A stretch of DNA of 64,000 nucleotides from positions 434,001 through 498,000 of the forward strand of contig NZ_PGGN01000003.1 of NCBI RefSeq assembly GCF_003010935.1. The letters are read 5' to 3'. Position 1 is the first letter of the stretch. Every line of letters begins with the position of its first letter. A program made the position numbers and the translations under genes. This document shows positions 1 through 64,000 of this stretch, in pieces. Source of the DNA: Phyllobacterium endophyticum. GTDB taxonomy: Bacteria; Pseudomonadota; Alphaproteobacteria; Rhizobiales; Rhizobiaceae. The notes below the pieces were generated by a model. The model was given only the letters and a program-made list of their open reading frames with translations. It made no database searches and was not told the DNA's origin.

Positions 1-1537
1 CATTCGCGCCTTTACCGCGCTGGCGGGTCAGTCGCACGTTGAGCGACGGCGCCTCGATAATGGTGCCGACATTGAGCCGGTATTGCTGGACAACGCGCGG
101 ATGCGTCACCCGCCATGTACCGTCAGCCGTCTGGCGGATCTTGGCAAAACGGTCATACGTTTTCAGCGCATAGCCGCCGGTCGCGACGAAGTCGACGATG
201 CGGTCAAAAGTTTCGCGCGGCAGAAAGGCGTAGGGCAGGGCGGTGGTGACCTCCGCAAAGAGATCTCCCGCATGAAAAGGCTCGGCGCAGGCCATGCCGA
301 GCACATGCTGCGCCAAAACGTCGAGCGAGCCTTCACCCAGCGGGGGCGTGTCCTGCGCGCCGATATAATTGGCGTCCAGCGCCGCCTGGCACTCCATCAC
401 CTCAAAGCGGTTGGCCGGCACGAGAATTGCGAGGGAGGGTTCATCCATGCGATGGTTGGAACGGCCGATACGCTGGGCAAGGCGGCTGGCGCCCTTCGGT
501 GCGCCGACATGGATGACGAGGTCGACATCGCCCCAATCGATGCCGAGGTCGAGTGTCGATGTAGCGACGACAGCCCGCAAGGCATTCGACGCCATGGCCT
601 GTTCCACCTTGCGGCGCTTGGCAACGTCGAGAGACCCGTGATGCAGCGCTATCGCCAGGTTGTCGTCATTGACCATCCACAGGTCATGGAACAACCTTTC
701 GGCCTGGCTGCGCGTGTTGACGAAGATCAGCGTCGTGCCATGCCGCTTGATCGCATCATAGATGCCGGGTAGCGCATAGACGGCCGAATGCCCCGCCCAC
801 GGCACATGGTCTTCCGATTCGAGAATCGTGATGTGCGGTTTTGCTCCCCCCTCCACCGTTACAAGGCTCGCCATCGCCGAATTGCCGCTCTGAGGCAGCA
901 GCCAGCTCCGCAAGGCATCGGGCTCGGCAACAGTGGCGGAAAGGCCGATCGTCTGCAGGCCGGGCTGCAGGCGCCGCAGCCTTGCCAGCCCGAGAGCAAG
1001 GAGATGGCCCCTTTTTGACGTGACGAGGGAGTGCAGCTCATCGAAGATCACATAGCGCAGATCTTCGAAAAACCGCCTTGCGTCCTTGGCTGCGATCAGC
1101 AGCGCCAGCTGTTCCGGCGTCGTCAACAATATGTCGGGCGGTGCCAGTTTCTGCCGCTGCCGCTTGTAGGCCGGGGTGTCGCCGGTCCGGGTCTCGAGCG
1201 AGATATCGAGCTTCATCTCGGATATCGGCTTTTCGAGGTTGCGATGGATATCGACAGCCAGCGCCTTCAGCGGCGAGATGTAAAGCGTGTGTATGCCCCG
1301 GCTTGCGGCATTGCTTTTGCCGCGCTGCGCCAGATCGACCAGCGCCGGCAGAAACCCTGCCAGGGTCTTGCCGGCCCCCGTCGGCGCTATCAGCAGCGTC
1401 GAGTTTCCCTGTTGTGATTCCCGCAGCAGATCCAGCTGATGCTCGCGCGGCGCCCAGCCCTTGGCCTGAAACCAGTCCAGGAAAGGCACGGGCAGAAAAG
1501 GGGTGCCGGTCTCGGCTGGGCGATTTCTGGTGCTCAC
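1..1537 (-). CDS. Ligase-associated DEXH-box DNA helicase, Lhr family (partial, 3' end outside window)
   Basis: Superfamily 2 DNA helicase of the Lhr type that works with the neighbouring exonuclease and ligase in DNA damage repair. The minus strand reads Walker A APTGAGKT, then TTPEQL, the DEXH box as DELH, SAT (motif III), and in the second RecA lobe STLDLGIDWG and QRIGRSNH (motif VI). The frame is open through base 1, so the C-terminal region is missing. No ATG lies near the conserved start; a GTG at 1537 (VSTRNRP) is my choice and a TTG further upstream is possible. It is divergent from the exonuclease gene with about 65 bp between them, so the two probably share a promoter region. Family call is firm; the exact start is not. 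Confidence 0.85.
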   Translation of the reverse strand, partial: MSTRNRPAETGTPFLPVPFLDWFQAKGWAPREHQLDLLRESQQGNSTLLIAPTGAGKTLAGFLPALVDLAQRGKSNAASRGIHTLYISPLKALAVDIHRNLEKPISEMKLDISLETRTGDTPAYKRQRQKLAPPDILLTTPEQLALLIAAKDARRFFEDLRYVIFDELHSLVTSKRGHLLALGLARLRRLQPGLQTIGLSATVAEPDALRSWLLPQSGNSAMASLVTVEGGAKPHITILESEDHVPWAGHSAVYALPGIYDAIKRHGTTLIFVNTRSQAERLFHDLWMVNDDNLAIALHHGSLDVAKRRKVEQAMASNALRAVVATSTLDLGIDWGDVDLVIHVGAPKGASRLAQRIGRSNHRMDEPSLAILVPANRFEVMECQAALDANYIGAQDTPPLGEGSLDVLAQHVLGMACAEPFHAGDLFAEVTTALPYAFLPRETFDRIVDFVATGGYALKTYDRFAKIRQTADGTWRVTHPRVVQQYRLNVGTIIEAPSLNVRLTRQRGKGAN

Positions 1538-1603
1538 CGCCCCGAATGTAGTGGCGCAGCTTCGATGCGCCAAGTTTCTTTTGTCAGGATTGCACGGAGC
1601 CAA

Positions 1604-2662
1604 ATGCGGACTATCTTCGTTACTCCCGTTGAATCAGAGGTGCGCTTGTTGAAACGTCCCGAATCCCTGCTGTGCTCCACACCGGCCGGCCTCTATTCGC
1701 CCGCCGGTGATTTTTATATCGATCCGGTGCGCCCGGTCGAACGGGCATTGATCACACACGGCCACTCGGACCATGCGCGTTCCGGCCACGCCAAGGTCAT
1801 GGCGACGCAGCAGACCCTCGACATCATGGGTCTGCGCTACGGCGCCAGTTTCGCCGGCGAGACACAGGCCGCCGAGCTCGGCAAGCCCATCGGCCTCAAT
1901 GGCGTCAGCATCAGCTTTCATCCCGCAGGCCATGTGCTCGGGTCGGCGCAGATCGCTGTCGAGAAAGATGGCACGCGCATCGTCGCCTCGGGCGACTACA
2001 AGCGCCGCGCCGATCCGACCTGCCTCGGGTTCGAGCCGGTCGCCTGCGATGTCTTCATCACCGAAGCCACCTTCGCGCTGCCGGTCTTTCGCCACCCGGA
2101 CAGCCGCGACGAGATCGCCAAGCTGCTGAAATCCGTCGAGCAGTTTCCGGAGCGTTCGCACCTCGTCGGCGCCTATGCGCTTGGCAAGGCGCAGCGGGTC
2201 ATTCGCATGCTGCGCGATGCCGGATATGACCAGACGATCTACATCCATGGTGCTCTCGGCAAGCTTTGCGACTATTACGAGACGCAAGGCATCGCGCTCG
2301 GTCCGCTTGCGCCCGCTACGATAGAAAAGGGCAGCACGAGCGACTTCGCCGGCGCGATCGTCATCGGCCCTCCTTCTGCCTTCCTGGATCGCTGGGCCCG
2401 GCGCTTCCCCGATCCGGTCTCGTGCTTTGCCTCCGGCTGGATGCGCATTCGCCAGCGGGCGCGGCAAGGCGGCGTCGAGCTGCCGATCATCCTTTCCGAT
2501 CATTGCGACTGGGATGAGCTGACAGGCACGATCACCGAGCTCGGCCCGCAACAGGTCTGGGTCACGCATGGCCGTGAAGAGGCACTGGTCCGCTGGTGCG
2601 ATCTCAACGGCTTCGCAGCGCGTCCATTGCATCTCGTCGGCTATGAAGATGAGGGGGACTGA
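1604..2662 (+). CDS. Ligase-associated DNA exonuclease, metallo-beta-lactamase fold
   Basis: Predicted DNA 3' end-processing exonuclease of the beta-CASP/metallo-beta-lactamase type found beside ATP-dependent ligases. The metal-binding motif THGHSDHAR is near residue 52, followed by HPAGHVLGSAQ and SGDYKRR, the next metal ligands of the fold. About 352 aa, normal for the family. An ATG at 1604 is taken as start, but a TTG at 1648 (LKRPESLL) lies closer to where homologues usually begin. The stop overlaps the ligase start by one base (TGATG), so the two are translationally coupled. The longer open frame upstream runs through lhr on the other strand and is not used. Confidence 0.88.
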   Translation: MRTIFVTPVESEVRLLKRPESLLCSTPAGLYSPAGDFYIDPVRPVERALITHGHSDHARSGHAKVMATQQTLDIMGLRYGASFAGETQAAELGKPIGLNGVSISFHPAGHVLGSAQIAVEKDGTRIVASGDYKRRADPTCLGFEPVACDVFITEATFALPVFRHPDSRDEIAKLLKSVEQFPERSHLVGAYALGKAQRVIRMLRDAGYDQTIYIHGALGKLCDYYETQGIALGPLAPATIEKGSTSDFAGAIVIGPPSAFLDRWARRFPDPVSCFASGWMRIRQRARQGGVELPIILSDHCDWDELTGTITELGPQQVWVTHGREEALVRWCDLNGFAARPLHLVGYEDEGD

Positions 2663-4287
2663 TGGAAGAATTCGCTCAACTCCTCGATCGGCTGGTCCTC
2701 ACTCCCGCCCGGAACGGCAAGCTGACACTGCTCGTCGACTATTTCCGCGATACGCCGGATCCGGATCGCGGCCTTGCTCTTGCCGCCATCACCGGCGATC
2801 TCGACATCGCCAATGTCAAGCCTGCCATGATCCGCGCCCTCATAGCAGAGCGCATGGACGAGCAGCTTTTCGCCTATTCCTATGATTACGTCGGCGATCT
2901 TGCCGAAACCATCTCGCTTGTATGGTCCAGCGATGAGCCGGTGCGCGCCAATGCGGTGCCAACGCTTGGCGATATCGTCACCTCCCTCGAGCACGCTTCG
3001 CGCAGCGACGCCCTGCGGCTCGTGGAAAAATGGCTGGACCAACTCGATGCATCCGCACGCTATGCCCTGCTCAAGCTCGTTACCGGCGGCATGCGCATCG
3101 GTGTTTCGGCCCGCCTCGCCAAACAGGCGCTGGCCCAGTTCGGCGATGTCGACGTCACCGAGATCGAAGAGCTCTGGCATGGTCTGAAGCCGCCCTACCA
3201 ACCCTTGTTCGCCTGGCTGGAAAAAACGGCGGAGAAGCCGGAAAGCCTTGGCTTGGCGCCATTTCGCCCGGTGATGCTGTCCACACCCCTTGAAGCGCCC
3301 GATTATTCCCGCATCGATGCGCAGGCCTACGCTGCAGAATGGAAATGGGACGGCATCCGCGTACAGCTGACGGCCGAAGGCGGACGTCGGCGCATCTATT
3401 CGCGCACTGGCGATGATATCTCCCATGCATTCCCCGACATTGCCGACTTCATGCGTTTCGAAGGCACGCTCGACGGCGAGTTGCTGGTTGGGCGAAGCAC
3501 GCAGGCGGGTATCGAAATCGGCGTTTTCGGCGATTTGCAACAGCGGCTCAACCGCAAGACCGTCTCGGCCAGACAGCTGGAAAGCTACCCGGCCTTTGTC
3601 CGGCTCTACGATCTGCTTTTCGACGGCGGGGAGGATATTCGCGCATTGCCGTTTATAGAGCGCCGCAACCGCCTCGAAAGCTTCGTCAAACACCTGGAGC
3701 CGACGCGGTTCGACCTTTCACCTCTGGTTGCATTCGAACGCTTCGAAGATCTCGTTGAACTGCGCAAGAACCCGCCGCATCCGATCATCGAAGGGCTGAT
3801 GCTGAAGCAACGCTCCTCCGCCTATGTGCCGGGGCGGCCAAAGGGGCCGTGGTTCAAGTGGAAGCGCGATCCGTTCATAATCGATGCTGTCCTCGTCTAC
3901 GCCCAGCGTGGTCACGGCAAGCGCTCCAGTTATTATTCGGATTATACGTTCGCCGTGTGGACGGGGCCGGAAACGGAGCCCCAGCTGGTTCCGGTCGGAA
4001 AGGCCTATTTCGGTTTCACCGACGAAGAGTTGAAACAGCTCGACGCCTTCGTGCGCAACAACACGACCGAGCGTTTTGGTCCTGTACGTTCCGTGCGCGC
4101 CGAGCCGGAGCACGGGCTCGTGCTCGAAGTCGCCTTCGAAGGGCTCAATCGCTCCAAGCGGCACAAGTCCGGTGTCGCGATGCGGTTTCCCCGCATTTCC
4201 CGCTTGCGCTGGGACAAGCCACCTATCGAAGCCGACCGGCTGGAGACACTCGAGGCGCTGTTGCGTGATTCAGAAACGGCGCAATAG
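2662..4287 (+). CDS. ATP-dependent DNA ligase (Lhr-associated)
   Basis: Seals DNA nicks using ATP. The adenylated lysine is in motif I, EWKWDGIR, at about residue 228; RIYSRTGDD (motif Ia) and DGELL (motif III) follow, then IEGLMLK (motif IV) and WFKWKRD (motif V). The N-terminal 200 residues are the alpha-helical DNA-binding domain and the C-terminal part is the OB fold. At 541 aa it is the usual length for the bacterial LigC/Lhr-linked class, distinct from LigD because no primase or 3'-phosphoesterase domain is present. It overlaps the exonuclease gene by one base and forms a repair module with it and lhr. Confidence 0.93.
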   Translation: MEEFAQLLDRLVLTPARNGKLTLLVDYFRDTPDPDRGLALAAITGDLDIANVKPAMIRALIAERMDEQLFAYSYDYVGDLAETISLVWSSDEPVRANAVPTLGDIVTSLEHASRSDALRLVEKWLDQLDASARYALLKLVTGGMRIGVSARLAKQALAQFGDVDVTEIEELWHGLKPPYQPLFAWLEKTAEKPESLGLAPFRPVMLSTPLEAPDYSRIDAQAYAAEWKWDGIRVQLTAEGGRRRIYSRTGDDISHAFPDIADFMRFEGTLDGELLVGRSTQAGIEIGVFGDLQQRLNRKTVSARQLESYPAFVRLYDLLFDGGEDIRALPFIERRNRLESFVKHLEPTRFDLSPLVAFERFEDLVELRKNPPHPIIEGLMLKQRSSAYVPGRPKGPWFKWKRDPFIIDAVLVYAQRGHGKRSSYYSDYTFAVWTGPETEPQLVPVGKAYFGFTDEELKQLDAFVRNNTTERFGPVRSVRAEPEHGLVLEVAFEGLNRSKRHKSGVAMRFPRISRLRWDKPPIEADRLETLEALLRDSETAQ

Positions 4288-4667
4288 AGGCCCGTCACCG
4301 GCAGTTTGTTATTGAACGCATGTCATTTCTACATCAGTTCCGCGTTGATCAATCCGGACCTTCGTCTAATCCTTCGTGCATTGGCAGCGTTCTCGGGGCT
4401 ACTTCGCAAGCAACACACCACATTGTCACCGCGTTTTCCACATGTTCGAAGACTACGGATCATTGCAGCTGCAAATGGCGCGTTTGTTGCCCCAAAACGC
4501 CGTAAAAAGCCAATAGGGTCCACATGGTGCAACATTTGATTGACGTTCCCGTAACCCCCCTCCGAAGAAAATATTACGACGAAAGCATTAGAGCCTGCTT
4601 GCGTTCGGTCATTTTTTGGCCTTTGTTCATGCCTTCGCAATTCTCTTAGAGGGGAAGGAACAGAAAA
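4288..4667. other. Intergenic region upstream of the oligopeptide transporter
   Basis: About 380 bp without a convincing gene. It is AT-richer than its flanks and should contain the promoter of the transporter operon. Just before the ATG at 4668 there is a purine-rich ribosome site (GAGGGGAAGGAACA). I could not assign -35/-10 boxes with confidence, and no riboswitch or small RNA was recognised. A long minus-strand open frame crossing here is a shadow of the binding-protein gene. Confidence 0.5.
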
Positions 4668-6266
4668 ATGACCCTTATGAAACTCAATCTCCGCGCAGCG
4701 TTGCTGCTCGGCTCGCTGATGCTGGGCGCCAGCCCGGCACTCGCCGAAATGGTGCTGCATCGTGGTAACAGCGGAGAACCCCAAACCCTCGACCAGTCGC
4801 AGACGTCGATCGATATCGAAGCGTTCGTGTTGAAGGACCTGTACGAGGGTCTGACCGTTTACGACGCCAATGGCAAGATCGTTCCTGGTGCCGCGGAGAG
4901 CTGGAAGGTCTCCGATGATGGCCTGGTCTATACGTTCAAGATTCGCGACAGTGCCAAATGGTCGGACGGCTCGCCGGTCGTCGCCGAGGATTTCATTTTC
5001 TCGATGCGCCGCGAAGAAGATCCGAAGACCGCTGCCGGTTACGCCAATATTCTTTATCCGATCAAGAATGCCGAGGCCATCAACAAGGGCACATTGCCGG
5101 TCGATCAGCTCGGCATGAAAGCCATTGACGACAAGACGCTGGAAATCACGCTCGAGCACCCGACGCCTTTCTTCATCGAACTCCTGTCGCATCAGTCTGC
5201 CTTGCCCATCAACAAGGCAAGCTTCGAAAAGAACGGCGCTGATTTCGTCAAGCCGGGCAAGCTGGTTGGCAATGGCGCATTCAAGCTCGTGGAGCACGTC
5301 CCGAATGATCACCTGACCGTGGTCAAGAACGAGCACTATTGGGATGCGGCCAATGTAAAGCTCGACAAGGTCATCTTCTATCCGCTTGAGGATCAGGCCG
5401 CCGCCGTGCGCCGTTATGAAGCCGGCGAGCTCGATCTTGTCTATAATTTCGCCTCGGACCAGATGGAGCGCCTGCGCGCGGCAAACGCCAAGCAGGTTCA
5501 TGTGACACCCGCATTCGCAACCTATTATTATCCCTTCGACACGCGCACCGAGCCATTCAACGATGTGCGCGTACGCCGCGCGCTTTCGATGTCGGTCGAT
5601 CGCGACTTCCTGGCCAAGGAAATTTTCAACGGCTCCAAGCTGCCGGTCTATTCCCTGGTTCCTCCGGGGCTCCAGAACTACGGTGAACCGTCCAAGGCCG
5701 ATTTTGCCGACATGTCCCAGCTTGACCGCGAAGACAAGGCCATCGAGCTGATGAAGGAAGCAGGCTACGGCGAGGGCGGCAAGCCGCTGAATATCGAGAT
5801 TCGATACAATACCAACCCGAACCACCAGAAGGCAGCGACCGCCGTTGCCGATATGTGGAAGAAGACCTTCGGCGCAAACGTCACGCTGATGAACCTCGAT
5901 ATCAGCGCTCACTACGCGTATCTGCAGGAGGGCGGCAAGTTCAACGTCGCGCGCGCCGGCTGGACCGCCGACTATGCCGATGCGGAAAACTTCCTCAACC
6001 TCAATGTCAGCACCAACAAGACCTTCAACTACGGTCACTATGAAAACCCGGAATTCGATGCGCTGATGAAGAAGTCCTACCAGGAGCGGGATCCGGCCGC
6101 CCGTTCCAAGATTTTGCATGAAGCGGAAGCTTTGATCATGCGCGACCAGCCGATTGCTCCGCTGGTCAACGACGCCAATTTCTGGCTGGTGGCCGACAAG
6201 GTCAAGGGCTGGGGCGACAACGGAAATAACGAACATCTGAGCAAGTATCTGAGCATCGAAGAATAG
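4668..6266 (+). CDS. Oligopeptide ABC transporter periplasmic binding protein (OppA family)
   Basis: Periplasmic solute-binding protein of SBP family 5 that captures peptides for the permease encoded downstream. A Sec signal peptide covers about residues 1-26 (hydrophobic LLLGSLMLGASPALA). The mature protein starts near EMVLHRGNSGEPQTLD, and the family's SWKVSDDGLVYTFKIRD and WSDGSPVVAEDF segments follow. 532 aa is normal. A strong Shine-Dalgarno, GGGGAAGGAA, precedes the ATG at 4668; a second ATG at 4677 is also possible. It is the first gene of a binding protein-permease-permease-ATPase operon; the exact ligand cannot be read from sequence. Confidence 0.92.
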   Translation: MTLMKLNLRAALLLGSLMLGASPALAEMVLHRGNSGEPQTLDQSQTSIDIEAFVLKDLYEGLTVYDANGKIVPGAAESWKVSDDGLVYTFKIRDSAKWSDGSPVVAEDFIFSMRREEDPKTAAGYANILYPIKNAEAINKGTLPVDQLGMKAIDDKTLEITLEHPTPFFIELLSHQSALPINKASFEKNGADFVKPGKLVGNGAFKLVEHVPNDHLTVVKNEHYWDAANVKLDKVIFYPLEDQAAAVRRYEAGELDLVYNFASDQMERLRAANAKQVHVTPAFATYYYPFDTRTEPFNDVRVRRALSMSVDRDFLAKEIFNGSKLPVYSLVPPGLQNYGEPSKADFADMSQLDREDKAIELMKEAGYGEGGKPLNIEIRYNTNPNHQKAATAVADMWKKTFGANVTLMNLDISAHYAYLQEGGKFNVARAGWTADYADAENFLNLNVSTNKTFNYGHYENPEFDALMKKSYQERDPAARSKILHEAEALIMRDQPIAPLVNDANFWLVADKVKGWGDNGNNEHLSKYLSIEE

Positions 6267-6542
6267 CTGTCGGTTCCGGATCGTGCGGACGCAGCCGCCT
6301 TCTGTGCCTTCCCCTGCGGGGGAAGGACGGACCTTGCGTCCGGGGAGGGTTTCGGCTGGTCATGGAATGCCATACCAGGGCGGGAAAACGCTTGCGCCGG
6401 CCTGGTATAAGCTCATCATGACCCGGAGCGACGTTTGGAAGTCGCTGCGGCGGGCAACATGTCAGAAGACCGCTGCGGCACAATTTCTGATCGGGCAGCC
6501 CGTACCTGAGACTGCGTCACCCAAGTAGAAGAGACTGTCTCA
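6267..6542. repeat. Intergenic region with GC-rich palindromic repeat between binding protein and permease
   Basis: A 276-bp gap inside the operon. It carries a hairpin at 6307-6326 (CCTTCCCC, loop TGC, GGGGGAAGG) followed by GGACCTTGCGTCCGGGGAGGG, typical of the short mobile palindromes scattered in rhizobial intergenic DNA. A second imperfect inverted repeat, ACCAGGGCGGG...CCGGCCTGGT, is at about 6374-6407. These may weaken read-through into the permease genes or protect the binding-protein mRNA. No gene is supported here. Confidence 0.55.
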
Positions 6543-7466
6543 ATGCTCAATTTTGTTCTCCGCCGACTGGCGAGCGCGGTGCCGACATTGTTTATCGTCG
6601 TCACCATTTCCTTCTTCCTTATGCGCTTTGCGCCCGGAGGACCGTTCAATCTGGAACGACCCCTGCCGCCGGCGACCATGGAAAATCTGATGCGGGCCTA
6701 CCATCTCGATCAGCCTCTGTGGAACCAGTATCTGCAATATCTGAAGAATGCCGTGACCGGCGATTTTGGTCCGAGTTATATCTACAAGGACAATACGATC
6801 GCCGAGTTGATCGGCAAGGGCCTGCCCTATTCGGTCGAACTGGGTACTTACGCGCTGCTTTTTGCGCTGATCGGCGGGGTGCTCATCGGCACGCTTGCAG
6901 CGCTGCGGCAGAACAGCTTCCTCGACTTTCTCGTCATGTCCGTTGCAACGACAGGCGTCACGGTGCCAAATTTTGTCGTCGGACCCATACTCACCCTGAT
7001 TTTCGGCCTGATGCTCTCATGGGTTCCGACAGGCAGCTGGGGAGATGGATCGTTCAGGTACCTCATTCTTCCGGTAATCACCCTCGGACTGCCGCAACTG
7101 GCGGTATTTGCCCGTCTGACGCGCGGCTCGATGATAGAAGGCCTGCACACCGACCATATCAGGACGGCGCGTGCTTACGGGCTGCCACCGCGGGTGGTGG
7201 TCGTCACCCACGCCATGCGCGGCGCACTTCTTCCGGTCGTATCCTATCTCGCCCCTTGTGCTGCCGCACTTCTCACTGGCTCCGCCGTCGTCGAATCCAT
7301 TTTTACAATCCCGGGTGTAGGACGCTATTTCGTGCTCGGCGCGATCAATCGCGACTACACGCTTGTCATGGGGACAGTCGTTCTCGTGGCTATATTCGTC
7401 ATTGTTTTCAATCTTGTGGTCGACATCCTCTACGGCCTTCTTGATCCGAGGGTTCGTCATGACTGA
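6543..7466 (+). CDS. Oligopeptide ABC transporter permease (OppB family)
   Basis: Inner-membrane permease for oligopeptides. It starts with the family's MLNFVLRRLASAVPTLFIVVTISF first membrane segment and has six predicted segments. The EAA-type coupling loop reads HIRTARAYGLPPRVVVVTHAMR near residues 203-224, and the C-terminus ends in DILYGLLDPRVRHD as in OppB/DppB. 307 aa. Its stop overlaps the start of the next permease (ATGACTGA), so the two are coupled. Confidence 0.92.
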   Translation: MLNFVLRRLASAVPTLFIVVTISFFLMRFAPGGPFNLERPLPPATMENLMRAYHLDQPLWNQYLQYLKNAVTGDFGPSYIYKDNTIAELIGKGLPYSVELGTYALLFALIGGVLIGTLAALRQNSFLDFLVMSVATTGVTVPNFVVGPILTLIFGLMLSWVPTGSWGDGSFRYLILPVITLGLPQLAVFARLTRGSMIEGLHTDHIRTARAYGLPPRVVVVTHAMRGALLPVVSYLAPCAAALLTGSAVVESIFTIPGVGRYFVLGAINRDYTLVMGTVVLVAIFVIVFNLVVDILYGLLDPRVRHD

Positions 7467-8598
7467 CCTGACCGGCATTCCCACAACGATAATCCCGCCG
7501 GAAGAATCTCAGGGTCGCAGCCTGTTCCAGCTCGCACTCCTGCGTTTCCGCCGCAACCGCGCTGCCATGAGCGGCTGTGTCATGCTGCTCCTCATCACGT
7601 TCTTCTCGTTCTTCGGCCCCTATTTCATAAGCCACACCTATGATCAGGTCTTTCCCTCCTACGTGAATGCCGCGCCGAGCCTCGAGCCCCTGCCAAGGGC
7701 CGATACGCTCGACGGCGTCGTCAAGAGCATTGCGGATCGCGCCCGGGTCGAGCTCCGGGATTTTGCCGTCGATGGCAATAGTTTCACCGCGACCATCCAT
7801 TCCGACCAGCCGATCGATCCGCGCTCCACGCGTTACTTCGACCGGGCCAACGAATTCGACAATACAAAGATCGCAGCCACCGAGGAAGACGGCCGCACAC
7901 TGAAGCTGACCGGCGAAGTTCATCGCGAATACTTTCTCTTCGGTACCGACCAGAACGGGCGCGACCTCATGGCACGCATCATGCTGGGCGGCCAGATATC
8001 GCTCGCGGTCGGCTTTCTCGCCAGCCTTGTTTCGCTTGCAATCGGCGTGTCCTATGGCGCCATTTCCGGCTACATCGGCGGACGCGTCGACAATGTCATG
8101 ATGCGTCTTGTCGAGATCATCTATGCACTGCCTTTCGTGTTTCTCGTTGTTGTGCTCGTCGTGTTCTTCGGCCGCAGCTTCATCCTGATCTTTCTCGTCA
8201 TTGGCGCGGTGGAGTGGCTGGACATGGCCCGTATCGTGCGCGGACAGACACTGGCCTTGAAGCGGCGCGAATTCATCGGCGCCGCTCAGGCGCTGGGACT
8301 TACCGACTGGCAGATCATTCGCAGGCATATCATCCCGAACACTATCGGCCCTGTCGTGGTTTTCGTCACTGTCGTCGTCCCCAAGGTCATATTGCTTGAG
8401 AGCTTCCTGTCGTTCCTCGGGCTTGGCGTGCAGGAGCCGCTGACCAGCTGGGGTGCCCTGATTGCGGCCGGTGCGGAAAAGATGCAATCGTCGCCCTGGT
8501 ACCTGATCTTCCCCGCTATTTTCTTCGTCGTCACTCTTTTTTCGCTGAATTTCATCGGCGACGGGCTGCGTGACGCTCTCGACCCGAAGGACCGCTGA
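7459..8598 (+). CDS. Oligopeptide ABC transporter permease (OppC family)
   Basis: Second inner-membrane permease subunit. The start is the ATG at 7459, which overlaps the end of oppB by 8 bases; a longer frame from 7363 would lie inside oppB and is rejected. N-terminal OppC domain with one membrane segment, then an unusually long periplasmic loop of about 110 residues (roughly residues 60-160) before TDQNGRDLMARIM. Five further segments follow, and the EAA loop reads REFIGAAQALGLTDWQIIRRHIIPN. 379 aa is longer than the common 300 aa, which the loop explains; similar loops occur in the YejE-like subgroup. Confidence 0.9.
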   Translation: MTDLTGIPTTIIPPEESQGRSLFQLALLRFRRNRAAMSGCVMLLLITFFSFFGPYFISHTYDQVFPSYVNAAPSLEPLPRADTLDGVVKSIADRARVELRDFAVDGNSFTATIHSDQPIDPRSTRYFDRANEFDNTKIAATEEDGRTLKLTGEVHREYFLFGTDQNGRDLMARIMLGGQISLAVGFLASLVSLAIGVSYGAISGYIGGRVDNVMMRLVEIIYALPFVFLVVVLVVFFGRSFILIFLVIGAVEWLDMARIVRGQTLALKRREFIGAAQALGLTDWQIIRRHIIPNTIGPVVVFVTVVVPKVILLESFLSFLGLGVQEPLTSWGALIAAGAEKMQSSPWYLIFPAIFFVVTLFSLNFIGDGLRDALDPKDR

Positions 8599-8599
8599 A

Positions 8600-10201
8600 A
8601 TGGACATGCAAGCCACTGTATTGTCGGTGCGCGATCTCAGGGTCGACTTCACCACGCCGGATGGCGACGTGAAGGCCGTCAAGGGTATCGACCTCGATGT
8701 GAAGCCGGGCGAAACGCTGGCCGTTGTCGGTGAATCCGGCTCGGGCAAGAGCCAGACGATGATGGGCATCATGGGCCTCCTCGCCAACAACGGGCGGGTC
8801 ACGGGTTCGGCGAAATATCGCGGCAAGGAGCTTATCGGTTTGCCGGTCAAGGGCCTCAACGAAGTGCGGGGGGCGAAGATCACGATGATCTTCCAGGAGC
8901 CCATGACCTCGCTCGATCCGCTCTACACGATCGGGCGGCAGATTGCCGAACCCATCGTGCATCACAGGGGCGTCAGCTTCAAACAGGCAAGGGTGCGTGT
9001 GCTCGAACTCCTGAAGCTTGTCGGCATTCCGGAGCCCGAACGCCGCATCGATTCCTATCCGCACGAGATGTCGGGTGGTCAGCGGCAACGCGTCATGATC
9101 GCCATGGCGCTTGCCAACGAGCCGGACCTGCTCATCGCCGATGAGCCGACAACGGCCCTCGACGTCACGATCCAGGCGCAGATCCTTGACCTTCTGCGCG
9201 ATCTGCAGAAGCGCTTCGGTATGGCGATCGTCCTCATCACGCACGATCTTGGCATCGTCAGGCATTTTGCCGATCGCGTCGTCGTCATGCGTCGCGGCGA
9301 AGCGGTCGAGCGCGGCAGCATCGAGGAAATCTTCGAGCATCCGAAAGAGGACTATACCAGGATGCTGCTGGCTGCCGAACCGAGCGGCAGCAAGGCGCCG
9401 CCGCCTGACGATGCGCCCATAATCCTGGAAGGCCGCAATGTGGCCGTGGATTTCGCCATCGGAGGCGGGTTTTTCACCAAGGCAAACAAGCTCTTCCGGG
9501 CGGTCGATGGTGTCACGGTCCGGCTGAAGCGCGGCCAGACGATCGGTATTGTCGGCGAATCCGGCTCCGGGAAATCGACGCTCGGACGAGCGCTCCTGCG
9601 GCTGTTGCCAAGCAGCGGTCACTACCATTTCGGCGACAGGAACATCTCGGATTTCGACCGCTCGGCAATGCGACCGCTGCGCAAGGAATTGCAGCTTGTG
9701 TTCCAGGACCCGTACGGCTCGCTGTCGCCACGCCAGACCGTCGGCGAAATCATCACCGAAGGCCTGCTCATCCACGAGCCGCAATTGTCACGGACGGAAC
9801 GTGACAGGCGCGCCATCGCCGCCTTGAAGGAAGTCGGGCTCGATCCAGCCGCACGCAACCGCTATCCGCATGAGTTCTCCGGCGGCCAGCGTCAGCGTAT
9901 CGCTATCGCCCGCGCCATGATCCTGAAGCCGAAAGTGGTCATTCTCGACGAGCCGACATCGGCACTCGACCGTTCCGTGCAAGGTCAGGTCATCGAGCTC
10001 CTGCTCGACCTGCAGGAGAAGCACGGCCTCTCTTATATCTTCATCAGCCACGATCTCGCGGTCATCAAGGCCATGTCTGACTACGTGATCGTCATGAAGA
10101 ACGGCAAGATCGTCGAGGAAGGCGAGACGCAGGACATTTTCGAGACGCCCCATCACACCTACACGAAGACGCTGATGGCCGCGGCATTCGATCTGGAATG
10201 A
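8600..10201 (+). CDS. Oligopeptide ABC transporter, fused two-domain ATPase (OppD-OppF)
   Basis: Energises peptide uptake; both nucleotide-binding domains are on one chain, as in YejF and GsiA. Domain 1: Walker A GESGSGKS, signature MSGGQRQR, Walker [13 protein letters not shown]. Domain 2: Walker A GESGSGKS, signature FSGGQRQR, Walker [13 protein letters not shown]. Each has its switch histidine (ITHDLGI and ISHDLAV). 533 aa from the ATG at 8600, two bases after the permease stop. The OppD/F-type C-terminal peptide-transporter extension is short. Last gene of the operon. Confidence 0.93.
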
Positions 10202-10226
10202 TGGACCCCCTCGTCCGAAAGCGGGT

Positions 10227-10467
10227 ATGCCAATTGATGAGGCACAGGAAATGATCGAGGATTTTATGGCTGCCACTCAGGCGCAAATCATCGACATCAC
10301 CGATCGGTAGAAATGTTGTCTAGGCGTTCAACACCTTCGGTCGCCGGCGGCACAAGGCCGCTCTCAATATGGGCGATTGCTTTGCCTATGCCTGCGCCAA
10401 GGCGCATGGCCTGTCGCTATTGTGCAAAGGCAGTGATTTTCCCTTGACCGATATCGAAATAGCCTGA
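10227..10467 (+). pseudogene. Degraded VapC-type PIN-domain toxin remnant
   Basis: Two out-of-frame pieces together read as a VapC toxin. 10227-10310 encodes PIDEAQEMIEDFMAATQAQI followed by IDITDR and an amber stop. A second frame to the TGA at 10465 encodes FNTFGRRRHKAALNMGDCFA and then YACAKAHGLSLLCKGSDF. The GDCFAYA and KGSDF segments are the conserved C-terminal PIN motifs, with the GD aspartate. The N-terminal third with the first catalytic aspartate is absent, and a frameshift plus an in-frame TAG separate the halves. No antitoxin gene remains upstream. Confidence 0.72.
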
Positions 10468-10616
10468 GTTCAAGGCTGCGTTGAAATTCGCGATCACGAT
10501 GAGGCGAAAACGCTGTTTTTCGAGAACGGGAGCGGAGCTTACTTCAGGTGCTGAGAACTGGAAACCCAGGAAATATGCCGTGTGCAGACCATCACGGCAT
10601 GTATACCAACGCACCC
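10468..10616. other. Short non-coding stretch between vapC remnant and fructokinase
   Basis: About 150 bp after the toxin relic. One small imperfect dyad is present (GCATGTATACC region), but I see no gene, clear terminator or promoter. It may be further debris of whatever brought the toxin gene. Confidence 0.35.
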
Positions 10617-11549
10617 CTAGAGTTCGTTGCGCCATGGCGGGTTGGCGCCGGCGCGTGAGACAGTCACCGCCGCTGCCTTGACACCCAAGGTCAGCGCGTC
10701 GCGGATTCGCGCTTCGGTCAGCGTCGTCAGCGCTGATTTGACCAGAACGCCGGCCTCCTGCAGCGAGGCGAGGACCCCCGCCGTGAATGTATCGCCAGCT
10801 CCGACCGTATCGACCACCGATACGCGCTGCGCCGGGACATGAACGGTATGATCGCCGGTATATCCCGTTACGCCATCGGCACCGTGGGTGACGAGAATGA
10901 GTTTGGGACCCTGCTGTCCCGCCGGTACGATCCAGCGCCGGGCGATCTCGTCCATCGTGCCGCTTTCGCCGAACCAGCGCATGTCCTCATCGGAAATCTT
11001 GACGATATCGGTCATGGCTATCATGCGCCGCATGCGTGCAAGGTGCTTCTCCCTGTCGGGAATGAAGCCGGGTCGGATATTCGGGTCGAGAATGATCACG
11101 CGCTTTTCGTGTTCGCGCGCCATCAGAGTCTCATAGGTCGAGCCGCATGGTTCCGGGATCAGGCTGATCGCGCCGAACTGCACCGCGGTCACATTGTCAT
11201 CGAGCGCCGGCAGGTGTTCGATGGCGAGAGAACGCCCGGCGCTGTTCTCGTCATAGAACATGTAGCTCGCCTGACCATCGGTCAGCCGCACGAAAGCCAG
11301 CGTCGTCGGCAGCGGCGAAATATGCGCGTACCTTGTGCCGACATGATTGGCGGCGAGACTGTCAAGCAGCATCTGTCCGAAGAAATCCGCCGATATGCCG
11401 GAGAAGAACTCCGTTGGCACGCCGAACCGCCCCAGCGCGATTGCGGTGTTGAAGACGGCGCCGCCGACATAGGGTGCAAAGGCCGGTTCGCCTGCATCGC
11501 TCGTCCGCTGCAGCATGTCGATCAAGGCTTCACCGCAACATAAAATCAT
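10617..11549 (-). CDS. Sugar kinase of the PfkB family, probable fructokinase
   Basis: Cytoplasmic kinase of the ribokinase/PfkB family that likely phosphorylates fructose or a related sugar imported by the neighbouring Frc transporter. It starts MILCCGEALIDML, has the glycine-rich GGAVFNTAIALGRFG motif near residue 27, and the catalytic signature VDTVGAGDTFTAGVL with the GAGD anion hole and base aspartate near residue 250. 310 aa. The ATG at 11549 matches the usual family start; a longer upstream frame is not used. Two bases separate it from the mutarotase gene, and both probably belong to one operon with the ROK regulator upstream. Substrate assignment rests on context. Confidence 0.82.
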   Translation of the reverse strand: MILCCGEALIDMLQRTSDAGEPAFAPYVGGAVFNTAIALGRFGVPTEFFSGISADFFGQMLLDSLAANHVGTRYAHISPLPTTLAFVRLTDGQASYMFYDENSAGRSLAIEHLPALDDNVTAVQFGAISLIPEPCGSTYETLMAREHEKRVIILDPNIRPGFIPDREKHLARMRRMIAMTDIVKISDEDMRWFGESGTMDEIARRWIVPAGQQGPKLILVTHGADGVTGYTGDHTVHVPAQRVSVVDTVGAGDTFTAGVLASLQEAGVLVKSALTTLTEARIRDALTLGVKAAAVTVSRAGANPPWRNEL

Positions 11550-11551
11550 CT

Positions 11552-11992
11552 CTAGATCTCTTTTCCCGGGTAGATGACACCCTTGCGGATGATGATATTG
11601 GCATAAAGACGCGGCTCGCCAGTCGCGACAATCGCGTGGGCGTTTTTCACACGCGCATAGAATGGTTCGCCGCCGAGCGCAACCAGCGAACGACCCGGCG
11701 CGCGCCGGGTGCATACCATTTCCATCTCCTCGTGGACTTGATCCGCCAGCGGTGCGTTTCCCTTCACCGAAGCGCGAAAAAGCGCTTGCGGCACGAAGTC
11801 GTCCACCGGCAGCACCTGCAATATGGCGTCGAGCAAGGGGATCAGTGGCAGGCCATCGGCGCGGATCAGCAGCCGTGCATGCGTGAGCGCTGGATAATTG
11901 CCATCGACAAGCGCGATCTCGTCGCCGTGCCCCATGGCGCGCAATGTCGCCAGAAGCTCAGGGCCGAGCATGGGCGGAATACCGATCAACAA
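11552..11992 (-). CDS. RbsD/FucU family sugar mutarotase
   Basis: Small cytosolic enzyme that interconverts sugar anomers (L-fucose or D-ribose mutarotases in this family). Visible signatures are the N-terminal LLATLRAMGHGDEIALVDGN with the catalytic histidine and aspartate near residues 22-30, and the C-terminal YANIIIRKGV. 146 aa matches FucU more closely than the slightly shorter RbsD. It lies between a sugar kinase and a ROK regulator, one base from the regulator stop, so anomer conversion of the imported ketose is the likely role. Exact sugar unknown. Confidence 0.83.
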   Translation of the reverse strand: MLIGIPPMLGPELLATLRAMGHGDEIALVDGNYPALTHARLLIRADGLPLIPLLDAILQVLPVDDFVPQALFRASVKGNAPLADQVHEEMEMVCTRRAPGRSLVALGGEPFYARVKNAHAIVATGEPRLYANIIIRKGVIYPGKEI

Positions 11993-13237
11993 TTAATTGC
12001 CCTTCCTGAAAAGCTTCTGTCCCAGCAGATACCGGTCCGACAACGGCAGACTGGCCGCACCGAGCGCTCGTGCATGAATGCCAACGGTGCCTTCGAAGAT
12101 CGCCGGCAGTTGAATGCCTTCCAGGTCGAACGTCTCCACATGTCTGCGTACCGCTTCGACAATTCGCGCCCGGACATTTTCCGGTATCCAGCCGTCGATT
12201 ATGGCGGCCTCGAAATCCACCACCGATGAGGCCGCGATCACCGCCTGCGCGATCGCCCGGCCGGCACGATCGATCCAGGCGTCCAGTTCGGCGCCCATCT
12301 CGCCCCAGTCCTCCGGTGAAGCCCAGAGCGGCGAGGGTTCCCGGCCGAGCGCAGTAACGTCCCGTTCAAGCGCGGTTATGGATGCGACATCGATCAGCTG
12401 CAGCGCTTCTCCATCAGGACCAGGCACCGGCATCGACCCGAGAGCGCCGGCATTGCCGCTACGTCCCGCATAAAGGCTGCCGTTGATCACGATACCGCCG
12501 CCGATAAAGGAACCTATGTAGAAATATACGAAGTCGTTGACATCCTTGGTTTGCCCGAAGACGAGTTCGGCCCCGCAGGCAGCGGTCATGTCGTTCTGCA
12601 GATAGACGGGATAGGAACAAATTGCCGCGATCCTTGCTCTTATATCGCAGCTTCGCCATTCGTCCATGATCTCCTGCGGCGCGCCGACGGTGTCGGCCCA
12701 TTTCCACAATTCGAAAGGGGCGGCAATGCCAATCCCGGCAATTCTCTCCTGGTGCTTCGGGGTGAGCGCCTGCGTCATCTCGCTCACGCCCGTTGCCGCG
12801 AAGGCGAAGATCGGCTCCGGCGCCGGGTAATCATAGGGCATGTGGCGCATGGAACGGATGCGACCGAGAAAATCGATGAGCACGAGATCGGCGCTGCGGC
12901 GGCCTATCTTGAGCCCGAAGAAGAATGCACCTTCCGGATTGAGCGACATCGGGACCAGCGGCTGGCCGATGCGCCCGCGCAGCGGTTCCTCGCGCGACAG
13001 GAGCTCATCCGCCTCAAGCATGCGCATGATGATCGAACTTGTCTGCGCGGAGAGGCCGGTCATCCGGGCGATAGCGGTCTTGGCAAGGCTGCCATGCTGA
13101 CGCAGCAGCGAAAGCACCACGCGCTCGTTATGATCGCGCATGCCACTTTGATTGGTACCGTGATGAAGCGACGGCCTGGTTCCTCCCGTGCCGCTGCGCT
13201 CCGTTACTCGACTGTTCAAGGACAGGGTCCCTCCCAT
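11993..13237 (-). CDS. ROK-family transcriptional regulator of the fructose region
   Basis: Repressor-type ROK protein: an N-terminal winged helix (NERVVLSLLRQHGSLAKTAI, then ARMTGLSAQTSS) followed by a sugar-binding ROK domain (GIGIAAPFELW, GGGIVINGSLYAGRSGNAGAL). The CxCGxxGC zinc motif of many ROK proteins is not present. It is divergent from frcB and probably senses the sugar transported there. I choose the ATG at 13237 (414 aa); a TTG slightly downstream, preceded by GGGAGGG, is an equally good start. The open frame continues upstream to 13339 through the operator region, which makes that longer form unlikely. The perfect palindrome at 13279-13297 is its likely binding site. Confidence 0.85.
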   Translation of the reverse strand: MGGTLSLNSRVTERSGTGGTRPSLHHGTNQSGMRDHNERVVLSLLRQHGSLAKTAIARMTGLSAQTSSIIMRMLEADELLSREEPLRGRIGQPLVPMSLNPEGAFFFGLKIGRRSADLVLIDFLGRIRSMRHMPYDYPAPEPIFAFAATGVSEMTQALTPKHQERIAGIGIAAPFELWKWADTVGAPQEIMDEWRSCDIRARIAAICSYPVYLQNDMTAACGAELVFGQTKDVNDFVYFYIGSFIGGGIVINGSLYAGRSGNAGALGSMPVPGPDGEALQLIDVASITALERDVTALGREPSPLWASPEDWGEMGAELDAWIDRAGRAIAQAVIAASSVVDFEAAIIDGWIPENVRARIVEAVRRHVETFDLEGIQLPAIFEGTVGIHARALGAASLPLSDRYLLGQKLFRKGN

Positions 13238-13278
13238 CAACAGACGGACAATGGCGACAATCAGGAATTCTGTCAATG

Positions 13279-13329
13279 ATAAATCAGAGTGATTTATTAA
13301 TGTTGACACGTCGCAATGAGTAGTATTTG
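13279..13329 (+). promoter_or_regulatory. Perfect palindrome and promoter elements upstream of frcB
   Basis: ATAAATCA-GAG-TGATTTAT (13279-13297) has perfect 8-bp arms. Five bases further comes TTGACA (13303-13308), a consensus -35 box pointing toward frcB. The best -10 candidate is TATTTG at about 13324-13329, with a short 15-bp spacer, so the -10 assignment is weak. The palindrome sits between the divergent ROK regulator and frcB and is the natural operator for both. Confidence 0.6.
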
Positions 13330-13433
13330 CTAAGGTCATAGCACCTGGCGGGAGGACTGTCCGGGGTGTTTACGAGGAACAGGGCGCGACCGATGTCGGC
13401 CCGTCGCAAGCGCGATTTTTGGGAGGAACTGAC

Positions 13434-14468
13434 ATGCGTAGAAGCATCTATCTGAGATCCACAATCTTCAGTGCGGCCGTTGTCGCCATCGGCGCGTTGG
13501 CCGTTCCGGCACAAGCAGCCGGGGTCGGCGCTTGCCTCATCACCAAGACCGACACCAACCCGTTTTTCGTCAAGATGAAGGAGGGCGCGCTTGCCAAGGC
13601 AAAGGAACTCGGCGTTGAGCTGAAGACCTATGCGGGCAAGATCGACGGCGACAGCGAAAGCCAGGTTGCCGCTATCGAAACCTGCATCGCCGATGGCGCC
13701 AAGGGTATACTCATTACCGCATCCGACACCGCGGGCATCGTCTCCTCGGTCAAGCAGGCACGCGATGCCGGCCTCCTCGTTATCGCCCTCGACACCCCGC
13801 TGGATCCGGCTGACGCTGCCGACGCCACTTTCGCGACGGACAACCTCCTGGCCGGCGAGTTGATCGGCAAATGGGCTGCCGGCACGCTGGGCGACAAGGC
13901 CAAGGACGCCAAGATAGCTTTCCTCGATCTCACACCCTCGCAGCCGACCGTCGACGTCCTGCGCGACCAGGGTTTCATGAAGGGCTTCGGCATCGACGTT
14001 GTCGACATCAACAAGATCGGCGACGAGAAAGACCCGCGCATCGTCGGTCATGACGTGACCAACGGCAATGAAGAAGGCGGCCGCAAGGCGATGGAAAGCC
14101 TTCTGCAGAAAGACCCGGACATCAACGTCGTTCACACGATCAACGAGCCTGCCGCTGCCGGTGCCTATGAAGCGCTGAAGGCGTTCGGCAAGGAAAAAGA
14201 CGTCCTCATCGTTTCCGTTGATGGCGGCTGCCCAGGCGTCAAGAACGTCGAGGCCGGCGTGATCGGCGCGACATCGCAGCAGTACCCGTTGCTTATGGCA
14301 TCGCTAGGCATTGAGGCCATCAAGAAGTTCGCCGACAGCGGCGAAAAGCCGAAGCCGACAGAGGGCAAGTCGTTCTTCGATACGGGCGTGTCTCTCGTCA
14401 CTGACAAGCCGGTCAAGGGCCTGGAATCCATCGACGTCAAGACCGGCATGAGCAAATGCTGGGGCTGA
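13434..14468 (+). CDS. frcB: Fructose ABC transporter periplasmic binding protein
   Basis: Periplasmic ribose-type sugar-binding protein (peripla_BP_4 fold). Signal peptide about residues 1-27 ending AVPAQAA. The mature chain begins [19 protein letters not shown] and contains [32 protein letters not shown] and the ending ETGMSKCWG-like tail, all close to my recollection of Sinorhizobium meliloti FrcB. ATG at 13434 follows GGGAGGAA at a good distance. 344 aa. First gene of frcBCA; it imports fructose and probably mannose and ribose in the characterised system. Confidence 0.9.
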
Positions 14469-14505
14469 TACGGTCGCTGGCTATTGCATAAATCCATTTA
14501 GCATC

Positions 14506-14532
14506 GGGGAAGGATAGTTGCTATTCTTCCCC
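14506..14532 (+). terminator. Intercistronic hairpin between frcB and frcC
   Basis: GGGGAAGGATAG, loop TTG, CTATTCTTCCCC: a 12-bp stem with one G-U pair. There is no long T run after it. Its place just after a binding-protein gene suggests an attenuator or 3'-end protector that keeps frcB mRNA more abundant than the permease mRNA. Confidence 0.62.
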
Positions 14533-14589
14533 CCTCATTTGCCCAATTGTCGATAACCAAGTTTTTTCACGTTTGCGGGAGAGAGAACG

Positions 14590-15672
14590 ATGACAGAAAC
14601 CAAGCAAGCTTCGGTTCCAAAACAGGAATTCGAGAACGTTCTGGTCAACAGCGCGACAGCTGTTGCCAGTTTCGACAGCCATGAGAAAAGCCTTCTCGAA
14701 AGGATCCGGCATTTCCTTCATTCGAGCCCGGCTTCTGTTCCGCTTATCGTTCTGGTGCTGTCGCTGGTGATCTTCGCGGTCATTGTCGGCTCGCGCTTTT
14801 TCACCCCGTTTGCGCTGTCGCTCATCCTGCAGCAGGTGGCGATCGTCGGCATTGTCGGCGCTGCGCAAACACTGGTCGTGCTGACAGCCGGCATCGACCT
14901 TTCGGTCGGCGCCATCATGGTGCTGACGTCGGTCGTCATGGGCCAGTTCACCTTCCGCTATGGCATGCCGGTCGAGTTGGCCATCGCGTGCGGGGTCGCG
15001 CTTGGCGCGCTGTGCGGTTTCATCAACGGCGTCCTCATCGCATATCTCAAGTTGCCACCCTTCATCGTCACGCTCGGTACCTGGCAGATCTATCTTGCTA
15101 CGACCTATATCTATTCCGCGAACGAGACGATCCGTGCCCAGGATATCGAGGCGAACGCCAAGCTCCTGCAGTTCTTTGGCGAGAAGGTGCCCATAGGCGG
15201 CGCCACCTTCACCTATGGCGTCTTCATCATGATCCTGCTGATCGCCATACTCTGGTATGTGCTCAACCACACCGCCTGGGGCCGTCATGTCTATGCCATC
15301 GGCGATGATCCGGAGGCGGCAAAGCTCTCCGGTGTCAGTACCAAGCGCGTGCTCATTGCGGTCTACGTGCTTGCCGGCCTCATTTGTGCGCTGGCCGGCT
15401 GGGTTTCGATCGGGCGCAATGGCTCGGTCTCCCCGCAGATCGGTCAGTTCGCCAATATCGAATCGATCACCGCTGTCGTGATTGGCGGCATGTCGCTCTT
15501 CGGCGGACGCGGCTCCATCATGGGCATGCTCTTCGGCGCATTGATCGTCGGTGTCTTCTCATTTGGCATGCGCATGTACGGTACCGACGTGCAATGGACG
15601 TATCTCATCATCGGTGTGTTGATCATCCTCGCCGTCGCTATCGACCAGTGGATCAGAAAGGTAGCAGGCTGA
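14590..15672 (+). CDS. frcC: Fructose ABC transporter permease
   Basis: Inner-membrane permease of the ribose/xylose type (BPD_transp_2). It has an N-terminal cytosolic arm of about 45 residues, then around ten membrane segments. The conserved LTAGIDLSVGAIMVL and TVISGMSLFGGRGSI-type (here VVIGGMSLFGGRGSIMGML) motifs are visible. Start ATG at 14590 after GGGAGAGAG. 360 aa as in S. meliloti FrcC. Its stop overlaps the ATPase start (TGATG). Confidence 0.9.
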   Translation: MTETKQASVPKQEFENVLVNSATAVASFDSHEKSLLERIRHFLHSSPASVPLIVLVLSLVIFAVIVGSRFFTPFALSLILQQVAIVGIVGAAQTLVVLTAGIDLSVGAIMVLTSVVMGQFTFRYGMPVELAIACGVALGALCGFINGVLIAYLKLPPFIVTLGTWQIYLATTYIYSANETIRAQDIEANAKLLQFFGEKVPIGGATFTYGVFIMILLIAILWYVLNHTAWGRHVYAIGDDPEAAKLSGVSTKRVLIAVYVLAGLICALAGWVSIGRNGSVSPQIGQFANIESITAVVIGGMSLFGGRGSIMGMLFGALIVGVFSFGMRMYGTDVQWTYLIIGVLIILAVAIDQWIRKVAG

Positions 15673-16457
15673 TGTCAAGAGAACCCATCCTTACCGCACC
15701 CATCTTGACTGCACGGGGACTGGTCAAGCGCTACGGCCGCGTTACAGCACTCGATCACGCGGATTTCGACCTTTACCCAGGCGAAGTGCTGGCGGTGATC
15801 GGCGATAACGGCGCCGGCAAATCATCGCTCATCAAAGCTATTTCCGGTGCAGTACGTCCGGATGAGGGCGAAATGACGCTGGAAGGCAAGACGATCAATT
15901 TCCGCTCGCCCATGGAAGCACGCGATGCCGGGATCGAAACCGTCTACCAGAATCTCGCGCTTTCACCGGCGTTGTCGATTGCCGACAACATGTTTCTCGG
16001 CCGCGAAATCCGCAAGCCGGGCGTCATGGGCAGCTGGTTCAGGATGCTCGACCGCAAGGCGATGGAAAAGAAGGCGCGTGACAAGCTGACCGAACTCGGC
16101 TTGATGACCATCCAGAACATCTCCCAGTCGGTGGAAACGCTTTCGGGCGGACAGCGTCAGGGCGTGGCGGTTGCACGTGCGGCCGCCTTCGGTTCCAAGG
16201 TCGTCATCATGGACGAGCCGACCGCAGCGCTCGGCGTCAAGGAATCGCGACGCGTCCTCGAACTCATCCAGGACGTGAAAAAACGCGGATTGCCGATTGT
16301 GCTGATCTCTCACAACATGCCACACGTTTTCGAGGTCGCGGACCGGATCCATATCCATCGTCTTGGAAAGCGTCTTACTGTGATCGATCCGAAGGAATAT
16401 ACGATGTCGGATGCCGTCGCCTTCATGACGGGTGCCAAGGTGCCGCCTGTTAATTGA
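15672..16457 (+). CDS. frcA: Fructose ABC transporter ATP-binding protein
   Basis: Single-domain ATPase for the Frc transporter: Walker A GDNGAGKS near residue 47, signature LSGGQRQG, Walker B VVIMDEPTAALG, switch ISHNMPH. 261 aa, half the size of RbsA/XylG-type double ATPases, which is the known feature of FrcA. ATG at 15672 overlaps the frcC stop by one base. It ends before a palindromic repeat. Confidence 0.9.
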   Translation: MSREPILTAPILTARGLVKRYGRVTALDHADFDLYPGEVLAVIGDNGAGKSSLIKAISGAVRPDEGEMTLEGKTINFRSPMEARDAGIETVYQNLALSPALSIADNMFLGREIRKPGVMGSWFRMLDRKAMEKKARDKLTELGLMTIQNISQSVETLSGGQRQGVAVARAAAFGSKVVIMDEPTAALGVKESRRVLELIQDVKKRGLPIVLISHNMPHVFEVADRIHIHRLGKRLTVIDPKEYTMSDAVAFMTGAKVPPVN

Positions 16458-16468
16458 GCGCCGGATTA

Positions 16469-16640
16469 TCTCCCCCCTTTGTGGGGGAGAAAGCGATTCA
16501 GCATCTTAGCCTTGCTAAGTGCAAGAAATCGCAAGAGAGGGGATTTTCTTTACTGAGCTACCCCTCAATTGGCTTTTCCAAGGATCTAGCCAAGAGGCTA
16601 AATCCAGGAAAATCCTTTCTCTCCTCAAGGGGAGAGATAT
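16469..16640. repeat. Rhizobial-type palindromic intergenic repeat between frcA and the isomerase gene
   Basis: The stretch folds on itself at several levels. TCTCCCCCC...GGGGGAGA forms the left hairpin, AGAGAGGGGATTTTC pairs with GAAAATCCTTTCTCTC further right, and CTCTCCTCAAGGGGAGAG closes the right end. AGCCTTGCTAAG and TAGCCAAGAGGCTA are smaller dyads inside. It has the look of a non-autonomous short palindromic element; no frame in it is coding. Confidence 0.6.
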
Positions 16641-16683
16641 CGGCCACCTGCTTGTATGGGAATTAAAGGAAATCGTTTAAGAA

Positions 16684-17373
16684 ATGAAGCGTTCTGAAGT
16701 CAATGAGATCATCCGCGAAAGCGACAAGTTCATCCGTTCGTTCGGCTATGTCATGCCGCCCTTCGCCTATTGGTCGCCGGAAGAATTGAAGACCCGTACC
16801 GCCACGGATTCAAAAGCCATCCTTCAGGCTCGCCTCGGCTGGGATATCACCGATTACGGCCAGGGCAAGTTCGATGAGCTTGGCCTCTTCCTCTTCACCA
16901 CGCGCAACGGCAATCAGGAAGATCTGAAAAAGGGCGGCGGCATGCTCTATGCCGAGAAGATCATGATCTCGCGCGAGAAGCAGCTCTCGCCGATGCATCG
17001 CCATATCGTCAAGGCGGAAGATATCATCAACCGGGGCGGCGGCACGCTGGTGCTTGAACTCTTCAACTCCAATCCCGACGGCAGCGTTGACGAGACGACC
17101 GATGTCGAAGTCGCCACCGACGGGCGTATTGTCCGTCAGAAAGCCGGCGGTCTCTTGAAGCTTCAGCCCGGTGAAAGCGTCACGCTTCTGCCTGGCAACT
17201 GGCATGCGTTCTGGGGCGAGGGCGGCGACGTGCTGATCGGCGAGGTCTCCACCGTCAATGACGATCTCACCGACAATATCTTCCGCGAGCCCATCGGCCG
17301 TTTCTCCTCGATCGACGAGGACGAGGCACCGCTGCATCTGCTCGTCTCCGATTATGATAAATGGCTGGGGTGA
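16684..17373 (+). CDS. D-lyxose isomerase-like sugar isomerase (cupin)
   Basis: Metal-dependent cupin of the D-lyxose/D-mannose ketol-isomerase family, which interconverts D-lyxose and D-xylulose and can act on D-mannose/D-fructose. Metal ligands are visible in SPMHRHIVKAEDI (two His and a Glu, about residues 101-110) and in LLPGNWHAFWGEGGDVL (His near 179). 229 aa is normal. ATG at 16684. Placed between frcA and frcK, it would convert an aldose or ketose brought in by the Frc transporter. Substrate not provable from sequence. Confidence 0.82.
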   Translation: MKRSEVNEIIRESDKFIRSFGYVMPPFAYWSPEELKTRTATDSKAILQARLGWDITDYGQGKFDELGLFLFTTRNGNQEDLKKGGGMLYAEKIMISREKQLSPMHRHIVKAEDIINRGGGTLVLELFNSNPDGSVDETTDVEVATDGRIVRQKAGGLLKLQPGESVTLLPGNWHAFWGEGGDVLIGEVSTVNDDLTDNIFREPIGRFSSIDEDEAPLHLLVSDYDKWLG

Positions 17374-17384
17374 GCGACCGGGCG

Positions 17385-17418
17385 GGTTAAGGTGGGAGAG
17401 TTCCGTCCCACCTTAACC
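17385..17418 (+). terminator. Strong hairpin after the isomerase gene
   Basis: GGTTAAGGTGGGA, loop GAGTTCCG, TCCCACCTTAACC: a perfect 13-bp stem starting 11 bases after the stop at 17373. Only a weak ATTT follows, so it may terminate poorly or protect the 3' end. Confidence 0.6.
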
Positions 17419-17753
17419 ATTTGCTGTGCGTGGTTCGACAAGCTCACCATGAGGGAGGTGGGGTGATTGCAGGGAGCCAGGAATTGCAGCGTTGATGCCT
17501 GTCGCGACGCCTCCGGTTATCATGCAATCCACTCATCTCCTCAGGGTGAGCTCGTCGAACCACGCACAGCAGCAATGCGACAGGATATAGGCTCGTCGCC
17601 GACGTTGCAGTTCTTGACACCCTGCCATCAACCCACTTCCCTCATGGTGAGCTTGTCCAACCACGAACCACCCTTAGGCAATCTTGTCGTCCAGCTAGAG
17701 GGGAGATACAACCACCTCCTCCATGCTGTAATATCCCCAATGAGCACACAACC
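17419..17753. repeat. Three copies of a 23-bp palindromic-family repeat before frcK
   Basis: The unit GGTTCGACAAGCTCACCATGAGG occurs forward at 17432-17454 and, with few changes, inverted at 17539-17561 and 17639-17662. The first two copies extend to a 33-bp near-perfect inverted repeat (17422-17454 and 17539-17571, three mismatches). This unit is a common intergenic repeat in alphaproteobacteria. The rest of the 335 bp holds nothing that looks coding. Confidence 0.72.
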
Positions 17754-18380
17754 ATGCTGACCACCCTTGAAGATCTGGTTCCAGAGATACTGGCCCGCGC
17801 AGCCGAGACCTCCCGGTTGATCGTGGCGATTGCCGGTCCTCCCGGATCCGGCAAATCCACCGTATCCGCCTCGCTCTGCGCTGCCATCAACCTGCAAGAA
17901 CCGGATGCAGCGGTTGTCGTGCCGATGGATGGCTTTCATCTCGACAATGCCATTCTCGACGCGATGGACCTGCGCAAGCGCAAAGGCTCACCGGCGACTT
18001 TCGACGTTGCCGGTTTCGAGGTGCTGTTGCGGCGGCTGCGCGAGACACGCGAGGATGTCGTCATTCCGCTGTTCGAGCGCAAGCTCGATCTGGCAAGGGC
18101 GGGGGCCGGCATCGTCAAGGCGGATCAGCGCATCCTTCTCGTCGAGGGCAACTACCTGTTGCTCGACCAGTCGCCATGGGACCGCCTTGCGCCCTATTTC
18201 GATTTGACACTGTTTCTGGATGTCGACCGGCTGGAGCTGGAAAACCGACTGGTGCAGCGCTGGCTCGCCCACGGCCACAATGTCGGCTCGGCGCAGAAGC
18301 GAGCCTGGTCCAATGATATCCCGAATGCCGAACTGGTGCTGGAAAAATCAAGGCCCGCCGATTACGTAGTGCGGAATTAG
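17754..18380 (+). CDS. frcK: FrcK-type kinase, P-loop nucleoside/fructose kinase-like
   Basis: P-loop kinase of the PRK/UridineK/PanK-like fold, the K gene of frcBCAK. Walker A GPPGSGKST near residue 27, MDGFHLDN (substrate aspartate region) near residue 59, RKGSPATFD, and EGNYLLLD as the Walker B-like strand. 208 aa from ATG 17754. It could phosphorylate the imported sugar or a nucleoside; the S. meliloti homologue's true substrate is, to my knowledge, not firmly established. Separated from frcA here by the isomerase gene and two repeat regions. Confidence 0.83.
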   Translation: MLTTLEDLVPEILARAAETSRLIVAIAGPPGSGKSTVSASLCAAINLQEPDAAVVVPMDGFHLDNAILDAMDLRKRKGSPATFDVAGFEVLLRRLRETREDVVIPLFERKLDLARAGAGIVKADQRILLVEGNYLLLDQSPWDRLAPYFDLTLFLDVDRLELENRLVQRWLAHGHNVGSAQKRAWSNDIPNAELVLEKSRPADYVVRN

Positions 18381-18385
18381 AATTT

Positions 18386-18793
18386 TCAGGAAGCTTCGAA
18401 CGGATTGAGGACCGGAACATTGAACCTTTCAAAATCCGCGACATTACGTGTAGCAACCGTAAGGCGGTGCAAGGCGGCTGTGGCCGCAATCATCGCGTCT
18501 TCATAGACCGTATCCGACTGGCGATGCATGAACTTCGCCCACTGACGGAACGCAGCGGTATCCATGGGCAGGATATTCCAGACAGTGGAGATCTGGTCTG
18601 CCCACGCCTCTATTTCCGTAGCTTTCACAAGGTCCTGCTCACGCGTCAGCTCTATACCGGCCTGAATTTCGCCGAGGGTGACGGCAGATACGAAAAGCTC
18701 GGCGTCCGGGACGGCTTCGATCCATGCGAGCACGGCACCATGCGGTCTGATCCGCCGCAGTTCCGAAACGATATTGGTATCGAGAAGAAACAT
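18386..18793 (-). CDS. vapC: Type II toxin VapC/FitB, PIN-domain ribonuclease
   Basis: Toxin RNase. PIN acidic residues are visible in MFLLDTNIVSELRR (Asp5), SAVTLGEIQAGIE (Glu), DTVYEDAMIAATA (Asp) and TRNVADFERF (Asp). 135 aa. It lies three bases downstream of the Phd antitoxin gene on the same strand. The pair looks intact, unlike the vapC remnant at 10.2 kb. Confidence 0.9.
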   Translation of the reverse strand: MFLLDTNIVSELRRIRPHGAVLAWIEAVPDAELFVSAVTLGEIQAGIELTREQDLVKATEIEAWADQISTVWNILPMDTAAFRQWAKFMHRQSDTVYEDAMIAATAALHRLTVATRNVADFERFNVPVLNPFEAS

Positions 18794-18796
18794 GTT

Positions 18797-19054
18797 TTAT
18801 TCCAAGCTGGCAGCCATGCGCCGCCGCCCGCCCGCGCGTGGCGGGATCAAACTGTCGGTTCGCCCTTCTGGCGACAGGAGCAATTCCTTCAGGGAAGGGC
18901 GCGCGCGCATGCTTAATTGCCGCCATTGCCCGATAGGAACGAGAACCGCCGTTTCTGCGCCACGTTTGGTGACGATCTGCGGCCCTTCCGCCACGCAAGT
19001 TTCAAGCAATTCGCTGAAATGCGCTTTCGCATCCTGTACAGGCCAGGTTTTCAT
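18797..19054 (-). CDS. Type II antitoxin, Phd/YefM family
   Basis: Antitoxin that binds and neutralises the adjacent VapC and represses the operon. N-terminal MKTWPVQDAKAHFSELLETC is the Phd/YefM DNA-binding fold, followed by GPQIVTKRGAETAVLVPI and a basic C-terminal toxin-binding tail. 85 aa from the ATG at 19054, preceded by GGAGGC. An ATG further upstream at 19096 would add TSYLTSYL encoded by tandem repeats; I reject it because that DNA looks like the operator. Confidence 0.88.
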   Translation of the reverse strand: MKTWPVQDAKAHFSELLETCVAEGPQIVTKRGAETAVLVPIGQWRQLSMRARPSLKELLLSPEGRTDSLIPPRAGGRRRMAASLE

Positions 19055-19069
19055 GACGCCTCCAAAACC

Positions 19070-19100
19070 AGTCAGATAACTAGTCAGATAACTAGTCATA
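19070..19100 (-). promoter_or_regulatory. Tandem repeats upstream of the antitoxin gene, likely autoregulatory operator
   Basis: AGTCAGATAACT occurs twice head to tail (19070-19081, 19082-19093), followed by a partial third AGTCATA. The repeats form internal near-palindromes (TAGTTATCTGACTA). Their position 16 bp before the Phd start fits cooperative autorepression by Phd-VapC complexes. Confidence 0.5.
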
Positions 19101-19121
19101 CATCGTTTTTGTCGCTGGCGC

Positions 19122-19241
19122 AACCATCTCTATGGCAACAGCGGCATCAATCTCATCAATGGTGGCCTCGATAATGACTATATCGAAGGCAAGGGCGGAG
19201 CCGATCAGCTCAGTGGCGGCGATGGTAATTCGAAACGCTGA
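19122..19241 (+). pseudogene. Remnant of RTX/haemolysin-type calcium-binding repeat protein
   Basis: One frame reads NHLYGNSGINLINGGLDNDY then IEGKGGADQLSGGDGNSKR and a stop. This is the GGxGxDxLxGG nonapeptide pattern of RTX proteins, about three repeats long, with no start codon and no N-terminal domain. It is a C-terminal scrap of a larger secreted calcium-binding protein. Confidence 0.68.
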
Positions 19242-19857
19242 TTCACATTTGGAAAATATTAGTGGGGGAGGGAGTCCCACCCCGCCCCTTAGGCGCAACG
19301 CAGGCAATGCCCATCCGTGTTCCTCCGGCACGGGCATTGCAGCTATTCCGCGTTCCAGTCGCTCAGCCCATTGCCGACATCCGCGTTGCTGTTATCTCGG
19401 CCCGGCCCCTTAAGATGGATCAGTAGGCCATTGCCGTCTAATGAAGTTTGAGCCGGCAAGTACCAACCGGGAATCGGGAGAACCCGCCGGTACTGCGCTT
19501 CGTCCCCCTTCCGATCACAAGTTTTCGGCTTGGCTCGACATGGTGCATTTATCAGGGAGTTCCGGTTCGGAACCATTGCTCAAAAATCGGTTGGCTGGTT
19601 TTTTCCGGATCGGAACCGGTTTTGGTGCGGCTAGAAGCGGAATTGGAGCGCGTTGGGAACGAGCTTGAAGGCTTGCCGCAGCAAAAAAGTGGGATTGGAT
19701 TCAAAACGCCCGGAATTGGCACGAAAATTTCCACTTGGGCGGGAATTTTGCGTGCATCAGGTAGCATTCCCGTCTCTTGACTTTCACCCTCGCAAGATGA
19801 CAATCCTGCTCGGCCGAATTTCGCCGCGCCAGTCGATCATTTCAACGAGTTCCTGCC
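19242..19857. other. Non-coding, degraded-looking region before the galactose genes
   Basis: About 616 bp. Short open frames exist on both strands but have no family resemblance, no ribosome site and odd composition. It contains two small palindromes, GGTTCGGAACC (19564-19574) and TTCCG-GAT-CGGAA (19603-19615), and repeated GGAATTGG/GGGATTGG words near 19640-19730. The promoter for the sugar dehydrogenase gene must lie in the last 100 bp, but I cannot place its boxes. Confidence 0.4.
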
Positions 19858-20625
19858 ATGATGCCCTCCGCCATTTTTCCCGATCTGAAAGATCGCTCCG
19901 TTCTGATAACCGGGGGCGGCTCCGGGATCGGCGCGGCGCTCACCGAAGGCTTCATCGCCCAGGGTTCACGCGTCGCCTTCATCGATATTGCCGATGAGGT
20001 CTCGCAGACTCTCGTGGAAACGCTCGGTACGCGCTATGGAAACCGGCCGCATTATCTCAAGGCCGATCTGTCCGATGTCGAAGCCCTGCGCAATGCGATT
20101 GCGCAAGCCATTGATTTCAATGGGCCGATCACCGTTCTTGTCAACAATGCGGCCTGGGATGACCGGCATGACATCGATGATGTGACGGTCGAATATTGGG
20201 ACAGGAACCAGTCGATCAACCTGCGTCCGCAGTTCTTCGCGGCCCAGGCCGTCGTGCCCGGCATGCGCCAGTCGGGCGGCGGTTCGATCATCAATTTCAC
20301 CTCGACCTCCTTCATGATCAACCAGGGAAACATGCCGTCCTATACGGCGGCGAAAGCCGGAATCATCGGTCTTACCAAGGGTTTAGCCGGACGGCTCGGA
20401 CCTGAAAGGATCCGCGTCAATGCCATCGCGCCAGGTTGGGTGATGACCGAACGCCAGCGTACGCATTGGGTGACGGAAGACGGGCTTCGCGCTCACCTCG
20501 GCAAACAGGTCTTGCGTGAGGAACTCATGCCCGGCGACATGGTTGGACCCTGTCTGTTTCTCGCCTCCGACGCCTCGCGCATGCTCAGCGCCCAGACGCT
20601 GATCGTCGATGGCGGCTACCTGTGA
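19858..20625 (+). CDS. SDR-family sugar dehydrogenase, probable D-galactose 1-dehydrogenase
   Basis: Classical short-chain dehydrogenase: TGGGSGIG cofactor motif near residue 19, NNAAW, the catalytic serine in NFTSTSF, and YTAAK active-site Tyr/Lys near 162-166. 255 aa. ATG 19858 (a second ATG at 19861). The next genes encode KDGal kinase, KDPGal aldolase and a lactonase, so oxidation of galactose (or L-arabinose/fucose) to the lactone is the likely step. Its stop overlaps the GTG start of dgoK. Confidence 0.83.
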   Translation: MMPSAIFPDLKDRSVLITGGGSGIGAALTEGFIAQGSRVAFIDIADEVSQTLVETLGTRYGNRPHYLKADLSDVEALRNAIAQAIDFNGPITVLVNNAAWDDRHDIDDVTVEYWDRNQSINLRPQFFAAQAVVPGMRQSGGGSIINFTSTSFMINQGNMPSYTAAKAGIIGLTKGLAGRLGPERIRVNAIAPGWVMTERQRTHWVTEDGLRAHLGKQVLREELMPGDMVGPCLFLASDASRMLSAQTLIVDGGYL

Positions 20626-21539
20626 GCGACATTGCCCACTACGCGCTAAGTGATTGGGGAACCAGCCGTTTTCGCCTTTGGCTGGTCGACGCTGCCGGCA
20701 ACGTCATCGCGGAAAAACGCTCCGACGACGGCCTCGATGCGTCGAGAAACCGCGGCTTTGCCGATACGCTGGAAGGCCATCTGTCGGCGCTCGGCGCGCC
20801 TGCCGATCTGCCGGTCATCGTCTGTGGCATGGCCGGCTCGCGCCAGGGCTGGGTCGAGGCGCGCTACGTGCCCGTTCCGGCCGATCTGAGGGCGATCCTC
20901 TCAGGCGCGGCCAGGATCGAAAACATCGCGCGTGATGTGCGCATCATTCCGGGGCTGTCGCAATCGGGACATTCTCCAAACGTGATGCGCGGGGAGGAAA
21001 CGCAGCTGCTCGGCGCGATCCTCGCTCGCAATTTATCCAATAGAATCATCGCGATGCCGGGGACGCACTCCAAATGGGTCAGCTTGCAGGAGGGGAGGGC
21101 GACGGGCTTTTCGACCTACCTGACCGGCGAACTCTATGCGCTTCTCTCGTCGCAATCTATCTTGCGCCATTCCATCGGTGACGCCGCAAGTTCCGCTTCA
21201 CCCGATCACCCGCAATTTGCCGCTTCGATCGAGCTCATGTTGTCGGGCGAGCGTATGCTGGGCGAGCTCTTCGGCATTCGCGCCGCGATGCTGCTCGACG
21301 ATTTGTCGCCGGAGGGCGCCGCATCGCGTTTGTCCGGCCTGCTGATCGGCGCGGAAATCGCAGGCGCCAAGGCAAAATCTTCAGACGGGATAACGCTTGT
21401 CGCATCCGGTGCGATGGCAGCGCTTTACGGTGCGGCCCTTCGTATCGCCCATCTGGATTTTGACCTCGTTGATGCCGACGAGGCCGTTCGCAAGGGACTT
21501 TTCGTAGCCGCATCAAGCATTTGGCCATCCAAGGGGTAA
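20622..21539 (+). CDS. dgoK: 2-dehydro-3-deoxygalactonokinase
   Basis: Phosphorylates 2-keto-3-deoxy-D-galactonate in the De Ley-Doudoroff pathway. DgoK signatures: DWGTSRFRLWLVDAAGNV near residue 11, VICGMAGSRQGW, MPGTHSKWV near residue 147, and GLLIGAEI. 305 aa. The start is GTG at 20622, overlapping the SDR stop (GTGA). Four bases separate it from dgoA. Confidence 0.92.
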   Translation: MSDIAHYALSDWGTSRFRLWLVDAAGNVIAEKRSDDGLDASRNRGFADTLEGHLSALGAPADLPVIVCGMAGSRQGWVEARYVPVPADLRAILSGAARIENIARDVRIIPGLSQSGHSPNVMRGEETQLLGAILARNLSNRIIAMPGTHSKWVSLQEGRATGFSTYLTGELYALLSSQSILRHSIGDAASSASPDHPQFAASIELMLSGERMLGELFGIRAAMLLDDLSPEGAASRLSGLLIGAEIAGAKAKSSDGITLVASGAMAALYGAALRIAHLDFDLVDADEAVRKGLFVAASSIWPSKG

Positions 21540-21543
21540 ACAC

Positions 21544-22182
21544 ATGTCTCGAATTTCCGCTCCATGGCCGAAGCTGAAGCGCGACCTCATCGCCATATTG
21601 CGCGGTGTCGGGCCGGACGAGGTATTGGCCATCGGCGAGGAACTGGTGGCGGCGGGCATCGAGGTAATCGAAGTCCCGCTGAACTCCCCTGACCCGTTCC
21701 ATTCCATTGAAACTCTTGCGAAAAATCTGCCTTCTCACGTGTTGGTCGGCGCCGGTACAGTGCTCGACCCCGCCGACGTTGAGAGGCTCGCCGCCGCCGG
21801 CGGGCGGCTGATGATCAGCCCGAATGTGGATGCATCGGTCCTCGCTGCCGCGGCATCAGCGGGAATGGTTACGATGCCCGGCGTCTTCACGCCGACTGAA
21901 GCCCTTGCCGCGTTGAAAGCCGGCGCCTCGGGCCTCAAGTTTTTTCCGGCCAGCGTGCTTGGTCCTGATGGCATCAAGGCGATCAGTGCCATTCTGCCGA
22001 AGGGCACAATCATTGGCGCCGTTGGCGGCGTGGACGAAACCACGTTCGCGGACTACAAGGCAGTCGGCATTCGTACATTCGGGCTCGGCTCCAGCCTGTA
22101 TAAGGTCGGCGCCCCGTCTGATTTTGTCCGCGACCGTGCAAAAGCGACGGTCAGAGCCTACGACAATATTTTTTCCAAGTGA
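21544..22182 (+). CDS. dgoA: 2-dehydro-3-deoxy-6-phosphogalactonate aldolase
   Basis: Class I aldolase cleaving KDPGal to pyruvate and glyceraldehyde 3-phosphate. TIM-barrel Eda/DgoA family: LIAILRGVGPDEV, the catalytic Glu region IEVIEVPLNSP, VGAGTVL, and the Schiff-base lysine in GASGLKFFPAS near residue 126. 212 aa. Overlaps the lactonase start by four bases. Confidence 0.92.
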   Translation: MSRISAPWPKLKRDLIAILRGVGPDEVLAIGEELVAAGIEVIEVPLNSPDPFHSIETLAKNLPSHVLVGAGTVLDPADVERLAAAGGRLMISPNVDASVLAAAASAGMVTMPGVFTPTEALAALKAGASGLKFFPASVLGPDGIKAISAILPKGTIIGAVGGVDETTFADYKAVGIRTFGLGSSLYKVGAPSDFVRDRAKATVRAYDNIFSK

Positions 22183-23063
22183 GCATAGTGAACCAGCCAG
22201 AAATCAGCGTATTTCATGACGAGCCGATCCAACTTGGCGAGGGCCCGGGCTACGATCCTCTGACACAAACGGTCTGGTGGTTCGATATCGTGACCGGACG
22301 CCTGTTTGAGAAGCCACTGTCAGGCGGCGAGGCGAAGATCCACGCTCTCGGGCAAATGGCGAGCGCCCTTGCCATTATTGATGCCGAACGGCAACTGGTC
22401 GCCACCGAAACCGGCCTGTTCATCCGCCATCAGCGGACCGGCCACACGACCATGCGTCAGCCTGTCGAAGCTGATAATCCCGCCACCCGCTCCAATGACG
22501 CGCGTGTGCATCCCTCCGGTGCCTTCTGGATCGGAACAATGGGCAAGAAAGGCGAGGTGGGCGCCGGCTCCATCTATTGGTACAGGGAGGGGACCTTACG
22601 CAAGCTTTTCGACGGGATATCGATACCAAACTCGATCTGTTTTGCGCCGGACGGTCGCACCGCCTATTACGCCGACACGAAAACAAACACCATTTGGCGT
22701 GTCGACACAGCTCCGGACACTGGCCTTCCTGCTGGGGAACCCGCCTTATTCTACCAGCATCGCGAGAAAGGTGGCGTTGATGGGTCGGTGGTCGACGCCC
22801 AAGGATATTTGTGGAATGCCTGCTGGGGAGGTTCCTGCATCAATGTCTTCTCGCCCCAAGGCTCGCGCGTGCGATCGATCGAGATGCCAATCCTTCAGCC
22901 CTCCTGTCCTGCCTTTGTCAGCGAAGGTAGTGCAAATATCATCGTCACGACGGCCTATCACGAGATGACGGAGCTTGTGCATCGATCCGATCCGGACGCG
23001 GGAAAGACCTATCTGGTGGAAATCGAGGGCAGGGGACGCTTCGACCCGCCCGTCCGCCTGTAG
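22179..23063 (+). CDS. SMP-30/gluconolactonase family sugar lactonase
   Basis: Six-bladed beta-propeller lactonase that opens the aldonolactone formed by the sugar dehydrogenase. Motifs: LGEGPGYDPLTQTVWWFDI with the first metal-binding Glu, RSNDARVHPSGAFWIGTMG (Asn and Asp region), PNSICFAPDGRTAYYADT and GGVDGSVVDAQGYLW with metal Asp. 294 aa. GTG start at 22179 overlaps dgoA; a second GTG at 22188 is possible. Within this pathway it would act on galactono-1,4-lactone. Confidence 0.85.
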   Translation: MSIVNQPEISVFHDEPIQLGEGPGYDPLTQTVWWFDIVTGRLFEKPLSGGEAKIHALGQMASALAIIDAERQLVATETGLFIRHQRTGHTTMRQPVEADNPATRSNDARVHPSGAFWIGTMGKKGEVGAGSIYWYREGTLRKLFDGISIPNSICFAPDGRTAYYADTKTNTIWRVDTAPDTGLPAGEPALFYQHREKGGVDGSVVDAQGYLWNACWGGSCINVFSPQGSRVRSIEMPILQPSCPAFVSEGSANIIVTTAYHEMTELVHRSDPDAGKTYLVEIEGRGRFDPPVRL

Positions 23064-23194
23064 TATTGCCGGCAAGGAACCATTGCCCCGGCTCGTCGTT
23101 ACTTTCCTGTAAAAACCAGGCCGAAGAGCTACTCTTTTGTGCGGAAGCCGCGAGGCTGCCGGAGGAGAGTTCGTGCGCCGAACAGGAGGACGAA

Positions 23195-23698
23195 ATGGGA
23201 TTTTTTTCCAAGGATATTAAGACAATGGACGATCTCTTCGTCCATACGTTGCGAGACATCTACTACGCAGAAAATCAGATTGTGAAGGCCCTTCCCGAAA
23301 TGATCGACAAGGCATCCGATCAGGAATTGAGGAATGGGTTCGAAAAACACCTGCAGGAAACCGAGGTCCAGATTGAGCGTCTGGAGCAGGTCTTCAAGCT
23401 GCACGGCGTGAACGTGGCTGGCGTTAATTGCCCAGCCATCGATGGCATCCTTGAGGAAGCCGACGAGGTCTCGGGCGAGGTTGACGACGATCAGGTGCTC
23501 GATGCTGCCCTCATCGCCGCCGGGCAAGCGGTCGAACATTACGAGATTACAAGATACGGTACCCTCGTCGCATGGGCAAAGCAGCTCGGACGCAATGACT
23601 GCGCTGCGCTACTGGAACAAAATCTTCAGGAAGAGTTGAAGACAGACAAGGCCCTCACGGCTTTGGCCGAGAGCCACGTCAACGCCGCCGCTGCCTAA
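23195..23698 (+). CDS. YciE/YciF-type ferritin-like stress protein (DUF892)
   Basis: Four-helix ferritin-like protein of the YciF/DUF892 family, induced by stress in other bacteria, biochemical role unknown. Typical start MGFFSKDIKTMDDLFVHTLRDIYYAE; later KHLQETEVQIERLEQVF and AVEHYEITRYGTLVAWAKQLG with the expected Glu/His pairs. 167 aa from the ATG at 23195, preceded by AGGAGGACG; the longer upstream frame is discarded. Single gene followed by a terminator. Confidence 0.88.
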   Translation: MGFFSKDIKTMDDLFVHTLRDIYYAENQIVKALPEMIDKASDQELRNGFEKHLQETEVQIERLEQVFKLHGVNVAGVNCPAIDGILEEADEVSGEVDDDQVLDAALIAAGQAVEHYEITRYGTLVAWAKQLGRNDCAALLEQNLQEELKTDKALTALAESHVNAAAA

Positions 23699-23714
23699 GT
23701 GGTGCGTCATTCAA

Positions 23715-23748
23715 AAGCCCGCATCCTCGTGGTGCGGGCTTCCTTTTT
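23715..23748 (+). terminator. Rho-independent terminator after the YciF-like gene
   Basis: AAGCCCGCA, loop TCCTCGTGG, TGCGGGCTT, then CCTTTTT. A 9-bp GC-rich stem with a T run 17 bases after the stop codon: a textbook intrinsic terminator. Confidence 0.85.
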
Positions 23749-23809
23749 ATGGCGGTCCATTGCCTCGCAGTAACCACGCAGGCCTCATATCCCTTGGTCA
23801 GAATTGCGC

Positions 23810-23838
23810 TTGACAAGTTGCACAGGCTGTCATTCTAT
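23810..23838 (+). promoter_or_regulatory. Predicted sigma-70 promoter for the amino-acid transporter operon
   Basis: TTGACA at 23810-23815, a 17-bp spacer, then TTCTAT at 23833-23838. Downstream, CCATTATTA (23846-23854) and TAATAACGG (23869-23877) form an inverted repeat with one mismatch that could bind a repressor overlapping the transcription start. Confidence 0.5.
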
Positions 23839-23915
23839 TGGAAATCCATTATTAAGTAGTGTATTCCATAATAACGGATAACAATAACATTCGCTAGACG
23901 AATAGGGGAACGAAG

Positions 23916-24761
23916 ATGATCAATCGACTGCGTGTTGCGGCCGCTGTAGCCGCATTCGCGATGTTGCCGTCCATTACGGCATTCGCACAGGAAACCAAAA
24001 GCAAACTCGATGAGGTTCTGGCTCGAGGCCATCTTGTTCTCGGCACGGGCAGTACCAATGCGCCATGGCACTTCAAGAGTGCAGACGACAAGCTTCAGGG
24101 CTTCGATGTCGATATGGGCCGCATTATTGCCAAGGCGCTGTTCAATGACCCGGAAAAGATCGAATTCGTCAATCAATCTTCCGATGCACGCATTCCGAAC
24201 ATCACGACGGACAAGGTCGACCTCACCTGCCAGTTCATGACAGTGACCGGCGAACGGGCACAGCAGATTGCGTTCACCATTCCCTACTATAGGGAAGGCG
24301 TAGGACTCATGCTCAAGGCAGACAGCAAATACGCGGACTATGCTGCGCTGAAGGGTGCCGGGTCGTCGGTCACTATTTCTGTATTGCAGAACGTTTATGC
24401 CGAAAGCATGGTTCATGCAGCGCTGCCGGATGCCAAGGTCGATCAATACGAATCCGTAGACCTCATCTATCAGGCTCTCGAATCCGGTCGCGCTGATGCG
24501 GCGGCGACCGATCAGTCGTCGCTCGCCTGGTACATGACTCAGAACCAGGGCCGCTACAAGGATGCCGGCTACGGCTGGAACCCGCAAACCTATGCCTGCG
24601 GCGTCAAGCGTGGCGATCAGGATTGGCTGAACTTCGTCAACACGACACTGCACGAGGCAATGACCGGAGTCGAATTCGACTTCTATGCAAAATCGTTCAA
24701 GACCTGGTTCGGCAAGGACCTGACACCTCCGCAAATCGGCTTTCCTGTCGAATACAAGTGA
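23916..24761 (+). CDS. Polar amino-acid ABC transporter periplasmic binding protein
   Basis: SBP family 3 protein. Signal peptide about residues 1-25 (AAFAMLPSITAFAQE). Then LDEVLARGHLVLGTGSTNAPWHF, LQGFDVDMGRIIAKALF, and IPYYREGVGLMLK, all typical of binding proteins for polar or acidic amino acids. 281 aa. Leads an SBP-permease-permease-ATPase operon. Ligand not assignable; the LTCQFMTVTGERAQQ segment is the usual TMTITxER ligand loop with changes. Confidence 0.9.
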   Translation: MINRLRVAAAVAAFAMLPSITAFAQETKSKLDEVLARGHLVLGTGSTNAPWHFKSADDKLQGFDVDMGRIIAKALFNDPEKIEFVNQSSDARIPNITTDKVDLTCQFMTVTGERAQQIAFTIPYYREGVGLMLKADSKYADYAALKGAGSSVTISVLQNVYAESMVHAALPDAKVDQYESVDLIYQALESGRADAAATDQSSLAWYMTQNQGRYKDAGYGWNPQTYACGVKRGDQDWLNFVNTTLHEAMTGVEFDFYAKSFKTWFGKDLTPPQIGFPVEYK

Positions 24762-24772
24762 CGATCGCGCGC

Positions 24773-24800
24773 TGCGGCTTCAGGATGTCTTGAAGCCGCA
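24773..24800 (+). terminator. Intercistronic hairpin between binding protein and first permease
   Basis: TGCGGCTTCA, loop GGATGTCT, TGAAGCCGCA, with a perfect 10-bp stem and CCCTTTCTT after it. As at frcB/frcC, it follows the binding-protein gene and probably lowers expression of the permease genes. Confidence 0.65.
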
Positions 24801-24830
24801 CCCTTTCTTGCACCGGATCAACGTGCCATC

Positions 24831-25493
24831 ATGGGTTACACACTCAATTTTGCCGCAGTATGGCGGAGCTTCGATCTTTTGCTGGAGGGGTTGGCACTCA
24901 GCCTTGCGCTGGCCTTTGCCGCAATTCTGATAGGCGCAGTGATAGGCTTGTTCACGGCGTTCTGCCTGATCTCGAAACATGGCCTTGCGCGCCGTCCCGC
25001 TGGAATTTACGTGACGATCATCCGCAACACGCCAATCCTGGTGTTGGTTTTGTTCACCTATTTTGCGCTGCCGCAGCTCGGCTTCCGGCTCGGCAAGATC
25101 GAAAGCTTCGTCTTCACGCTCGCACTCTATTCCGGTGCATACCTCGCCGAAGTCTTTCGGGCCGGTCTGCTATCGATTCCAGCCGGCTTACGTGAAGCGG
25201 GCCTCGCCATCGGACTGACTGAGATGCAGATCCGCACCTCGATCATAGCGCCGCTCATGTTCCGCAATGTTCTGCCGTCGCTGAGCAGTACGATAATTTC
25301 ACTGTTCAAGGATACTTCGCTTGCCGCGGCAATCGCCGTCCCCGAACTGACCTTCGAGGCGCGCAAGATCAATGTCGAAACTTTTCGCGTCATTGAAACC
25401 TGGATCGTCGCCAGCTGCCTCTACGTCGTAACCTGTTCGATCCTCGCCGCCCTGATGCGTGCTGTCGAACGCCGCCTGTCATTGCCGAGGTGA
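24831..25493 (+). CDS. Amino-acid ABC transporter permease (HisM/GlnP type), first
   Basis: Inner-membrane permease with five predicted segments. The HAAT-family features are visible: TIIRNTPILVLVLFTYFALPQLG near residue 63 and the EAA loop AGLREAGLAIGLTEMQIRTSII near residue 119, plus the AIAVPELTFEARKI segment. 220 aa. ATG at 24831. Four bases before the second permease, so they are co-translated. Confidence 0.9.
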   Translation: MGYTLNFAAVWRSFDLLLEGLALSLALAFAAILIGAVIGLFTAFCLISKHGLARRPAGIYVTIIRNTPILVLVLFTYFALPQLGFRLGKIESFVFTLALYSGAYLAEVFRAGLLSIPAGLREAGLAIGLTEMQIRTSIIAPLMFRNVLPSLSSTIISLFKDTSLAAAIAVPELTFEARKINVETFRVIETWIVASCLYVVTCSILAALMRAVERRLSLPR

Positions 25494-25497
25494 TGTG

Positions 25498-26160
25498 ATG
25501 GATATTGCTCATTTCCTCGAAATCCTGTGGCTCGCGCGCATACCGATCCTCAAAGGTTTGGGTATGACCATCTCGATTTCGCTGCTGGCAATTTGCGTCG
25601 GTACCGTGCTCGGCGTCTTCGTTGGATTGGCCTTGACCTATGGCGCGCGGCCGCTGCGCTGGATCGTTCGCATCTATACGGATTTCATACGCGGTACGCC
25701 TGTACTCGTGCTTGTCCTCGCCAGCTATTATGTACTTGGCACGATCGGGCTCGATCTCAATCCATTTCAGGCCGGCATATTGGCGCTCGCTGTATTTTGC
25801 AGTTCTCATGTCGGCGAAATCGTGCGTGGCGCCCTGCAATCGATCCCTCGCGGCCAGACAGAAGCCGCGAAGGCGATCGGCCTTACATTCCCGCAAACCT
25901 TTGCCTACGTGCTGGGTCCCCAGGCATTGCGCCAGGTGTTACCTGCCTGGGTCAACACCGCCGCCGAAATGGTCAAGGCATCGACCCTGCTCTCGATTAT
26001 CGGAGTAGCGGAGTTGCTGTTGCGTACCCAGGAAATCATTTCCCGCTCGTTCCTCAGCCTCGAATTCTATTTCTTCGCCGGCTTTCTCTATTTTATCATC
26101 AACTACGCCATCGAGCGTTTTGGCCGCTACGTCGAACGCAAGACCGCGGTTCCATCCTGA
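25498..26160 (+). CDS. Amino-acid ABC transporter permease (HisM/GlnP type), second
   Basis: Paralogue of the preceding permease. Features: [21 protein letters not shown], the EAA loop [21 protein letters not shown], and [15 protein letters not shown]. 220 aa from the ATG at 25498 (GTGATGG context); an upstream extension from 25459 lies inside the first permease gene and is rejected. Together the two form a heterodimeric channel. Confidence 0.9.
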
Positions 26161-26171
26161 GGCGACATACG

Positions 26172-26938
<767 letters not shown>

Positions 26939-26942
<4 letters not shown>

Positions 26943-27324
26943 GTGCGCCTGCGCCGTTCATCGATCGAAAGTGCACCCGGGCCGAGCGCAGCCAGCGCCA
27001 GAAATCCACAATGGCAATGTTCTTGTTGAAGTTTATGAGCTGTTCCACGTTTGCGAAGTCCGTATGGAAGAGCAACGCAGTGAGCAGACAAAAGCCCGCG
27101 AGCGCGAGCGCGGCGTAACGGGCCATGAACCCCAATGTGACAAGGATCCCACCACCCAGTTCAGTCATGATGACGAGAGGCAGGAGGGAGGCAGGGACGC
27201 CGTTGGCGTCCATATATGCTGCAGTTCCTTCGTAGCGGAAAAGTTTTTCCCACCCCTCCACGACGAAAATATATGCGAGAAACAGCCTCGCCAGCAATGC
27301 AAGTGGTGCCTGAAACTTTTCCAT
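26939..27324 (-). pseudogene. DoxX-family membrane protein, frameshifted near its C-terminus
   Basis: Four-helix membrane protein of the DoxX/DoxD family, linked in other bacteria to redox stress. It starts MEKFQAPLALLARLFLAYIF (ATG 27324) and is intact through QLINFNKNIAIV. It then leaves the family pattern and runs to a stop at 26935 as DFWRWLRSARVHF. In the next frame the missing ending is clear: GFLALAALGPGALSIDERRR and a TAG at 26939-26941. A single G lost from a GGG run near 27008 explains this. As drawn the gene would give 129 aa with a wrong tail. Real mutation and sequencing error cannot be told apart here. Confidence 0.72.
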
Positions 27325-27376
27325 CAGAGCTCCGCCGGAGAATGGACCAAACAAACAGACACCTGCAATCGCGCAA

Positions 27377-27718
27377 TCAAAACTGGATCAGCAATCGGAC
27401 AGTGTCGATGGCTATGGCAATAAACACGCCTGACCCTGTGATGATCACGCCATTGAGGAACAGCCGGCTCGCCTTGTCATAGACGACTTTCTTCAACGAC
27501 GACGTTTGCAGGAGGAGAGATAAAGAACGCAGTTGGAAGACGATGCCTATCGCAATGACAACCAGTGTAGGCAGGTCAGCAAGCCTCCACGGTATGGGAT
27601 TGCTCGCCCACTGCGTCAGAAACCCGAGCGAGAATGACAACACCACGCCAACGACGGTGATCGTGCCGTTGCGAAAGAGCGTCTCTATCATGTGTTCGTC
27701 GTCATCACCGGGATTCAT
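27377..27718 (-). CDS. Small integral membrane protein of unknown function
   Basis: Not recognised as a named family. From the ATG at 27718 it has 113 aa: a short acidic N-terminus (MNPGDDDEH), then predicted membrane segments at TITVVGVVLSFSLGFLTQW, LPTLVVIAIGIVFQLRSLSLLL and LNGVIITGSGVFIAIAIDTV. A longer start at 27760 is possible. It is a solitary gene upstream of doxX on the same strand, with 52 bp between them. Confidence 0.6.
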   Translation of the reverse strand: MNPGDDDEHMIETLFRNGTITVVGVVLSFSLGFLTQWASNPIPWRLADLPTLVVIAIGIVFQLRSLSLLLQTSSLKKVVYDKASRLFLNGVIITGSGVFIAIAIDTVRLLIQF

Positions 27719-27902
27719 TCTAACCTCCACACCATGACTATCCACTGTTTCAAGCGACAATCAATGTTTCTGATGAATGGGGGTCAGCGCCATATTCGAC
27801 ATGTTCCATAATGCTTGTTATGCCACATCTGCTGCAGCCGGGGGCACATTCTATTTTCAATTGCGACACGTACAAAACCCTCTTTGTTTTCAGGAGGATG
27901 GA

Positions 27903-28142
27903 ATGCCCCGCACTTTTACGCAATTGACGATGGGTGAACGCCGCATTGTTGCACAGATGCTGCAAGGCAAGGCATGTTTGGCGCAGGTTGCCGTCGCTCT
28001 TGGCGGTCACCGCTCAACGATCCACCGCGGGATCAAACGCAACTGGTGGCACGGATCAAACCTTATCTGTGATAGACGGTTCGATGGTAGGTTACGAAAT
28101 GCGTCGGGAAATGTGAGACTGCGAAGGCGGGCCCAAAGATGA
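27903..28142 (+). CDS. IS30-type helix-turn-helix N-terminal fragment
   Basis: The first 52 residues (MPRTFTQLTMGERRIVAQML onward to HRSTIHRGIKRNWWH) are the N-terminal HTH domain of an IS30-family transposase. After NWWH the similarity stops and a short arginine-rich tail follows; the DDE catalytic domain is absent. 79 aa. It has a good ribosome site (CAGGAGG) and its stop overlaps the next gene's ATG by four bases (ATGA). It may be simple IS debris, or a captured DNA-binding peptide whose translation is coupled to the ligase gene. I rate debris as more likely. Confidence 0.6.
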   Translation: MPRTFTQLTMGERRIVAQMLQGKACLAQVAVALGGHRSTIHRGIKRNWWHGSNLICDRRFDGRLRNASGNVRLRRRAQR

Positions 28143-29116
28143 ATATTGGAATTACATTCGATCTTAAGGACGACTATGCGAAGGACGGATATACCGAGGA
28201 AGAGATCGCCGAGTTCGACAGGCCAGAGACCATCGAGGCAATCGAATACGCGTTGCACTCGCTAGGTCACTCCACGCAACGAATCGGCACCTCTCGCGCT
28301 CTTGCAATGCGTTTGAGCAAAGGCGATCGTTGGGACCTCGTTTTCAACAGTGCTGAAGGAATGTACGGTTTCGGCCGCCAAGCGTTGGCACCTGCCCTTC
28401 TGGACGCCTATGAGGTTCCTTATATTTTTGCCGATCCGCTTTGTCTTGCTGTCACATTGCATAAGGCGACGGCGAAGCGGATCGTTCGTGACAGTGGCAT
28501 CCGAACACCCGATTTCGCAGTTGTCGAAACTATTGCTGATGTCGAAAAGATCGTCCTGCCATTCCCCCTGTTCGTAAAACCCGTTGCCGAGGGTACCAGC
28601 AAGGGTATCTCCGCGGCGGCGAAAATCCACGATCGGAGAGAATTGCAGTCGCGCTGCGAAATGCTGCTCTCCCGCTACAGACAACCGGTGCTCGTCGAAA
28701 TCTATTTGCCCGGGCGCGAGTTCACGGTGGGTGTTCTAGGTACCGGGTCGGCTGCTTATGTACTCGGGACCATGGAGATAATCCTCAAGGATGGGCCGGA
28801 TCCTGGAATATACTCGTACGATAACAAGAAGCATTTCGACGAGCGCGTCGCGCCTCGTTTGGTCGATGACGCAACGAGCAGAGCCGCCGCCGGCATAGCG
28901 CTCGCGGCATGGAAGTGTCTGGGAGCGCGCGATGGTGGCCGGATCGACGTTCGTTGCGATGACGCCGGGGAAGTCAATTTTATAGAAGCAAATCCGCTTG
29001 CAGGCATGCATCCCAGAGATTCGGATCTCCCGCTCATCGCCCGGATGACCGGCGTGTCTTACGCCTCGCTGATCGAGAGGATTGTGGCTTCGGCCTCAAC
29101 ACGTTTTTCTCGGTAG
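28139..29116 (+). CDS. D-alanine-D-alanine ligase-like ATP-grasp protein
   Basis: ATP-grasp enzyme of the Ddl family, joining two amino acids or a related amide ligation. It starts MNIGITFDLKDDY. The ATP-grasp core is visible as LHKATAKRIVRDSG, PLFVKPVAEGTSKGI near residue 142, PVLVEIYLPGREFTVGVLG, and the metal-binding GGRIDVRCDDAGEVNFIEAN with Asp, Glu and Asn near residues 265-282. The N-terminal fold has NSAEGMYG rather than the classical EDG serine loop, so substrates may differ from D-Ala. 325 aa. It seems accessory rather than the housekeeping ddl, which normally sits beside ftsQ. Confidence 0.8.
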   Translation: MNIGITFDLKDDYAKDGYTEEEIAEFDRPETIEAIEYALHSLGHSTQRIGTSRALAMRLSKGDRWDLVFNSAEGMYGFGRQALAPALLDAYEVPYIFADPLCLAVTLHKATAKRIVRDSGIRTPDFAVVETIADVEKIVLPFPLFVKPVAEGTSKGISAAAKIHDRRELQSRCEMLLSRYRQPVLVEIYLPGREFTVGVLGTGSAAYVLGTMEIILKDGPDPGIYSYDNKKHFDERVAPRLVDDATSRAAAGIALAAWKCLGARDGGRIDVRCDDAGEVNFIEANPLAGMHPRDSDLPLIARMTGVSYASLIERIVASASTRFSR

Positions 29117-29234
29117 CTTTTTTGCGTTTTTTGCTTGCCAAGTCGGACACATCACTACGGCTTAAGCCAGACTGGCTACAGCCGTAAGTCACCCGTGCCT
29201 GCCCAAACATGGTATACAGGTGGGGGGAAGGATC

Positions 29235-31079
29235 ATGCTGCAACGCAGGCTTGTCACGATTTTGGCCGCTGACGCGGTCGAGTACAGCCGTCTCGTCGGG
29301 CACGACGAGGAAGGTGCTCTCGCGCTGTTCAAAGATTGTGCAGCAATCATCCATGATCGTGTTCAAGCCCACAATGGTCGGGTATTTGGCGGCGCTGGTG
29401 ATAGCGTGATTGCGGCATTCCACAGTCCAGTCGAAGCCATGCGTTGCGCTATAGAAATCCAAAATGGAATAATGCAACTGGACGAGAAACTGTCCAAGGA
29501 CTGGCGAATGCTTTTCCGTGTTGGCCTAAACTTGGGTGATGCTGTTGTTGAGCAGGACAATCTGCTTGGCGACGCAGTGAATGTCGCGGCGCGTCTGGAA
29601 GGGATGTCCGAGCCTGGTGGAATTTGCGTATCAGGCAGTCTTTACGAGCAGGTGAAACACTTGCCCAACCTTGGTTTTCAGGACCTTGGGTCTAAAAGGC
29701 TGAAAAACATCCCGATTCCTGTACACGTATATTCGATCAAGGGAGTGAGTTCCGCGCGCTCGCGCCAGCGCTACCCCAAGTGGGGCTTGCCGATAGCAAT
29801 TGTGACGCTTCTTGCTGTTCTTGCTGTTCCTGTTTTGTGGAAGTACAAATCACATTTAACCTTCAAAAGCGAAGCCGGATTGCAGGTCCTGTCTCCTTCG
29901 CAGCCTTCGATCGCGGTCTTGCCGCTTGACAATCTCACCGGAGACCCAACGCAAGAGTACTTCAGCGATGGCATCACAAATGACATCACTAGTGATCTTT
30001 CCAAGTTTTCCGGTCTCATGGTGATTGCCAACAACTCAGCGGCAACATTCAAGGGCAAGCCGACCAAAGTCCAGGACATAGGCAAGGCGCTGAGGGTGCG
30101 TTACGTCCTGGAAGGCACGGTGCAAAAGACTCCGGACCGACTCAGGATCAACGCCCAGCTTATCGATGCCGAGACTGGCTATCACTTGTGGGCAAATCGC
30201 TATGACCAAACTTTAGGGGACACGTTTAGCGTACAGGAGGATATCACCAAAAATATCGTCACGGCGCTGGCGGTTAAGATTACCAACGCCGAAGAACAGC
30301 GGTCCAATGCGAAGCTTACTTCCAGCATGAGCGCCTACGATTACTATCTCCAGGGTAAGGCGATTTGGGCCGATTCAAGCAAAGTCACGCCTGAGGGGAA
30401 TGCCGAGGCGCGCCAACTATTTCAAAAGGCTATTGAATTGGATCCCAAGTATTCAGCAGCCTACGCGGAACTGTCATATGTTAATGTCAGGGCGGCCCAG
30501 AACGGCTGGACCGATGACAGTAAAGCTTCACTCCAACAAGCCGAAGACCTTGCGAATAAAGCGCTTTCCTTGAGCGACAATTTCAGCGGCCATTGGTATC
30601 TGGCGATTATTGCATGGAATAAAGGCGATTTCGACAAGAGTTACCGGGAATACGAACGGGCACGTCAAATAAATCCGAACGATCCGGACCTCGCTGCCGA
30701 TATGGCTGAGGCGCTGGTTTACGGTGGTGAGCCTGAAAAGGCCATCGAGCAGATCGAAGCAGCCAAGCGTCGCAACCCATTTTATGACTATTGGTACGAT
30801 TGGAACGAAGGCAGGGCCAGGTATATGGCCGGCCAGTATCAGGAGGCGATCGACGCCATAGGCAGAATAAACTCGCCTCCGAACGACGTTCGGCTGATCA
30901 CTGCGGCCAGCAAGGCACAGCTGGGGGACATCCCCGCAGCCAAATCCATAATGGCTGAGTTCAGCAAAATTGATCCAGACTGGTCGATCGCGAAATCGGC
31001 TGCATATTTTTATCGGAAGGATAGGGACCGGCAGCACTGGCTGGATGGTTTACGGAAAGCCGGATTGAAGGAGCTGTAA
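29235..31079 (+). CDS. Class III adenylate/guanylate cyclase with TolB-like and TPR domains
   Basis: Membrane-anchored signalling protein. Residues 1-170: class III cyclase, with metal aspartates in ILAADAVEYSR (Asp13) and GGAGDSVIAAF (Asp56) and LLGDAVNVAARLEGM. One transmembrane helix at about 184-202. Residues 225-345: TolB-like amino-terminal domain (SIAVLPLDNLTGDPTQEYFS, ITSDLSKFSG, GTVQKTPDRLRINAQLID). Residues 360-610: TPR repeats. This architecture is abundant in rhizobia. 614 aa from the ATG at 29235, five bases after GGGAAGG; an in-frame GTG at 29220 is less likely. Whether it makes cAMP or cGMP is not clear. Confidence 0.9.
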   Translation: MLQRRLVTILAADAVEYSRLVGHDEEGALALFKDCAAIIHDRVQAHNGRVFGGAGDSVIAAFHSPVEAMRCAIEIQNGIMQLDEKLSKDWRMLFRVGLNLGDAVVEQDNLLGDAVNVAARLEGMSEPGGICVSGSLYEQVKHLPNLGFQDLGSKRLKNIPIPVHVYSIKGVSSARSRQRYPKWGLPIAIVTLLAVLAVPVLWKYKSHLTFKSEAGLQVLSPSQPSIAVLPLDNLTGDPTQEYFSDGITNDITSDLSKFSGLMVIANNSAATFKGKPTKVQDIGKALRVRYVLEGTVQKTPDRLRINAQLIDAETGYHLWANRYDQTLGDTFSVQEDITKNIVTALAVKITNAEEQRSNAKLTSSMSAYDYYLQGKAIWADSSKVTPEGNAEARQLFQKAIELDPKYSAAYAELSYVNVRAAQNGWTDDSKASLQQAEDLANKALSLSDNFSGHWYLAIIAWNKGDFDKSYREYERARQINPNDPDLAADMAEALVYGGEPEKAIEQIEAAKRRNPFYDYWYDWNEGRARYMAGQYQEAIDAIGRINSPPNDVRLITAASKAQLGDIPAAKSIMAEFSKIDPDWSIAKSAAYFYRKDRDRQHWLDGLRKAGLKEL

Positions 31080-31182
31080 AGCCAAACGCGAACCCTTTCT
31101 TAATCGGGCGGAAATTTGAACAGCCTCGAGGAATGAGTGGTGATCTCATCATTCACAACAAAGAACAACAAAGGGGATAAAC

Positions 31183-31983
31183 ATGACTAGTGAAAAAGCC
31201 AAGGAGAATAGCCGCCTTGCTAGACAGCAGCCGTTGACTCCAGCGGGAAACGAAGAGGCAAAACGGCTCTTCAGGTTGGCGATCGACGAAGATATCGATT
31301 ATATGCCCGCCTATGCTGAGTTTTCCTACGTGTGGTTGCGGGAGTGTGAGAATGGCTGGGGCGAAAGTTCAAACGCACTTGGGGAGGCGGAGCGGCTAGC
31401 CGATAAAGCCGTCGAATTGAGCAAGGATGAGACCAAAGGGTGGCTCAATGATTTCAGAGCCCTCTGGTATCGCGCGATGGTGACTTGGCATCAGAATGAT
31501 TTTGCTAAAAGCCTCCAAGAATACAACGATGCCCGCGCACTGATCAGCAATCCTGAGTGGATTAACAAGAACACAGCCGAACTTGACGCCGATATGGCGG
31601 AGGCATTGATCTACTTTGGCGATCCAAAGCGGGCAATTCAGCTTGTCCTCGATGCCATGGAACTCTATCCCGAGCACCCCTATTGGTTCCATTGGATCTT
31701 GGCGCGGGGATATTACCAGGCTGGGCGTTACCAAGACGCCGTCGACGAAATCGAAAAAATTGAAGCCGACAAAAAGCCCAACGACGTTCGCCTGATAGTG
31801 GCTGCAAGCTTGGCTCAGATTGCAACCACCGACTCGATGTTGAATGAGGCAAAAGCGCTCATGAAGGAGTTTAGCGACATCGAGCCGACCTGGACACTCG
31901 CAAAGTCAGCAGCCTATCCCTATGACAGCGCTTCTGAACGGTACCACTGGATCGACGGACTTCGCAAGGCAGGACTACAGTAG
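31183..31983 (+). CDS. TPR-repeat protein, paralogue of the cyclase C-terminus
   Basis: 266 aa with no signal peptide or catalytic domain. Nearly its whole length aligns with the TPR part of the upstream cyclase: LTPAGNEEAKRLFRLAID against VTPEGNAEARQLFQKAIE, PAYAEFSYVWL against AAYAELSYVNV, and matching endings YHWIDGLRKAGL and QHWLDGLRKAGL. It starts at ATG 31183 after a weak AAGGGG site. About 100 bp separates the two genes, so they may be co-transcribed. It could act as a stand-alone partner or competitor for the cyclase's TPR surface. Confidence 0.75.
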   Translation: MTSEKAKENSRLARQQPLTPAGNEEAKRLFRLAIDEDIDYMPAYAEFSYVWLRECENGWGESSNALGEAERLADKAVELSKDETKGWLNDFRALWYRAMVTWHQNDFAKSLQEYNDARALISNPEWINKNTAELDADMAEALIYFGDPKRAIQLVLDAMELYPEHPYWFHWILARGYYQAGRYQDAVDEIEKIEADKKPNDVRLIVAASLAQIATTDSMLNEAKALMKEFSDIEPTWTLAKSAAYPYDSASERYHWIDGLRKAGLQ

Positions 31984-32503
31984 AACTGAGGTTCCAAACC
32001 TCTGGGACCGCCCATCGCGAGCTACTGGAGGGAATCGCGCTGATACTGGCGACCTGGTCCTGTGGTAGAGCGTTGACACCATAAAATCGGAAACTCTGTC
32101 CTTCAGCAGGGTAGCGTAACCCGCCCGTTGGTCCCCAATACAGGAAAGATGAGGGACTGCCGATGCAGCCCAAGTTCATCAATTTTATATTCGGTTGCTC
32201 TGTTCACCATCGTACCGTCGTTGAACGTACTATTAACTCTACCACCAGGGGTGTCGCACCAACAATGATGCCAATGGAGATGAGGCGCCGCTTAAACGGC
32301 AAGACCGCGTCGACACCAACAGGCAAGACCTAGCCTGAGGCCGCCGGCCTCGTCCACACGTCTCCGTTATTTTGCTGAAATTCATTTCCCGAGCAGGCGA
32401 ACCGGCAAAGCTGGAACAATATGACGCTCCGAAGGTTTGACCGGCAATTGCACCCATCACCCGTGCACACGCCCCGCAATCGATCGAGCAAGGAGAGAGC
32501 ACC
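31984..32503. other. Long intergenic region before the alcohol dehydrogenase gene
   Basis: About 520 bp. A 15-bp palindrome, GAGGCC-GCC-GGCCTC, is at 32337-32351. The only open frames are short or are antisense to the dehydrogenase. On the minus strand around 32230-32320 a hydrophobic run (LISIGIIVGATPLVV) could be the scrap of a membrane protein, but it has no start. The dehydrogenase has a strong ribosome site, AAGGAGAG, just before 32504. Confidence 0.4.
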
Positions 32504-33673
32504 ATGAAAGCATTGACCTGGCACGGGAAAGGCGACATGCGCTGCGAGAGCGTTCCCGATCCAAAGATTGAACATGCCCGCGATGCCATCATCAAGGTAA
32601 CGGCCTGTGCGATCTGCGGATCCGATCTGCATATCTTTGATGGTATCATCCCGTCGATGGAACATGGAGATATCCTCGGCCATGAGACCATGGGCGAAGT
32701 GGTCGAGGTTGGCTCCGAGAACAAGACTTTGAAAATCGGTGATCGTGTCGTCGTGCCCTTCACGATTGCATGCGGCGAGTGCTTCTTTTGCAAGCGAGGG
32801 TATTTCTCCGGGTGCGAACGCTCCAACCCCAATAAGGAAAAAGCAGCAAAGCTCTGGGGAAACTCACCGGCGGGACTGTTCGGATATTCGCACCTTCTGG
32901 GGGGCTACAGCGGCGGCCAGGCCGAATATTTGCGCGTACCATATGCGGACTCCGGACCGATAGTGGTTCCGGAAGGCCTTTCCGACGAGCAGGTCCTGTT
33001 TCTCTCTGACATATTTCCCACCGGCTATATGGCAGCGGAGTTCTGCGACATACAGGGCGGCGATACAATTGCCATCTGGGGCTGCGGTCCCGTTGGCCAG
33101 ATGGCAATTCGCAGCGCCTTCTTGCTCGGCGCCGAACGGGTCATCGCTATCGACACTGTACCAGAACGTCTCGCGCTGGCGCGGGAAGGAGGAGCAGAGA
33201 CGCTCGATTTCCGCGAAGACGACATCTACGACCGCATCATGGATTTGACAGAGGGTAGAGGCGCCGATGCCTGTATCGATGCCGTAGGAACGGAGCCCGC
33301 CACTATGGCGAGCTTCGACTCTGTCGTTGACCGCATCAAGGTAGCCACCTTCATGGGAACGGACAGGCCGCACGTTCTTCGCCAGGCAATCCATTGCTGC
33401 CGCAATTTCGGAACGGTCTCGGTAGTGGGCGTGTATGGTGGCTTTCTGGACAAGATTCCAATGGGGTCGGCCATAAACCGTGGCCTCACTTTCCGGATGG
33501 CCCAAACCCCGGTGCAGCGTTACCTGCCCCTTCTCATGAAACGTATCCAAGAAGGTGAGATCGACCCGTCATTCGTCATCACCCACCGCGCCGGACTCGA
33601 AGACGGGCCCGACCTCTACAAGACGTTCCGCGATAAAAAGGACGGCTGCATCAAGGTCGTCCTTCAACCCTGA
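32504..33673 (+). CDS. Zinc-dependent alcohol dehydrogenase, glutathione-independent formaldehyde dehydrogenase-like
   Basis: MDR-superfamily NAD(P)-dependent dehydrogenase. Catalytic zinc ligands: AICGSDLH (Cys near 38) and GHETMGEV (His/Glu near 64). A structural-zinc lobe is partly kept ([16 protein letters not shown]). The cofactor motif is [10 protein letters not shown] near 194-203. The SDIFPTGY segment and [13 protein letters not shown] resemble Pseudomonas formaldehyde dehydrogenase. 389 aa. Fourteen bases upstream of an SDR gene on the same strand, and convergent with the quinoprotein/oxidase operon. It may take the aldehyde made by that system; this is inferred from proximity only. 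Confidence 0.85.
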
Positions 33674-33687
33674 CCGGAGGATCAAAG

Positions 33688-34487
33688 ATGGCAACCCAAC
33701 CGCGTCCCCTCGCCGTCGTCACCGGCGCATCATCCGGTATAGGGCTGGAACTGGCCAGGATCGCCGCGCAGGAAGGCTATGACCTGATCGTCGTAGCCGA
33801 TGAGCCACAAATTGAAGATGCTGCGATGGAACTGCGCGCCCATGGCACGAATGTCGATGCGCGGCAAGCTGATCTGTCCAGCCTGCAGAACGTCGAGAAT
33901 TTCTACCGGTTCATCGCAGCAACTGGCCGCCCTGTCGATATCCTTCTGGCTAATGCGGGCCGCGGGCTCGGCAGAGCGTTTCTGGATCAAAATCTTGAGG
34001 AAGCGCTGCACGTGGTTGACACCAACATCACTGGGACGATCGCTTTAATCCACATGATCGGCAACGATATGCGCGCGCGCGGTGAAGGACGTATCCTGAT
34101 CACCGGGTCGATTGCCGGCTTCATTCCTGGCACGTATCAGGCTGTCTATAACGGCACGAAGGCTTTTCTCAACAGCTTTTCCTTCGCGCTTCGCGAGGAG
34201 CTGGAGGACACAGGAGTGAGCGTCAGTTGCCTCATGCCAGGCCCAACGGAAACACGCTTTTTTGAACGCGCCCATATGCTGGATACTGCGGTTGGGCAGG
34301 CGAAAAGGACGATCCTGCCGCGGTCGCACGACAAGGATTTGACTCGATGATGGACAATGAAGGAGATGTCGTGACCGGTTGGAAGAACAAATTTCAAACG
34401 GCAATTGCAAACTTTACCCCTTCGGGGATGCTGGCGGGGCAGCATGCCAAGACAGCGGCACCCGGATCGGCAAAGGATGCTCGATAA
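33688..34487 (+). pseudogene. SDR-family oxidoreductase with a single-base frameshift
   Basis: Short-chain dehydrogenase: TGASSGIG cofactor motif near residue 13, ANAGRGLG, ITGSIAG with the catalytic serine, and YNGTK active site. The frame ends early at 34350 (220 aa). The family's C-terminal segment continues in the next frame as DDPAAVARQGFDSMMDNEGD, then VVTGWKNKFQTAIANF and TPSGMLAGQHAK, to a TAA at 34485-34487. Adding one A to the AAAA run at 34303-34306 restores a 266-aa protein (KKDDPAAVA). The catalytic core is unaffected, so the short form might still fold, but the gene is best treated as frameshifted or mis-sequenced. Confidence 0.8.
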
Positions 34488-34504
34488 AGGGTGCCACCTC
34501 TGCG

Positions 34505-35419
34505 TCACGGCAGCCATTCTGGCTTTCTGATCATTGTATCTACCCGGATTGTGGCTGAGGTCCTCGATATCCAGAGCGCGGCGCAAACCAACGCTGCCCC
34601 GGCGTAGACGAGACCCGACGGTATCCACATCACAAGGCCTGCCAATTGCTGATCTTCGAGCGGCCCAAGTCCCCAGGCCGCGCCGCCTGCACTTTGCAGT
34701 GGATACAAGATGCGCGGAGAGAGAAAGAAAATAAGGCCGAGGAGACTCGTGTGTCCTGCGGTAGCAAATAGATGACCAATCGACTGTCCGTAAACGCTGC
34801 GAGCCGCCGGCGCGGCAAACAATGACCACCAGAACAACAATGCAGTAAACAGGAAGCTTGCATGCTGCAGCCAGTGAAGCGGTTCATTGACGAGAGCAGC
34901 ATCGAAGAAAGCGGGCAAGTGCCATAGCCATATCGCGATCCCGTGCAACGCCGTTGCAACTAGCGGAATGGTCAGAAGATGCCAAGTGTGCACCCACCAG
35001 CTGCTCTTGAACAACAATCCTATTCGCCGCCGCGCCGGCTGCGGCAACGTCCACAGGAGAGGACCCAAGGGTTTCGCGACGACCATCAACGGTGCCGCAA
35101 CAACCATGACAAGCTCATGCTCGATCATATGCGCTGTGAACACATTCCGGGAGGCTTCATGCAATGGCGAAACCAAGGCAGTGGCGAGCACGAGCCAACC
35201 CGCAGAAAAGCATGCCACTTGAGTGAGACTTGCGCCATGGAAGCGCCCTGCCCGGAGCCAAAGCCGCGCCACTCCGGCATAATATAGAGCGGCAGTGATC
35301 AGCAATGGTAGCGTTACAGTTGCATCAAACGTCCAGCCGAACACGGTTGCGCCGGCGAAGCATCGGCTTGTATCGATGTAGGTGCCATAGGCGCCAAGCC
35401 AGTCTGTAACTGCGTTCAT
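34505..35419 (-). CDS. ctaG: Cytochrome c oxidase assembly protein, CtaG (caa3 type)
   Basis: Multi-pass inner-membrane protein of the Bacillus-type caa3_CtaG family, needed to assemble active caa3 oxidase. About seven predicted segments with the family's conserved histidines: HMIEHELVMVVAAPLMV near residue 100, HGIAIWLWHLPAFFDAAL and LHWLQHASFLFTALLFWW. 304 aa from ATG 35419, which overlaps the upstream gene by four bases (ATGA). It is the last gene of the quinoprotein-oxidase operon. It is not related to the CtaG/Cox11 copper chaperone of aa3 oxidases. Confidence 0.87.
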   Translation of the reverse strand: MNAVTDWLGAYGTYIDTSRCFAGATVFGWTFDATVTLPLLITAALYYAGVARLWLRAGRFHGASLTQVACFSAGWLVLATALVSPLHEASRNVFTAHMIEHELVMVVAAPLMVVAKPLGPLLWTLPQPARRRIGLLFKSSWWVHTWHLLTIPLVATALHGIAIWLWHLPAFFDAALVNEPLHWLQHASFLFTALLFWWSLFAAPAARSVYGQSIGHLFATAGHTSLLGLIFFLSPRILYPLQSAGGAAWGLGPLEDQQLAGLVMWIPSGLVYAGAALVCAALWISRTSATIRVDTMIRKPEWLP

Positions 35420-35736
35420 AGTTCGCAGCCCTCGAATATGAAAGCCGCCGCCATCTGCAGGAGTATGACGATGGCAAACAACCCACCTGCGGCGGACGCG
35501 ATAGTGGCCATGAAATAACGTGGACCTTTCACATCGAAAGCCCCTCGCGAGCTCCATGAAGCACCAGCGCCCGCCACGGCGATCAATACGCCGGCAACTG
35601 TAGTCGCCAGCGCGTAAAAACTTCCATTGCCGCACTCCGCGGATATGAGTGCATAAGCGGTCTGAAATGTGGCGCCCCAAGCCAGCGGACCGGCGACAAG
35701 GCCGGTGTAAAACAGGTTTCGACGCAGTGCTTTCAT
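35416..35736 (-). CDS. Small membrane protein of the caa3 oxidase operon
   Basis: 106 aa, three predicted membrane helices (LFYTGLVAGPLAWGATFQTA, ALATTVAGVLIAVAGAGASW, FMATIASAAGGLFAIVILLQ). I do not recognise a named family. The ATG at 35736 is chosen over 35745 because it gives the same four-base ATGA overlap used elsewhere in this operon. Its place between subunit III and CtaG suggests an accessory or fourth small subunit of the oxidase. Confidence 0.65.
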   Translation of the reverse strand: MKALRRNLFYTGLVAGPLAWGATFQTAYALISAECGNGSFYALATTVAGVLIAVAGAGASWSSRGAFDVKGPRYFMATIASAAGGLFAIVILLQMAAAFIFEGCEL

Positions 35737-36341
35737 GTTTGCCACCGCGGAAAAACATAGATCACGAAATAGATTACCACCCAGGAGGCAACGACGAAGT
35801 CCCAGTAGAAGGCATTGTCGGAAACATCGCTGAAGCGCCGGCCCGACTTGCCATGGCGTGTGAACATAAGGACCATCAATACGAGCGTGTCGCCCACGTC
35901 AGTCAACAGATGAAAAGTGTGCAGCCCGAGGAGCAGCCAGAGGATGGAACCATAAGCGTTTTCATCCCAGGAAAGGCCAAGCGCCGGAAATTCGTAGATG
36001 CGCACGATCAGCGGCATGATGCCCGCGATCGACATGATAGTGAGGCCGATCTGGGTCTTGCCTAAATCCTCCTTCTTGGCCCAACTCTCTACCAGGTGGT
36101 TTGGAACGACGCTGACAAGCAGCATGACCAGGACAATCGTACCGGGCCAGATGTTCGGAGGCGGGGCGGAGATCGGCCATCCCTGAGCGATGAACGCAAG
36201 GTAAAAATATGTGCCGATCGCCAGCGCAAATCCGGTAGCCTCCAGCGAGATGAAGGCCAATGTGCCCCACCACATCGGACTTTCCGTGCCAAACCCGTAG
36301 GTAGGCAGGTCTCGCAGGTTGAGAACCAGGCGCTGTTTCAT
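35733..36341 (-). CDS. ctaE: Cytochrome c oxidase subunit III
   Basis: Five-helix heme-copper oxidase subunit III. Visible family features are MWWGTLAFISLEATGFALAIGTYFYL, ESWAKKEDL and GLHTFHLLTDVGDTLVLM with the conserved His pair near residue 143, and a final FYWDFVVASWVVIYFVIYV helix. 202 aa, the short form typical of caa3/ba3-like operons. Overlaps subunit I by four bases. Confidence 0.88.
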   Translation of the reverse strand: MKQRLVLNLRDLPTYGFGTESPMWWGTLAFISLEATGFALAIGTYFYLAFIAQGWPISAPPPNIWPGTIVLVMLLVSVVPNHLVESWAKKEDLGKTQIGLTIMSIAGIMPLIVRIYEFPALGLSWDENAYGSILWLLLGLHTFHLLTDVGDTLVLMVLMFTRHGKSGRRFSDVSDNAFYWDFVVASWVVIYFVIYVFPRWQT

Positions 36342-38257
36342 TCCTCATCCTCCGGATTGCCTTTTGGCCAGAACCATCCGATCAACCCTATTGCAATCGG
36401 AATGCCGCCCCATACGACTGCCCAAGGCGTGAAAATCGAACCTATGAACGTGGCTCCCACCGCGAGAGCACTCAGGAATGGCCAAATCGAATTGTCTACC
36501 GACGGCTCGCGTAGCTGAGGAGCAGCATCCGCAACTGTTCCGGAGACAAGTTCTCTTGCGTCCACCCTCAGGCCGGAAACAACATCCAGGAACTGGCGCT
36601 GCGCCCACAGCGGTTCGCGGTGAGAGACAACTGGAATGCGTGAGAAATTATAGCTTCGCGGTGGGGAAGAGGTTGCCCATTCCAGCGTCGGGGCGTCCCA
36701 CGGATTGTCCCCAGCCGCCGCGCCGCTTTTCAAGCTTTTGACGGCGTTCCAGGCGAACAGGATGAGTCCGGCCACAAGAAGCGATGAGGACAGACTGACG
36801 AAAAGGTTGGTCCCCGCCCATCCGGTTTCTGGCATATAGGTATAGACGCGGCGCGGCATGCCTTGCAGACCCAATATATGCATGGGAAAGAACGTTGCGT
36901 TGAAGCCGATGAAAATAAGCGCGAAACTCCATAGGCCGAGCTGCTCGCCCATCATTCTGCCTGTAACTTTGGGGTACCAGTAGTGGACGGCACCCAGGAG
37001 GGGAAAGACGGCTCCGCCCACGAGAACGTAGTGAAAATGGGCAACTACGAAATAGGTGTCGTGGACCTGAAGATCGAGCGGTACCGATGCCACCATCACG
37101 CCCGTCAAACCGCCCAGGACAAATGTAACGATGAATCCGAGCACAAAAAGCATGGGCGTTTTGAAAATCGGGCGCCCGCCCCAAATGGTGGCTATCCAGC
37201 AAAAGATCTGCAATCCGCTCGGTATGGCTATTGCCATGGACGAGGCCGTAAAGAAACTTTCTCCCAGTTGCGGAAGTCCCGTTGCGAACATGTGGTGAAC
37301 CCACAAGCCGAACGACAAGAAGCCAATCGAGATTAGCGCCAGGACAATCGCCAGATGTCCGAACATCGGGCGGCGGACGAATGTCGGGATGATTGCCGAG
37401 ACGAAACCGGTGGCCGGAATGAAGATAATGTAAACCTCGGGATGGCCAAAGAACCAGAAGAGGTGCTGCCACAACAGGGCGTCGCCTCCTTCGGCCGGGT
37501 TGAAGAAATGCGTGCCAACCAGCCTGTCCAGGATCAACATCGTGCTCGCAATCATGACCGCTGGCATGGCAAACAAGATGACAAAGGAGGTGACAAGCAT
37601 CGACCATACGAAGATCGGTATCCGGTCGAGACTCATTCCCGGCGCACGCTGCTTGAAAATCGTGGCGATTATTTCAACTGCCACGGCGAGACCCGCTACC
37701 TCGGTGAATGTCACCATCTGCGCCCAGAAATCGCTGCGCTTGCCGACACCGAATTCCGGTCCGGCCAAGGGAACGTAAGAGAACCAGCCAGCGTCGGCGC
37801 CCGTGTTCAGGGCGAAGGCAACCCACAGCATGATCCCGCCCGAGAGATAGACCCAATAACTGAAGGCATTGAGGCGCGGGAACGCGATGTTGCGCGTCCC
37901 GATCATCAACGGGACCAGGTAAACGCCGAAAGCTTCCATAATCGGCACCGCGAACAGAAACATCATCGTTGTGCCATGCATCGTAAAAAGCTGATTATAG
38001 AGGTCAGGCCCAACAAGCTGGTTTTCTGGAACAGCAAGCTGCAAGCGCATGGCGACCGCTGCAAGACCTGCCAGCAGGAAGAAGATGAACGCGGTGACGA
38101 TATAGCGACGCCCAATCGCCTTATGATCGACCGTCGCAAGCCAGCCATACAATCCCTTTGGTGTTTCCCACGTCTTTTTCAGCAACCGGTCAAGCGTTGC
38201 ATCATCGAGCTCCGTGTCACGCAGGCCTGAGGTAACTGGAGGGGACGTGTCCTTCAT
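36338..38257 (-). CDS. ctaD: Cytochrome c oxidase subunit I
   Basis: Catalytic subunit reducing oxygen to water at the haem-CuB centre. Ligands and channels are visible: TMHGTTMMFLF (low-spin haem His near 94), LFWFFGHPEVYIIFIP with the CuB His, the proton-channel Glu and the cross-linked Tyr near 270-280, WVHHMFATG with two CuB His near 320, and VVAHFHYVLVGG with both haem His near 408-410. The GHPEV glutamate marks an A1-type oxidase. 639 aa: about 90 residues longer at the C-terminus than minimal subunit I, with one or two added helices, as in other caa3 enzymes. Four-base overlaps on both sides. Confidence 0.93.
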   Translation of the reverse strand: MKDTSPPVTSGLRDTELDDATLDRLLKKTWETPKGLYGWLATVDHKAIGRRYIVTAFIFFLLAGLAAVAMRLQLAVPENQLVGPDLYNQLFTMHGTTMMFLFAVPIMEAFGVYLVPLMIGTRNIAFPRLNAFSYWVYLSGGIMLWVAFALNTGADAGWFSYVPLAGPEFGVGKRSDFWAQMVTFTEVAGLAVAVEIIATIFKQRAPGMSLDRIPIFVWSMLVTSFVILFAMPAVMIASTMLILDRLVGTHFFNPAEGGDALLWQHLFWFFGHPEVYIIFIPATGFVSAIIPTFVRRPMFGHLAIVLALISIGFLSFGLWVHHMFATGLPQLGESFFTASSMAIAIPSGLQIFCWIATIWGGRPIFKTPMLFVLGFIVTFVLGGLTGVMVASVPLDLQVHDTYFVVAHFHYVLVGGAVFPLLGAVHYWYPKVTGRMMGEQLGLWSFALIFIGFNATFFPMHILGLQGMPRRVYTYMPETGWAGTNLFVSLSSSLLVAGLILFAWNAVKSLKSGAAAGDNPWDAPTLEWATSSPPRSYNFSRIPVVSHREPLWAQRQFLDVVSGLRVDARELVSGTVADAAPQLREPSVDNSIWPFLSALAVGATFIGSIFTPWAVVWGGIPIAIGLIGWFWPKGNPEDEE

Positions 38258-39264
38258 TTCAGGCTTCCGACATAGGCGACCACCGCGTCGAGCTCGCGTT
38301 CGTCGAGATCAGCCTTGGGCATTTTTGTGCCCGGTTTTATGGCTTGGGGATCGGATATCCAGCGTGCGAGATCTGTCATTGTCATGCGCAATGTGCCCGC
38401 CGCCAGCGTCTGACGACTGGCCACATGCGTCAAATCCGGCGCGACGCGTCCACCGGCATCTGTGCCACGCACCGTGTGGCAGAGACCGCAGCCACGCGAC
38501 AGGAACACGTCACGCCCCTGCTGCTGTTCCAGCGCTGCGGGTATCGCGGCCTGAGCCAGTTGTTCCCGGCGCCATTCATCGAATGCCGGGCGCGGTTCAG
38601 CAACGATGGTGAAACCCATATGCGCATGTTGGAAACCGCAGAACTCTGCACATTGTCCCCGATAAACGCCGGGTTTCTCCGCTATGAAAGTCAGTTCGTT
38701 ATGCTGTCCCGGGATAAGATCGCGCTTGCCGAAAAGACTGGGCACCCAAATACTGTGGATGACATCGCCCGCATCGAGCTTGATTTTCACTGCTTCACCG
38801 ACAGGAACGTGCAGTTCATTGGCTGTGTAAATGGTGCGGTCCGGACGGGTGTCCTCGTATTCCACGTCCCACCACCACTGATATCCCGTCACATGAATGG
38901 TGACTGTCTCCGTTCCAGTGATATCGGCAATAGTCTTGCCGGCCAGATAGCTCGAGAGGGTCAGCACAGCCAGAATTGCGACCGTAAGTGCGACAAAGCT
39001 TCCGACGATCCAGTTGGCCTTGCCATCGAATTCTGCGGCGGATTGCAAGGGCGAACCGGCGGCCGGGGTCGGCCTTTTCAGTGCCGCGTAAGCCAGCGCA
39101 GCCACTACTGCAACCCAGATGACCATGCAAACCCACATGAACAGATGCAGCAATCCAGCGATGGAACCGGCGCTTTGTCCTTGAGGTTCCAGAACAGCAT
39201 AGGGCGCGCACCCCGCCAAGAACACAGCTGCCAGCAGCAAAGCCTTTCCACGAAGCCTTGTCAT
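38254..39264 (-). CDS. ctaC: Cytochrome c oxidase subunit II with fused cytochrome c domain (caa3 type)
   Basis: Lipoprotein signal with lipobox LAGC (Cys19), two membrane helices, then the cupredoxin domain carrying CuA: HSIWVPSLFGKRD and GQCAEFCGFQHAHM supply the His, two Cys, Glu, His and Met ligands. The C-terminal 90 residues are a cytochrome c: haem site CGLCH near 252, distal Met in TKMPKADLDERE. 336 aa. The fused haem makes this caa3 rather than aa3, so it can take electrons from the cytochrome encoded upstream without a separate mobile carrier. Confidence 0.92.
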   Translation of the reverse strand: MTRLRGKALLLAAVFLAGCAPYAVLEPQGQSAGSIAGLLHLFMWVCMVIWVAVVAALAYAALKRPTPAAGSPLQSAAEFDGKANWIVGSFVALTVAILAVLTLSSYLAGKTIADITGTETVTIHVTGYQWWWDVEYEDTRPDRTIYTANELHVPVGEAVKIKLDAGDVIHSIWVPSLFGKRDLIPGQHNELTFIAEKPGVYRGQCAEFCGFQHAHMGFTIVAEPRPAFDEWRREQLAQAAIPAALEQQQGRDVFLSRGCGLCHTVRGTDAGGRVAPDLTHVASRQTLAAGTLRMTMTDLARWISDPQAIKPGTKMPKADLDERELDAVVAYVGSLK

Positions 39265-39785
39265 GGGCCTTTGCCGTTGAATGGAGAGGGGGTTGGTGCG
39301 CGATTTTCCGCTGGCGCCGCGTTCAAATCATCGTTGCGAGATGGCGCAACATCCTTGGCGACGAAGCCGCCTACGGACCGAACATAGGCTGCCAGCTGCC
39401 AGACCTCTTTCTCGGGGACCAGCCCTTTGAAGGACGGCATTCCATTCGGACGGCCTTCCTTGATCGTCGCGACAATGTTCTCGATCGATGACCCGTAAAA
39501 CCACTTATCATCCATGAGCGCGGGGCCGATGCCGCCTCCCCCGTTGAAGTGACAGCCACTGCAATTAAACCATTGAAACAGACGCTTTCCTTCGGCAACG
39601 TCGAAGGCGGTCTCTTCATATTTGCTTCTTGCTGGTGCTGGATTGTTACCATCGCCCGGATGCAGCACAGATTGCTCGATGCCAGCAGCAGGCTTTTCGG
39701 GTACGCTTCCGGTAAGGTCCCGTTCTTCTCGCTGGCACGAAGCGGGGGCGACCAAGAGTGCCAACAGCATTATTGCTCTCATCAT
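39261..39785 (-). CDS. Periplasmic c-type cytochrome of the quinoprotein operon
   Basis: 174 aa, starting MMRAIMLLALLVAPASCQRE, a lipoprotein-like signal with possible acylated Cys17. One haem c site, CSGCH, near residue 77, and axial Met in GMPSFKGLVPEKEVWQLAAY near 120, matching cytochromes c paired with PQQ dehydrogenases. The ATG pair at 39785/39782 is the best start; the open frame upstream overlaps the binding-protein gene. It overlaps ctaC by four bases. Likely electron acceptor of the PQQ enzyme and donor to the caa3 oxidase. Confidence 0.85.
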   Translation of the reverse strand: MMRAIMLLALLVAPASCQREERDLTGSVPEKPAAGIEQSVLHPGDGNNPAPARSKYEETAFDVAEGKRLFQWFNCSGCHFNGGGGIGPALMDDKWFYGSSIENIVATIKEGRPNGMPSFKGLVPEKEVWQLAAYVRSVGGFVAKDVAPSRNDDLNAAPAENRAPTPSPFNGKGP

Positions 39786-39792
39786 GGCAGCG

Positions 39793-40614
39793 TCACTTTT
39801 CTGCCCCCGGTATATCGCTACGAGGAACACCGTAGGCAGCCAGAACTGCATCGATATCCTTTCGGCGTTTCGCCATTGCTGCGTCGATATCCGAGCGAAG
39901 TCCCGCGTCCTCGCGGCGGACTCCCATGGCAATATCGAAGACCATTGGCAGCATGGGTAGATCTATCTGCGGAGTGACTGGCATCACCTCGAGTTTTACG
40001 TTGTCGAGTAATGCGAAATATCCGGCCGTGGGTCCCCACACGACCGCAATATCGATGTCCCCACGATCGAGCGCGGAGATGACCTCACGACCAGGCGCTG
40101 CATCCGCGTAATTGCCGTAGACGGGATAGCCACGCATGTTCTTCGCAAGTCCCCGGCGCGCAAGAGCATGTGCGGGCGGCGTGTTACTGCCGTCGTCGCC
40201 AACAAGCTGAACTCCAATACGTTTGCTGTGCAATAGCGGATCGTCCAGGGAAGAGATGTGCAGATTGTCGCTACGCCGTGTCACAAACACATAGGTCGAA
40301 CGGTAGTAAGGCTTTGTCGTCGACAGCATGCCCATGGACGCCGCCGTGCCTGGCACGATGTCACAGCGCCTCGCCTGCAGAGTTTCGCGAACAAAGCCAC
40401 GCCTCTGCGCCCACCATACGTAAGTGACTTCCGCGTTTAGTTCATCGGCCAGGATTCGAATGATCCTGTTTTCGAACCCGTTCTCATCCTTGTTGGAAAA
40501 AGGCAGATTGTTTGGATCAGCGCAAACTCTCAATTCGCGAGTGTCGGCGGCAACCGTGAATACCGCTGATATCAAGGCAGTAAATACAAGTAGTCTATGG
40601 GAGGCGGAAAACAT
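39793..40614 (-). CDS. Quinoprotein-associated periplasmic binding protein (MxaJ/XoxJ-like)
   Basis: SBP family 3-type protein without a transporter, the partner class found beside PQQ methanol/ethanol dehydrogenases. Signal peptide about 1-23 (LLVFTALISAVFTVAADT), then LRVCADPNNLPFSNKDENGFENRI, the strongly conserved beginning of the MxaJ/XoxJ group, and RRCDIVPGTAASMGML. 273 aa. ATG 40614 lies 20 bases inside the dehydrogenase gene. In the better-studied systems MxaJ/XoxJ probably helps activate the dehydrogenase. Confidence 0.87.
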   Translation of the reverse strand: MFSASHRLLVFTALISAVFTVAADTRELRVCADPNNLPFSNKDENGFENRIIRILADELNAEVTYVWWAQRRGFVRETLQARRCDIVPGTAASMGMLSTTKPYYRSTYVFVTRRSDNLHISSLDDPLLHSKRIGVQLVGDDGSNTPPAHALARRGLAKNMRGYPVYGNYADAAPGREVISALDRGDIDIAVVWGPTAGYFALLDNVKLEVMPVTPQIDLPMLPMVFDIAMGVRREDAGLRSDIDAAMAKRRKDIDAVLAAYGVPRSDIPGAEK

Positions 40615-42418
40615 AAAGCATGCCTCCCTTGGTCGTCGCAGTTGGCAAATCCTGCATCGCCCCGACAAAACCCAATGCAGCTGTGCGGTCGCGCGTATCC
40701 AGCTCGTTGGCAACGACCACGCCTGCCCAGCCCCCTACGCCTGACAAAATTGCCACATATTGATGACCGTCAGGACCGCGATACGTTGTCGGCTGACCAA
40801 TAATCCCGGAACCGGTTTTATATTGCCAGAGGAGTTCCCCCGTTTGGGCGTCCAGAGCCTTGAACCAGCCTTCCATGTTCCCGTAGAAAACAACATTCCC
40901 TGCCGTAGCGAGCGTACCGCTCCACACCGGAAAGCGTTCATTGATCGTCCAGACTTCCTTACCGGCACTGATGTCCCATGCGGTGTACTCTCCGCGGTGA
41001 CCATCGCCAGGACCCGCCTTCATGGCGACATTGGCACCAACGAACGGAGTTCCCGCAATGTAGTTCGGTTCGATGCCTTCAAAGTCCATGCACAGGTTAT
41101 TATGCGGAATGTATAAGTAGCCTGTTTTTGGCGAGTAGGCGGTCGGGTTCCAATCCTTCGCTCCGGGCGCAGCCGGACAGATATCCCGCACCACTTTTCC
41201 CGTCTCTGGTTCCTTGTCGGGGCTCATCTGCAGCCGCCCCGTTTTCAGATCGACAGCGGTTGAGCTATTGACGGCAGCAAACGGCGTCGCCGACAGGACT
41301 TCCCCGGTTATACGGTCCATCACATAGACATATCCGTTGCGCTCGGCACGCACGAGAACCTTGCGGGGCTTCCCCTGCCAGTTCAGATCCAGGAGGATTT
41401 GTTCGTTCACGCCGTCGTGGTCATAGAGGTCATGCGGGCTCCACTGATAGAACCAGCGCGCGGCGCCGGTATCGGCGTCCCTGGCAAAAATACCGGCCGT
41501 CCATTTATTATCGCCAGGCCGAGCGTCAGGATTCCAGGGTCCGGGATTGCCGGTTCCATAGTAGATCGCATTGAATTCAGGATCATAGGAGATCCAGCCC
41601 CAAACATTCCCGCCGCCGTGTTGCCATGCATCGGGTGGCCAGCTTGTCACCCCGAGATCCTGGCCTTGATCCATCGAATAGAACGGTCGAAACTCGGGCC
41701 CTATGAGCACATCCTTGTCAGGGCCAGTGCTCCAGGCCTTCCAGAGTGTCTTGCCGCTCGTGGCGTCGAGTGCCTGCAGCCATCCCCGAACCCCAAACTC
41801 TCCCCCGGAATTACCAACATAGACTTTGCCCTTTGCGAAAAGCGGCGCCATCGTCATCGTCTCGCCGATGTTGATGTCGCCAAGCTTTACGTTCCATATC
41901 TCCTGTCCAGTCTCCGCATCGACAGCAATCGTGTGACCGTCGAGCGTATTGAAGTAGATCCGACCATCTCCTGACACGGGCCCCCTGTTGACAGTATCGC
42001 AACAGGCCACCCCTTGAGCGGAGGCTTCGGTCTTGGGTTCATACTTCCATTTTACCGGCGCGCCGGGCTTGGTGAGGTCAAGTGCATAAAGGATGTTTGG
42101 ATACGGCGTAACGACGAAAAGGCTGTTGCCCACGACGATCGGCGCCGACTCCTGCCCACGATTGATCCCCATTGAAAATGTGAATGCCACCTGCAATTTG
42201 GAAGCATTGCCGCTATTGATCTCATCCAGTTCGCTAAAGCGGGTACTTGCATAATCTTTCGCCGGCATGACCCAATTGCCAACATCGGTCTGCGCTGCGG
42301 AAGTTGGAGAGCCGGACTGCTGAGCAGGAACGGGGGAATTGAACAAAAGAGCAAAAAGGAGTGGCACGAAACTTCGTCGATCGATGTAACGCGTCCAGAT
42401 CATCTGCATTTTCTCCAC
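40595..42418 (-). CDS. PQQ-dependent alcohol dehydrogenase, lanthanide-type (XoxF/ExaF-like)
   Basis: Periplasmic eight-bladed propeller quinoprotein oxidising methanol, ethanol or a similar alcohol. Signal peptide about 1-32 (VPLLFALLFNSPVPAQQ). The vicinal disulfide is GVACCDTVNRG (Cys139-Cys140). Metal/PQQ residues: Glu207 (GGEFGVRG), Asn291 (TGNPGPWN), catalytic Asp333 and the additional Asp335 in LYDHDGVNE. The second Asp, two after the catalytic one, is the accepted mark of lanthanide-using enzymes; calcium MxaF has Ala there. 607 aa. First gene of an operon that continues through a complete caa3 oxidase. No pqq biosynthesis genes are in the window. Substrate cannot be read from sequence. 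Confidence 0.88.
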   Translation of the reverse strand: MEKMQMIWTRYIDRRSFVPLLFALLFNSPVPAQQSGSPTSAAQTDVGNWVMPAKDYASTRFSELDEINSGNASKLQVAFTFSMGINRGQESAPIVVGNSLFVVTPYPNILYALDLTKPGAPVKWKYEPKTEASAQGVACCDTVNRGPVSGDGRIYFNTLDGHTIAVDAETGQEIWNVKLGDINIGETMTMAPLFAKGKVYVGNSGGEFGVRGWLQALDATSGKTLWKAWSTGPDKDVLIGPEFRPFYSMDQGQDLGVTSWPPDAWQHGGGNVWGWISYDPEFNAIYYGTGNPGPWNPDARPGDNKWTAGIFARDADTGAARWFYQWSPHDLYDHDGVNEQILLDLNWQGKPRKVLVRAERNGYVYVMDRITGEVLSATPFAAVNSSTAVDLKTGRLQMSPDKEPETGKVVRDICPAAPGAKDWNPTAYSPKTGYLYIPHNNLCMDFEGIEPNYIAGTPFVGANVAMKAGPGDGHRGEYTAWDISAGKEVWTINERFPVWSGTLATAGNVVFYGNMEGWFKALDAQTGELLWQYKTGSGIIGQPTTYRGPDGHQYVAILSGVGGWAGVVVANELDTRDRTAALGFVGAMQDLPTATTKGGMLYVFRLP

Positions 42419-42525
42419 GCCATTTCCAGCGCCAATGCTAAACTCCAGAAGAAGATCACTGTTCCCGCCAGGTGGTTCGCGCTATTCGCAGGCGCAGGTG
42501 TAATTATAGCGGTTCATGGTCCGGC

Positions 42526-43290
42526 CTAGGTTGCCGGGCTAATGATAGGGGGGCGCTCGGCAGCGTAGTGACGCTTGCCCCGGGTCAACAGATAGACCTC
42601 GCGTTCAGGATTTGACTCGATCACAAACCCTGCACTCCGGAGCATCGCCTCCACCGCCGCCTTGTTTGGTATGAACCAATTGGTTGGATCTCCAGCGTAG
42701 CGGTCCTCGATGAAGAAGAGTTTCGGATATTCTCGAACCTCGAATATGTCCCATTCGGAAAAATCGTAATCGTTCTGCAACAACGGTTTTTGAGCACTGC
42801 CGCGCTGCATACATTGGAAGAGCATCTGATCGCCGACAACGTGTTCATATAGTAGATCCAGCGCCAGCAATGGGTGGCGCAGGTGGTACAGCACGCCCAT
42901 GAAGATCACGAGATCGAATTGTTCCCTTAGCTCTGCAACATCGTAGACGGACATCTGTCTGAATTCGATATCGTAACCTGTCTCCTGTGCCGCAAAGCGC
43001 GCCTGGCGGAGATAGTGCGGATCGGAATCGATCCCGACCACCCGTCCGGCATTCCGCCGCTTCATTTCCAGCGAGTAGAAGCCGGCATTGCAACCAATAT
43101 CCAGAACACTGCGTCCTTCAAGATCGTCAGGAACGGCTTTTTCGAAACCTGCCCATTTGAATGACGGATAATCTCCGAGAAAATGGTCCGGAGCCGTCTC
43201 GACACCACGGATTCGCAAGTTGTGAAACCAGGGACCGAGTTCAGCAATGCGGCGCTTTAGGCCAGTCTGGTCTGCGGGTTGATGTGACAT
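42526..43290 (-). CDS. SAM-dependent methyltransferase of the glycan island (TIGR04290-like)
   Basis: Class I methyltransferase: SAM-binding loop VLDIGCNAGFYSLEM near residue 62, acidic GIDSDPHYL, and VIFMGVLYHLRHP. The N-terminal LGPWFHNLRIRGVETAPDHFLGDYP segment and the length (254 aa from ATG 43290) match a methyltransferase family typical of exopolysaccharide islands, related to tRNA-modifying CmoB in the core. Probably O-methylates a sugar. Last gene of the - strand island, two bases after the decarboxylase-like gene. Confidence 0.82.
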   Translation of the reverse strand: MSHQPADQTGLKRRIAELGPWFHNLRIRGVETAPDHFLGDYPSFKWAGFEKAVPDDLEGRSVLDIGCNAGFYSLEMKRRNAGRVVGIDSDPHYLRQARFAAQETGYDIEFRQMSVYDVAELREQFDLVIFMGVLYHLRHPLLALDLLYEHVVGDQMLFQCMQRGSAQKPLLQNDYDFSEWDIFEVREYPKLFFIEDRYAGDPTNWFIPNKAAVEAMLRSAGFVIESNPEREVYLLTRGKRHYAAERPPIISPAT

Positions 43291-43292
43291 GA

Positions 43293-44333
43293 TCAAATCC
43301 CCTGTGGAACGCCCGTTGCCCCGGCAACTTTCGGCACAGTCTTCGAACTTCGGGGGCTTGCTTGTTCCAGAAGTGTATTTTGAAACCACGCAATCGTGCG
43401 GGACAGACCCTCATCAAGAGAAACCTTGGGCTCCCAACCGAGAAGTTCACGCGCCCGGGCGATATCAGGACGGCGACGCTGGGGATCATCAGCCGGTAGC
43501 GGCTTGTTGACCACCTTCGAACGTGTCGGAAGCATCGAACGCACCATGTCGGCCAGTTCTGCAATAGTGAACTCGCCAGGGTTGCCTATGTTCACGGGTA
43601 CAGCCGGATTGGGCTGGACATTCATCAGCCGGACCAAGCCATCGACCAGATCAGATACATAGCAGAACGAACGCGTTTGCGCACCGTCGCCATAAATTGT
43701 GAGCGGCTCATCGCGCAGTGCCTGAACAATGAGATTTGACACGATACGCCCGTCGTTCGGCTGCATGCGCGGCCCGTATGTATTGAATATTCGGACGACG
43801 CGCGCGTCCACATCTCCCGCACGCAAGCTGTCGAAGCACAAGGCCTCGGCCGCCCGCTTACCCTCGTCGTAGCAAGCACGCGGGCCCGTGCAGTTCACGT
43901 GGCCCCAATAGTCTTCGTTTTGCGGGTGTTCTTCCGGGTCCCCATAGACTTCGCTGGTGGATGCCTGCAGAAAGGATGCGTTGTTGCGCGCTGCCAATTT
44001 GAGCAGGTTGCCCGTCCCGCTAACGCTCGTCATCATGGTGTGGATTGGATCAGCCTGGTAGAGCGGCGGAGAGGCTGGACAAGCGAGATTGTAAATTTGA
44101 TCCAGGTGATCGTTCAATTTCAGCGGATTGCAGATGTCATGCTTGATCATCGTAAAGTGGGGATGGTTCTGCAAGGGCGCGACATTGGCCGGCGAACTTG
44201 TCAGATAGCTGTCGACGCAGATCACCCGGTTGCCAGCCGCCAGGAGTTCGTCACACAAATGCGACCCCACGAACCCTGCTCCACCGGCTACGAGGATGGT
44301 TTTCCGTCTTCTGGCGTTTGAACTGTCCAGCAT
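43293..44333 (-). CDS. NAD-dependent SDR, UDP-glucuronate decarboxylase-like
   Basis: Extended SDR acting on a nucleotide sugar. GGAGFVGSHL cofactor motif near residue 15, STSEVYGDP, and the active-site stretch GPRACYDEGKRAAEAL, where YDEGK is the usual signature of UDP-xylose synthases. Also RIFNTYGPRM and DGAQTRSFCYVSDLVDG. 346 aa. ATG 44333 preceded by GAAGGAGGAG, the strongest ribosome site in the island. Likely makes UDP-xylose (or another pentose donor) for the glycosyltransferases here. Confidence 0.85.
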   Translation of the reverse strand: MLDSSNARRRKTILVAGGAGFVGSHLCDELLAAGNRVICVDSYLTSSPANVAPLQNHPHFTMIKHDICNPLKLNDHLDQIYNLACPASPPLYQADPIHTMMTSVSGTGNLLKLAARNNASFLQASTSEVYGDPEEHPQNEDYWGHVNCTGPRACYDEGKRAAEALCFDSLRAGDVDARVVRIFNTYGPRMQPNDGRIVSNLIVQALRDEPLTIYGDGAQTRSFCYVSDLVDGLVRLMNVQPNPAVPVNIGNPGEFTIAELADMVRSMLPTRSKVVNKPLPADDPQRRRPDIARARELLGWEPKVSLDEGLSRTIAWFQNTLLEQASPRSSKTVPKVAGATGVPQGI

Positions 44334-44346
44334 CAAACTCCTCCTT

Positions 44347-45465
44347 CTACGCATTTACCTCTTGGTGGTGCCGGCTCGAAATGCCAGCAGCAACCTCGTT
44401 GGGCTCAATGAGAGCCCGAGCCAATTGTTGCGCCCGCACCCTGCCCGTATGATTTGCGATTACCCTTGTATGGGCGCTCTGTGCCAGCGCCTTGCGGTCA
44501 ATGTCGGCAATGCTGGTAAGCGCTCTGACTACATCACCACTGTTGCGGGCAACGATCGCCGCTTCGTTAACTGGAAACAGTGCTTCGAGACCTTCCCAGA
44601 AATCACTGATGATCGCTGTCTGACAGGCGCCAGCCTCGAATAACCTCACACTTGGAGACCAACCCGCCGCAATCATGTCGGAACGAGTGATGTTCAGAGT
44701 GAAGCGCTGCCTGCTATAGAAAGACGCATGGCCGGAAGGTGGAAGATGTTCGATCCGCTCCACATTGGGCGGCCAGTCGATGTCATCGGGATATTGCGGG
44801 CCGGCTACGACGAAGCGCATTGTCGAAAGCTGTCGCGCAGGTTCAAGCAGAAGACGCAGCAGCGTTGGCTGACGATCGCGGCTGTAGGTGCCCAAGTAGC
44901 CCAGGTCCCACTTCGCTCGCTCGCCCGTATGGCGATAGCGCTCCGCATCCACGGAACAGTAAAGCGCGACAGCTCGCCGAGCACCGTATTGATCTTCCAG
45001 TCGATCAAGAACCCTGCCGCCGGAGAAGGAGAAATAGACATCGAAGCGTGGAACTTGCCGCCGCGCCAGATATTCCTCACTGCCTTGGTCCAGCGCGGCA
45101 AGCGTCACGGGGGTGTCGATGTCATAAAAGCAAAGAAGGTTCGGATTTAGCGCGGCGACGGCGTCGATGATCTGCACACCATCAGGAACGAACGAGCCCA
45201 CGATCACGGCGTCGGCTTGTTTCATGACCGTCGCAAAACGGTCGAGGAGTTCTTGTGGACTACGATAATAAGAAAGGCTGCAGAAGTCGGGTTCGGCTAA
45301 ATCGCGATTGTTCGCATACCAGGGCACGTCACGTTCCAAGAATATCACCTCATGGCCTTCTTCATGCAAACCCCGCACAAGTGACCTATACGTCGTCGCG
45401 TGACCATTGCCCCAGGAAGACGAGAGTGACAAACCGAGTATGACTATCTTTAGAGGCCGGGTCAT
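44347..45465 (-). CDS. Glycosyltransferase, CgeB-like (first of three)
   Basis: GT-B fold protein of the CgeB/spore-maturation type. N-terminal LKIVILGLSLSSSWGNGHAT then TYRSLVRGLHEEGHEVIFLE. C-terminal NITRSDMIAAGWSPSVRLFE, AGACQTAIISDFWEGLEALF and the donor-binding acidic residues. 372 aa. It shares clear blocks with the next two genes, so the trio arose by duplication. It overlaps its upstream neighbour by four bases. Donor and acceptor unknown. Confidence 0.8.
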   Translation of the reverse strand: MTRPLKIVILGLSLSSSWGNGHATTYRSLVRGLHEEGHEVIFLERDVPWYANNRDLAEPDFCSLSYYRSPQELLDRFATVMKQADAVIVGSFVPDGVQIIDAVAALNPNLLCFYDIDTPVTLAALDQGSEEYLARRQVPRFDVYFSFSGGRVLDRLEDQYGARRAVALYCSVDAERYRHTGERAKWDLGYLGTYSRDRQPTLLRLLLEPARQLSTMRFVVAGPQYPDDIDWPPNVERIEHLPPSGHASFYSRQRFTLNITRSDMIAAGWSPSVRLFEAGACQTAIISDFWEGLEALFPVNEAAIVARNSGDVVRALTSIADIDRKALAQSAHTRVIANHTGRVRAQQLARALIEPNEVAAGISSRHHQEVNA

Positions 45466-46550
45466 TCAGCAGCCTCCGTCCGATGCAGGCGCGAGCGAAA
45501 TATCTTGTCCGCCTCGGCAGCCCGATGTTCATAGGTATGTTCATTCAGCACACGTGCCAGGGCGCGTCTGCCAATCTCTCTCGCCCGCTCATGTGTGAGG
45601 CCCGACAGGACATCAACCAGATCCTGTCCATCCCGCACGACCAAGATTTCTTCATCAGGCTTCAGAAACAGCTCGATACCTTCCCAATAATCAGTGATTA
45701 TGCAGGCCCCCGCTCCTGCGGCTTCAAAAACCCTCGTTGCTGGAGAAAACCCGTTCTCGGCCATGCTGGACCTTGATATGTTCAGAACTGCTTTCGGCGT
45801 AACGTTGAACGCGTTGTGGTCACGGGTCGGGACGTGGCCGATATACTTGATATTGGGTGGCCTTGGCTTGTCCTGCCAACCCGACCCGCCAAACAGAAAT
45901 GTCTGTTTTTCGAGCCGCTTGGCAGGCTCCAGGAAAAACTGTTCCACGCGAGCTTCGCGGTCCGGCAGGCGGTTGCCCAGAAATCCCAGGTCAGCTTCGA
46001 AACGGCGGTCTGGCGAAACAGGGTGGTGCGTTTCGGGATCAAGCCCATTATAGACCGGGATGCACTCGGCAGCGCCCATACCCCGGTATGCCCTGATTAC
46101 CGGATCGCCACCTCCATAGGTCAGAACAACATCGATACCCTTTAGTGCCCCGTGCAACGAAAGAGCGGGATCCGTCCGCAGCTCGGCCAAGGTCGCGGGT
46201 GCGTCCACATCCCAGAAGACCTTGAGAGCGGAAGGGCGCGCCGCAGCCATCACCCGGTCCAGTAGCAGATCGTCCTCGAAGCCGACGCCACTAGCCTTGA
46301 TCACGATGTCGGCAGCCGCCGCTTCTTTGGCCGCTCGTTGCAGTGCATCCACTGTGCCTTCGTAGACCACGACCTTGCACCAATCCGGTGGCTCGATGTC
46401 TCGGTTCTTTTGTCGATCATAAACGTCAGGCTCGTAGAACGTGATGTCGTAGCCTTTGGCCGCCAGTGCCCTCAGCAACCCGCGATAGTAGGTGGCGGCG
46501 CCGTTCCAATAAGCCGAGACCAGGCTTGATCCGTAGAATGCGATCTTCAT
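45462..46550 (-). CDS. Glycosyltransferase, CgeB-like (second of three)
   Basis: Paralogue of the previous gene: MKIAFYGSSLVSAYWNGAAT then YYRGLLRALAAKGYDITFYE, VLNISRSSMAENGFSPATRV and FEAAGAGACIITDYWEGIEL. 362 aa from ATG 46550, chosen because homologues begin at MKIAFYGSS and because it gives a four-base overlap with the gene before. The central YGGGDPVIRAYRGMGA segment may be the acceptor-side loop. Cytoplasmic; no membrane helix. Confidence 0.82.
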   Translation of the reverse strand: MKIAFYGSSLVSAYWNGAATYYRGLLRALAAKGYDITFYEPDVYDRQKNRDIEPPDWCKVVVYEGTVDALQRAAKEAAAADIVIKASGVGFEDDLLLDRVMAAARPSALKVFWDVDAPATLAELRTDPALSLHGALKGIDVVLTYGGGDPVIRAYRGMGAAECIPVYNGLDPETHHPVSPDRRFEADLGFLGNRLPDREARVEQFFLEPAKRLEKQTFLFGGSGWQDKPRPPNIKYIGHVPTRDHNAFNVTPKAVLNISRSSMAENGFSPATRVFEAAGAGACIITDYWEGIELFLKPDEEILVVRDGQDLVDVLSGLTHERAREIGRRALARVLNEHTYEHRAAEADKIFRSRLHRTEAAE

Positions 46551-47659
46551 TCTGCTGCCTCCCTCACACGCAACGTTCCGTTCACCGCCAAAATAGACAG
46601 AAGTTCGTCGACGCGATGCCGGCACGTGTGACGCGACCGAACAGTTTCCAAACCCGACGCTGCAAGTTCAGCGGCAAGCGAATCGTCGTTGAGGATATCA
46701 TCCAGGTGGCGCGTCATTTGCTGCCCGTCGCGCGCAAACAGGAAGTCCTTGCCAGGACGGAAAAGTCCCTCCGCATCTTGCCAAGGCGCAGAGACTAGGG
46801 GGATTCCACACGCCAGCGCCTCGAACATGCGAATTGTCGGTATCCCCGGTAGCGCTTCGACATAGGGCCGGCGGGGTACATGCACTGTCACCCGGTTCTC
46901 AGCAAAAACACGCGGAACCTCGGCATTGGCTATCCAGCCACGATAGCCAATTCCCGCCCGGCGCAACCTTTCGAGTGCCCCATCCGGATAACGCACGCCA
47001 TGAACCGTCGTTTTTAACGCCAAGCCGCGGGCGGGCTCCACAAGAAAACTGTCAATTTCCCTGCTGCGCTCCTCGTCACCCCAATTGCCAATCCAGACAA
47101 GATCGCCGGACTTCAGCCGGCCGGGCATCGGGTGAAACAGCGTGTCATCGGCGGCCTCATGCCAGGTGAAGACATTGCGGCCCCAGCCGGCGCGCAAATA
47201 GCGCTCTTTCAGTGTCTCACCGAAGGCAAGGATAATGTCATAATCGGCAAGTGCCAGTCCCGCCATTTCTTTGCCGGCAGAAACGGCTCGGTGATGGGTA
47301 TCGTGAAAGATAAGTGTAAACCCTCCGCCCTCCTTGCGGGCACGTCCAAGCCGGGCAACCAGGGCTGGATCGGTCCATTCATGGACAATGACGACGTCGG
47401 CAGCATCGACCGCTGCCTCGTGATCGAAGTTGTCATCGTAGGAGTGTGTGACCAGGTCTGGAAACGTCCGTTCGAAAGCATGGAGAGGTTCACGGCCATG
47501 CTCAGCGACAAGGTTGTTCCGGCTCCAGCCATTCGCTGGCTCCAGTGCCATCGCCTCATGTCCCCGGCGAACGATATCACGCATGACGCCACGCAGAAAA
47601 TGCGCGTTACCGTGGTTCCAGTCCGAGACGAGCGAGTGCGTGTAAAAGACAAACTTCAT
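46547..47659 (-). CDS. Glycosyltransferase, CgeB-like (third of three)
   Basis: MKFVFYTHSLVSDWNHGNAH then FLRGVMRDIVRRGHEAMALE, with ENRVTVHVPRRPYVEALPG and TIRMFEALACGIPLVSAPWQ in the donor-binding half. 370 aa from ATG 47659. Same family as the two genes downstream, but more diverged (VPRRPY in place of the NISRSSM block). Four-base ATGA overlaps at both ends. Confidence 0.82.
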   Translation of the reverse strand: MKFVFYTHSLVSDWNHGNAHFLRGVMRDIVRRGHEAMALEPANGWSRNNLVAEHGREPLHAFERTFPDLVTHSYDDNFDHEAAVDAADVVIVHEWTDPALVARLGRARKEGGGFTLIFHDTHHRAVSAGKEMAGLALADYDIILAFGETLKERYLRAGWGRNVFTWHEAADDTLFHPMPGRLKSGDLVWIGNWGDEERSREIDSFLVEPARGLALKTTVHGVRYPDGALERLRRAGIGYRGWIANAEVPRVFAENRVTVHVPRRPYVEALPGIPTIRMFEALACGIPLVSAPWQDAEGLFRPGKDFLFARDGQQMTRHLDDILNDDSLAAELAASGLETVRSRHTCRHRVDELLSILAVNGTLRVREAAE

Positions 47660-48825
47660 GCCAGGCTCCAGTGTTGGGGCGCGGTAAATCCTCGTGTCAG
47701 CCGGGTGTAGATCTCCGCCATCTCGCCGGCTTGAGCTCCGGGAGAGAACGTTGACGAGCGCTTTTGCGCGAGCCGGGCAAGATCTATTCGTAACTTCGCG
47801 TCGGACGTTAGTCGGTTGATTGCATCGGCAAATGCTCGGGGATCGCGAGGATCCGCAAAGAGCGCCGCGCCATCCCAAAGCTCGCGGTATGTCGGGATAT
47901 CAGCAAGAACGAGCGCCGCGCCGCACCGGGCAGCCTCAAGGGGCACGAGACCAAATGGCTCGTAAAGCGAGGGAGATGCCACTATGGCCGCACGGGACAT
48001 GAGCGCCATTGTCTCCTCATGAGCAAGATGTTCGACATGTTTAGCGTTGATGATCGTGCATTGTTGACCATTGGGCCCAAAGCTTGCCCCTGCCATCACG
48101 AGCGGCCATGTTAAACATGGCGCAGCGAGGTCAAGCACCGCGCCGTTTTTGCCTTCGTCCCACCAACGCCCGGCCGCAAACACGAAATCTTCCTTTGGTA
48201 GCGAGCACAATGGAGCGCGGCTGGAATTGTGGACCACTTGCAGATTTGGAATCTGTCCATAGTTAAGGCGCAACGCTTCGGCGTGGCTTTCGCTTGGTGA
48301 CAAGACGATGTCCGCGCGGTCGAAGCCGCTACGGTTGCGTTGTTTCTGCCAAACCCAATCGGCCGGAGGCGCGCTGTTCCGCACTGCCCTGAACCAGGTT
48401 ACGACACAGGAGTGAGACATGACAACGACGGGAACATCGACGTCGAGGCCAGCACCCTGCGATGGCAGGTTCAGATGAACGATATCAATTCCATTGCTTG
48501 CAACGAGATTCGCGAGCAGATCAGGAACTTCATCTAGCCTTTCCTCTCGGTCAGTCGTCCAGTCAAGCGGGGCGTCGGTCCAGATAACAATGCGCTTGCC
48601 GGATACCTCCCGCAACTGCCGCTCGGAGGGCGGTGGTCCGAAACCGGCAAAGACCGTCTCGATGCCCCATTCAACAAGCTCGGTTGCCAGATCCATGGCG
48701 TATCGCCAGACTCCTCCTACGGCGTCGATGGTCATGAGAATTCGCGGCTGTTTGCCGTTTGACTTCGAAATCTGATGCCTGACCCGGAGCTGCTGGAGAT
48801 CGCTATTGCCGAGTGAGAAAGTCAT
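47656..48825 (-). CDS. Glycosyltransferase family 4 protein
   Basis: GT-B retaining glycosyltransferase. N-terminal ILMTIDAVGGVWRYAMDLAT with the usual G-rich acceptor loop, and the GT4 donor motif EPFGLVPLEAARCGAALVLA (EX7E) near residue 300. 389 aa from ATG 48825. A long upstream extension is rejected because it lies in the next gene. Likely transfers a hexose to the growing glycan. Coupled to both neighbours by four-base overlaps. Confidence 0.87.
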   Translation of the reverse strand: MTFSLGNSDLQQLRVRHQISKSNGKQPRILMTIDAVGGVWRYAMDLATELVEWGIETVFAGFGPPPSERQLREVSGKRIVIWTDAPLDWTTDREERLDEVPDLLANLVASNGIDIVHLNLPSQGAGLDVDVPVVVMSHSCVVTWFRAVRNSAPPADWVWQKQRNRSGFDRADIVLSPSESHAEALRLNYGQIPNLQVVHNSSRAPLCSLPKEDFVFAAGRWWDEGKNGAVLDLAAPCLTWPLVMAGASFGPNGQQCTIINAKHVEHLAHEETMALMSRAAIVASPSLYEPFGLVPLEAARCGAALVLADIPTYRELWDGAALFADPRDPRAFADAINRLTSDAKLRIDLARLAQKRSSTFSPGAQAGEMAEIYTRLTRGFTAPQHWSLA

Positions 48826-50849
48826 GCCCGCACTCTTCTGGGTTGCGATAGTTGCGCGTGGCCAAGCCGGTGCTCGAGCAGCCAATCCTGCAAGTCCCGG
48901 AGGCCATTGCGCCACCTCACCTGCACATCCCATCCGACTGCCCGGTGCAGGGAACGTGTATCGGCCACGAAGAACAGTTGGTCGCCCGCTCGCCAGTCGT
49001 CATATGTGACGTCGAGCCGCCGGCCCGTCAGCCGCTCGATCTCCCGCAATACGATTTGCACGCTAACGGAGTTGAGCGGTCCTCCACCAAGATTGAATGC
49101 CCGGCCCTTGACCTTGTCGATTTCTTCAAGCACGCGTCGGTAAGCTGCGACCGCGTCGGACACGTGGAGAATGTCGCGTACCTGCTTTCCGTCACCGTAA
49201 ACAGAAACCGGCTCTCCTTTGAGCGCCCGGATCATGAAGTGCGCTACCCACCCCTGATCTTCTGTCCCAAACTGCCGCGGTCCATAGACACAGCTCATGC
49301 GCAAGACCGCAGTTCGCAAGCCGTAGGACTTACCGTAATCGAGGACGTACTGATCCGCGACGCCCTTGGAACACCCATAAGGCGTGCAGAAATCGAGCTT
49401 GCGATCTTCGTTCACGCCGTGCTCGCGTATGGTCTCATCTGCCGGAACATAGCGGTCATCCAGAGCCATCATCTCCATGTCTTCGAGACCGCCATACACT
49501 TTGTTGGTACTCGCGAAGACCACAGCCGCATCGCGCCCGGCGCTGCGCACCGCCTCAAGAACGTTGATCGTGCCACGAGCATTGGTCTCGAAATCGTCCA
49601 GGGGGTAGGCAAGACTTGTGGTTACAGCGGTTTGCGCAGCGAAGTGGAACACTGCCTTGGCGTCCTGAAATGCCGGTTCTATACTGCGAAGATCGCGCAC
49701 GTCCGCCAGCAAGGGATGAACGTGATCACCGTGACGTTCCTTTAGCCAGCTGAGATTCTGATCCACACCTGCCCTGCTCAGATTGTCGAGTATGATGACG
49801 TCTTCACCTTCGCTCAGAAGATTGTCTGCCACATTGCACCCGATAAATCCGCTGCCGCCCACCACGACGATGGGAGCGGCCTTATGGGACAGGGATGGTT
49901 TGGCAAGGGCAGCAACGTCCTCCAGCCGCTGCACGCCTCCCTCCATCAGCAGGCGAGCAAGCAGCTTCGGCTCATTGTTCGCGTCAACTGCCCCAAGATG
50001 ATAGTGACGGGGATCGAACCAGAGCCCCTCCTGAACCGGCACATCAGCCGGCACGTCACGCCAGCCATACCAGTACATGCGGTCAGCAGGCACGGACAGC
50101 GCTCGTGTAAAGCGCCGCACCTGCTCAATCTCATCGTTGCGCCACGTCGAGTATCCGGTTTCTGTGACCCAGATTTCCGCATCTTCGTTGTAACGATCGA
50201 GAATTGATCTCATCTCGCCAAGGTGCAGGTCCCAGCCGCCCCAAGTGCTCGCTTCACTGTCCCAGGTGCCGGGAAAACCGTGGAAACCAACCGCGGAGAC
50301 CACGTTCAGGACACCGCGCTCGCCCATCAGGTTTAGCCAGTAAGGGTCGAACGGGCATGGCCCGCCCAATACGGGCTTCCAGCCGCGATGTTTGGCCCAG
50401 TAAGCGGCGCCGCCAACCATTTTACAAAAGAGTTTGAAGTCGCCATCCTCGCGCCAATCCCAATCGAGAAGATTGTTAGGCTCGTTCCAGAGCTCGACGT
50501 GGCGGAAATGTCGCCCGTAACGGTCGAGAACATGATCGACGAAATCGGCGTAGTCTTTCAGAACTTTTGGCGCGCCTGACGACCGTCCACTGCGCGACAG
50601 GCTTGGGGGAGTGTAATGGATGCAAGGCAGCAAATCAAAGTGCTGGCCTAGTTTTGGGAGCAGCCAGTCAAACCACTCCTGACCGCCGGGGGTCAGATAC
50701 TCGGCCCAGGAGAGATGGGTCCGAAGGTATGCCGTTCCGGCGGCCAGCAAACCCGGTATGATCTCCTCTGTCCGCTCGTACTCGCCCCTGCGGAACCATT
50801 CGACAAAACCAAATCGTTTGGTGCTGAGTGGCCTGTGGCGCATATTCAT
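48822..50849 (-). CDS. Fusion of a glycoside hydrolase-like domain with an NAD-dependent sugar epimerase
   Basis: 675 aa with two enzymes on one chain. Residues 1-315: clan A (beta/alpha)8 glycoside hydrolase-like, similar to beta-xylosidase/GH39 types, with acid/base Glu123 in VELWNEPN and nucleophile Glu230 in WVTETGYST. Residues 327-660: extended SDR, cofactor GGSGFIGCNV (331-340), NKVYGG, active-site YGCSKGVAD, SCVYGPRQFGTEDQGWVAHF, resembling CDP-paratose/CDP-tyvelose 2-epimerases. No signal peptide, so the hydrolase-like part would be cytosolic. That suggests it trims or binds an intracellular sugar intermediate. Four-base overlaps at both ends. Each domain is clear; the joint function is not. 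Confidence 0.85.
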   Translation of the reverse strand: MNMRHRPLSTKRFGFVEWFRRGEYERTEEIIPGLLAAGTAYLRTHLSWAEYLTPGGQEWFDWLLPKLGQHFDLLPCIHYTPPSLSRSGRSSGAPKVLKDYADFVDHVLDRYGRHFRHVELWNEPNNLLDWDWREDGDFKLFCKMVGGAAYWAKHRGWKPVLGGPCPFDPYWLNLMGERGVLNVVSAVGFHGFPGTWDSEASTWGGWDLHLGEMRSILDRYNEDAEIWVTETGYSTWRNDEIEQVRRFTRALSVPADRMYWYGWRDVPADVPVQEGLWFDPRHYHLGAVDANNEPKLLARLLMEGGVQRLEDVAALAKPSLSHKAAPIVVVGGSGFIGCNVADNLLSEGEDVIILDNLSRAGVDQNLSWLKERHGDHVHPLLADVRDLRSIEPAFQDAKAVFHFAAQTAVTTSLAYPLDDFETNARGTINVLEAVRSAGRDAAVVFASTNKVYGGLEDMEMMALDDRYVPADETIREHGVNEDRKLDFCTPYGCSKGVADQYVLDYGKSYGLRTAVLRMSCVYGPRQFGTEDQGWVAHFMIRALKGEPVSVYGDGKQVRDILHVSDAVAAYRRVLEEIDKVKGRAFNLGGGPLNSVSVQIVLREIERLTGRRLDVTYDDWRAGDQLFFVADTRSLHRAVGWDVQVRWRNGLRDLQDWLLEHRLGHAQLSQPRRVRA

Positions 50850-51952
50850 GACACCAGACCCCGGTTTTCGAGCTGACGTTTCATTTCAGCACTTCGGTCG
50901 ACCACGCTGGTACTGCGAACCCATTCGGTAAATGGACCAAGCGAATCCTCCAGCCGATGTCGTGGTTCGAAACCCAGGAGTTCCCTTGCACGTGAGATAT
51001 CGGCAAAACAGTTTCTGATATCGCCGGAGCGGGCCTTGCCCAGTATCTCCGCTGTGATCTCGGGTACGCCCATTGCGTCTGCGAGCAGCGAGGCCACCTC
51101 CGCTATGGTGTAAGAACCGCCGCTGCCGACATTGATAACATGCGAACGTGCCGCTGGCTGCTCGAGCGCAAGGCGAAACGCTCGCGCCACGTCGAGCACA
51201 TGCACGAAATCACGCCGCTGCCGCCCATCTTCAAAAATGAGAGGCGGCTGTGAGTTGGCCAATCGCGAAGCGAAATTGGCCAGGACTCCCGTATAAGGAT
51301 TGGATAGTGCCTGCCCGACGCCAAAGACGTTGAAGAGGCGCAGCGCGACAGCTTCCACCCCGTAGGCCTCGCCGAAGATGAGCACCTGGCGCTCCTGCGA
51401 GTATTTTGTCAGTGCATAGATCGAAGAAAGATCCACCGGCTTGTCTTCGTCGGTCGCGATGGGGTTTAGTTTGCCCCCATCGGCTCCAACCAGGTCCCAC
51501 CGTCCTGCCTTGATCTGGTCAGTCGTGCGGCGAACGAAATTGAGGCGGTCTCCAGCGACTGTGACGTAAAGTCCTTCACCATAGACACTCATCGAGGATG
51601 CCACGACGATTCTTCTGATGGGCAGACCAATCATCGCCTCGAGCAAAACGGCCGTGCCAAGGTCGTTGGCACCAACGTAACGCTCGATTTCATACATGGA
51701 CTGCCCCACACCGACTTCCGCCGCCAGATGGATTACGCCTTCCACATCCTGCAGCGCTTCACGAACCGCCGTCCTGTCGCGAATATCGGCACGGACAATT
51801 TCAACTTCTCCGGGAATGACAGTTTCCGAGTCTGCGTGAACCTGATCTATAAACCCATCTAGAATTCGGATATCGTATCCTTTGTCGAGGAGTTCGGCCG
51901 TGACATGCCGTCCGATAAAACCACAACCTCCAGTGACGAGAATCTTTGACAT
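50846..51952 (-). CDS. NAD-dependent nucleotide-sugar epimerase/dehydratase
   Basis: Extended SDR: MSKILVTGGCGFIGRHVTAE with GGCGFIG, ASSMSVYGEGLYV, active-site YALTKYSQE near residue 184 and RLFNVFGVGQALSNPYTGV. 368 aa from ATG 51952. UDP-glucose 4-epimerase-like in overall pattern, but the substrate cannot be fixed. First gene of the - strand island. Its promoter should be in the divergent region with the MDR gene. Confidence 0.85.
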   Translation of the reverse strand: MSKILVTGGCGFIGRHVTAELLDKGYDIRILDGFIDQVHADSETVIPGEVEIVRADIRDRTAVREALQDVEGVIHLAAEVGVGQSMYEIERYVGANDLGTAVLLEAMIGLPIRRIVVASSMSVYGEGLYVTVAGDRLNFVRRTTDQIKAGRWDLVGADGGKLNPIATDEDKPVDLSSIYALTKYSQERQVLIFGEAYGVEAVALRLFNVFGVGQALSNPYTGVLANFASRLANSQPPLIFEDGRQRRDFVHVLDVARAFRLALEQPAARSHVINVGSGGSYTIAEVASLLADAMGVPEITAEILGKARSGDIRNCFADISRARELLGFEPRHRLEDSLGPFTEWVRSTSVVDRSAEMKRQLENRGLVS

Positions 51953-52216
51953 GGCGCACCTGACTTTGATTTCAATCCGGGATTTCGTGTGCATCAACTA
52001 ACGGAGTTGAGGAAAGTTCCTTCACCATCGGCTTCTATGACTTCTATGACTTCTATGACTTCTTCTTTGACATCGTTCCCTGAAATCCGATTGCTGATCC
52101 AGCAGCCATTCCTCCGGAACAAAACGAACAATCGTAAGTTGTTGGCAGGCCGCGTGGTTTCTCTGAACAGAGATTAAGCGCATTCCGCACGTTCAAATTA
52201 ATTGGAGGGATCGACC
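51953..52216. promoter_or_regulatory. Divergent promoter region of the glycan island, with 9-bp tandem repeats
   Basis: 264 bp between two divergent operons. CTTCTATGA is repeated three times without spacing at 52032-52058, followed by a variant CTTCTTCTTTGA. The MDR gene has a ribosome site, TGGAGGG, at about 52202. A short open frame (51989-52177) across the repeats gives TSMTSMTS and is not believable as a gene. No clear -35/-10 pair was found. Confidence 0.45.
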
Positions 52217-53206
52217 ATGAACTTCGTAGGGCATGCTAAAGCCCGGACGATGAAAGCCGCAGTTGTTACTGGTGCAGGCAGGATAAAAATCGATAACTTC
52301 CCTCTCCCGATACCAGCGAAAAATCAGGTGAGAATCAAACTGGAAGGTTGCGGCGTCTGTGCCTCCAATCTCGGTCCCTGGGCGGGGCCGGAATGGATGA
52401 ACTTTCCGACCGAGCCAGGCGGGCTGGGTCACGAGGGGTGGGGGGTCATTGACGCAATCGGCGACGACGTTCGGGGCATCGAGATTGGTAACCGCGTGGC
52501 GGCGCTTTCCTTCCATGCATATGCGACCCATGATATCGCGGATGAACAGGCCGTTGTTCCTTTGCCAGCAACATTGGCTGGGCTGCCCTTCCCGGGCGAA
52601 CCTCTCGGCTGTGCCATGAATATATTCAGGCGCAGCAATATCGAGCCTGGACAAACGGTGGCCATAGTGGGGATCGGGTTTCTTGGAGCGCTTCTTACCC
52701 AGCTTGCAGTTTCCGCCGGGGCCCGGGTTATCGCGATTTCCCGCCGCCCGTTTGCGCTAAAGGCGGCACAGGATGCCGGAGCTTCCACTGTCATCGCCAT
52801 GGAGGATCACTGGCAAATCCTGGATGAGGTGAAGTCGCTTACCGACGGGCATTTTTGTGACTGCGTCATCGAGGCTGTCGGCAAGCAATGGCCGCTTGAT
52901 CTTGCCGCCGAGTTGACCAAGGAACGCGGCCGCCTGATCATTGCCGGTTACCACCAGGACGGTCCGCGGCAAGTCAACATGCAGCTTTGGAACTGGCGAG
53001 GGCTTGATGTGGTAAACGCTCACGAGCGCGACCCAGCCATTTATGCAAGCGGCATTCGCAGTGCGATTGGAGCCGTGCTCGATGGGCGGCTGAACCCCTC
53101 ACCGCTCTATACGCATTCATTCCCGCTTGAACAGCTCGGTACCGCACTCAACATGATGCGTGATCGTCCCGACGGGTTCCTGAAAGCGCTGGTGCATTAC
53201 CCATGA
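52217..53206 (+). CDS. MDR-family (zinc-type alcohol dehydrogenase-like) oxidoreductase
   Basis: Medium-chain dehydrogenase: catalytic-site GCGVCASNLGPW (Cys near 40) and GLGHEGWGVI (His/Glu near 67), cofactor motif VGIGFLGALL near 148, and a C-terminal DGFLKALV. The structural zinc lobe is missing, so it carries at most one zinc. 329 aa. ATG 52217 follows GGAGGG; the frame from TTG 52202 is disfavoured. It overlaps the Gfo/Idh gene by four bases. The pair resembles threonine/sorbitol-dehydrogenase-like enzymes that make unusual sugars for surface glycans; the substrate is unknown. Confidence 0.82.
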   Translation: MNFVGHAKARTMKAAVVTGAGRIKIDNFPLPIPAKNQVRIKLEGCGVCASNLGPWAGPEWMNFPTEPGGLGHEGWGVIDAIGDDVRGIEIGNRVAALSFHAYATHDIADEQAVVPLPATLAGLPFPGEPLGCAMNIFRRSNIEPGQTVAIVGIGFLGALLTQLAVSAGARVIAISRRPFALKAAQDAGASTVIAMEDHWQILDEVKSLTDGHFCDCVIEAVGKQWPLDLAAELTKERGRLIIAGYHQDGPRQVNMQLWNWRGLDVVNAHERDPAIYASGIRSAIGAVLDGRLNPSPLYTHSFPLEQLGTALNMMRDRPDGFLKALVHYP

Positions 53207-54186
53207 GTGGGCTTCGTCTTGGCTTTTTGGGCGTGGGGAGAATCGGGCGTGATCGAATGACTCGAATTCTGCAATCGGGCATTGTAGACGCGGCCATAAT
53301 CTGCGATGCCTCTCCGGACATGATCGAGGAAACGATCAAGGTCACGCCCCAGGCACAGGTCGTGGCCAGTTTCGATGAATTACTTGAACGGCATATCGAC
53401 GGTATCGTCATAGCCACGCCGAGTGCGCTCCATGCGGAGCAATCGATCAAGGCGCTGGAACGCGGCGTCGCCGTGTTCTGCCAGAAGCCGCTTGGTCGTA
53501 CGAAGGGCGAAGTTGCCGATGTGGTGGAGGTGGCGCGCCGAAGCAACCGGCTCCTCGGCGTCGATCTCTCTTACCGATACACCGCCGGGATGCAGAAGAT
53601 CAGGGACATTGTACGTTCCGGCGAGTTGGAGAATGTGTTTGCCGTCGATCTCGTGTTTCACAATGCTTATGGTCCCGACAAGGCATGGTTTTACGACAAA
53701 GCATTGTCTGGCGGCGGCTGTGTCATAGATCTTGGCGTCCACCTCGTCGATCTCGCGCTTTGGGCTTTGGATTTCCCGGAAGTGTTAAACGTGCAATCAG
53801 CACTTTTTTCTCAGGGTTCGCCGATAAGGGATGCGGATCAGGTCGAAGACTTCGCGGTAGCTACAATCGAACTCGCCACTGGAACAGTCGTCCGTCTCAC
53901 CTGCTCGTGGCGCTTGAGTGCAGGCTGCGATGCCGTCATCGGTGCGAGCTTTTACGGAACCGGCGGCGGTCTGGAGTTTCGCAATATCGAGGGCTCCTTC
54001 CACAATTTCAGCGCAGAGCGATATAGAGGAACCATGCGGGAATTGCTTGTATCTCCGCCTGACGATTGGGCGGGTAGGGCAGCGATCAATTGGGCCAAGC
54101 AACTCTCTGGCGGTGGAAAGTTTGACGAGGCTTCCGAGAGCTTTGTCACGGTAGCGGCCGTCCTGGATGCGATATATGCTCGTTGA
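53203..54186 (+). CDS. Gfo/Idh/MocA-family sugar oxidoreductase
   Basis: NAD(P)-dependent dehydrogenase acting on a sugar or inositol. N-terminal Rossmann motif LGFLGVGRIGRDRM, then IVIATPSALHAEQSIKALER, the cofactor/catalytic lysine block VAVFCQKPLGRT (EKP variant QKP) near residue 98, and GGCVIDLGVHLVDLALW with the catalytic Asp and His near residues 171-175. 327 aa. Starts four bases inside the MDR gene, ends nine bases before a convergent small gene. Confidence 0.87.
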   Translation: MSGLRLGFLGVGRIGRDRMTRILQSGIVDAAIICDASPDMIEETIKVTPQAQVVASFDELLERHIDGIVIATPSALHAEQSIKALERGVAVFCQKPLGRTKGEVADVVEVARRSNRLLGVDLSYRYTAGMQKIRDIVRSGELENVFAVDLVFHNAYGPDKAWFYDKALSGGGCVIDLGVHLVDLALWALDFPEVLNVQSALFSQGSPIRDADQVEDFAVATIELATGTVVRLTCSWRLSAGCDAVIGASFYGTGGGLEFRNIEGSFHNFSAERYRGTMRELLVSPPDDWAGRAAINWAKQLSGGGKFDEASESFVTVAAVLDAIYAR

Positions 54187-54195
54187 GGCCTGAGA

Positions 54196-54390
54196 TTATC
54201 CCATTTCTTTCACGAGTCTGGCTTCCTCTTCAAGCGTCGCGGCGATCTCCTCCTTCGACATGTGTGTTGCCATCAAATTGATGGCGCACTCCAGAAAGGT
54301 AATGGATGACCGCTTGAGAAAATCGTCCACCTGACTTGCCGATATCTGCGAGAGCTGGTCCAGGGCTTCCTGCGGGATTTTGCGAGTCAT
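54196..54390 (-). CDS. Small acidic protein of unknown function
   Basis: 64 aa: MTRKIPQEALDQLSQISASQ onward, predicted mostly helical, with an acidic, Glu-rich C-terminus (EEIAATLEEEARLVKEMG). ATG 54390 is preceded by AAAGGAGC at the right distance, and this start is far more plausible than the 178-aa frame running upstream through non-coding DNA. I recognise no family. Confidence 0.6.
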   Translation of the reverse strand: MTRKIPQEALDQLSQISASQVDDFLKRSSITFLECAINLMATHMSKEEIAATLEEEARLVKEMG

Positions 54391-54529
54391 ATTCTTGCTC
54401 CTTTGATACGTGCCATTCCCAACAACCTTTGGAAGCCTTTGTTCCGGCCTGCTGCCGAGAGCACAAACTTCCGGTTGAACTGGCACAAAAGAGCTCCGGT
54501 TGCGTTTTGTAAAAAACAGGAGATTTGCG

Positions 54530-54751
54530 ATGAACAGTTCGAGAAAAATCACCACCGGTAACAATGATCGGCCGCGGGATGAGACCATTGCCCAGTCAGG
54601 ACCAGGTATTCCTGACGATAGCGGGACGCCTGTAGAGGTTGACGAAGTCCAAGTAGAACGCGCCAAAGCATCCTTGCAGGAAGGCCCAGAACGCAAGCTT
54701 AAACGGCAGGTCGCCGATACGATCAAATCCACCCAACGAGGCGCTGAGTAG
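54530..54751 (+). CDS. Small hydrophilic protein of unknown function
   Basis: 73 aa, starting MNSSRKITTGNNDRPRDETI. Rich in polar residues with a helical C-terminal half (VDEVQVERAKASLQEGPE). CAGGAGA lies eight bases before the ATG. It is divergent from the 64-aa gene, with 139 bp between them. No family recognised; low complexity of the N-terminus suggests disorder. Confidence 0.5.
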   Translation: MNSSRKITTGNNDRPRDETIAQSGPGIPDDSGTPVEVDEVQVERAKASLQEGPERKLKRQVADTIKSTQRGAE

Positions 54752-54788
54752 CTGTGTTTCCAAAGCTTGAACGACAGGGGGCAAGAGG

Positions 54789-55298
54789 TTGAGACGCGAA
54801 ATTCTGCATCTTCAACCCAATGGCTCCATACCCAATAACCTAGTCTTGCCTGTGCTCGTCTATCGCAGCGTCATCGCAACGAGTGGCGAGGAGGCAGCCA
54901 CCGCTTTCGAAGAGCTGTTCGGAAACAATGGCTGGCCGGCGCAGTGGCGAAACGGCGTCTACTCCTATCACCATTATCACTCCACTGCACATGAGGTACT
55001 GGGTTTTGCCGCAGGCCCCGCTCGTCTGATGATTGGCGGCGAAACGGGCCGCGAGCTTTTTGTCCAGCCTGGCGACGTGGCGGTACTCCCGGCAGGTACC
55101 GGTCATTGTCTCCTGGAAGCCGGCTCGGGCTTTCTCGTGGTGGGCGCCTATCCACCTGGACAAGAGGCGGACATTTGCACAGATCCTCCAACGCCAGATA
55201 TTCTGGCGCGAATAGAGCGTGTCAAGTTTCCGCTATCCGATCCTGTTGAGGGCGCGGAGGGCCATCTGGTGAAACTGTGGCGATCTGGAAAGAAATGA
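54789..55298 (+). CDS. Cupin-domain protein (YjlB-like)
   Basis: 169 aa cupin of the YjlB type. Metal-binding motif 1: [19 protein letters not shown], with three His and a Glu near residues 60-70. Motif 2: [20 protein letters not shown] with His near 114. The start is TTG at 54789 after GCAAGAGG; no ATG fits the family N-terminus. Catalytic activity of this family is not known. Convergent with the Nramp-like gene. Confidence 0.78.
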
Positions 55299-55309
55299 GC
55301 TAACGCTCG

Positions 55310-56599
55310 TTAATTGAACCAGGTTGCAATCAACGCCAGGCTCGCTGCAAAAATGGCTGCTGTCGTTGTCCAACCGATGGCGTTCATAGCGCGAGAGTTC
55401 ACCTGATCGCCCATTATCCTCCTGTTATTTGTCATAAGCATGATCAGGAGCAATAAAGGTGGGGTGGAAAAGCCTTGAACAATTCCCGACCAAACCAGTG
55501 CTTCCATGGGATTGAAGTTTAGAAAGTTCATGCCCACCGCGATCACGGTCACGACACCTATGGCCACATAGAATTTGGGAGCTTCTTTCGCCGTAGCGTT
55601 GAGACTTCCCTTCCATCCCATCGACTGTGCGATATCGTAGGCCGCTCCCGTCGTCATGACAGGCACCGCGAGAAATCCGACGGAGATTATGCCTGCGGCA
55701 AACAGGAAGCCAGCGGCGTCGCCTGCAATGGGCCTGAGTGCCTCCGCCGCCTGTGCCGCAGTTTCGATATGTGTTTGTCCGCTGGCATGTAGCGACGCCC
55801 CGGTCGACAGCATGATGAAATACATGATGAAGTTGGAGAACATCATCCCGACGAGAATATCGCGCCGCGATTGCCGCAGGTCCTCGGAGGAGGCACCCTG
55901 CCGCTCCCTCAGTGTTGTCTTGCCTTCGGCTATTTGCTCCTCGACTTCTTCATTGGATTGCCAGGTGTAGAGATAGGCGGAAAGTGTCGTACCGATGATG
56001 GCGACAAGAATCGAGAGGAACTCCTTGTTGAACTGCACCGTGGGAATCAACGTCCCTTTCAGCGTTGCTATTAAATCCGGCTTAGCCAGAACGGCCGCAC
56101 CGGCATAGGCAAGCAGTGTCAGCGCCAGCCACCTGAATATCGTGCGAATGAGCTCATAAGACCCAAACACTTGCAGTAAAAAGATAATGGTTGCGATACC
56201 GGTGACGAGCACCGGCACTGGGACAGGCACAAAAATGTTGACGGAGGCAGCCATGCCTCCGAGATCGGCGGCCGCTTCGACTGTATTGCCAAACACCACG
56301 CCCACAAGGACGACCCACAGAATCCATCTTGGATAAAAGTCGTGGATAGCCTGGAACAAACCCCGTCCGGAAACTTGGCCGAGCTTCGAGGAGAGGTATA
56401 CAACGGTGAACATCATGGGCAGCGTAACCGGGGCTGTCCATAAAATGTCGGGGCCGAAGCGTGCACCTGCGCTAGCGTAAGTGCCGATGGCGGAAGGATC
56501 ATCATCCGCTGCCCCAGAGATGATGCCCCTGCGAAGAATTGCGCCGAAGCCGCTTTCTCCGGCATTCTTGGCACTATCCTTTCGGTTGCGGCCAGCCAT
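55310..56599 (-). CDS. Nramp-related divalent metal transporter
   Basis: Eleven-helix transporter of the Nramp (SLC11) family, 429 aa from ATG 56599. The TM1 metal motif, DPGN in typical Nramp, reads DDDPSAIGTYASAG near residues 32-45. TM6, normally with MPH, reads GTTLSAYLYTWQSNEEVEEQ and has no Met or His. The usual soft metal ligand is thus absent, as in Nramp-related Mg2+ transporters (NRMT), so hard cations such as Mg2+ are possible cargo. The frame upstream to 56689 has no support as coding. Confidence 0.82.
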   Translation of the reverse strand: MAGRNRKDSAKNAGESGFGAILRRGIISGAADDDPSAIGTYASAGARFGPDILWTAPVTLPMMFTVVYLSSKLGQVSGRGLFQAIHDFYPRWILWVVLVGVVFGNTVEAAADLGGMAASVNIFVPVPVPVLVTGIATIIFLLQVFGSYELIRTIFRWLALTLLAYAGAAVLAKPDLIATLKGTLIPTVQFNKEFLSILVAIIGTTLSAYLYTWQSNEEVEEQIAEGKTTLRERQGASSEDLRQSRRDILVGMMFSNFIMYFIMLSTGASLHASGQTHIETAAQAAEALRPIAGDAAGFLFAAGIISVGFLAVPVMTTGAAYDIAQSMGWKGSLNATAKEAPKFYVAIGVVTVIAVGMNFLNFNPMEALVWSGIVQGFSTPPLLLLIMLMTNNRRIMGDQVNSRAMNAIGWTTTAAIFAASLALIATWFN

Positions 56600-56918
56600 A
56601 GAGAAGTCAGCCCTCGAAGGACGGTCGTCTTGAATAAACGACCGACGCCGGTGGCAGGTAGACGCCCCTGCTCCGCAGGCGCGTGACACAATCGGTCGTA
56701 TCCTGGCTAAAGCCTCGCCTCGCGAACCAGTCGCAAATTCGAACGCACCGTGATCGAAGCATCCTTACCTCCGGGTTTGATGCCCCGAACACGGCTTGAG
56801 AAGAATAGTTCCGTGGAAGCTGATGCTTCATCAAGCCAAGTGAAATCTCGAAGTGCACTGCTGCTGAATCAAGGATAAAGTAGCGGAGGATCCGTATAAG
56901 GATGCGGTTCTGTACCCT
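56600..56918 (-). promoter_or_regulatory. Leader region of the Nramp-like gene with two hairpins
   Basis: 319 bp. Just upstream of the Nramp-like ATG are a stem GGTCGT-(9)-ACGACC at 56623-56643 and a GC-rich stem CGCCCCTGC-TCC-GCAGGCG at 56663-56681 with one bulge. No known metal riboswitch pattern could be matched by eye. The remainder shows no gene; the DUF922 gene ends at 56919. Confidence 0.4.
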
Positions 56919-57548
56919 CTACGAGCCGTTTACCAGGTTGAGGATCAACTGATGTATGTTGGCGCCTTCGCTAAGTTCAGCCCGGTCGAACTCCCGGCTT
57001 CGCTGACGCTGTGCAAGCGACAGCTCGGAAAGACGCTTCGTTAAGTCTGCCTTGAGTTTACGGCAATCGCGGTCACCAGGCACCGACATACCCACCGATG
57101 CGGTCTCGATCGCCTTGACCATATCCTTGATCATAACTCCGTGCACATTCTCGTGATTCCGTATCCCGGTGATGAACGTGTCCCAATTCTTTGCCGTGTC
57201 GGGTGGTAGCCGCTCTGCCGGCTTCGGAAGGGTGTAGGTTATCGTGAGGTTCGGTCGCGCCGATACCAAAGTACAGGCCCCGCTCACGGTCTCATATTTT
57301 CTCGACCAGGTCAGCTTGAAATTGGTAAATGCGACAGTGCGCGTCTTACCGCCAACCAAAGGGCCCCTTTCGCCGATGGAAGCGTAAAGCTCGGCACCGG
57401 ATTTTCCCGCTATCGCATAGGTTTTCACCTGTTCAACGGCTTGCCAGTCGGCCCTTGCGATCGCCGGCGACAAGCTACTAAAGGCGGCGAGCAATACAGC
57501 AACTGTTTTCAAACGAACCCCCACGCCTGAATTGCACTTGGTGAACAT
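56919..57548 (-). CDS. Secreted DUF922-type predicted zinc protease
   Basis: 209 aa with signal peptide (VAVLLAAFSSLSPAIARAD, about residues 15-34). DUF922 core: WSRKYETVSGACTLVSARPN and LTITYTLPK, and the metal motif RNHENVHGVMIKDM, an HExxH-like HENVH. Members are annotated as predicted secreted Zn-dependent proteases without biochemical proof. Single gene upstream of a DUF992 gene region, on the same strand. Confidence 0.8.
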   Translation of the reverse strand: MFTKCNSGVGVRLKTVAVLLAAFSSLSPAIARADWQAVEQVKTYAIAGKSGAELYASIGERGPLVGGKTRTVAFTNFKLTWSRKYETVSGACTLVSARPNLTITYTLPKPAERLPPDTAKNWDTFITGIRNHENVHGVMIKDMVKAIETASVGMSVPGDRDCRKLKADLTKRLSELSLAQRQRSREFDRAELSEGANIHQLILNLVNGS

Positions 57549-57588
57549 GCTCCTTCCGCCGAAGCGAAAGGAGCATAAAACATAGCGT

Positions 57589-58107
57589 TTAGTTGATTGA
57601 CGCCAGCGTCATCGATGTACCGGTGGCTGCCAGGTTGAGGCCGATCTGGCCCGTCACGCTGACCGCCTGAAGGTGAATTGAGCCCGCAGTGCCGCCAAAG
57701 AGTACGTTGGTACCAACGCCAGCGCCGACTGTTGCTTCAGCGGTCGCCCCCCGATAGACGCCGGCGAGCGAGCCGTGATGATAGCCGGCCGTCGGCGCGA
57801 ATACAGCCCAAATGAGCCGGCTGCGCGTCGTGAAGCCGAGGTCGACACCCAGCTTTTTGATTGCCCCGCTATAGTGATCGGAACGTTCGCCGCTGAGGCT
57901 CGAGCGGAAGTCGCATTCGACTTCCTTGGCTGAACCCAGGACGTAACCGAGGCCACCGCCAATCGTGCAGTCGAGATAACCTATCCTGACGCCGCTACGA
58001 ACATCCTGTTCTTCATATCGTTGAACGTCTGCCGCACTTGCAGCAGTCGCGGCGGTCATGGCCAGTGACAATGTGGCAAGCGCCGTTGCAAGAGTTTTCT
58101 TCATCAT
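57589..58107 (-). CDS. Secreted DUF992-family protein
   Basis: 172 aa. Signal peptide MMKKTLATALATLSLAMTAA ending TAASAAD. The mature domain has VRIGYLDCTIGGGLGYVLGS, then VECDFRSSLSGERSDHYSGA and GATAEATVGAGVGTNVLFGG, the DUF992 pattern common and nearly restricted to alphaproteobacteria. Function unknown, probably outer envelope. ATG 58107 follows GAGAAGGAGATA. Confidence 0.86.
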   Translation of the reverse strand: MMKKTLATALATLSLAMTAATAASAADVQRYEEQDVRSGVRIGYLDCTIGGGLGYVLGSAKEVECDFRSSLSGERSDHYSGAIKKLGVDLGFTTRSRLIWAVFAPTAGYHHGSLAGVYRGATAEATVGAGVGTNVLFGGTAGSIHLQAVSVTGQIGLNLAATGTSMTLASIN

Positions 58108-58325
58108 TATCTCCTTCTCAGGTTGTGATAAGTTCGTCGCAAATCGGCTCTTTAGCCAACAAGAATGTATGCCCCCTCGCAAGCGAGATGAAGCAGCGTA
58201 GACGTTGATCCGGTTACGAGGGTGCAAGTAACAGAGCGACCACAGTTCAACGCCCATTGGGACATTTTGAAGGCGTTCGGGCACATGTTCGTTGGCCCTT
58301 TCCGGTATCCACGATTGCATCAAGC

Positions 58326-59405
58326 TCATTGCGCGGCCTTATTGGTGAAATGAGCATTTCCTAGCCCTGTACCGATAGTCAGAACGCCCCAATGAGCAAC
58401 GTCCCGCATGAAAGGCACTTGCGATAGCCCCTGCACAACCGCGTCGTTATGCATGATAATGAAGGTTGAATGATCGCCAATTTTTGGAATGGCATCGGCA
58501 AGTGCCTCCGGCAGATTGAAGTGCTTGCTTTCCCAATTGCCACCGGGCAGATTCTGGCCCCCGCGCGCTATGGAGCCATCAGGTTCGATGATACCCGGGC
58601 ATCCGATTCCTATTACGGGTGCTGGATCAAGATCGCTCTTTCGGGCTTTGGCAATGAGTCGTTCTATCATGTCGACGAGGCGCTCTAGGGTAGCGCTCCG
58701 TTTGGGCGCATCGTCAGCGTGCCTCCACAGTTCGGACTTCCAAACCTTGGCCTTCGACAGATCCACCTCTTCCTTCAGTCGGGTCTCGACGATGCCAGCC
58801 CGAATGTTCGTGCCTCCTATATCTACCGCTATGATCGAATCGTGGCCCTGGAGCATCCAGCTCGGCATGAGATGGGCAGCGCCGATAAGACCCGCCTCGT
58901 CCGGGTGATGAACGATAGGCACAAGCTCGATGTTCAAGCCCTCCGCCTTCATCAATACCATTGCGCGGGCGATTGCGAGTTCTCCGAAAGCACTGTCCTT
59001 CAACCCTCCCCCGACAACGACCCGTTCCGTTTTTTTCCAGCTTTTATCTTTCAAATAGCGGGTGAGCACCTTTGCCAGTTCGCCGGCGAAATCATCAACT
59101 GCTCCGAGAACAAGGGCCGAAGCCTCCTTGTCCTTTCCCTTTATGAGCGCATCGATCTGCTTCTTGGATAAATCCTCTGTCGGGATGTCTCCCAGAGGAT
59201 CGTCGCCGCCACCCTTCTTCAAACGTTTGCGCCAGTCGTCAAGCTTTTGCTGGAAAGCCGACTTGCTGGCCTTGTCACCGATGAAGCCATCTTTGTCACG
59301 CAGCATGAGATTGTAACCGTCTACGACCACCGAAGGCAGCGATGCAGCACCGTGGGCAATCGGCGGAGCATTCTCCGGCGGTGATTTACGTTCGCTTTTT
59401 GCCAT
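58326..59405 (-). CDS. ROK/ASKHA-fold sugar kinase-like protein with swapped halves (circular permutation)
   Basis: 359 aa from ATG 59405. ROK motifs are all present but in an unusual order. The C-terminal-lobe adenosine motif VVVGGG is at 129-134 and the closing GLIGAAHL at 172-179. Only after that come the normally N-terminal phosphate-1 motif DIGGTN (195-200), then GIGCPG (266-271), the catalytic Asp in MHNDAVV (321), and phosphate-2 GTGLGNA (345-351). The protein ends eight residues later, where a normal ROK protein would have its zinc motif and second lobe. The zinc motif CxCGxxGC is not seen. Probably a kinase or sugar sensor with permuted topology. It stands alone on the - strand. Confidence 0.8.
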   Translation of the reverse strand: MAKSERKSPPENAPPIAHGAASLPSVVVDGYNLMLRDKDGFIGDKASKSAFQQKLDDWRKRLKKGGGDDPLGDIPTEDLSKKQIDALIKGKDKEASALVLGAVDDFAGELAKVLTRYLKDKSWKKTERVVVGGGLKDSAFGELAIARAMVLMKAEGLNIELVPIVHHPDEAGLIGAAHLMPSWMLQGHDSIIAVDIGGTNIRAGIVETRLKEEVDLSKAKVWKSELWRHADDAPKRSATLERLVDMIERLIAKARKSDLDPAPVIGIGCPGIIEPDGSIARGGQNLPGGNWESKHFNLPEALADAIPKIGDHSTFIIMHNDAVVQGLSQVPFMRDVAHWGVLTIGTGLGNAHFTNKAAQ

Positions 59406-59580
59406 GCTTTCCCCTTCGCAAGGATAAGTCTCGAGTGAGGGGAACGCGACTCCAGAGGTGAAGTTCCGGGCGAACTCTGCAGACGTGGCGAACTCCATTG
59501 CGGCTGTTGGAACCTCGATAAATGTATATCGTTGACGGACACAATATCCCAAGCCCTCCGCTGCAAGATGGATTGCAACA

Positions 59581-60102
59581 ATGAAACGACTTGCTTTATT
59601 GGTACCGGTCATCGCTATGGTGACGCTCACAGCGCAACCGTCTCGTGCTAATGAAGGTGTGTTCCTTCGCTCCCTCGCAGGTGCCTGGGCCGGCACGGGT
59701 ACGGTGAAGGTGCGCACGGACGCTAGACCAATCAAAGTCAGGTGCCGTTTTGAATCCACCGCGAACACGTCGTCCCTCGATCTAAACGGCAAATGCACGG
59801 GATTGATCTTGATATCACGTGCGATCAACTCGCATCTGGTATCAGGTGGCCATAGCAGGTACACGGGAACTTATACTGGTGCAGGTACCGGAGTGGCCGG
59901 TCTGATGGGAACGCGGCGCGGCGACGCCATATACCTTGAAGTACGCTGGGCCAAGAATGTTAACGGCGACCGCAGTGCCCAGATGATATTGCAGAAGATT
60001 GGCGACGACGGTTTGAAGCTCAGCACGAAAGACGTCGATCCTAAATCCGGCAAACTTGTCACCACCAGCGAGATCAACTTGCGGCGGAGCGCACCACGAT
60101 AG
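59581..60102 (+). CDS. Secreted hypothetical protein
   Basis: 173 aa with a clear signal peptide (MKRLALLVPVIAMVTLTAQP, cleavage near SRA-NEG). The rest is predicted beta-rich: LAGAWAGTGTVKVRTDARP, RCRFESTANTSSLDLNGKCT, GLMGTRRGDAIYLEVRWA. Similar small periplasmic proteins occur widely in rhizobia with no known role. Divergent from the permuted ROK gene, 175 bp apart. Confidence 0.7.
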   Translation: MKRLALLVPVIAMVTLTAQPSRANEGVFLRSLAGAWAGTGTVKVRTDARPIKVRCRFESTANTSSLDLNGKCTGLILISRAINSHLVSGGHSRYTGTYTGAGTGVAGLMGTRRGDAIYLEVRWAKNVNGDRSAQMILQKIGDDGLKLSTKDVDPKSGKLVTTSEINLRRSAPR

Positions 60103-60205
60103 GACGCCTGCTTGCATCATTTCCTGTGGAACCAACACTGTGGCTTAGCGGTTGGGAGCAGCAAGCCGCCTGTTTTCAACTAGTTAGCGAAGGATTTCCG
60201 GGCAA

Positions 60206-61702
60206 TTGAACTTGATTCAGGTTGAACCTAACTCTGAAACGTCCGTCAGGGATACTGGATCGATATTGAAGGCTGGCGACACTGTCTGGCGTGTTGTTCA
60301 TGCCGGCAGGGTTGCGATGGTCGTCGATGCTGCAGATTATTTTCGCCATCTCGAAAGAGCCTTCGCAAACGCCCGTCGCTCCATCCTGATCGCCGGATGG
60401 GACTTCAACGGCAGCATCTCTCTCCAACCCGATCGGCCTGGCACCGAACAGCTCGGACAATATCTCAGGCGATTGGTCGAAGAACGTCCGGAACTGACAA
60501 TTCACGTCTTGGTATGGGCGTACGGGCCGATCTATTCCTCCAGGCAAATGCGCGTGTTCCCAAAGGAACCATGGGCGGACCATCCAAGGATCCATATCTG
60601 CTACGATCGTCATCACCCCTGGCGCGGTTGCCATCACCAGAAGATTGTCTGCATCGATGATGCAATGGCGTTCTGCGGGGGCATAGACCTGACAGTCCAT
60701 CGATGGGATACTCGCGACCATCTTGCCATCGACCGGCGGCGAAAAGATCTAGGCGGCGGGCTCTACACGCCCGTGCATGATGTGCAGCTTGCCTTGGAGG
60801 GTGAAGCGGCCAGCGCCTTGGGCGATCTTCTGCGCGAGCGCTGGCGGGCATGCAAGGGCGATAGGCTCGAACCAGCGAGCGCAGACGGTGAGTATTGGCC
60901 CGATGAACTAGAACCCGACCTTCGCAATATCCCAGTGGGTATATCCCGGACGATACCTTCGTCTTTAGCCCGCAGAAACATTGGCGAAATTGAGAAGTTG
61001 AACGAGGCAGCGCTAAAAGCCGCAAATTATCTCATCTACATTGAGACTCAGTATCTGACATGTCGAAGGATTGGACACATTCTGGCTCGAAAGCTGCTGG
61101 ACCCTCGGGGGCCAGAGGTCGTTATTGTTGTCCCCCAACAATGCCATGGCGGGGTGCTGGAGCAGATATTCATGGGAGGCAACCGCAATCGCCTCGTACG
61201 CAGCCTTCGCCGAGCTGACATTCACGACCGGCTGCGCGTCGTCTATCCGGTCGTTGTTGACAAAAATGGCCACGATGAAATCCCAATCTTCGTCCATTCC
61301 AAACTCATGATTATCGACAACTGGTTTGCACGGATTGGCTCATCCAATCTGAACAACCGTTCGCGTGGGATGGATACCGAGTGTGACGTCTCTTTCGAAG
61401 CGCGAACACCAGGAGAGCAAAAAGCTGTCGAACGAATGTGTCATGACCTGCTGGCGGAACATTTGGGCATGTCCCGGGACGCGGTCAGCGCCTACGTCGA
61501 CAAACATCATTCACTAGCCAAGCTGCTCGATCAGCAACGTGGCAGCAGGCGCCGATTGAAGCCAGTCAGAATTGGTTCATCAGACGGTCCTGAGGCTCCG
61601 GTTCCGCTAACAACGATTGTCGATCCCAAGAAGCCGCTTCGACCTATAAGATATCTCAGGAAACTACTGGAAATCGTTGGAGCCAAATCAGCCAGCAAAT
61701 GA
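60206..61702 (+). CDS. Phospholipase D-family protein (cardiolipin synthase-like)
   Basis: 498 aa with two HKD motifs. HKD1: HHQKIVCIDDAMAFCGGIDL near residue 143. HKD2: HSKLMIIDNWFARIGSSNLN near residue 363, followed by NRSRGMDTECD. Such enzymes transfer phosphatidyl groups (cardiolipin synthesis) or hydrolyse phospholipids. No N-terminal membrane helices, unlike ClsA. The TTG start at 60206 is the best available; no ATG lies near the conserved beginning. A divergent YbhN gene and an endonuclease-like gene follow, a combination often seen with this PLD subgroup. Confidence 0.88.
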   Translation: MNLIQVEPNSETSVRDTGSILKAGDTVWRVVHAGRVAMVVDAADYFRHLERAFANARRSILIAGWDFNGSISLQPDRPGTEQLGQYLRRLVEERPELTIHVLVWAYGPIYSSRQMRVFPKEPWADHPRIHICYDRHHPWRGCHHQKIVCIDDAMAFCGGIDLTVHRWDTRDHLAIDRRRKDLGGGLYTPVHDVQLALEGEAASALGDLLRERWRACKGDRLEPASADGEYWPDELEPDLRNIPVGISRTIPSSLARRNIGEIEKLNEAALKAANYLIYIETQYLTCRRIGHILARKLLDPRGPEVVIVVPQQCHGGVLEQIFMGGNRNRLVRSLRRADIHDRLRVVYPVVVDKNGHDEIPIFVHSKLMIIDNWFARIGSSNLNNRSRGMDTECDVSFEARTPGEQKAVERMCHDLLAEHLGMSRDAVSAYVDKHHSLAKLLDQQRGSRRRLKPVRIGSSDGPEAPVPLTTIVDPKKPLRPIRYLRKLLEIVGAKSASK

Positions 61703-62626
61703 TCTCGCCGTTCCTGACGAGCGCCGAAACTCCCGCTCCGACAGCGCGAAGAGAACCATGCCAAGCGGCAACGGCAAGAAGAAATAGACACACCGAAATG
61801 CGATGACCGCGCCGATCGTGGCGGCCTGTGGCAAGAGAAACTGCGTGGAGGCTTCCAGAACGCCGAGGCCGCCAGGAACGTGGCTGGCGATGACCGCTCC
61901 GTTTGCAATCGAATAGGCGGTCGCTACGTCCCAGTAGCTCACCTTCTGGTAGGCCAATAGCAGTTGCTGCAGGCTCGCGGCTATGAGGGCGAAATTCAAT
62001 GTTCCCACCACCAATTGTCCGGTTGCCAGGCGAAGGGACGGTAGCTTGAAGGTCCATTTCCGCACTCTCAAGGGTAGTCTCAGCCGCCAACACAAAACAA
62101 GATAGACGCCAAGGGCTAACATGGCCGCCAGGCCCGACAGCCAAACCTGATATGGGCTCAAGCCTATAATCCTGGCGGCCGAGTCCGACCTGAACAGCAT
62201 GGCCCAACTGCAAAGCGATAGAAGGCCTATACCCACGGTTATTCCTGAAAACAGCACTACTTTGGCGACATCTTCGACACCCAATCCCCAGCGCGAATAG
62301 AAGCGATAGCGAATGGCTCCACTACTCAAGGCGGCCAGACCCACATTATGTCCTATCGAAAGACTTACGAATGACGTCAGCGCAGTCTTGCCGTAGGGCA
62401 GTGGCTTGCCGGCATAAATGAGCCCGAGTACGTCGAAGCCGGTAAGCGCAATGTAACTGGCGCTTGTGAAAGCGATTGACAACAGCAGGTGTCGAACGGG
62501 AATCGAGCCAAGCGATTGCATGATGTCGGTCAGGCTGTATCTGCTGACGCCATTGTAGATCAGCGCGAGGGATAGAACAATGGCTGCCGCAACCAGGATG
62601 TTCACCAGATTTTTTCTTGCCTGCAT
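61688..62626 (-). CDS. YbhN/UPF0104 integral membrane protein (LPG synthase TM-like)
   Basis: 312 aa with about eight predicted membrane helices, beginning MQARKNLVNILVAAAIVLSL. The lysylphosphatidylglycerol-synthase flippase-like domain is recognised from SIGHNVGLAALSSGAIRYRF and from ASHVPGGLGVLEASTQFLLP. It lacks the cytosolic aminoacyltransferase domain of MprF. It may move or modify lipids. Its 3' end overlaps the 3' end of the phospholipase gene by 15 bases (convergent). Confidence 0.85.
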   Translation of the reverse strand: MQARKNLVNILVAAAIVLSLALIYNGVSRYSLTDIMQSLGSIPVRHLLLSIAFTSASYIALTGFDVLGLIYAGKPLPYGKTALTSFVSLSIGHNVGLAALSSGAIRYRFYSRWGLGVEDVAKVVLFSGITVGIGLLSLCSWAMLFRSDSAARIIGLSPYQVWLSGLAAMLALGVYLVLCWRLRLPLRVRKWTFKLPSLRLATGQLVVGTLNFALIAASLQQLLLAYQKVSYWDVATAYSIANGAVIASHVPGGLGVLEASTQFLLPQAATIGAVIAFRCVYFFLPLPLGMVLFALSEREFRRSSGTARSFAG

Positions 62627-62716
62627 TCGCTTCCTCGTCGCGCGGTATGGTCCCGTTGACTGGATGGGAACGGAAGTACGGCAAGGAAGTTCCCCTAAGA
62701 ATAAGCCAGGAGCTGG

Positions 62717-63505
62717 ATCATCAAGATACTCACTTACAACGTTCACAGCTGCGTCGGCAGTGACGGGCAAGCATCACCGGGTCGGATAGCCGAGATAATC
62801 GCGGGCTGCGATCCGGACATTGTTGCCTTGCAGGAGCTCGATGTAGGGCGCAAACGCACTGGCGGGGTAGACCAGGCTCATGCAATTGCGGCCCATCTCG
62901 GCATGGGAGTAGTCTTCAACCCGACGATCCATATCGCTGAAGAGCAATATGGCGATGCCATACTCACTCCGTTGGAGATGCGTCTGGTCAAGTCAGGCCC
63001 CCTGCCCTCCATCGGCGAGCGTCGAGGCGCTCTATGCGTGGAAGTCGTTTATGATGGCGGTACCGTAACGATCGTCAACACGCATCTGGGGCTCTCAAGA
63101 CGTGACCGTTCGGCTCAGGTGGCAGCCTTGCTCGGACCGGGATGGCTCGACAACCCCCTCAACAAATCGCCCAGGATACTTTTGGGCGATTTCAATCTGG
63201 TCCCCTCCTCGCTCGTCTACAAACAGATTACGCGCGAACTGGTTGACGTTTGGTCGGGCAGTAGCAGTCGGCCGGGCAAGACCTTTCCTTCCCGTCTTCC
63301 ATTGCTAAGGATCGATCACATATTTACGGATCGGGCCGTCCGCGTTATCGACGTAGGCGTGATCAGGACGCGCGCGGCGCGCGCGGCCTCTGATCACCTT
63401 CCTCTATTTGCGCACCTCGATATAATACCGCAGTTACACCGCCCGCAACGACACCCGAGCTTGGCCCGTCGACGGGAAGAAGTGCGCGTCCTGCCTCCGG
63501 CGTAA
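62717..63505 (+). CDS. Endonuclease/exonuclease/phosphatase-family protein, apparent ATC start
   Basis: EEP-superfamily hydrolase of nucleic acids or phospholipids. Motifs: KILTYNVHSCVG, VALQELDVGRKRTGGVDQAH with the metal Glu, VNTHLGLSRRDR, LLGDFNLVPSS and RIDHIF with ASDHLPLF at the end. The conserved beginning needs residues before 62828, the first TTG. Upstream the only in-frame region before a TAA contains no ATG, GTG or TTG. Two ATC codons at 62717 and 62720 follow AGGAG at a normal distance. The homologous position is ATG in relatives as I recall them, so ATC may be a rare start or a mutated/misread one. 262 aa, C-terminus overlapping the next gene. Confidence 0.75.
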   Translation: MIKILTYNVHSCVGSDGQASPGRIAEIIAGCDPDIVALQELDVGRKRTGGVDQAHAIAAHLGMGVVFNPTIHIAEEQYGDAILTPLEMRLVKSGPLPSIGERRGALCVEVVYDGGTVTIVNTHLGLSRRDRSAQVAALLGPGWLDNPLNKSPRILLGDFNLVPSSLVYKQITRELVDVWSGSSSRPGKTFPSRLPLLRIDHIFTDRAVRVIDVGVIRTRAARAASDHLPLFAHLDIIPQLHRPQRHPSLARRREEVRVLPPA

Positions 63506-64000
63506 CTCAAGCAGGCGAGAATCCTCGGCAGTCACATCGCCGAGACGCACTGCGCTGCCTGCCTTGACGGGACGAACCAGCCTTCGATTGGCGACGAGAT
63601 AGAACGGTGCCGGTTGTTCAGACTCCAAAGGCCTGGCCGGAACAAGTGCCGACGATATATCCTTGATCGCGTGATGATGACCAACAGCCGTCAATATTGT
63701 TCCGGCGTCGAGATCGGCGTCGGCGATCGCTATCAGGTCGAAGCGCGGCTGCGGCTCCCTAGCGCCACTGGAACGACCATTCACTGCAGCTTCGAGAACA
63801 CTTGTGGCTGCCTCGAGACCAAGAAGATGGCGCGGCAGATAGATCATTGCCGTTGTACCATTGCGGCTGATTACATGTCCCTTTCCAGCAAGAAGCTCCC
63901 AGCTCACCTCATCTTCACATCTGACAACGATGAAAACGCCGCCTGCGAAACTGACTTCGCCGGGGAGGCGCAGGCAGTGGAAGACGTCCATCCGCCGTTC
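63434..64000 (-). CDS. COG4091-type oxidoreductase with C-terminal SAF domain (partial, 5' end outside window)
   Basis: At least 189 codons of the C-terminal part of an NAD(P)-dependent oxidoreductase annotated in many rhizobia as predicted homoserine dehydrogenase with SAF domain. Recognised from PGEVSFAGGVFIVVRCEDE, YLPRHLLGLEAATSVLEAAV, DLIAIADADLDAGTIL and VRPVKAGSAVRLGDV (SAF domain, about the last 100 residues). The ATG at 63991 is only the first in-window Met; the frame stays open to base 64000. Its 3' end overlaps the convergent endonuclease-like gene by 72 bases, a long overlap that suggests one of the two tails is not conserved. Confidence 0.75.
   Translation of the reverse strand, partial: ERRMDVFHCLRLPGEVSFAGGVFIVVRCEDEVSWELLAGKGHVISRNGTTAMIYLPRHLLGLEAATSVLEAAVNGRSSGAREPQPRFDLIAIADADLDAGTILTAVGHHHAIKDISSALVPARPLESEQPAPFYLVANRRLVRPVKAGSAVRLGDVTAEDSRLLELRRRQDAHFFPSTGQARVSLRAV

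Follow-up and report, generated by a model that had tools for sequence, protein, structure and literature searches.

A conserved ROK-family protein of Hyphomicrobiales with a very probable circular permutation

INTRODUCTION

Proteins of the ROK family are recognized by motifs named phosphate-1, catalytic ND, phosphate-2, and adenosine, and ordinary members also carry the zinc-binding signature CxCGxxGCxE. In the textbook route to a circular permutation, a gene is duplicated in tandem and the outer halves of the pair are then lost. Closest to the protein reported here are the ROK-family glucokinases (PF00480, the set ending in ...D.AGLLGAA), which have DIGGTN, GxGxPG, ND, GTGxG, and GG(G) in common with it and are collinear with it over 296 columns after rotation; it differs from them in its rotated order, its lack of the zinc cysteines, and an identity of about 22 to 23% in the profile alignment. 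NanK and the human GNE kinase domain are not permuted, and about half of the model of our protein superposes on this group in sequence order, 2yhw being the ROK entry with the top TM-score by query among the 50 structural matches listed. Tandem hexokinases I and II share the ASKHA fold, and several entries align with our protein over about 400 columns; they consist, however, of two whole copies in ordinary order, whereas our protein would be one permuted copy.

The available text of a kinase classification, in which the word ROK is absent, states in general terms that circular permutation may relate the cores found within one fold group (PMC1079889), and that of a 2025 review of glucose kinases uses ROK 29 times and “permut” not at all (PMC12696579). 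No description of a permuted ROK protein, glucokinase, or ASKHA kinase was found among the papers listed in our searches of an open-access library, and permutation in the ROK family is apparently undescribed there. As to mechanism in general, the available text of PMC10465942 describes deprotonation of the sugar hydroxyl by an aspartate. On the regulatory side, the EcfG1 promoter motif of Rhizobium etli, GGAAC-N16-CGTT in the available text of PMC3892343, is shared by the gene studied here, whose regulation we infer from sequence.

RESULTS

Gene organization and motif order

The window analyzed is a 64,000-nucleotide stretch of Phyllobacterium endophyticum DNA (contig NZ_PGGN01000003.1). The gene lies on the minus strand, a detail absent from the initial annotation, with its ATG at 59405 and a stop codon ending at 58326 (Table 1). 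The motif positions proposed there hold, VVVGGG being found at residues 129 to 134, DIGGTN at 195 to 200, GIGCPG at 266 to 271, ND at 320 to 321, and GTGLG at 345 to 349; the closing GAA motif is GLIGAA, residues 172 to 177. The N-terminal segment, with lobe 2 strand 3, helices, VVVGGG, and GLIGAA, is the normal closing part of a ROK protein, and the C-terminal segment, with DIGGTN, GIGCPG, QNLPGGNW, ND, and GTGLG, is the normal opening part and ends after lobe 2 strand 2. The closing motifs stand ahead of the opening ones, as had been claimed, and do so in all 68 full-length members of the family described below. In place of the linear order phosphate-1...phosphate-2...GGG...GAA, an order was found that rotation at residues 185 to 190 converts back to the usual one; the phosphate-1, catalytic ND, phosphate-2, and adenosine motif cores are all present and invariant in 68/68.

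Table 1. Coordinates of the features in the 64,000-nucleotide window
Feature	Coordinates	Strand	Remarks
ROK-type kinase gene, very probably circularly permuted	58326..59405	minus	359 aa + stop; Pfam ROK 35.6 bits
N-terminal segment, residues ~16-189	58839..59360	minus	aligns to end of ordinary ROK profiles; model helices/strands
C-terminal segment, residues 190-359	58329..58838	minus	Pfam ROK profile 2-142 on residues 192-356; profile alignment; model strands 339-344, 348-355
Predicted sigma-EcfG-type promoter motif GGAAC-N16-CGTT	59443..59467	minus	5' end 62 nt before start codon

Databases label the protein “ROK family protein.” Its whole-protein score with Pfam ROK (PF00480) lies above the cut-off of 22.9 bits, and the same gene scored 23.1 bits in a genome-wide six-frame search with this profile. 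When the chain was cut at residue 252, the best Pfam ROK stretch became native residues 47 to 180, on profile positions 180 to 291. The sole NCBIfam match to the first half is the NanK model, of which positions 216 to 285 of 288 align with residues 109 to 179 (a weak match, with an E value of 8e-5, far below the curated cut-off). One half of the protein thus corresponds to the end of the ROK family and the other to its start, in reversed order, so that the ROK end stands before its beginning.

Conservation and spread of the family

A first scan of reference genomes yielded 31 relatives from Phyllobacterium, Rhizobium, Shinella, and Neorhizobium that align along the chain with 58 to 79% identity. 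In a class-level search of whole genomes, 9 of 190 matched, eight over the full chain (own genome included) and one, G050, weakly; among near relatives, 11 of 59 genomes matched, including 8 of the 20 from Phyllobacterium itself. A sample of the phylum gave 34 matching genomes out of 398, of which 22 match over the full chain at 45 to 100% identity (5 of them outside the class) and the other 12 match weakly, within about residues 151 to 357; L074, the single weak match inspected, is an ordinary glucokinase-like ROK gene. Plasmids carry the gene as well, with 206 matches in 72,556 records, mainly from Rhizobium (111) and Sinorhizobium (79); 204 of these cover at least 80% of the query, and the annotations among the 60 rows listed read “ROK family protein” or “hypothetical protein.” Several Phyllobacterium genomes share one protein with P. 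bourgognense, P. trifolii, and others (duplicates), and the fetched sequences were reduced to 69 distinct proteins, 68 of them full length. Two genomes of the same order (G446 and G430) have two copies each of the permuted gene, and the gene at locus L037 (G122:C81) contains an in-frame stop before GTGLG, reflecting either decay or a sequencing error.

The permuted order was detected by a first regular expression in 58 of the 68 members; the other ten have GGSN for GGTN with the order unchanged, the motif of L040 having been read from its sequence and not by the expression. All 68 chains end 5 to 38 residues past GTGLGNA. Residues H18, D44, G132 to G134, D195, G197, G198, N200, N285, N320, D321, G345, T346, G347, and G349 are invariant in 68/68, and dN/dS is about 0.06 to 0.11 in four of five pairs, the fifth being saturated. 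The gene is under purifying selection and, far from being peculiar to a single genome, belongs to a family conserved in Hyphomicrobiales, with members in other classes of the phylum in 5 of the 398 genomes sampled.

The initial annotation had named a C-terminal lobe lost through a frameshift as the outcome that would speak against it and had proposed a search for homologs with the same motif order; that check has been run, and all 68 distinct full-length relatives agree. A crude scan around these 68 members found no lobe lost by frameshift. In frame upstream, the pattern was matched once only, by a short “LNGGTKF” in L143, with no lobe, and the nearest in-frame upstream stops are only 2 codons away; in the 600 nt downstream, GGG occurs in 9/68 members, six times in one neighboring gene (annotated DUF992 in Phyllobacterium zundukense), and the remaining three sequences do not resemble a ROK lobe by eye. 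A frameshift or lost C-lobe is ruled out by this flank scan and by the fact that all 68 relatives keep the permuted order and end shortly after GTGLGNA. The best Pfam stretch covers the C-terminal half only, which could also suggest that the sequencing or the assembly is faulty, or that a ROK gene was truncated and fused by chance to an unrelated N terminus; such an origin is refuted by the conservation of the full chain and has a negligible probability, as the 31 relatives come from named genomes and align along the chain, query coverage is high in nearly all plasmid records (204/206), ROK profiles match the first half with their end portions, and dN/dS is low.

Rotation restores collinearity with ordinary ROK proteins

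The 68-member profile was rotated at 20 cuts and compared by hhalign with 34 ordinary ROK proteins (17 glucokinase-like, 17 others). In native order, the score against the joint ordinary profile was 92.6 over 136 columns. The scan reached its maximum at cuts 185 and 190 (135.6 and 135.9), where 294 columns cover positions 2 to 301 of the 309 in the ordinary profile; cut 180, beside the optimum, scored 133.0, and the other 16 rotated cuts scored 72 to 116. Rotation raised the score against the 17 other ROK proteins from 50.8 to 75.0. When only the glucokinase-like set was used, the gain lay in the aligned columns, which rose from 148 to 296, with almost no change in score (112.8 to 114.5). Scores of the rotated chain with Pfam in HMMER gained nearly nothing (35.6 to 36.1 bits; 8 of 10 rotations), because both stretches are summed either way; they are uninformative on the cut point, and the hhalign profile comparison was therefore used. 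A profile search of the PDB showed no gain from rotation either, the best E value being 0.0002 for the native order (24-row profile) versus 0.005 for the rotated one (7-row profile).

In the resulting residue map, Asp321 coincides with the catalytic Asp, and the motifs GTGLG, VVVGGG, and DEAGLIGAA are matched to GTGxG, the GG(G) loop, and DxAGLLGAA, respectively. GFIGD-KAS is aligned to the GCxE-x-x-AS stretch, which puts Asp44 in the place of the usual Glu, and His18 lies two columns off the GH histidine. The cysteines of the ordinary ROK zinc site have no counterpart in this map: where L074 exemplifies the signature CxCGxxGCxE, the aligned segment here reads LMLRDKDGFIGD, and the only cysteine of the chain (residue 269) is outside the region.

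Predicted structure and position of the new termini

An AlphaFold model generated from 32 sequences has a pLDDT of 84.0 and a pTM of 0.83, and its elements follow each other as expected for a permutation; the five models of this protein span pLDDT values of 68.8 to 84.0, and the stretches under 50 are residues 1 to 12 and 284 to 295 (the QNLPGGNW loop). A second model, of a Rhizobium populisoli relative (pLDDT of 73.6, pTM of 0.76), has an identical element order, and in both models this order reads as a rotated two-lobe ASKHA fold. Lobe 1 would consist of strands 190 to 196, 201 to 207, and 220 to 227, helix 236 to 256, strands 261 to 269 and 279 to 281, helix 298 to 305, strand 315 to 320, and helix 321 to 327. 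Lobe 2 would be contributed by both ends of the chain, its C-terminal part by strands 339 to 344 and 348 to 355 and its N-terminal part by strand 26 to 31, helices up to residue 118, strand 128 to 132, helix 139 to 154, strand 160 to 163, and helix 168 to 177. Two details of the initial annotation need correction on this basis. It had placed the new termini between the lobes, whereas the model elements put them rather inside lobe 2, in the loop between its strands 2 and 3; it had also let the chain stop directly after phosphate-2, beyond which the predicted model has strand 348 to 355.

Foldseek, which keeps the sequence order, listed ASKHA proteins as matches, with low TM-scores, as expected for a sequential aligner. 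The alignment with 2yhw covers 177 columns (about half of the model) at 3.3 Å, and its TM-score by query, 0.35, is the highest among the 50 matches listed. Tandem hexokinases are among the matches with the lowest E values; their alignments span about 400 columns with RMSD values of 31 to 37 Å, which we read as the two halves of the permutant matching different repeats. An alignment in plain order was also obtained with MreB chains (about 300 columns, about 7 Å), so the Foldseek pattern is consistent with a permutation and is not proof of it. The circular permutation of the ROK/ASKHA fold put forward in the initial annotation is supported by the motif order in 68/68 members, the rotation scan, and the element order of two predicted models, and the protein is very probably a true circular permutation of a ROK protein.

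Origin of the permuted form

A rotated profile (E value threshold of 0.001) found no close relative in ordinary order among 181 genomes of the class; 7/181 matched, and all 14 matches are the two halves of permuted genes. G050 contains, on its contig C99, two ordinary-order ROK-like genes (L041 and L042) head to tail and three bases apart, with 40 to 46% mutual identity; the zinc cysteines are absent from them by eye, and L042 is split in two frames. As a candidate ancestor or fossil duplication this pair was set aside, being no closer to the permuted family than common glucokinases are (28 versus up to 33 bits with the rotated profile). In a tree of 18 of the 68 members and 36 ordinary rows, from which the own-genome ROK proteins L083 and L086 were left out, L041 groups with the permuted proteins (99/98), but its branch of 6.4 was flagged as unsure by the program. 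A single, weakly supported branch (72/70) separates the permuted from the ordinary rows; with the permuted proteins on one side of it, the tree is consistent with one origin.

Putative active site and function

The ROK chain would in effect have been joined at its old ends, the old C terminus (...DEAGLIGAAHLMPSWMLQGHDS...) running directly into the old N terminus (...IIAVDIGGTN...), and opened anew in the second RNase H-like lobe, at the loop that links strands 2 and 3; once folded, the protein would remain a two-lobed ASKHA kinase of the ordinary kind. DIGGTN (phosphate-1), GTGLG (phosphate-2), and VVVGGG (adenosine) would bind ATP, and Asp321 would serve as the base that takes the proton from the sugar hydroxyl; by alignment, Asn285, Asn320, His18, and Asp44 would line the sugar side. 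The invariant nucleotide-binding and catalytic residues, together with the low dN/dS, argue for a functional protein, for which a kinase is the simplest reading. A hexose as the substrate, most likely glucose or a near relative, and ATP as the donor are our guesses. We consider it probable that the protein is a zinc-free circularly permuted ROK kinase phosphorylating a hexose with ATP in the general stress response, of which we infer the activity, substrate, and regulation.

The genome itself holds seven other ROK matches and one ordinary glucokinase. The need for one more is therefore not evident, which counts against this assignment; it also makes a stress-specific role likelier than a housekeeping one. 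With other candidate glucose kinases at hand, a patchy occurrence (8/20 genomes of the genus), and a QNLPGGNW loop modeled with less certainty than any other inner part, the permuted protein might no longer be a sugar kinase and instead bind ATP and/or sugar as a stress-linked regulator or act on a non-sugar substrate. We hold this to be unlikely, given that Asp321, N285, N320, H18, and D44 are unchanged in all 68 members and that Pfam found no DNA-binding domain. Polyphosphate might also replace ATP as the donor, as in short polyphosphate glucokinases; the absent zinc cysteines and weak matches to the polyphosphate-glucose phosphotransferase model NF045942 (E value of 0.0011) and to 1woq (E value of 0.14) point that way, but better matches come from other models of ROK kinases (ROK_glcA, 4e-6; NanK, 3e-5), and such a donor seems quite improbable.

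A predicted sigma-EcfG-type promoter and the gene neighborhood

GGAAC-N16/17-CGTT occurs within 300 nt upstream of the gene in 43/69 distinct members, in 42/69 at positions –54 to –78; these 69 promoter rows are related, and the 42 are not 42 independent events. In 200 mononucleotide shuffles, the mean number of members with the motif was 0.1 and the maximum was 1, and across both strands of loci L001 to L031, 29 of 32 motif sites are those of this gene itself. The strict motif is missing in 26/69 members, including those from Shinella (3), 12/14 of families f172 and f2 from the same order, and 5/5 from other classes. A predicted promoter of the sigma-EcfG type is thus conserved upstream of the permuted kinase gene, which would place it in the sigma-EcfG general stress regulon. 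By term counts, a study of the ECF sigma factors in Sinorhizobium meliloti (PMC6180224) names ROK protein, sugar kinase, and glucokinase nowhere in its main text, and “ROK” is absent from the available main text of PMC3892343.

The trehalose phosphatase gene otsB adjoins the gene in 25 of the 39 loci scanned (22 Rhizobium, 3 Shinella) and does not adjoin it in the window. Under stress, for example, the protein might re-phosphorylate the glucose that becomes free when trehalose or another reserve sugar is broken down. Downstream of the permuted kinase gene, Phyllobacterium zundukense has DUF992 and DUF922 genes, and the two frames that follow it in the window (56919 to 58329, minus strand) are by position apparently the same genes. 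Further GGAAC-N16/17-CGTT sites lie at 59509 to 59533 (plus), 62669 to 62693 (minus), and 23076 to 23100 (plus), giving 4 sites in the window versus 1.05 expected by shuffles, with 0/100 shuffles reaching 4. The first of them stands about 50 nt before a divergent 173-aa frame (59581 to 60102), and given these extra sites the region from 59 to 63 kb may be a small general-stress cluster. A 498-aa frame with HxK motifs (60206 to 61702, plus strand) presumably resembles phospholipase D/cardiolipin synthase.

DISCUSSION

In its widest form, our proposal is a widespread, unrecognized branch of natural ROK/ASKHA permutants, fixed once, opened within the active-site lobe, and taken over by the general stress response of Alphaproteobacteria, where it would act as a distinct hexose kinase whose new termini near the nucleotide cleft may tune lobe closure; we give this proposal an even chance of being right. 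If true, the ASKHA hinge machine would work with its chain opened inside a lobe, across a large bacterial group, and studies of folding and of the hinge could draw on the family as a ready-made collection of natural permutants. The permutation would also account for automatic annotation detecting mainly one half of the domain. For Rhizobium, Sinorhizobium, and their kin, the family points to an uncharacterized, possibly stress-induced sugar kinase, a rearranged form that has been kept in many soil and root-associated bacteria.
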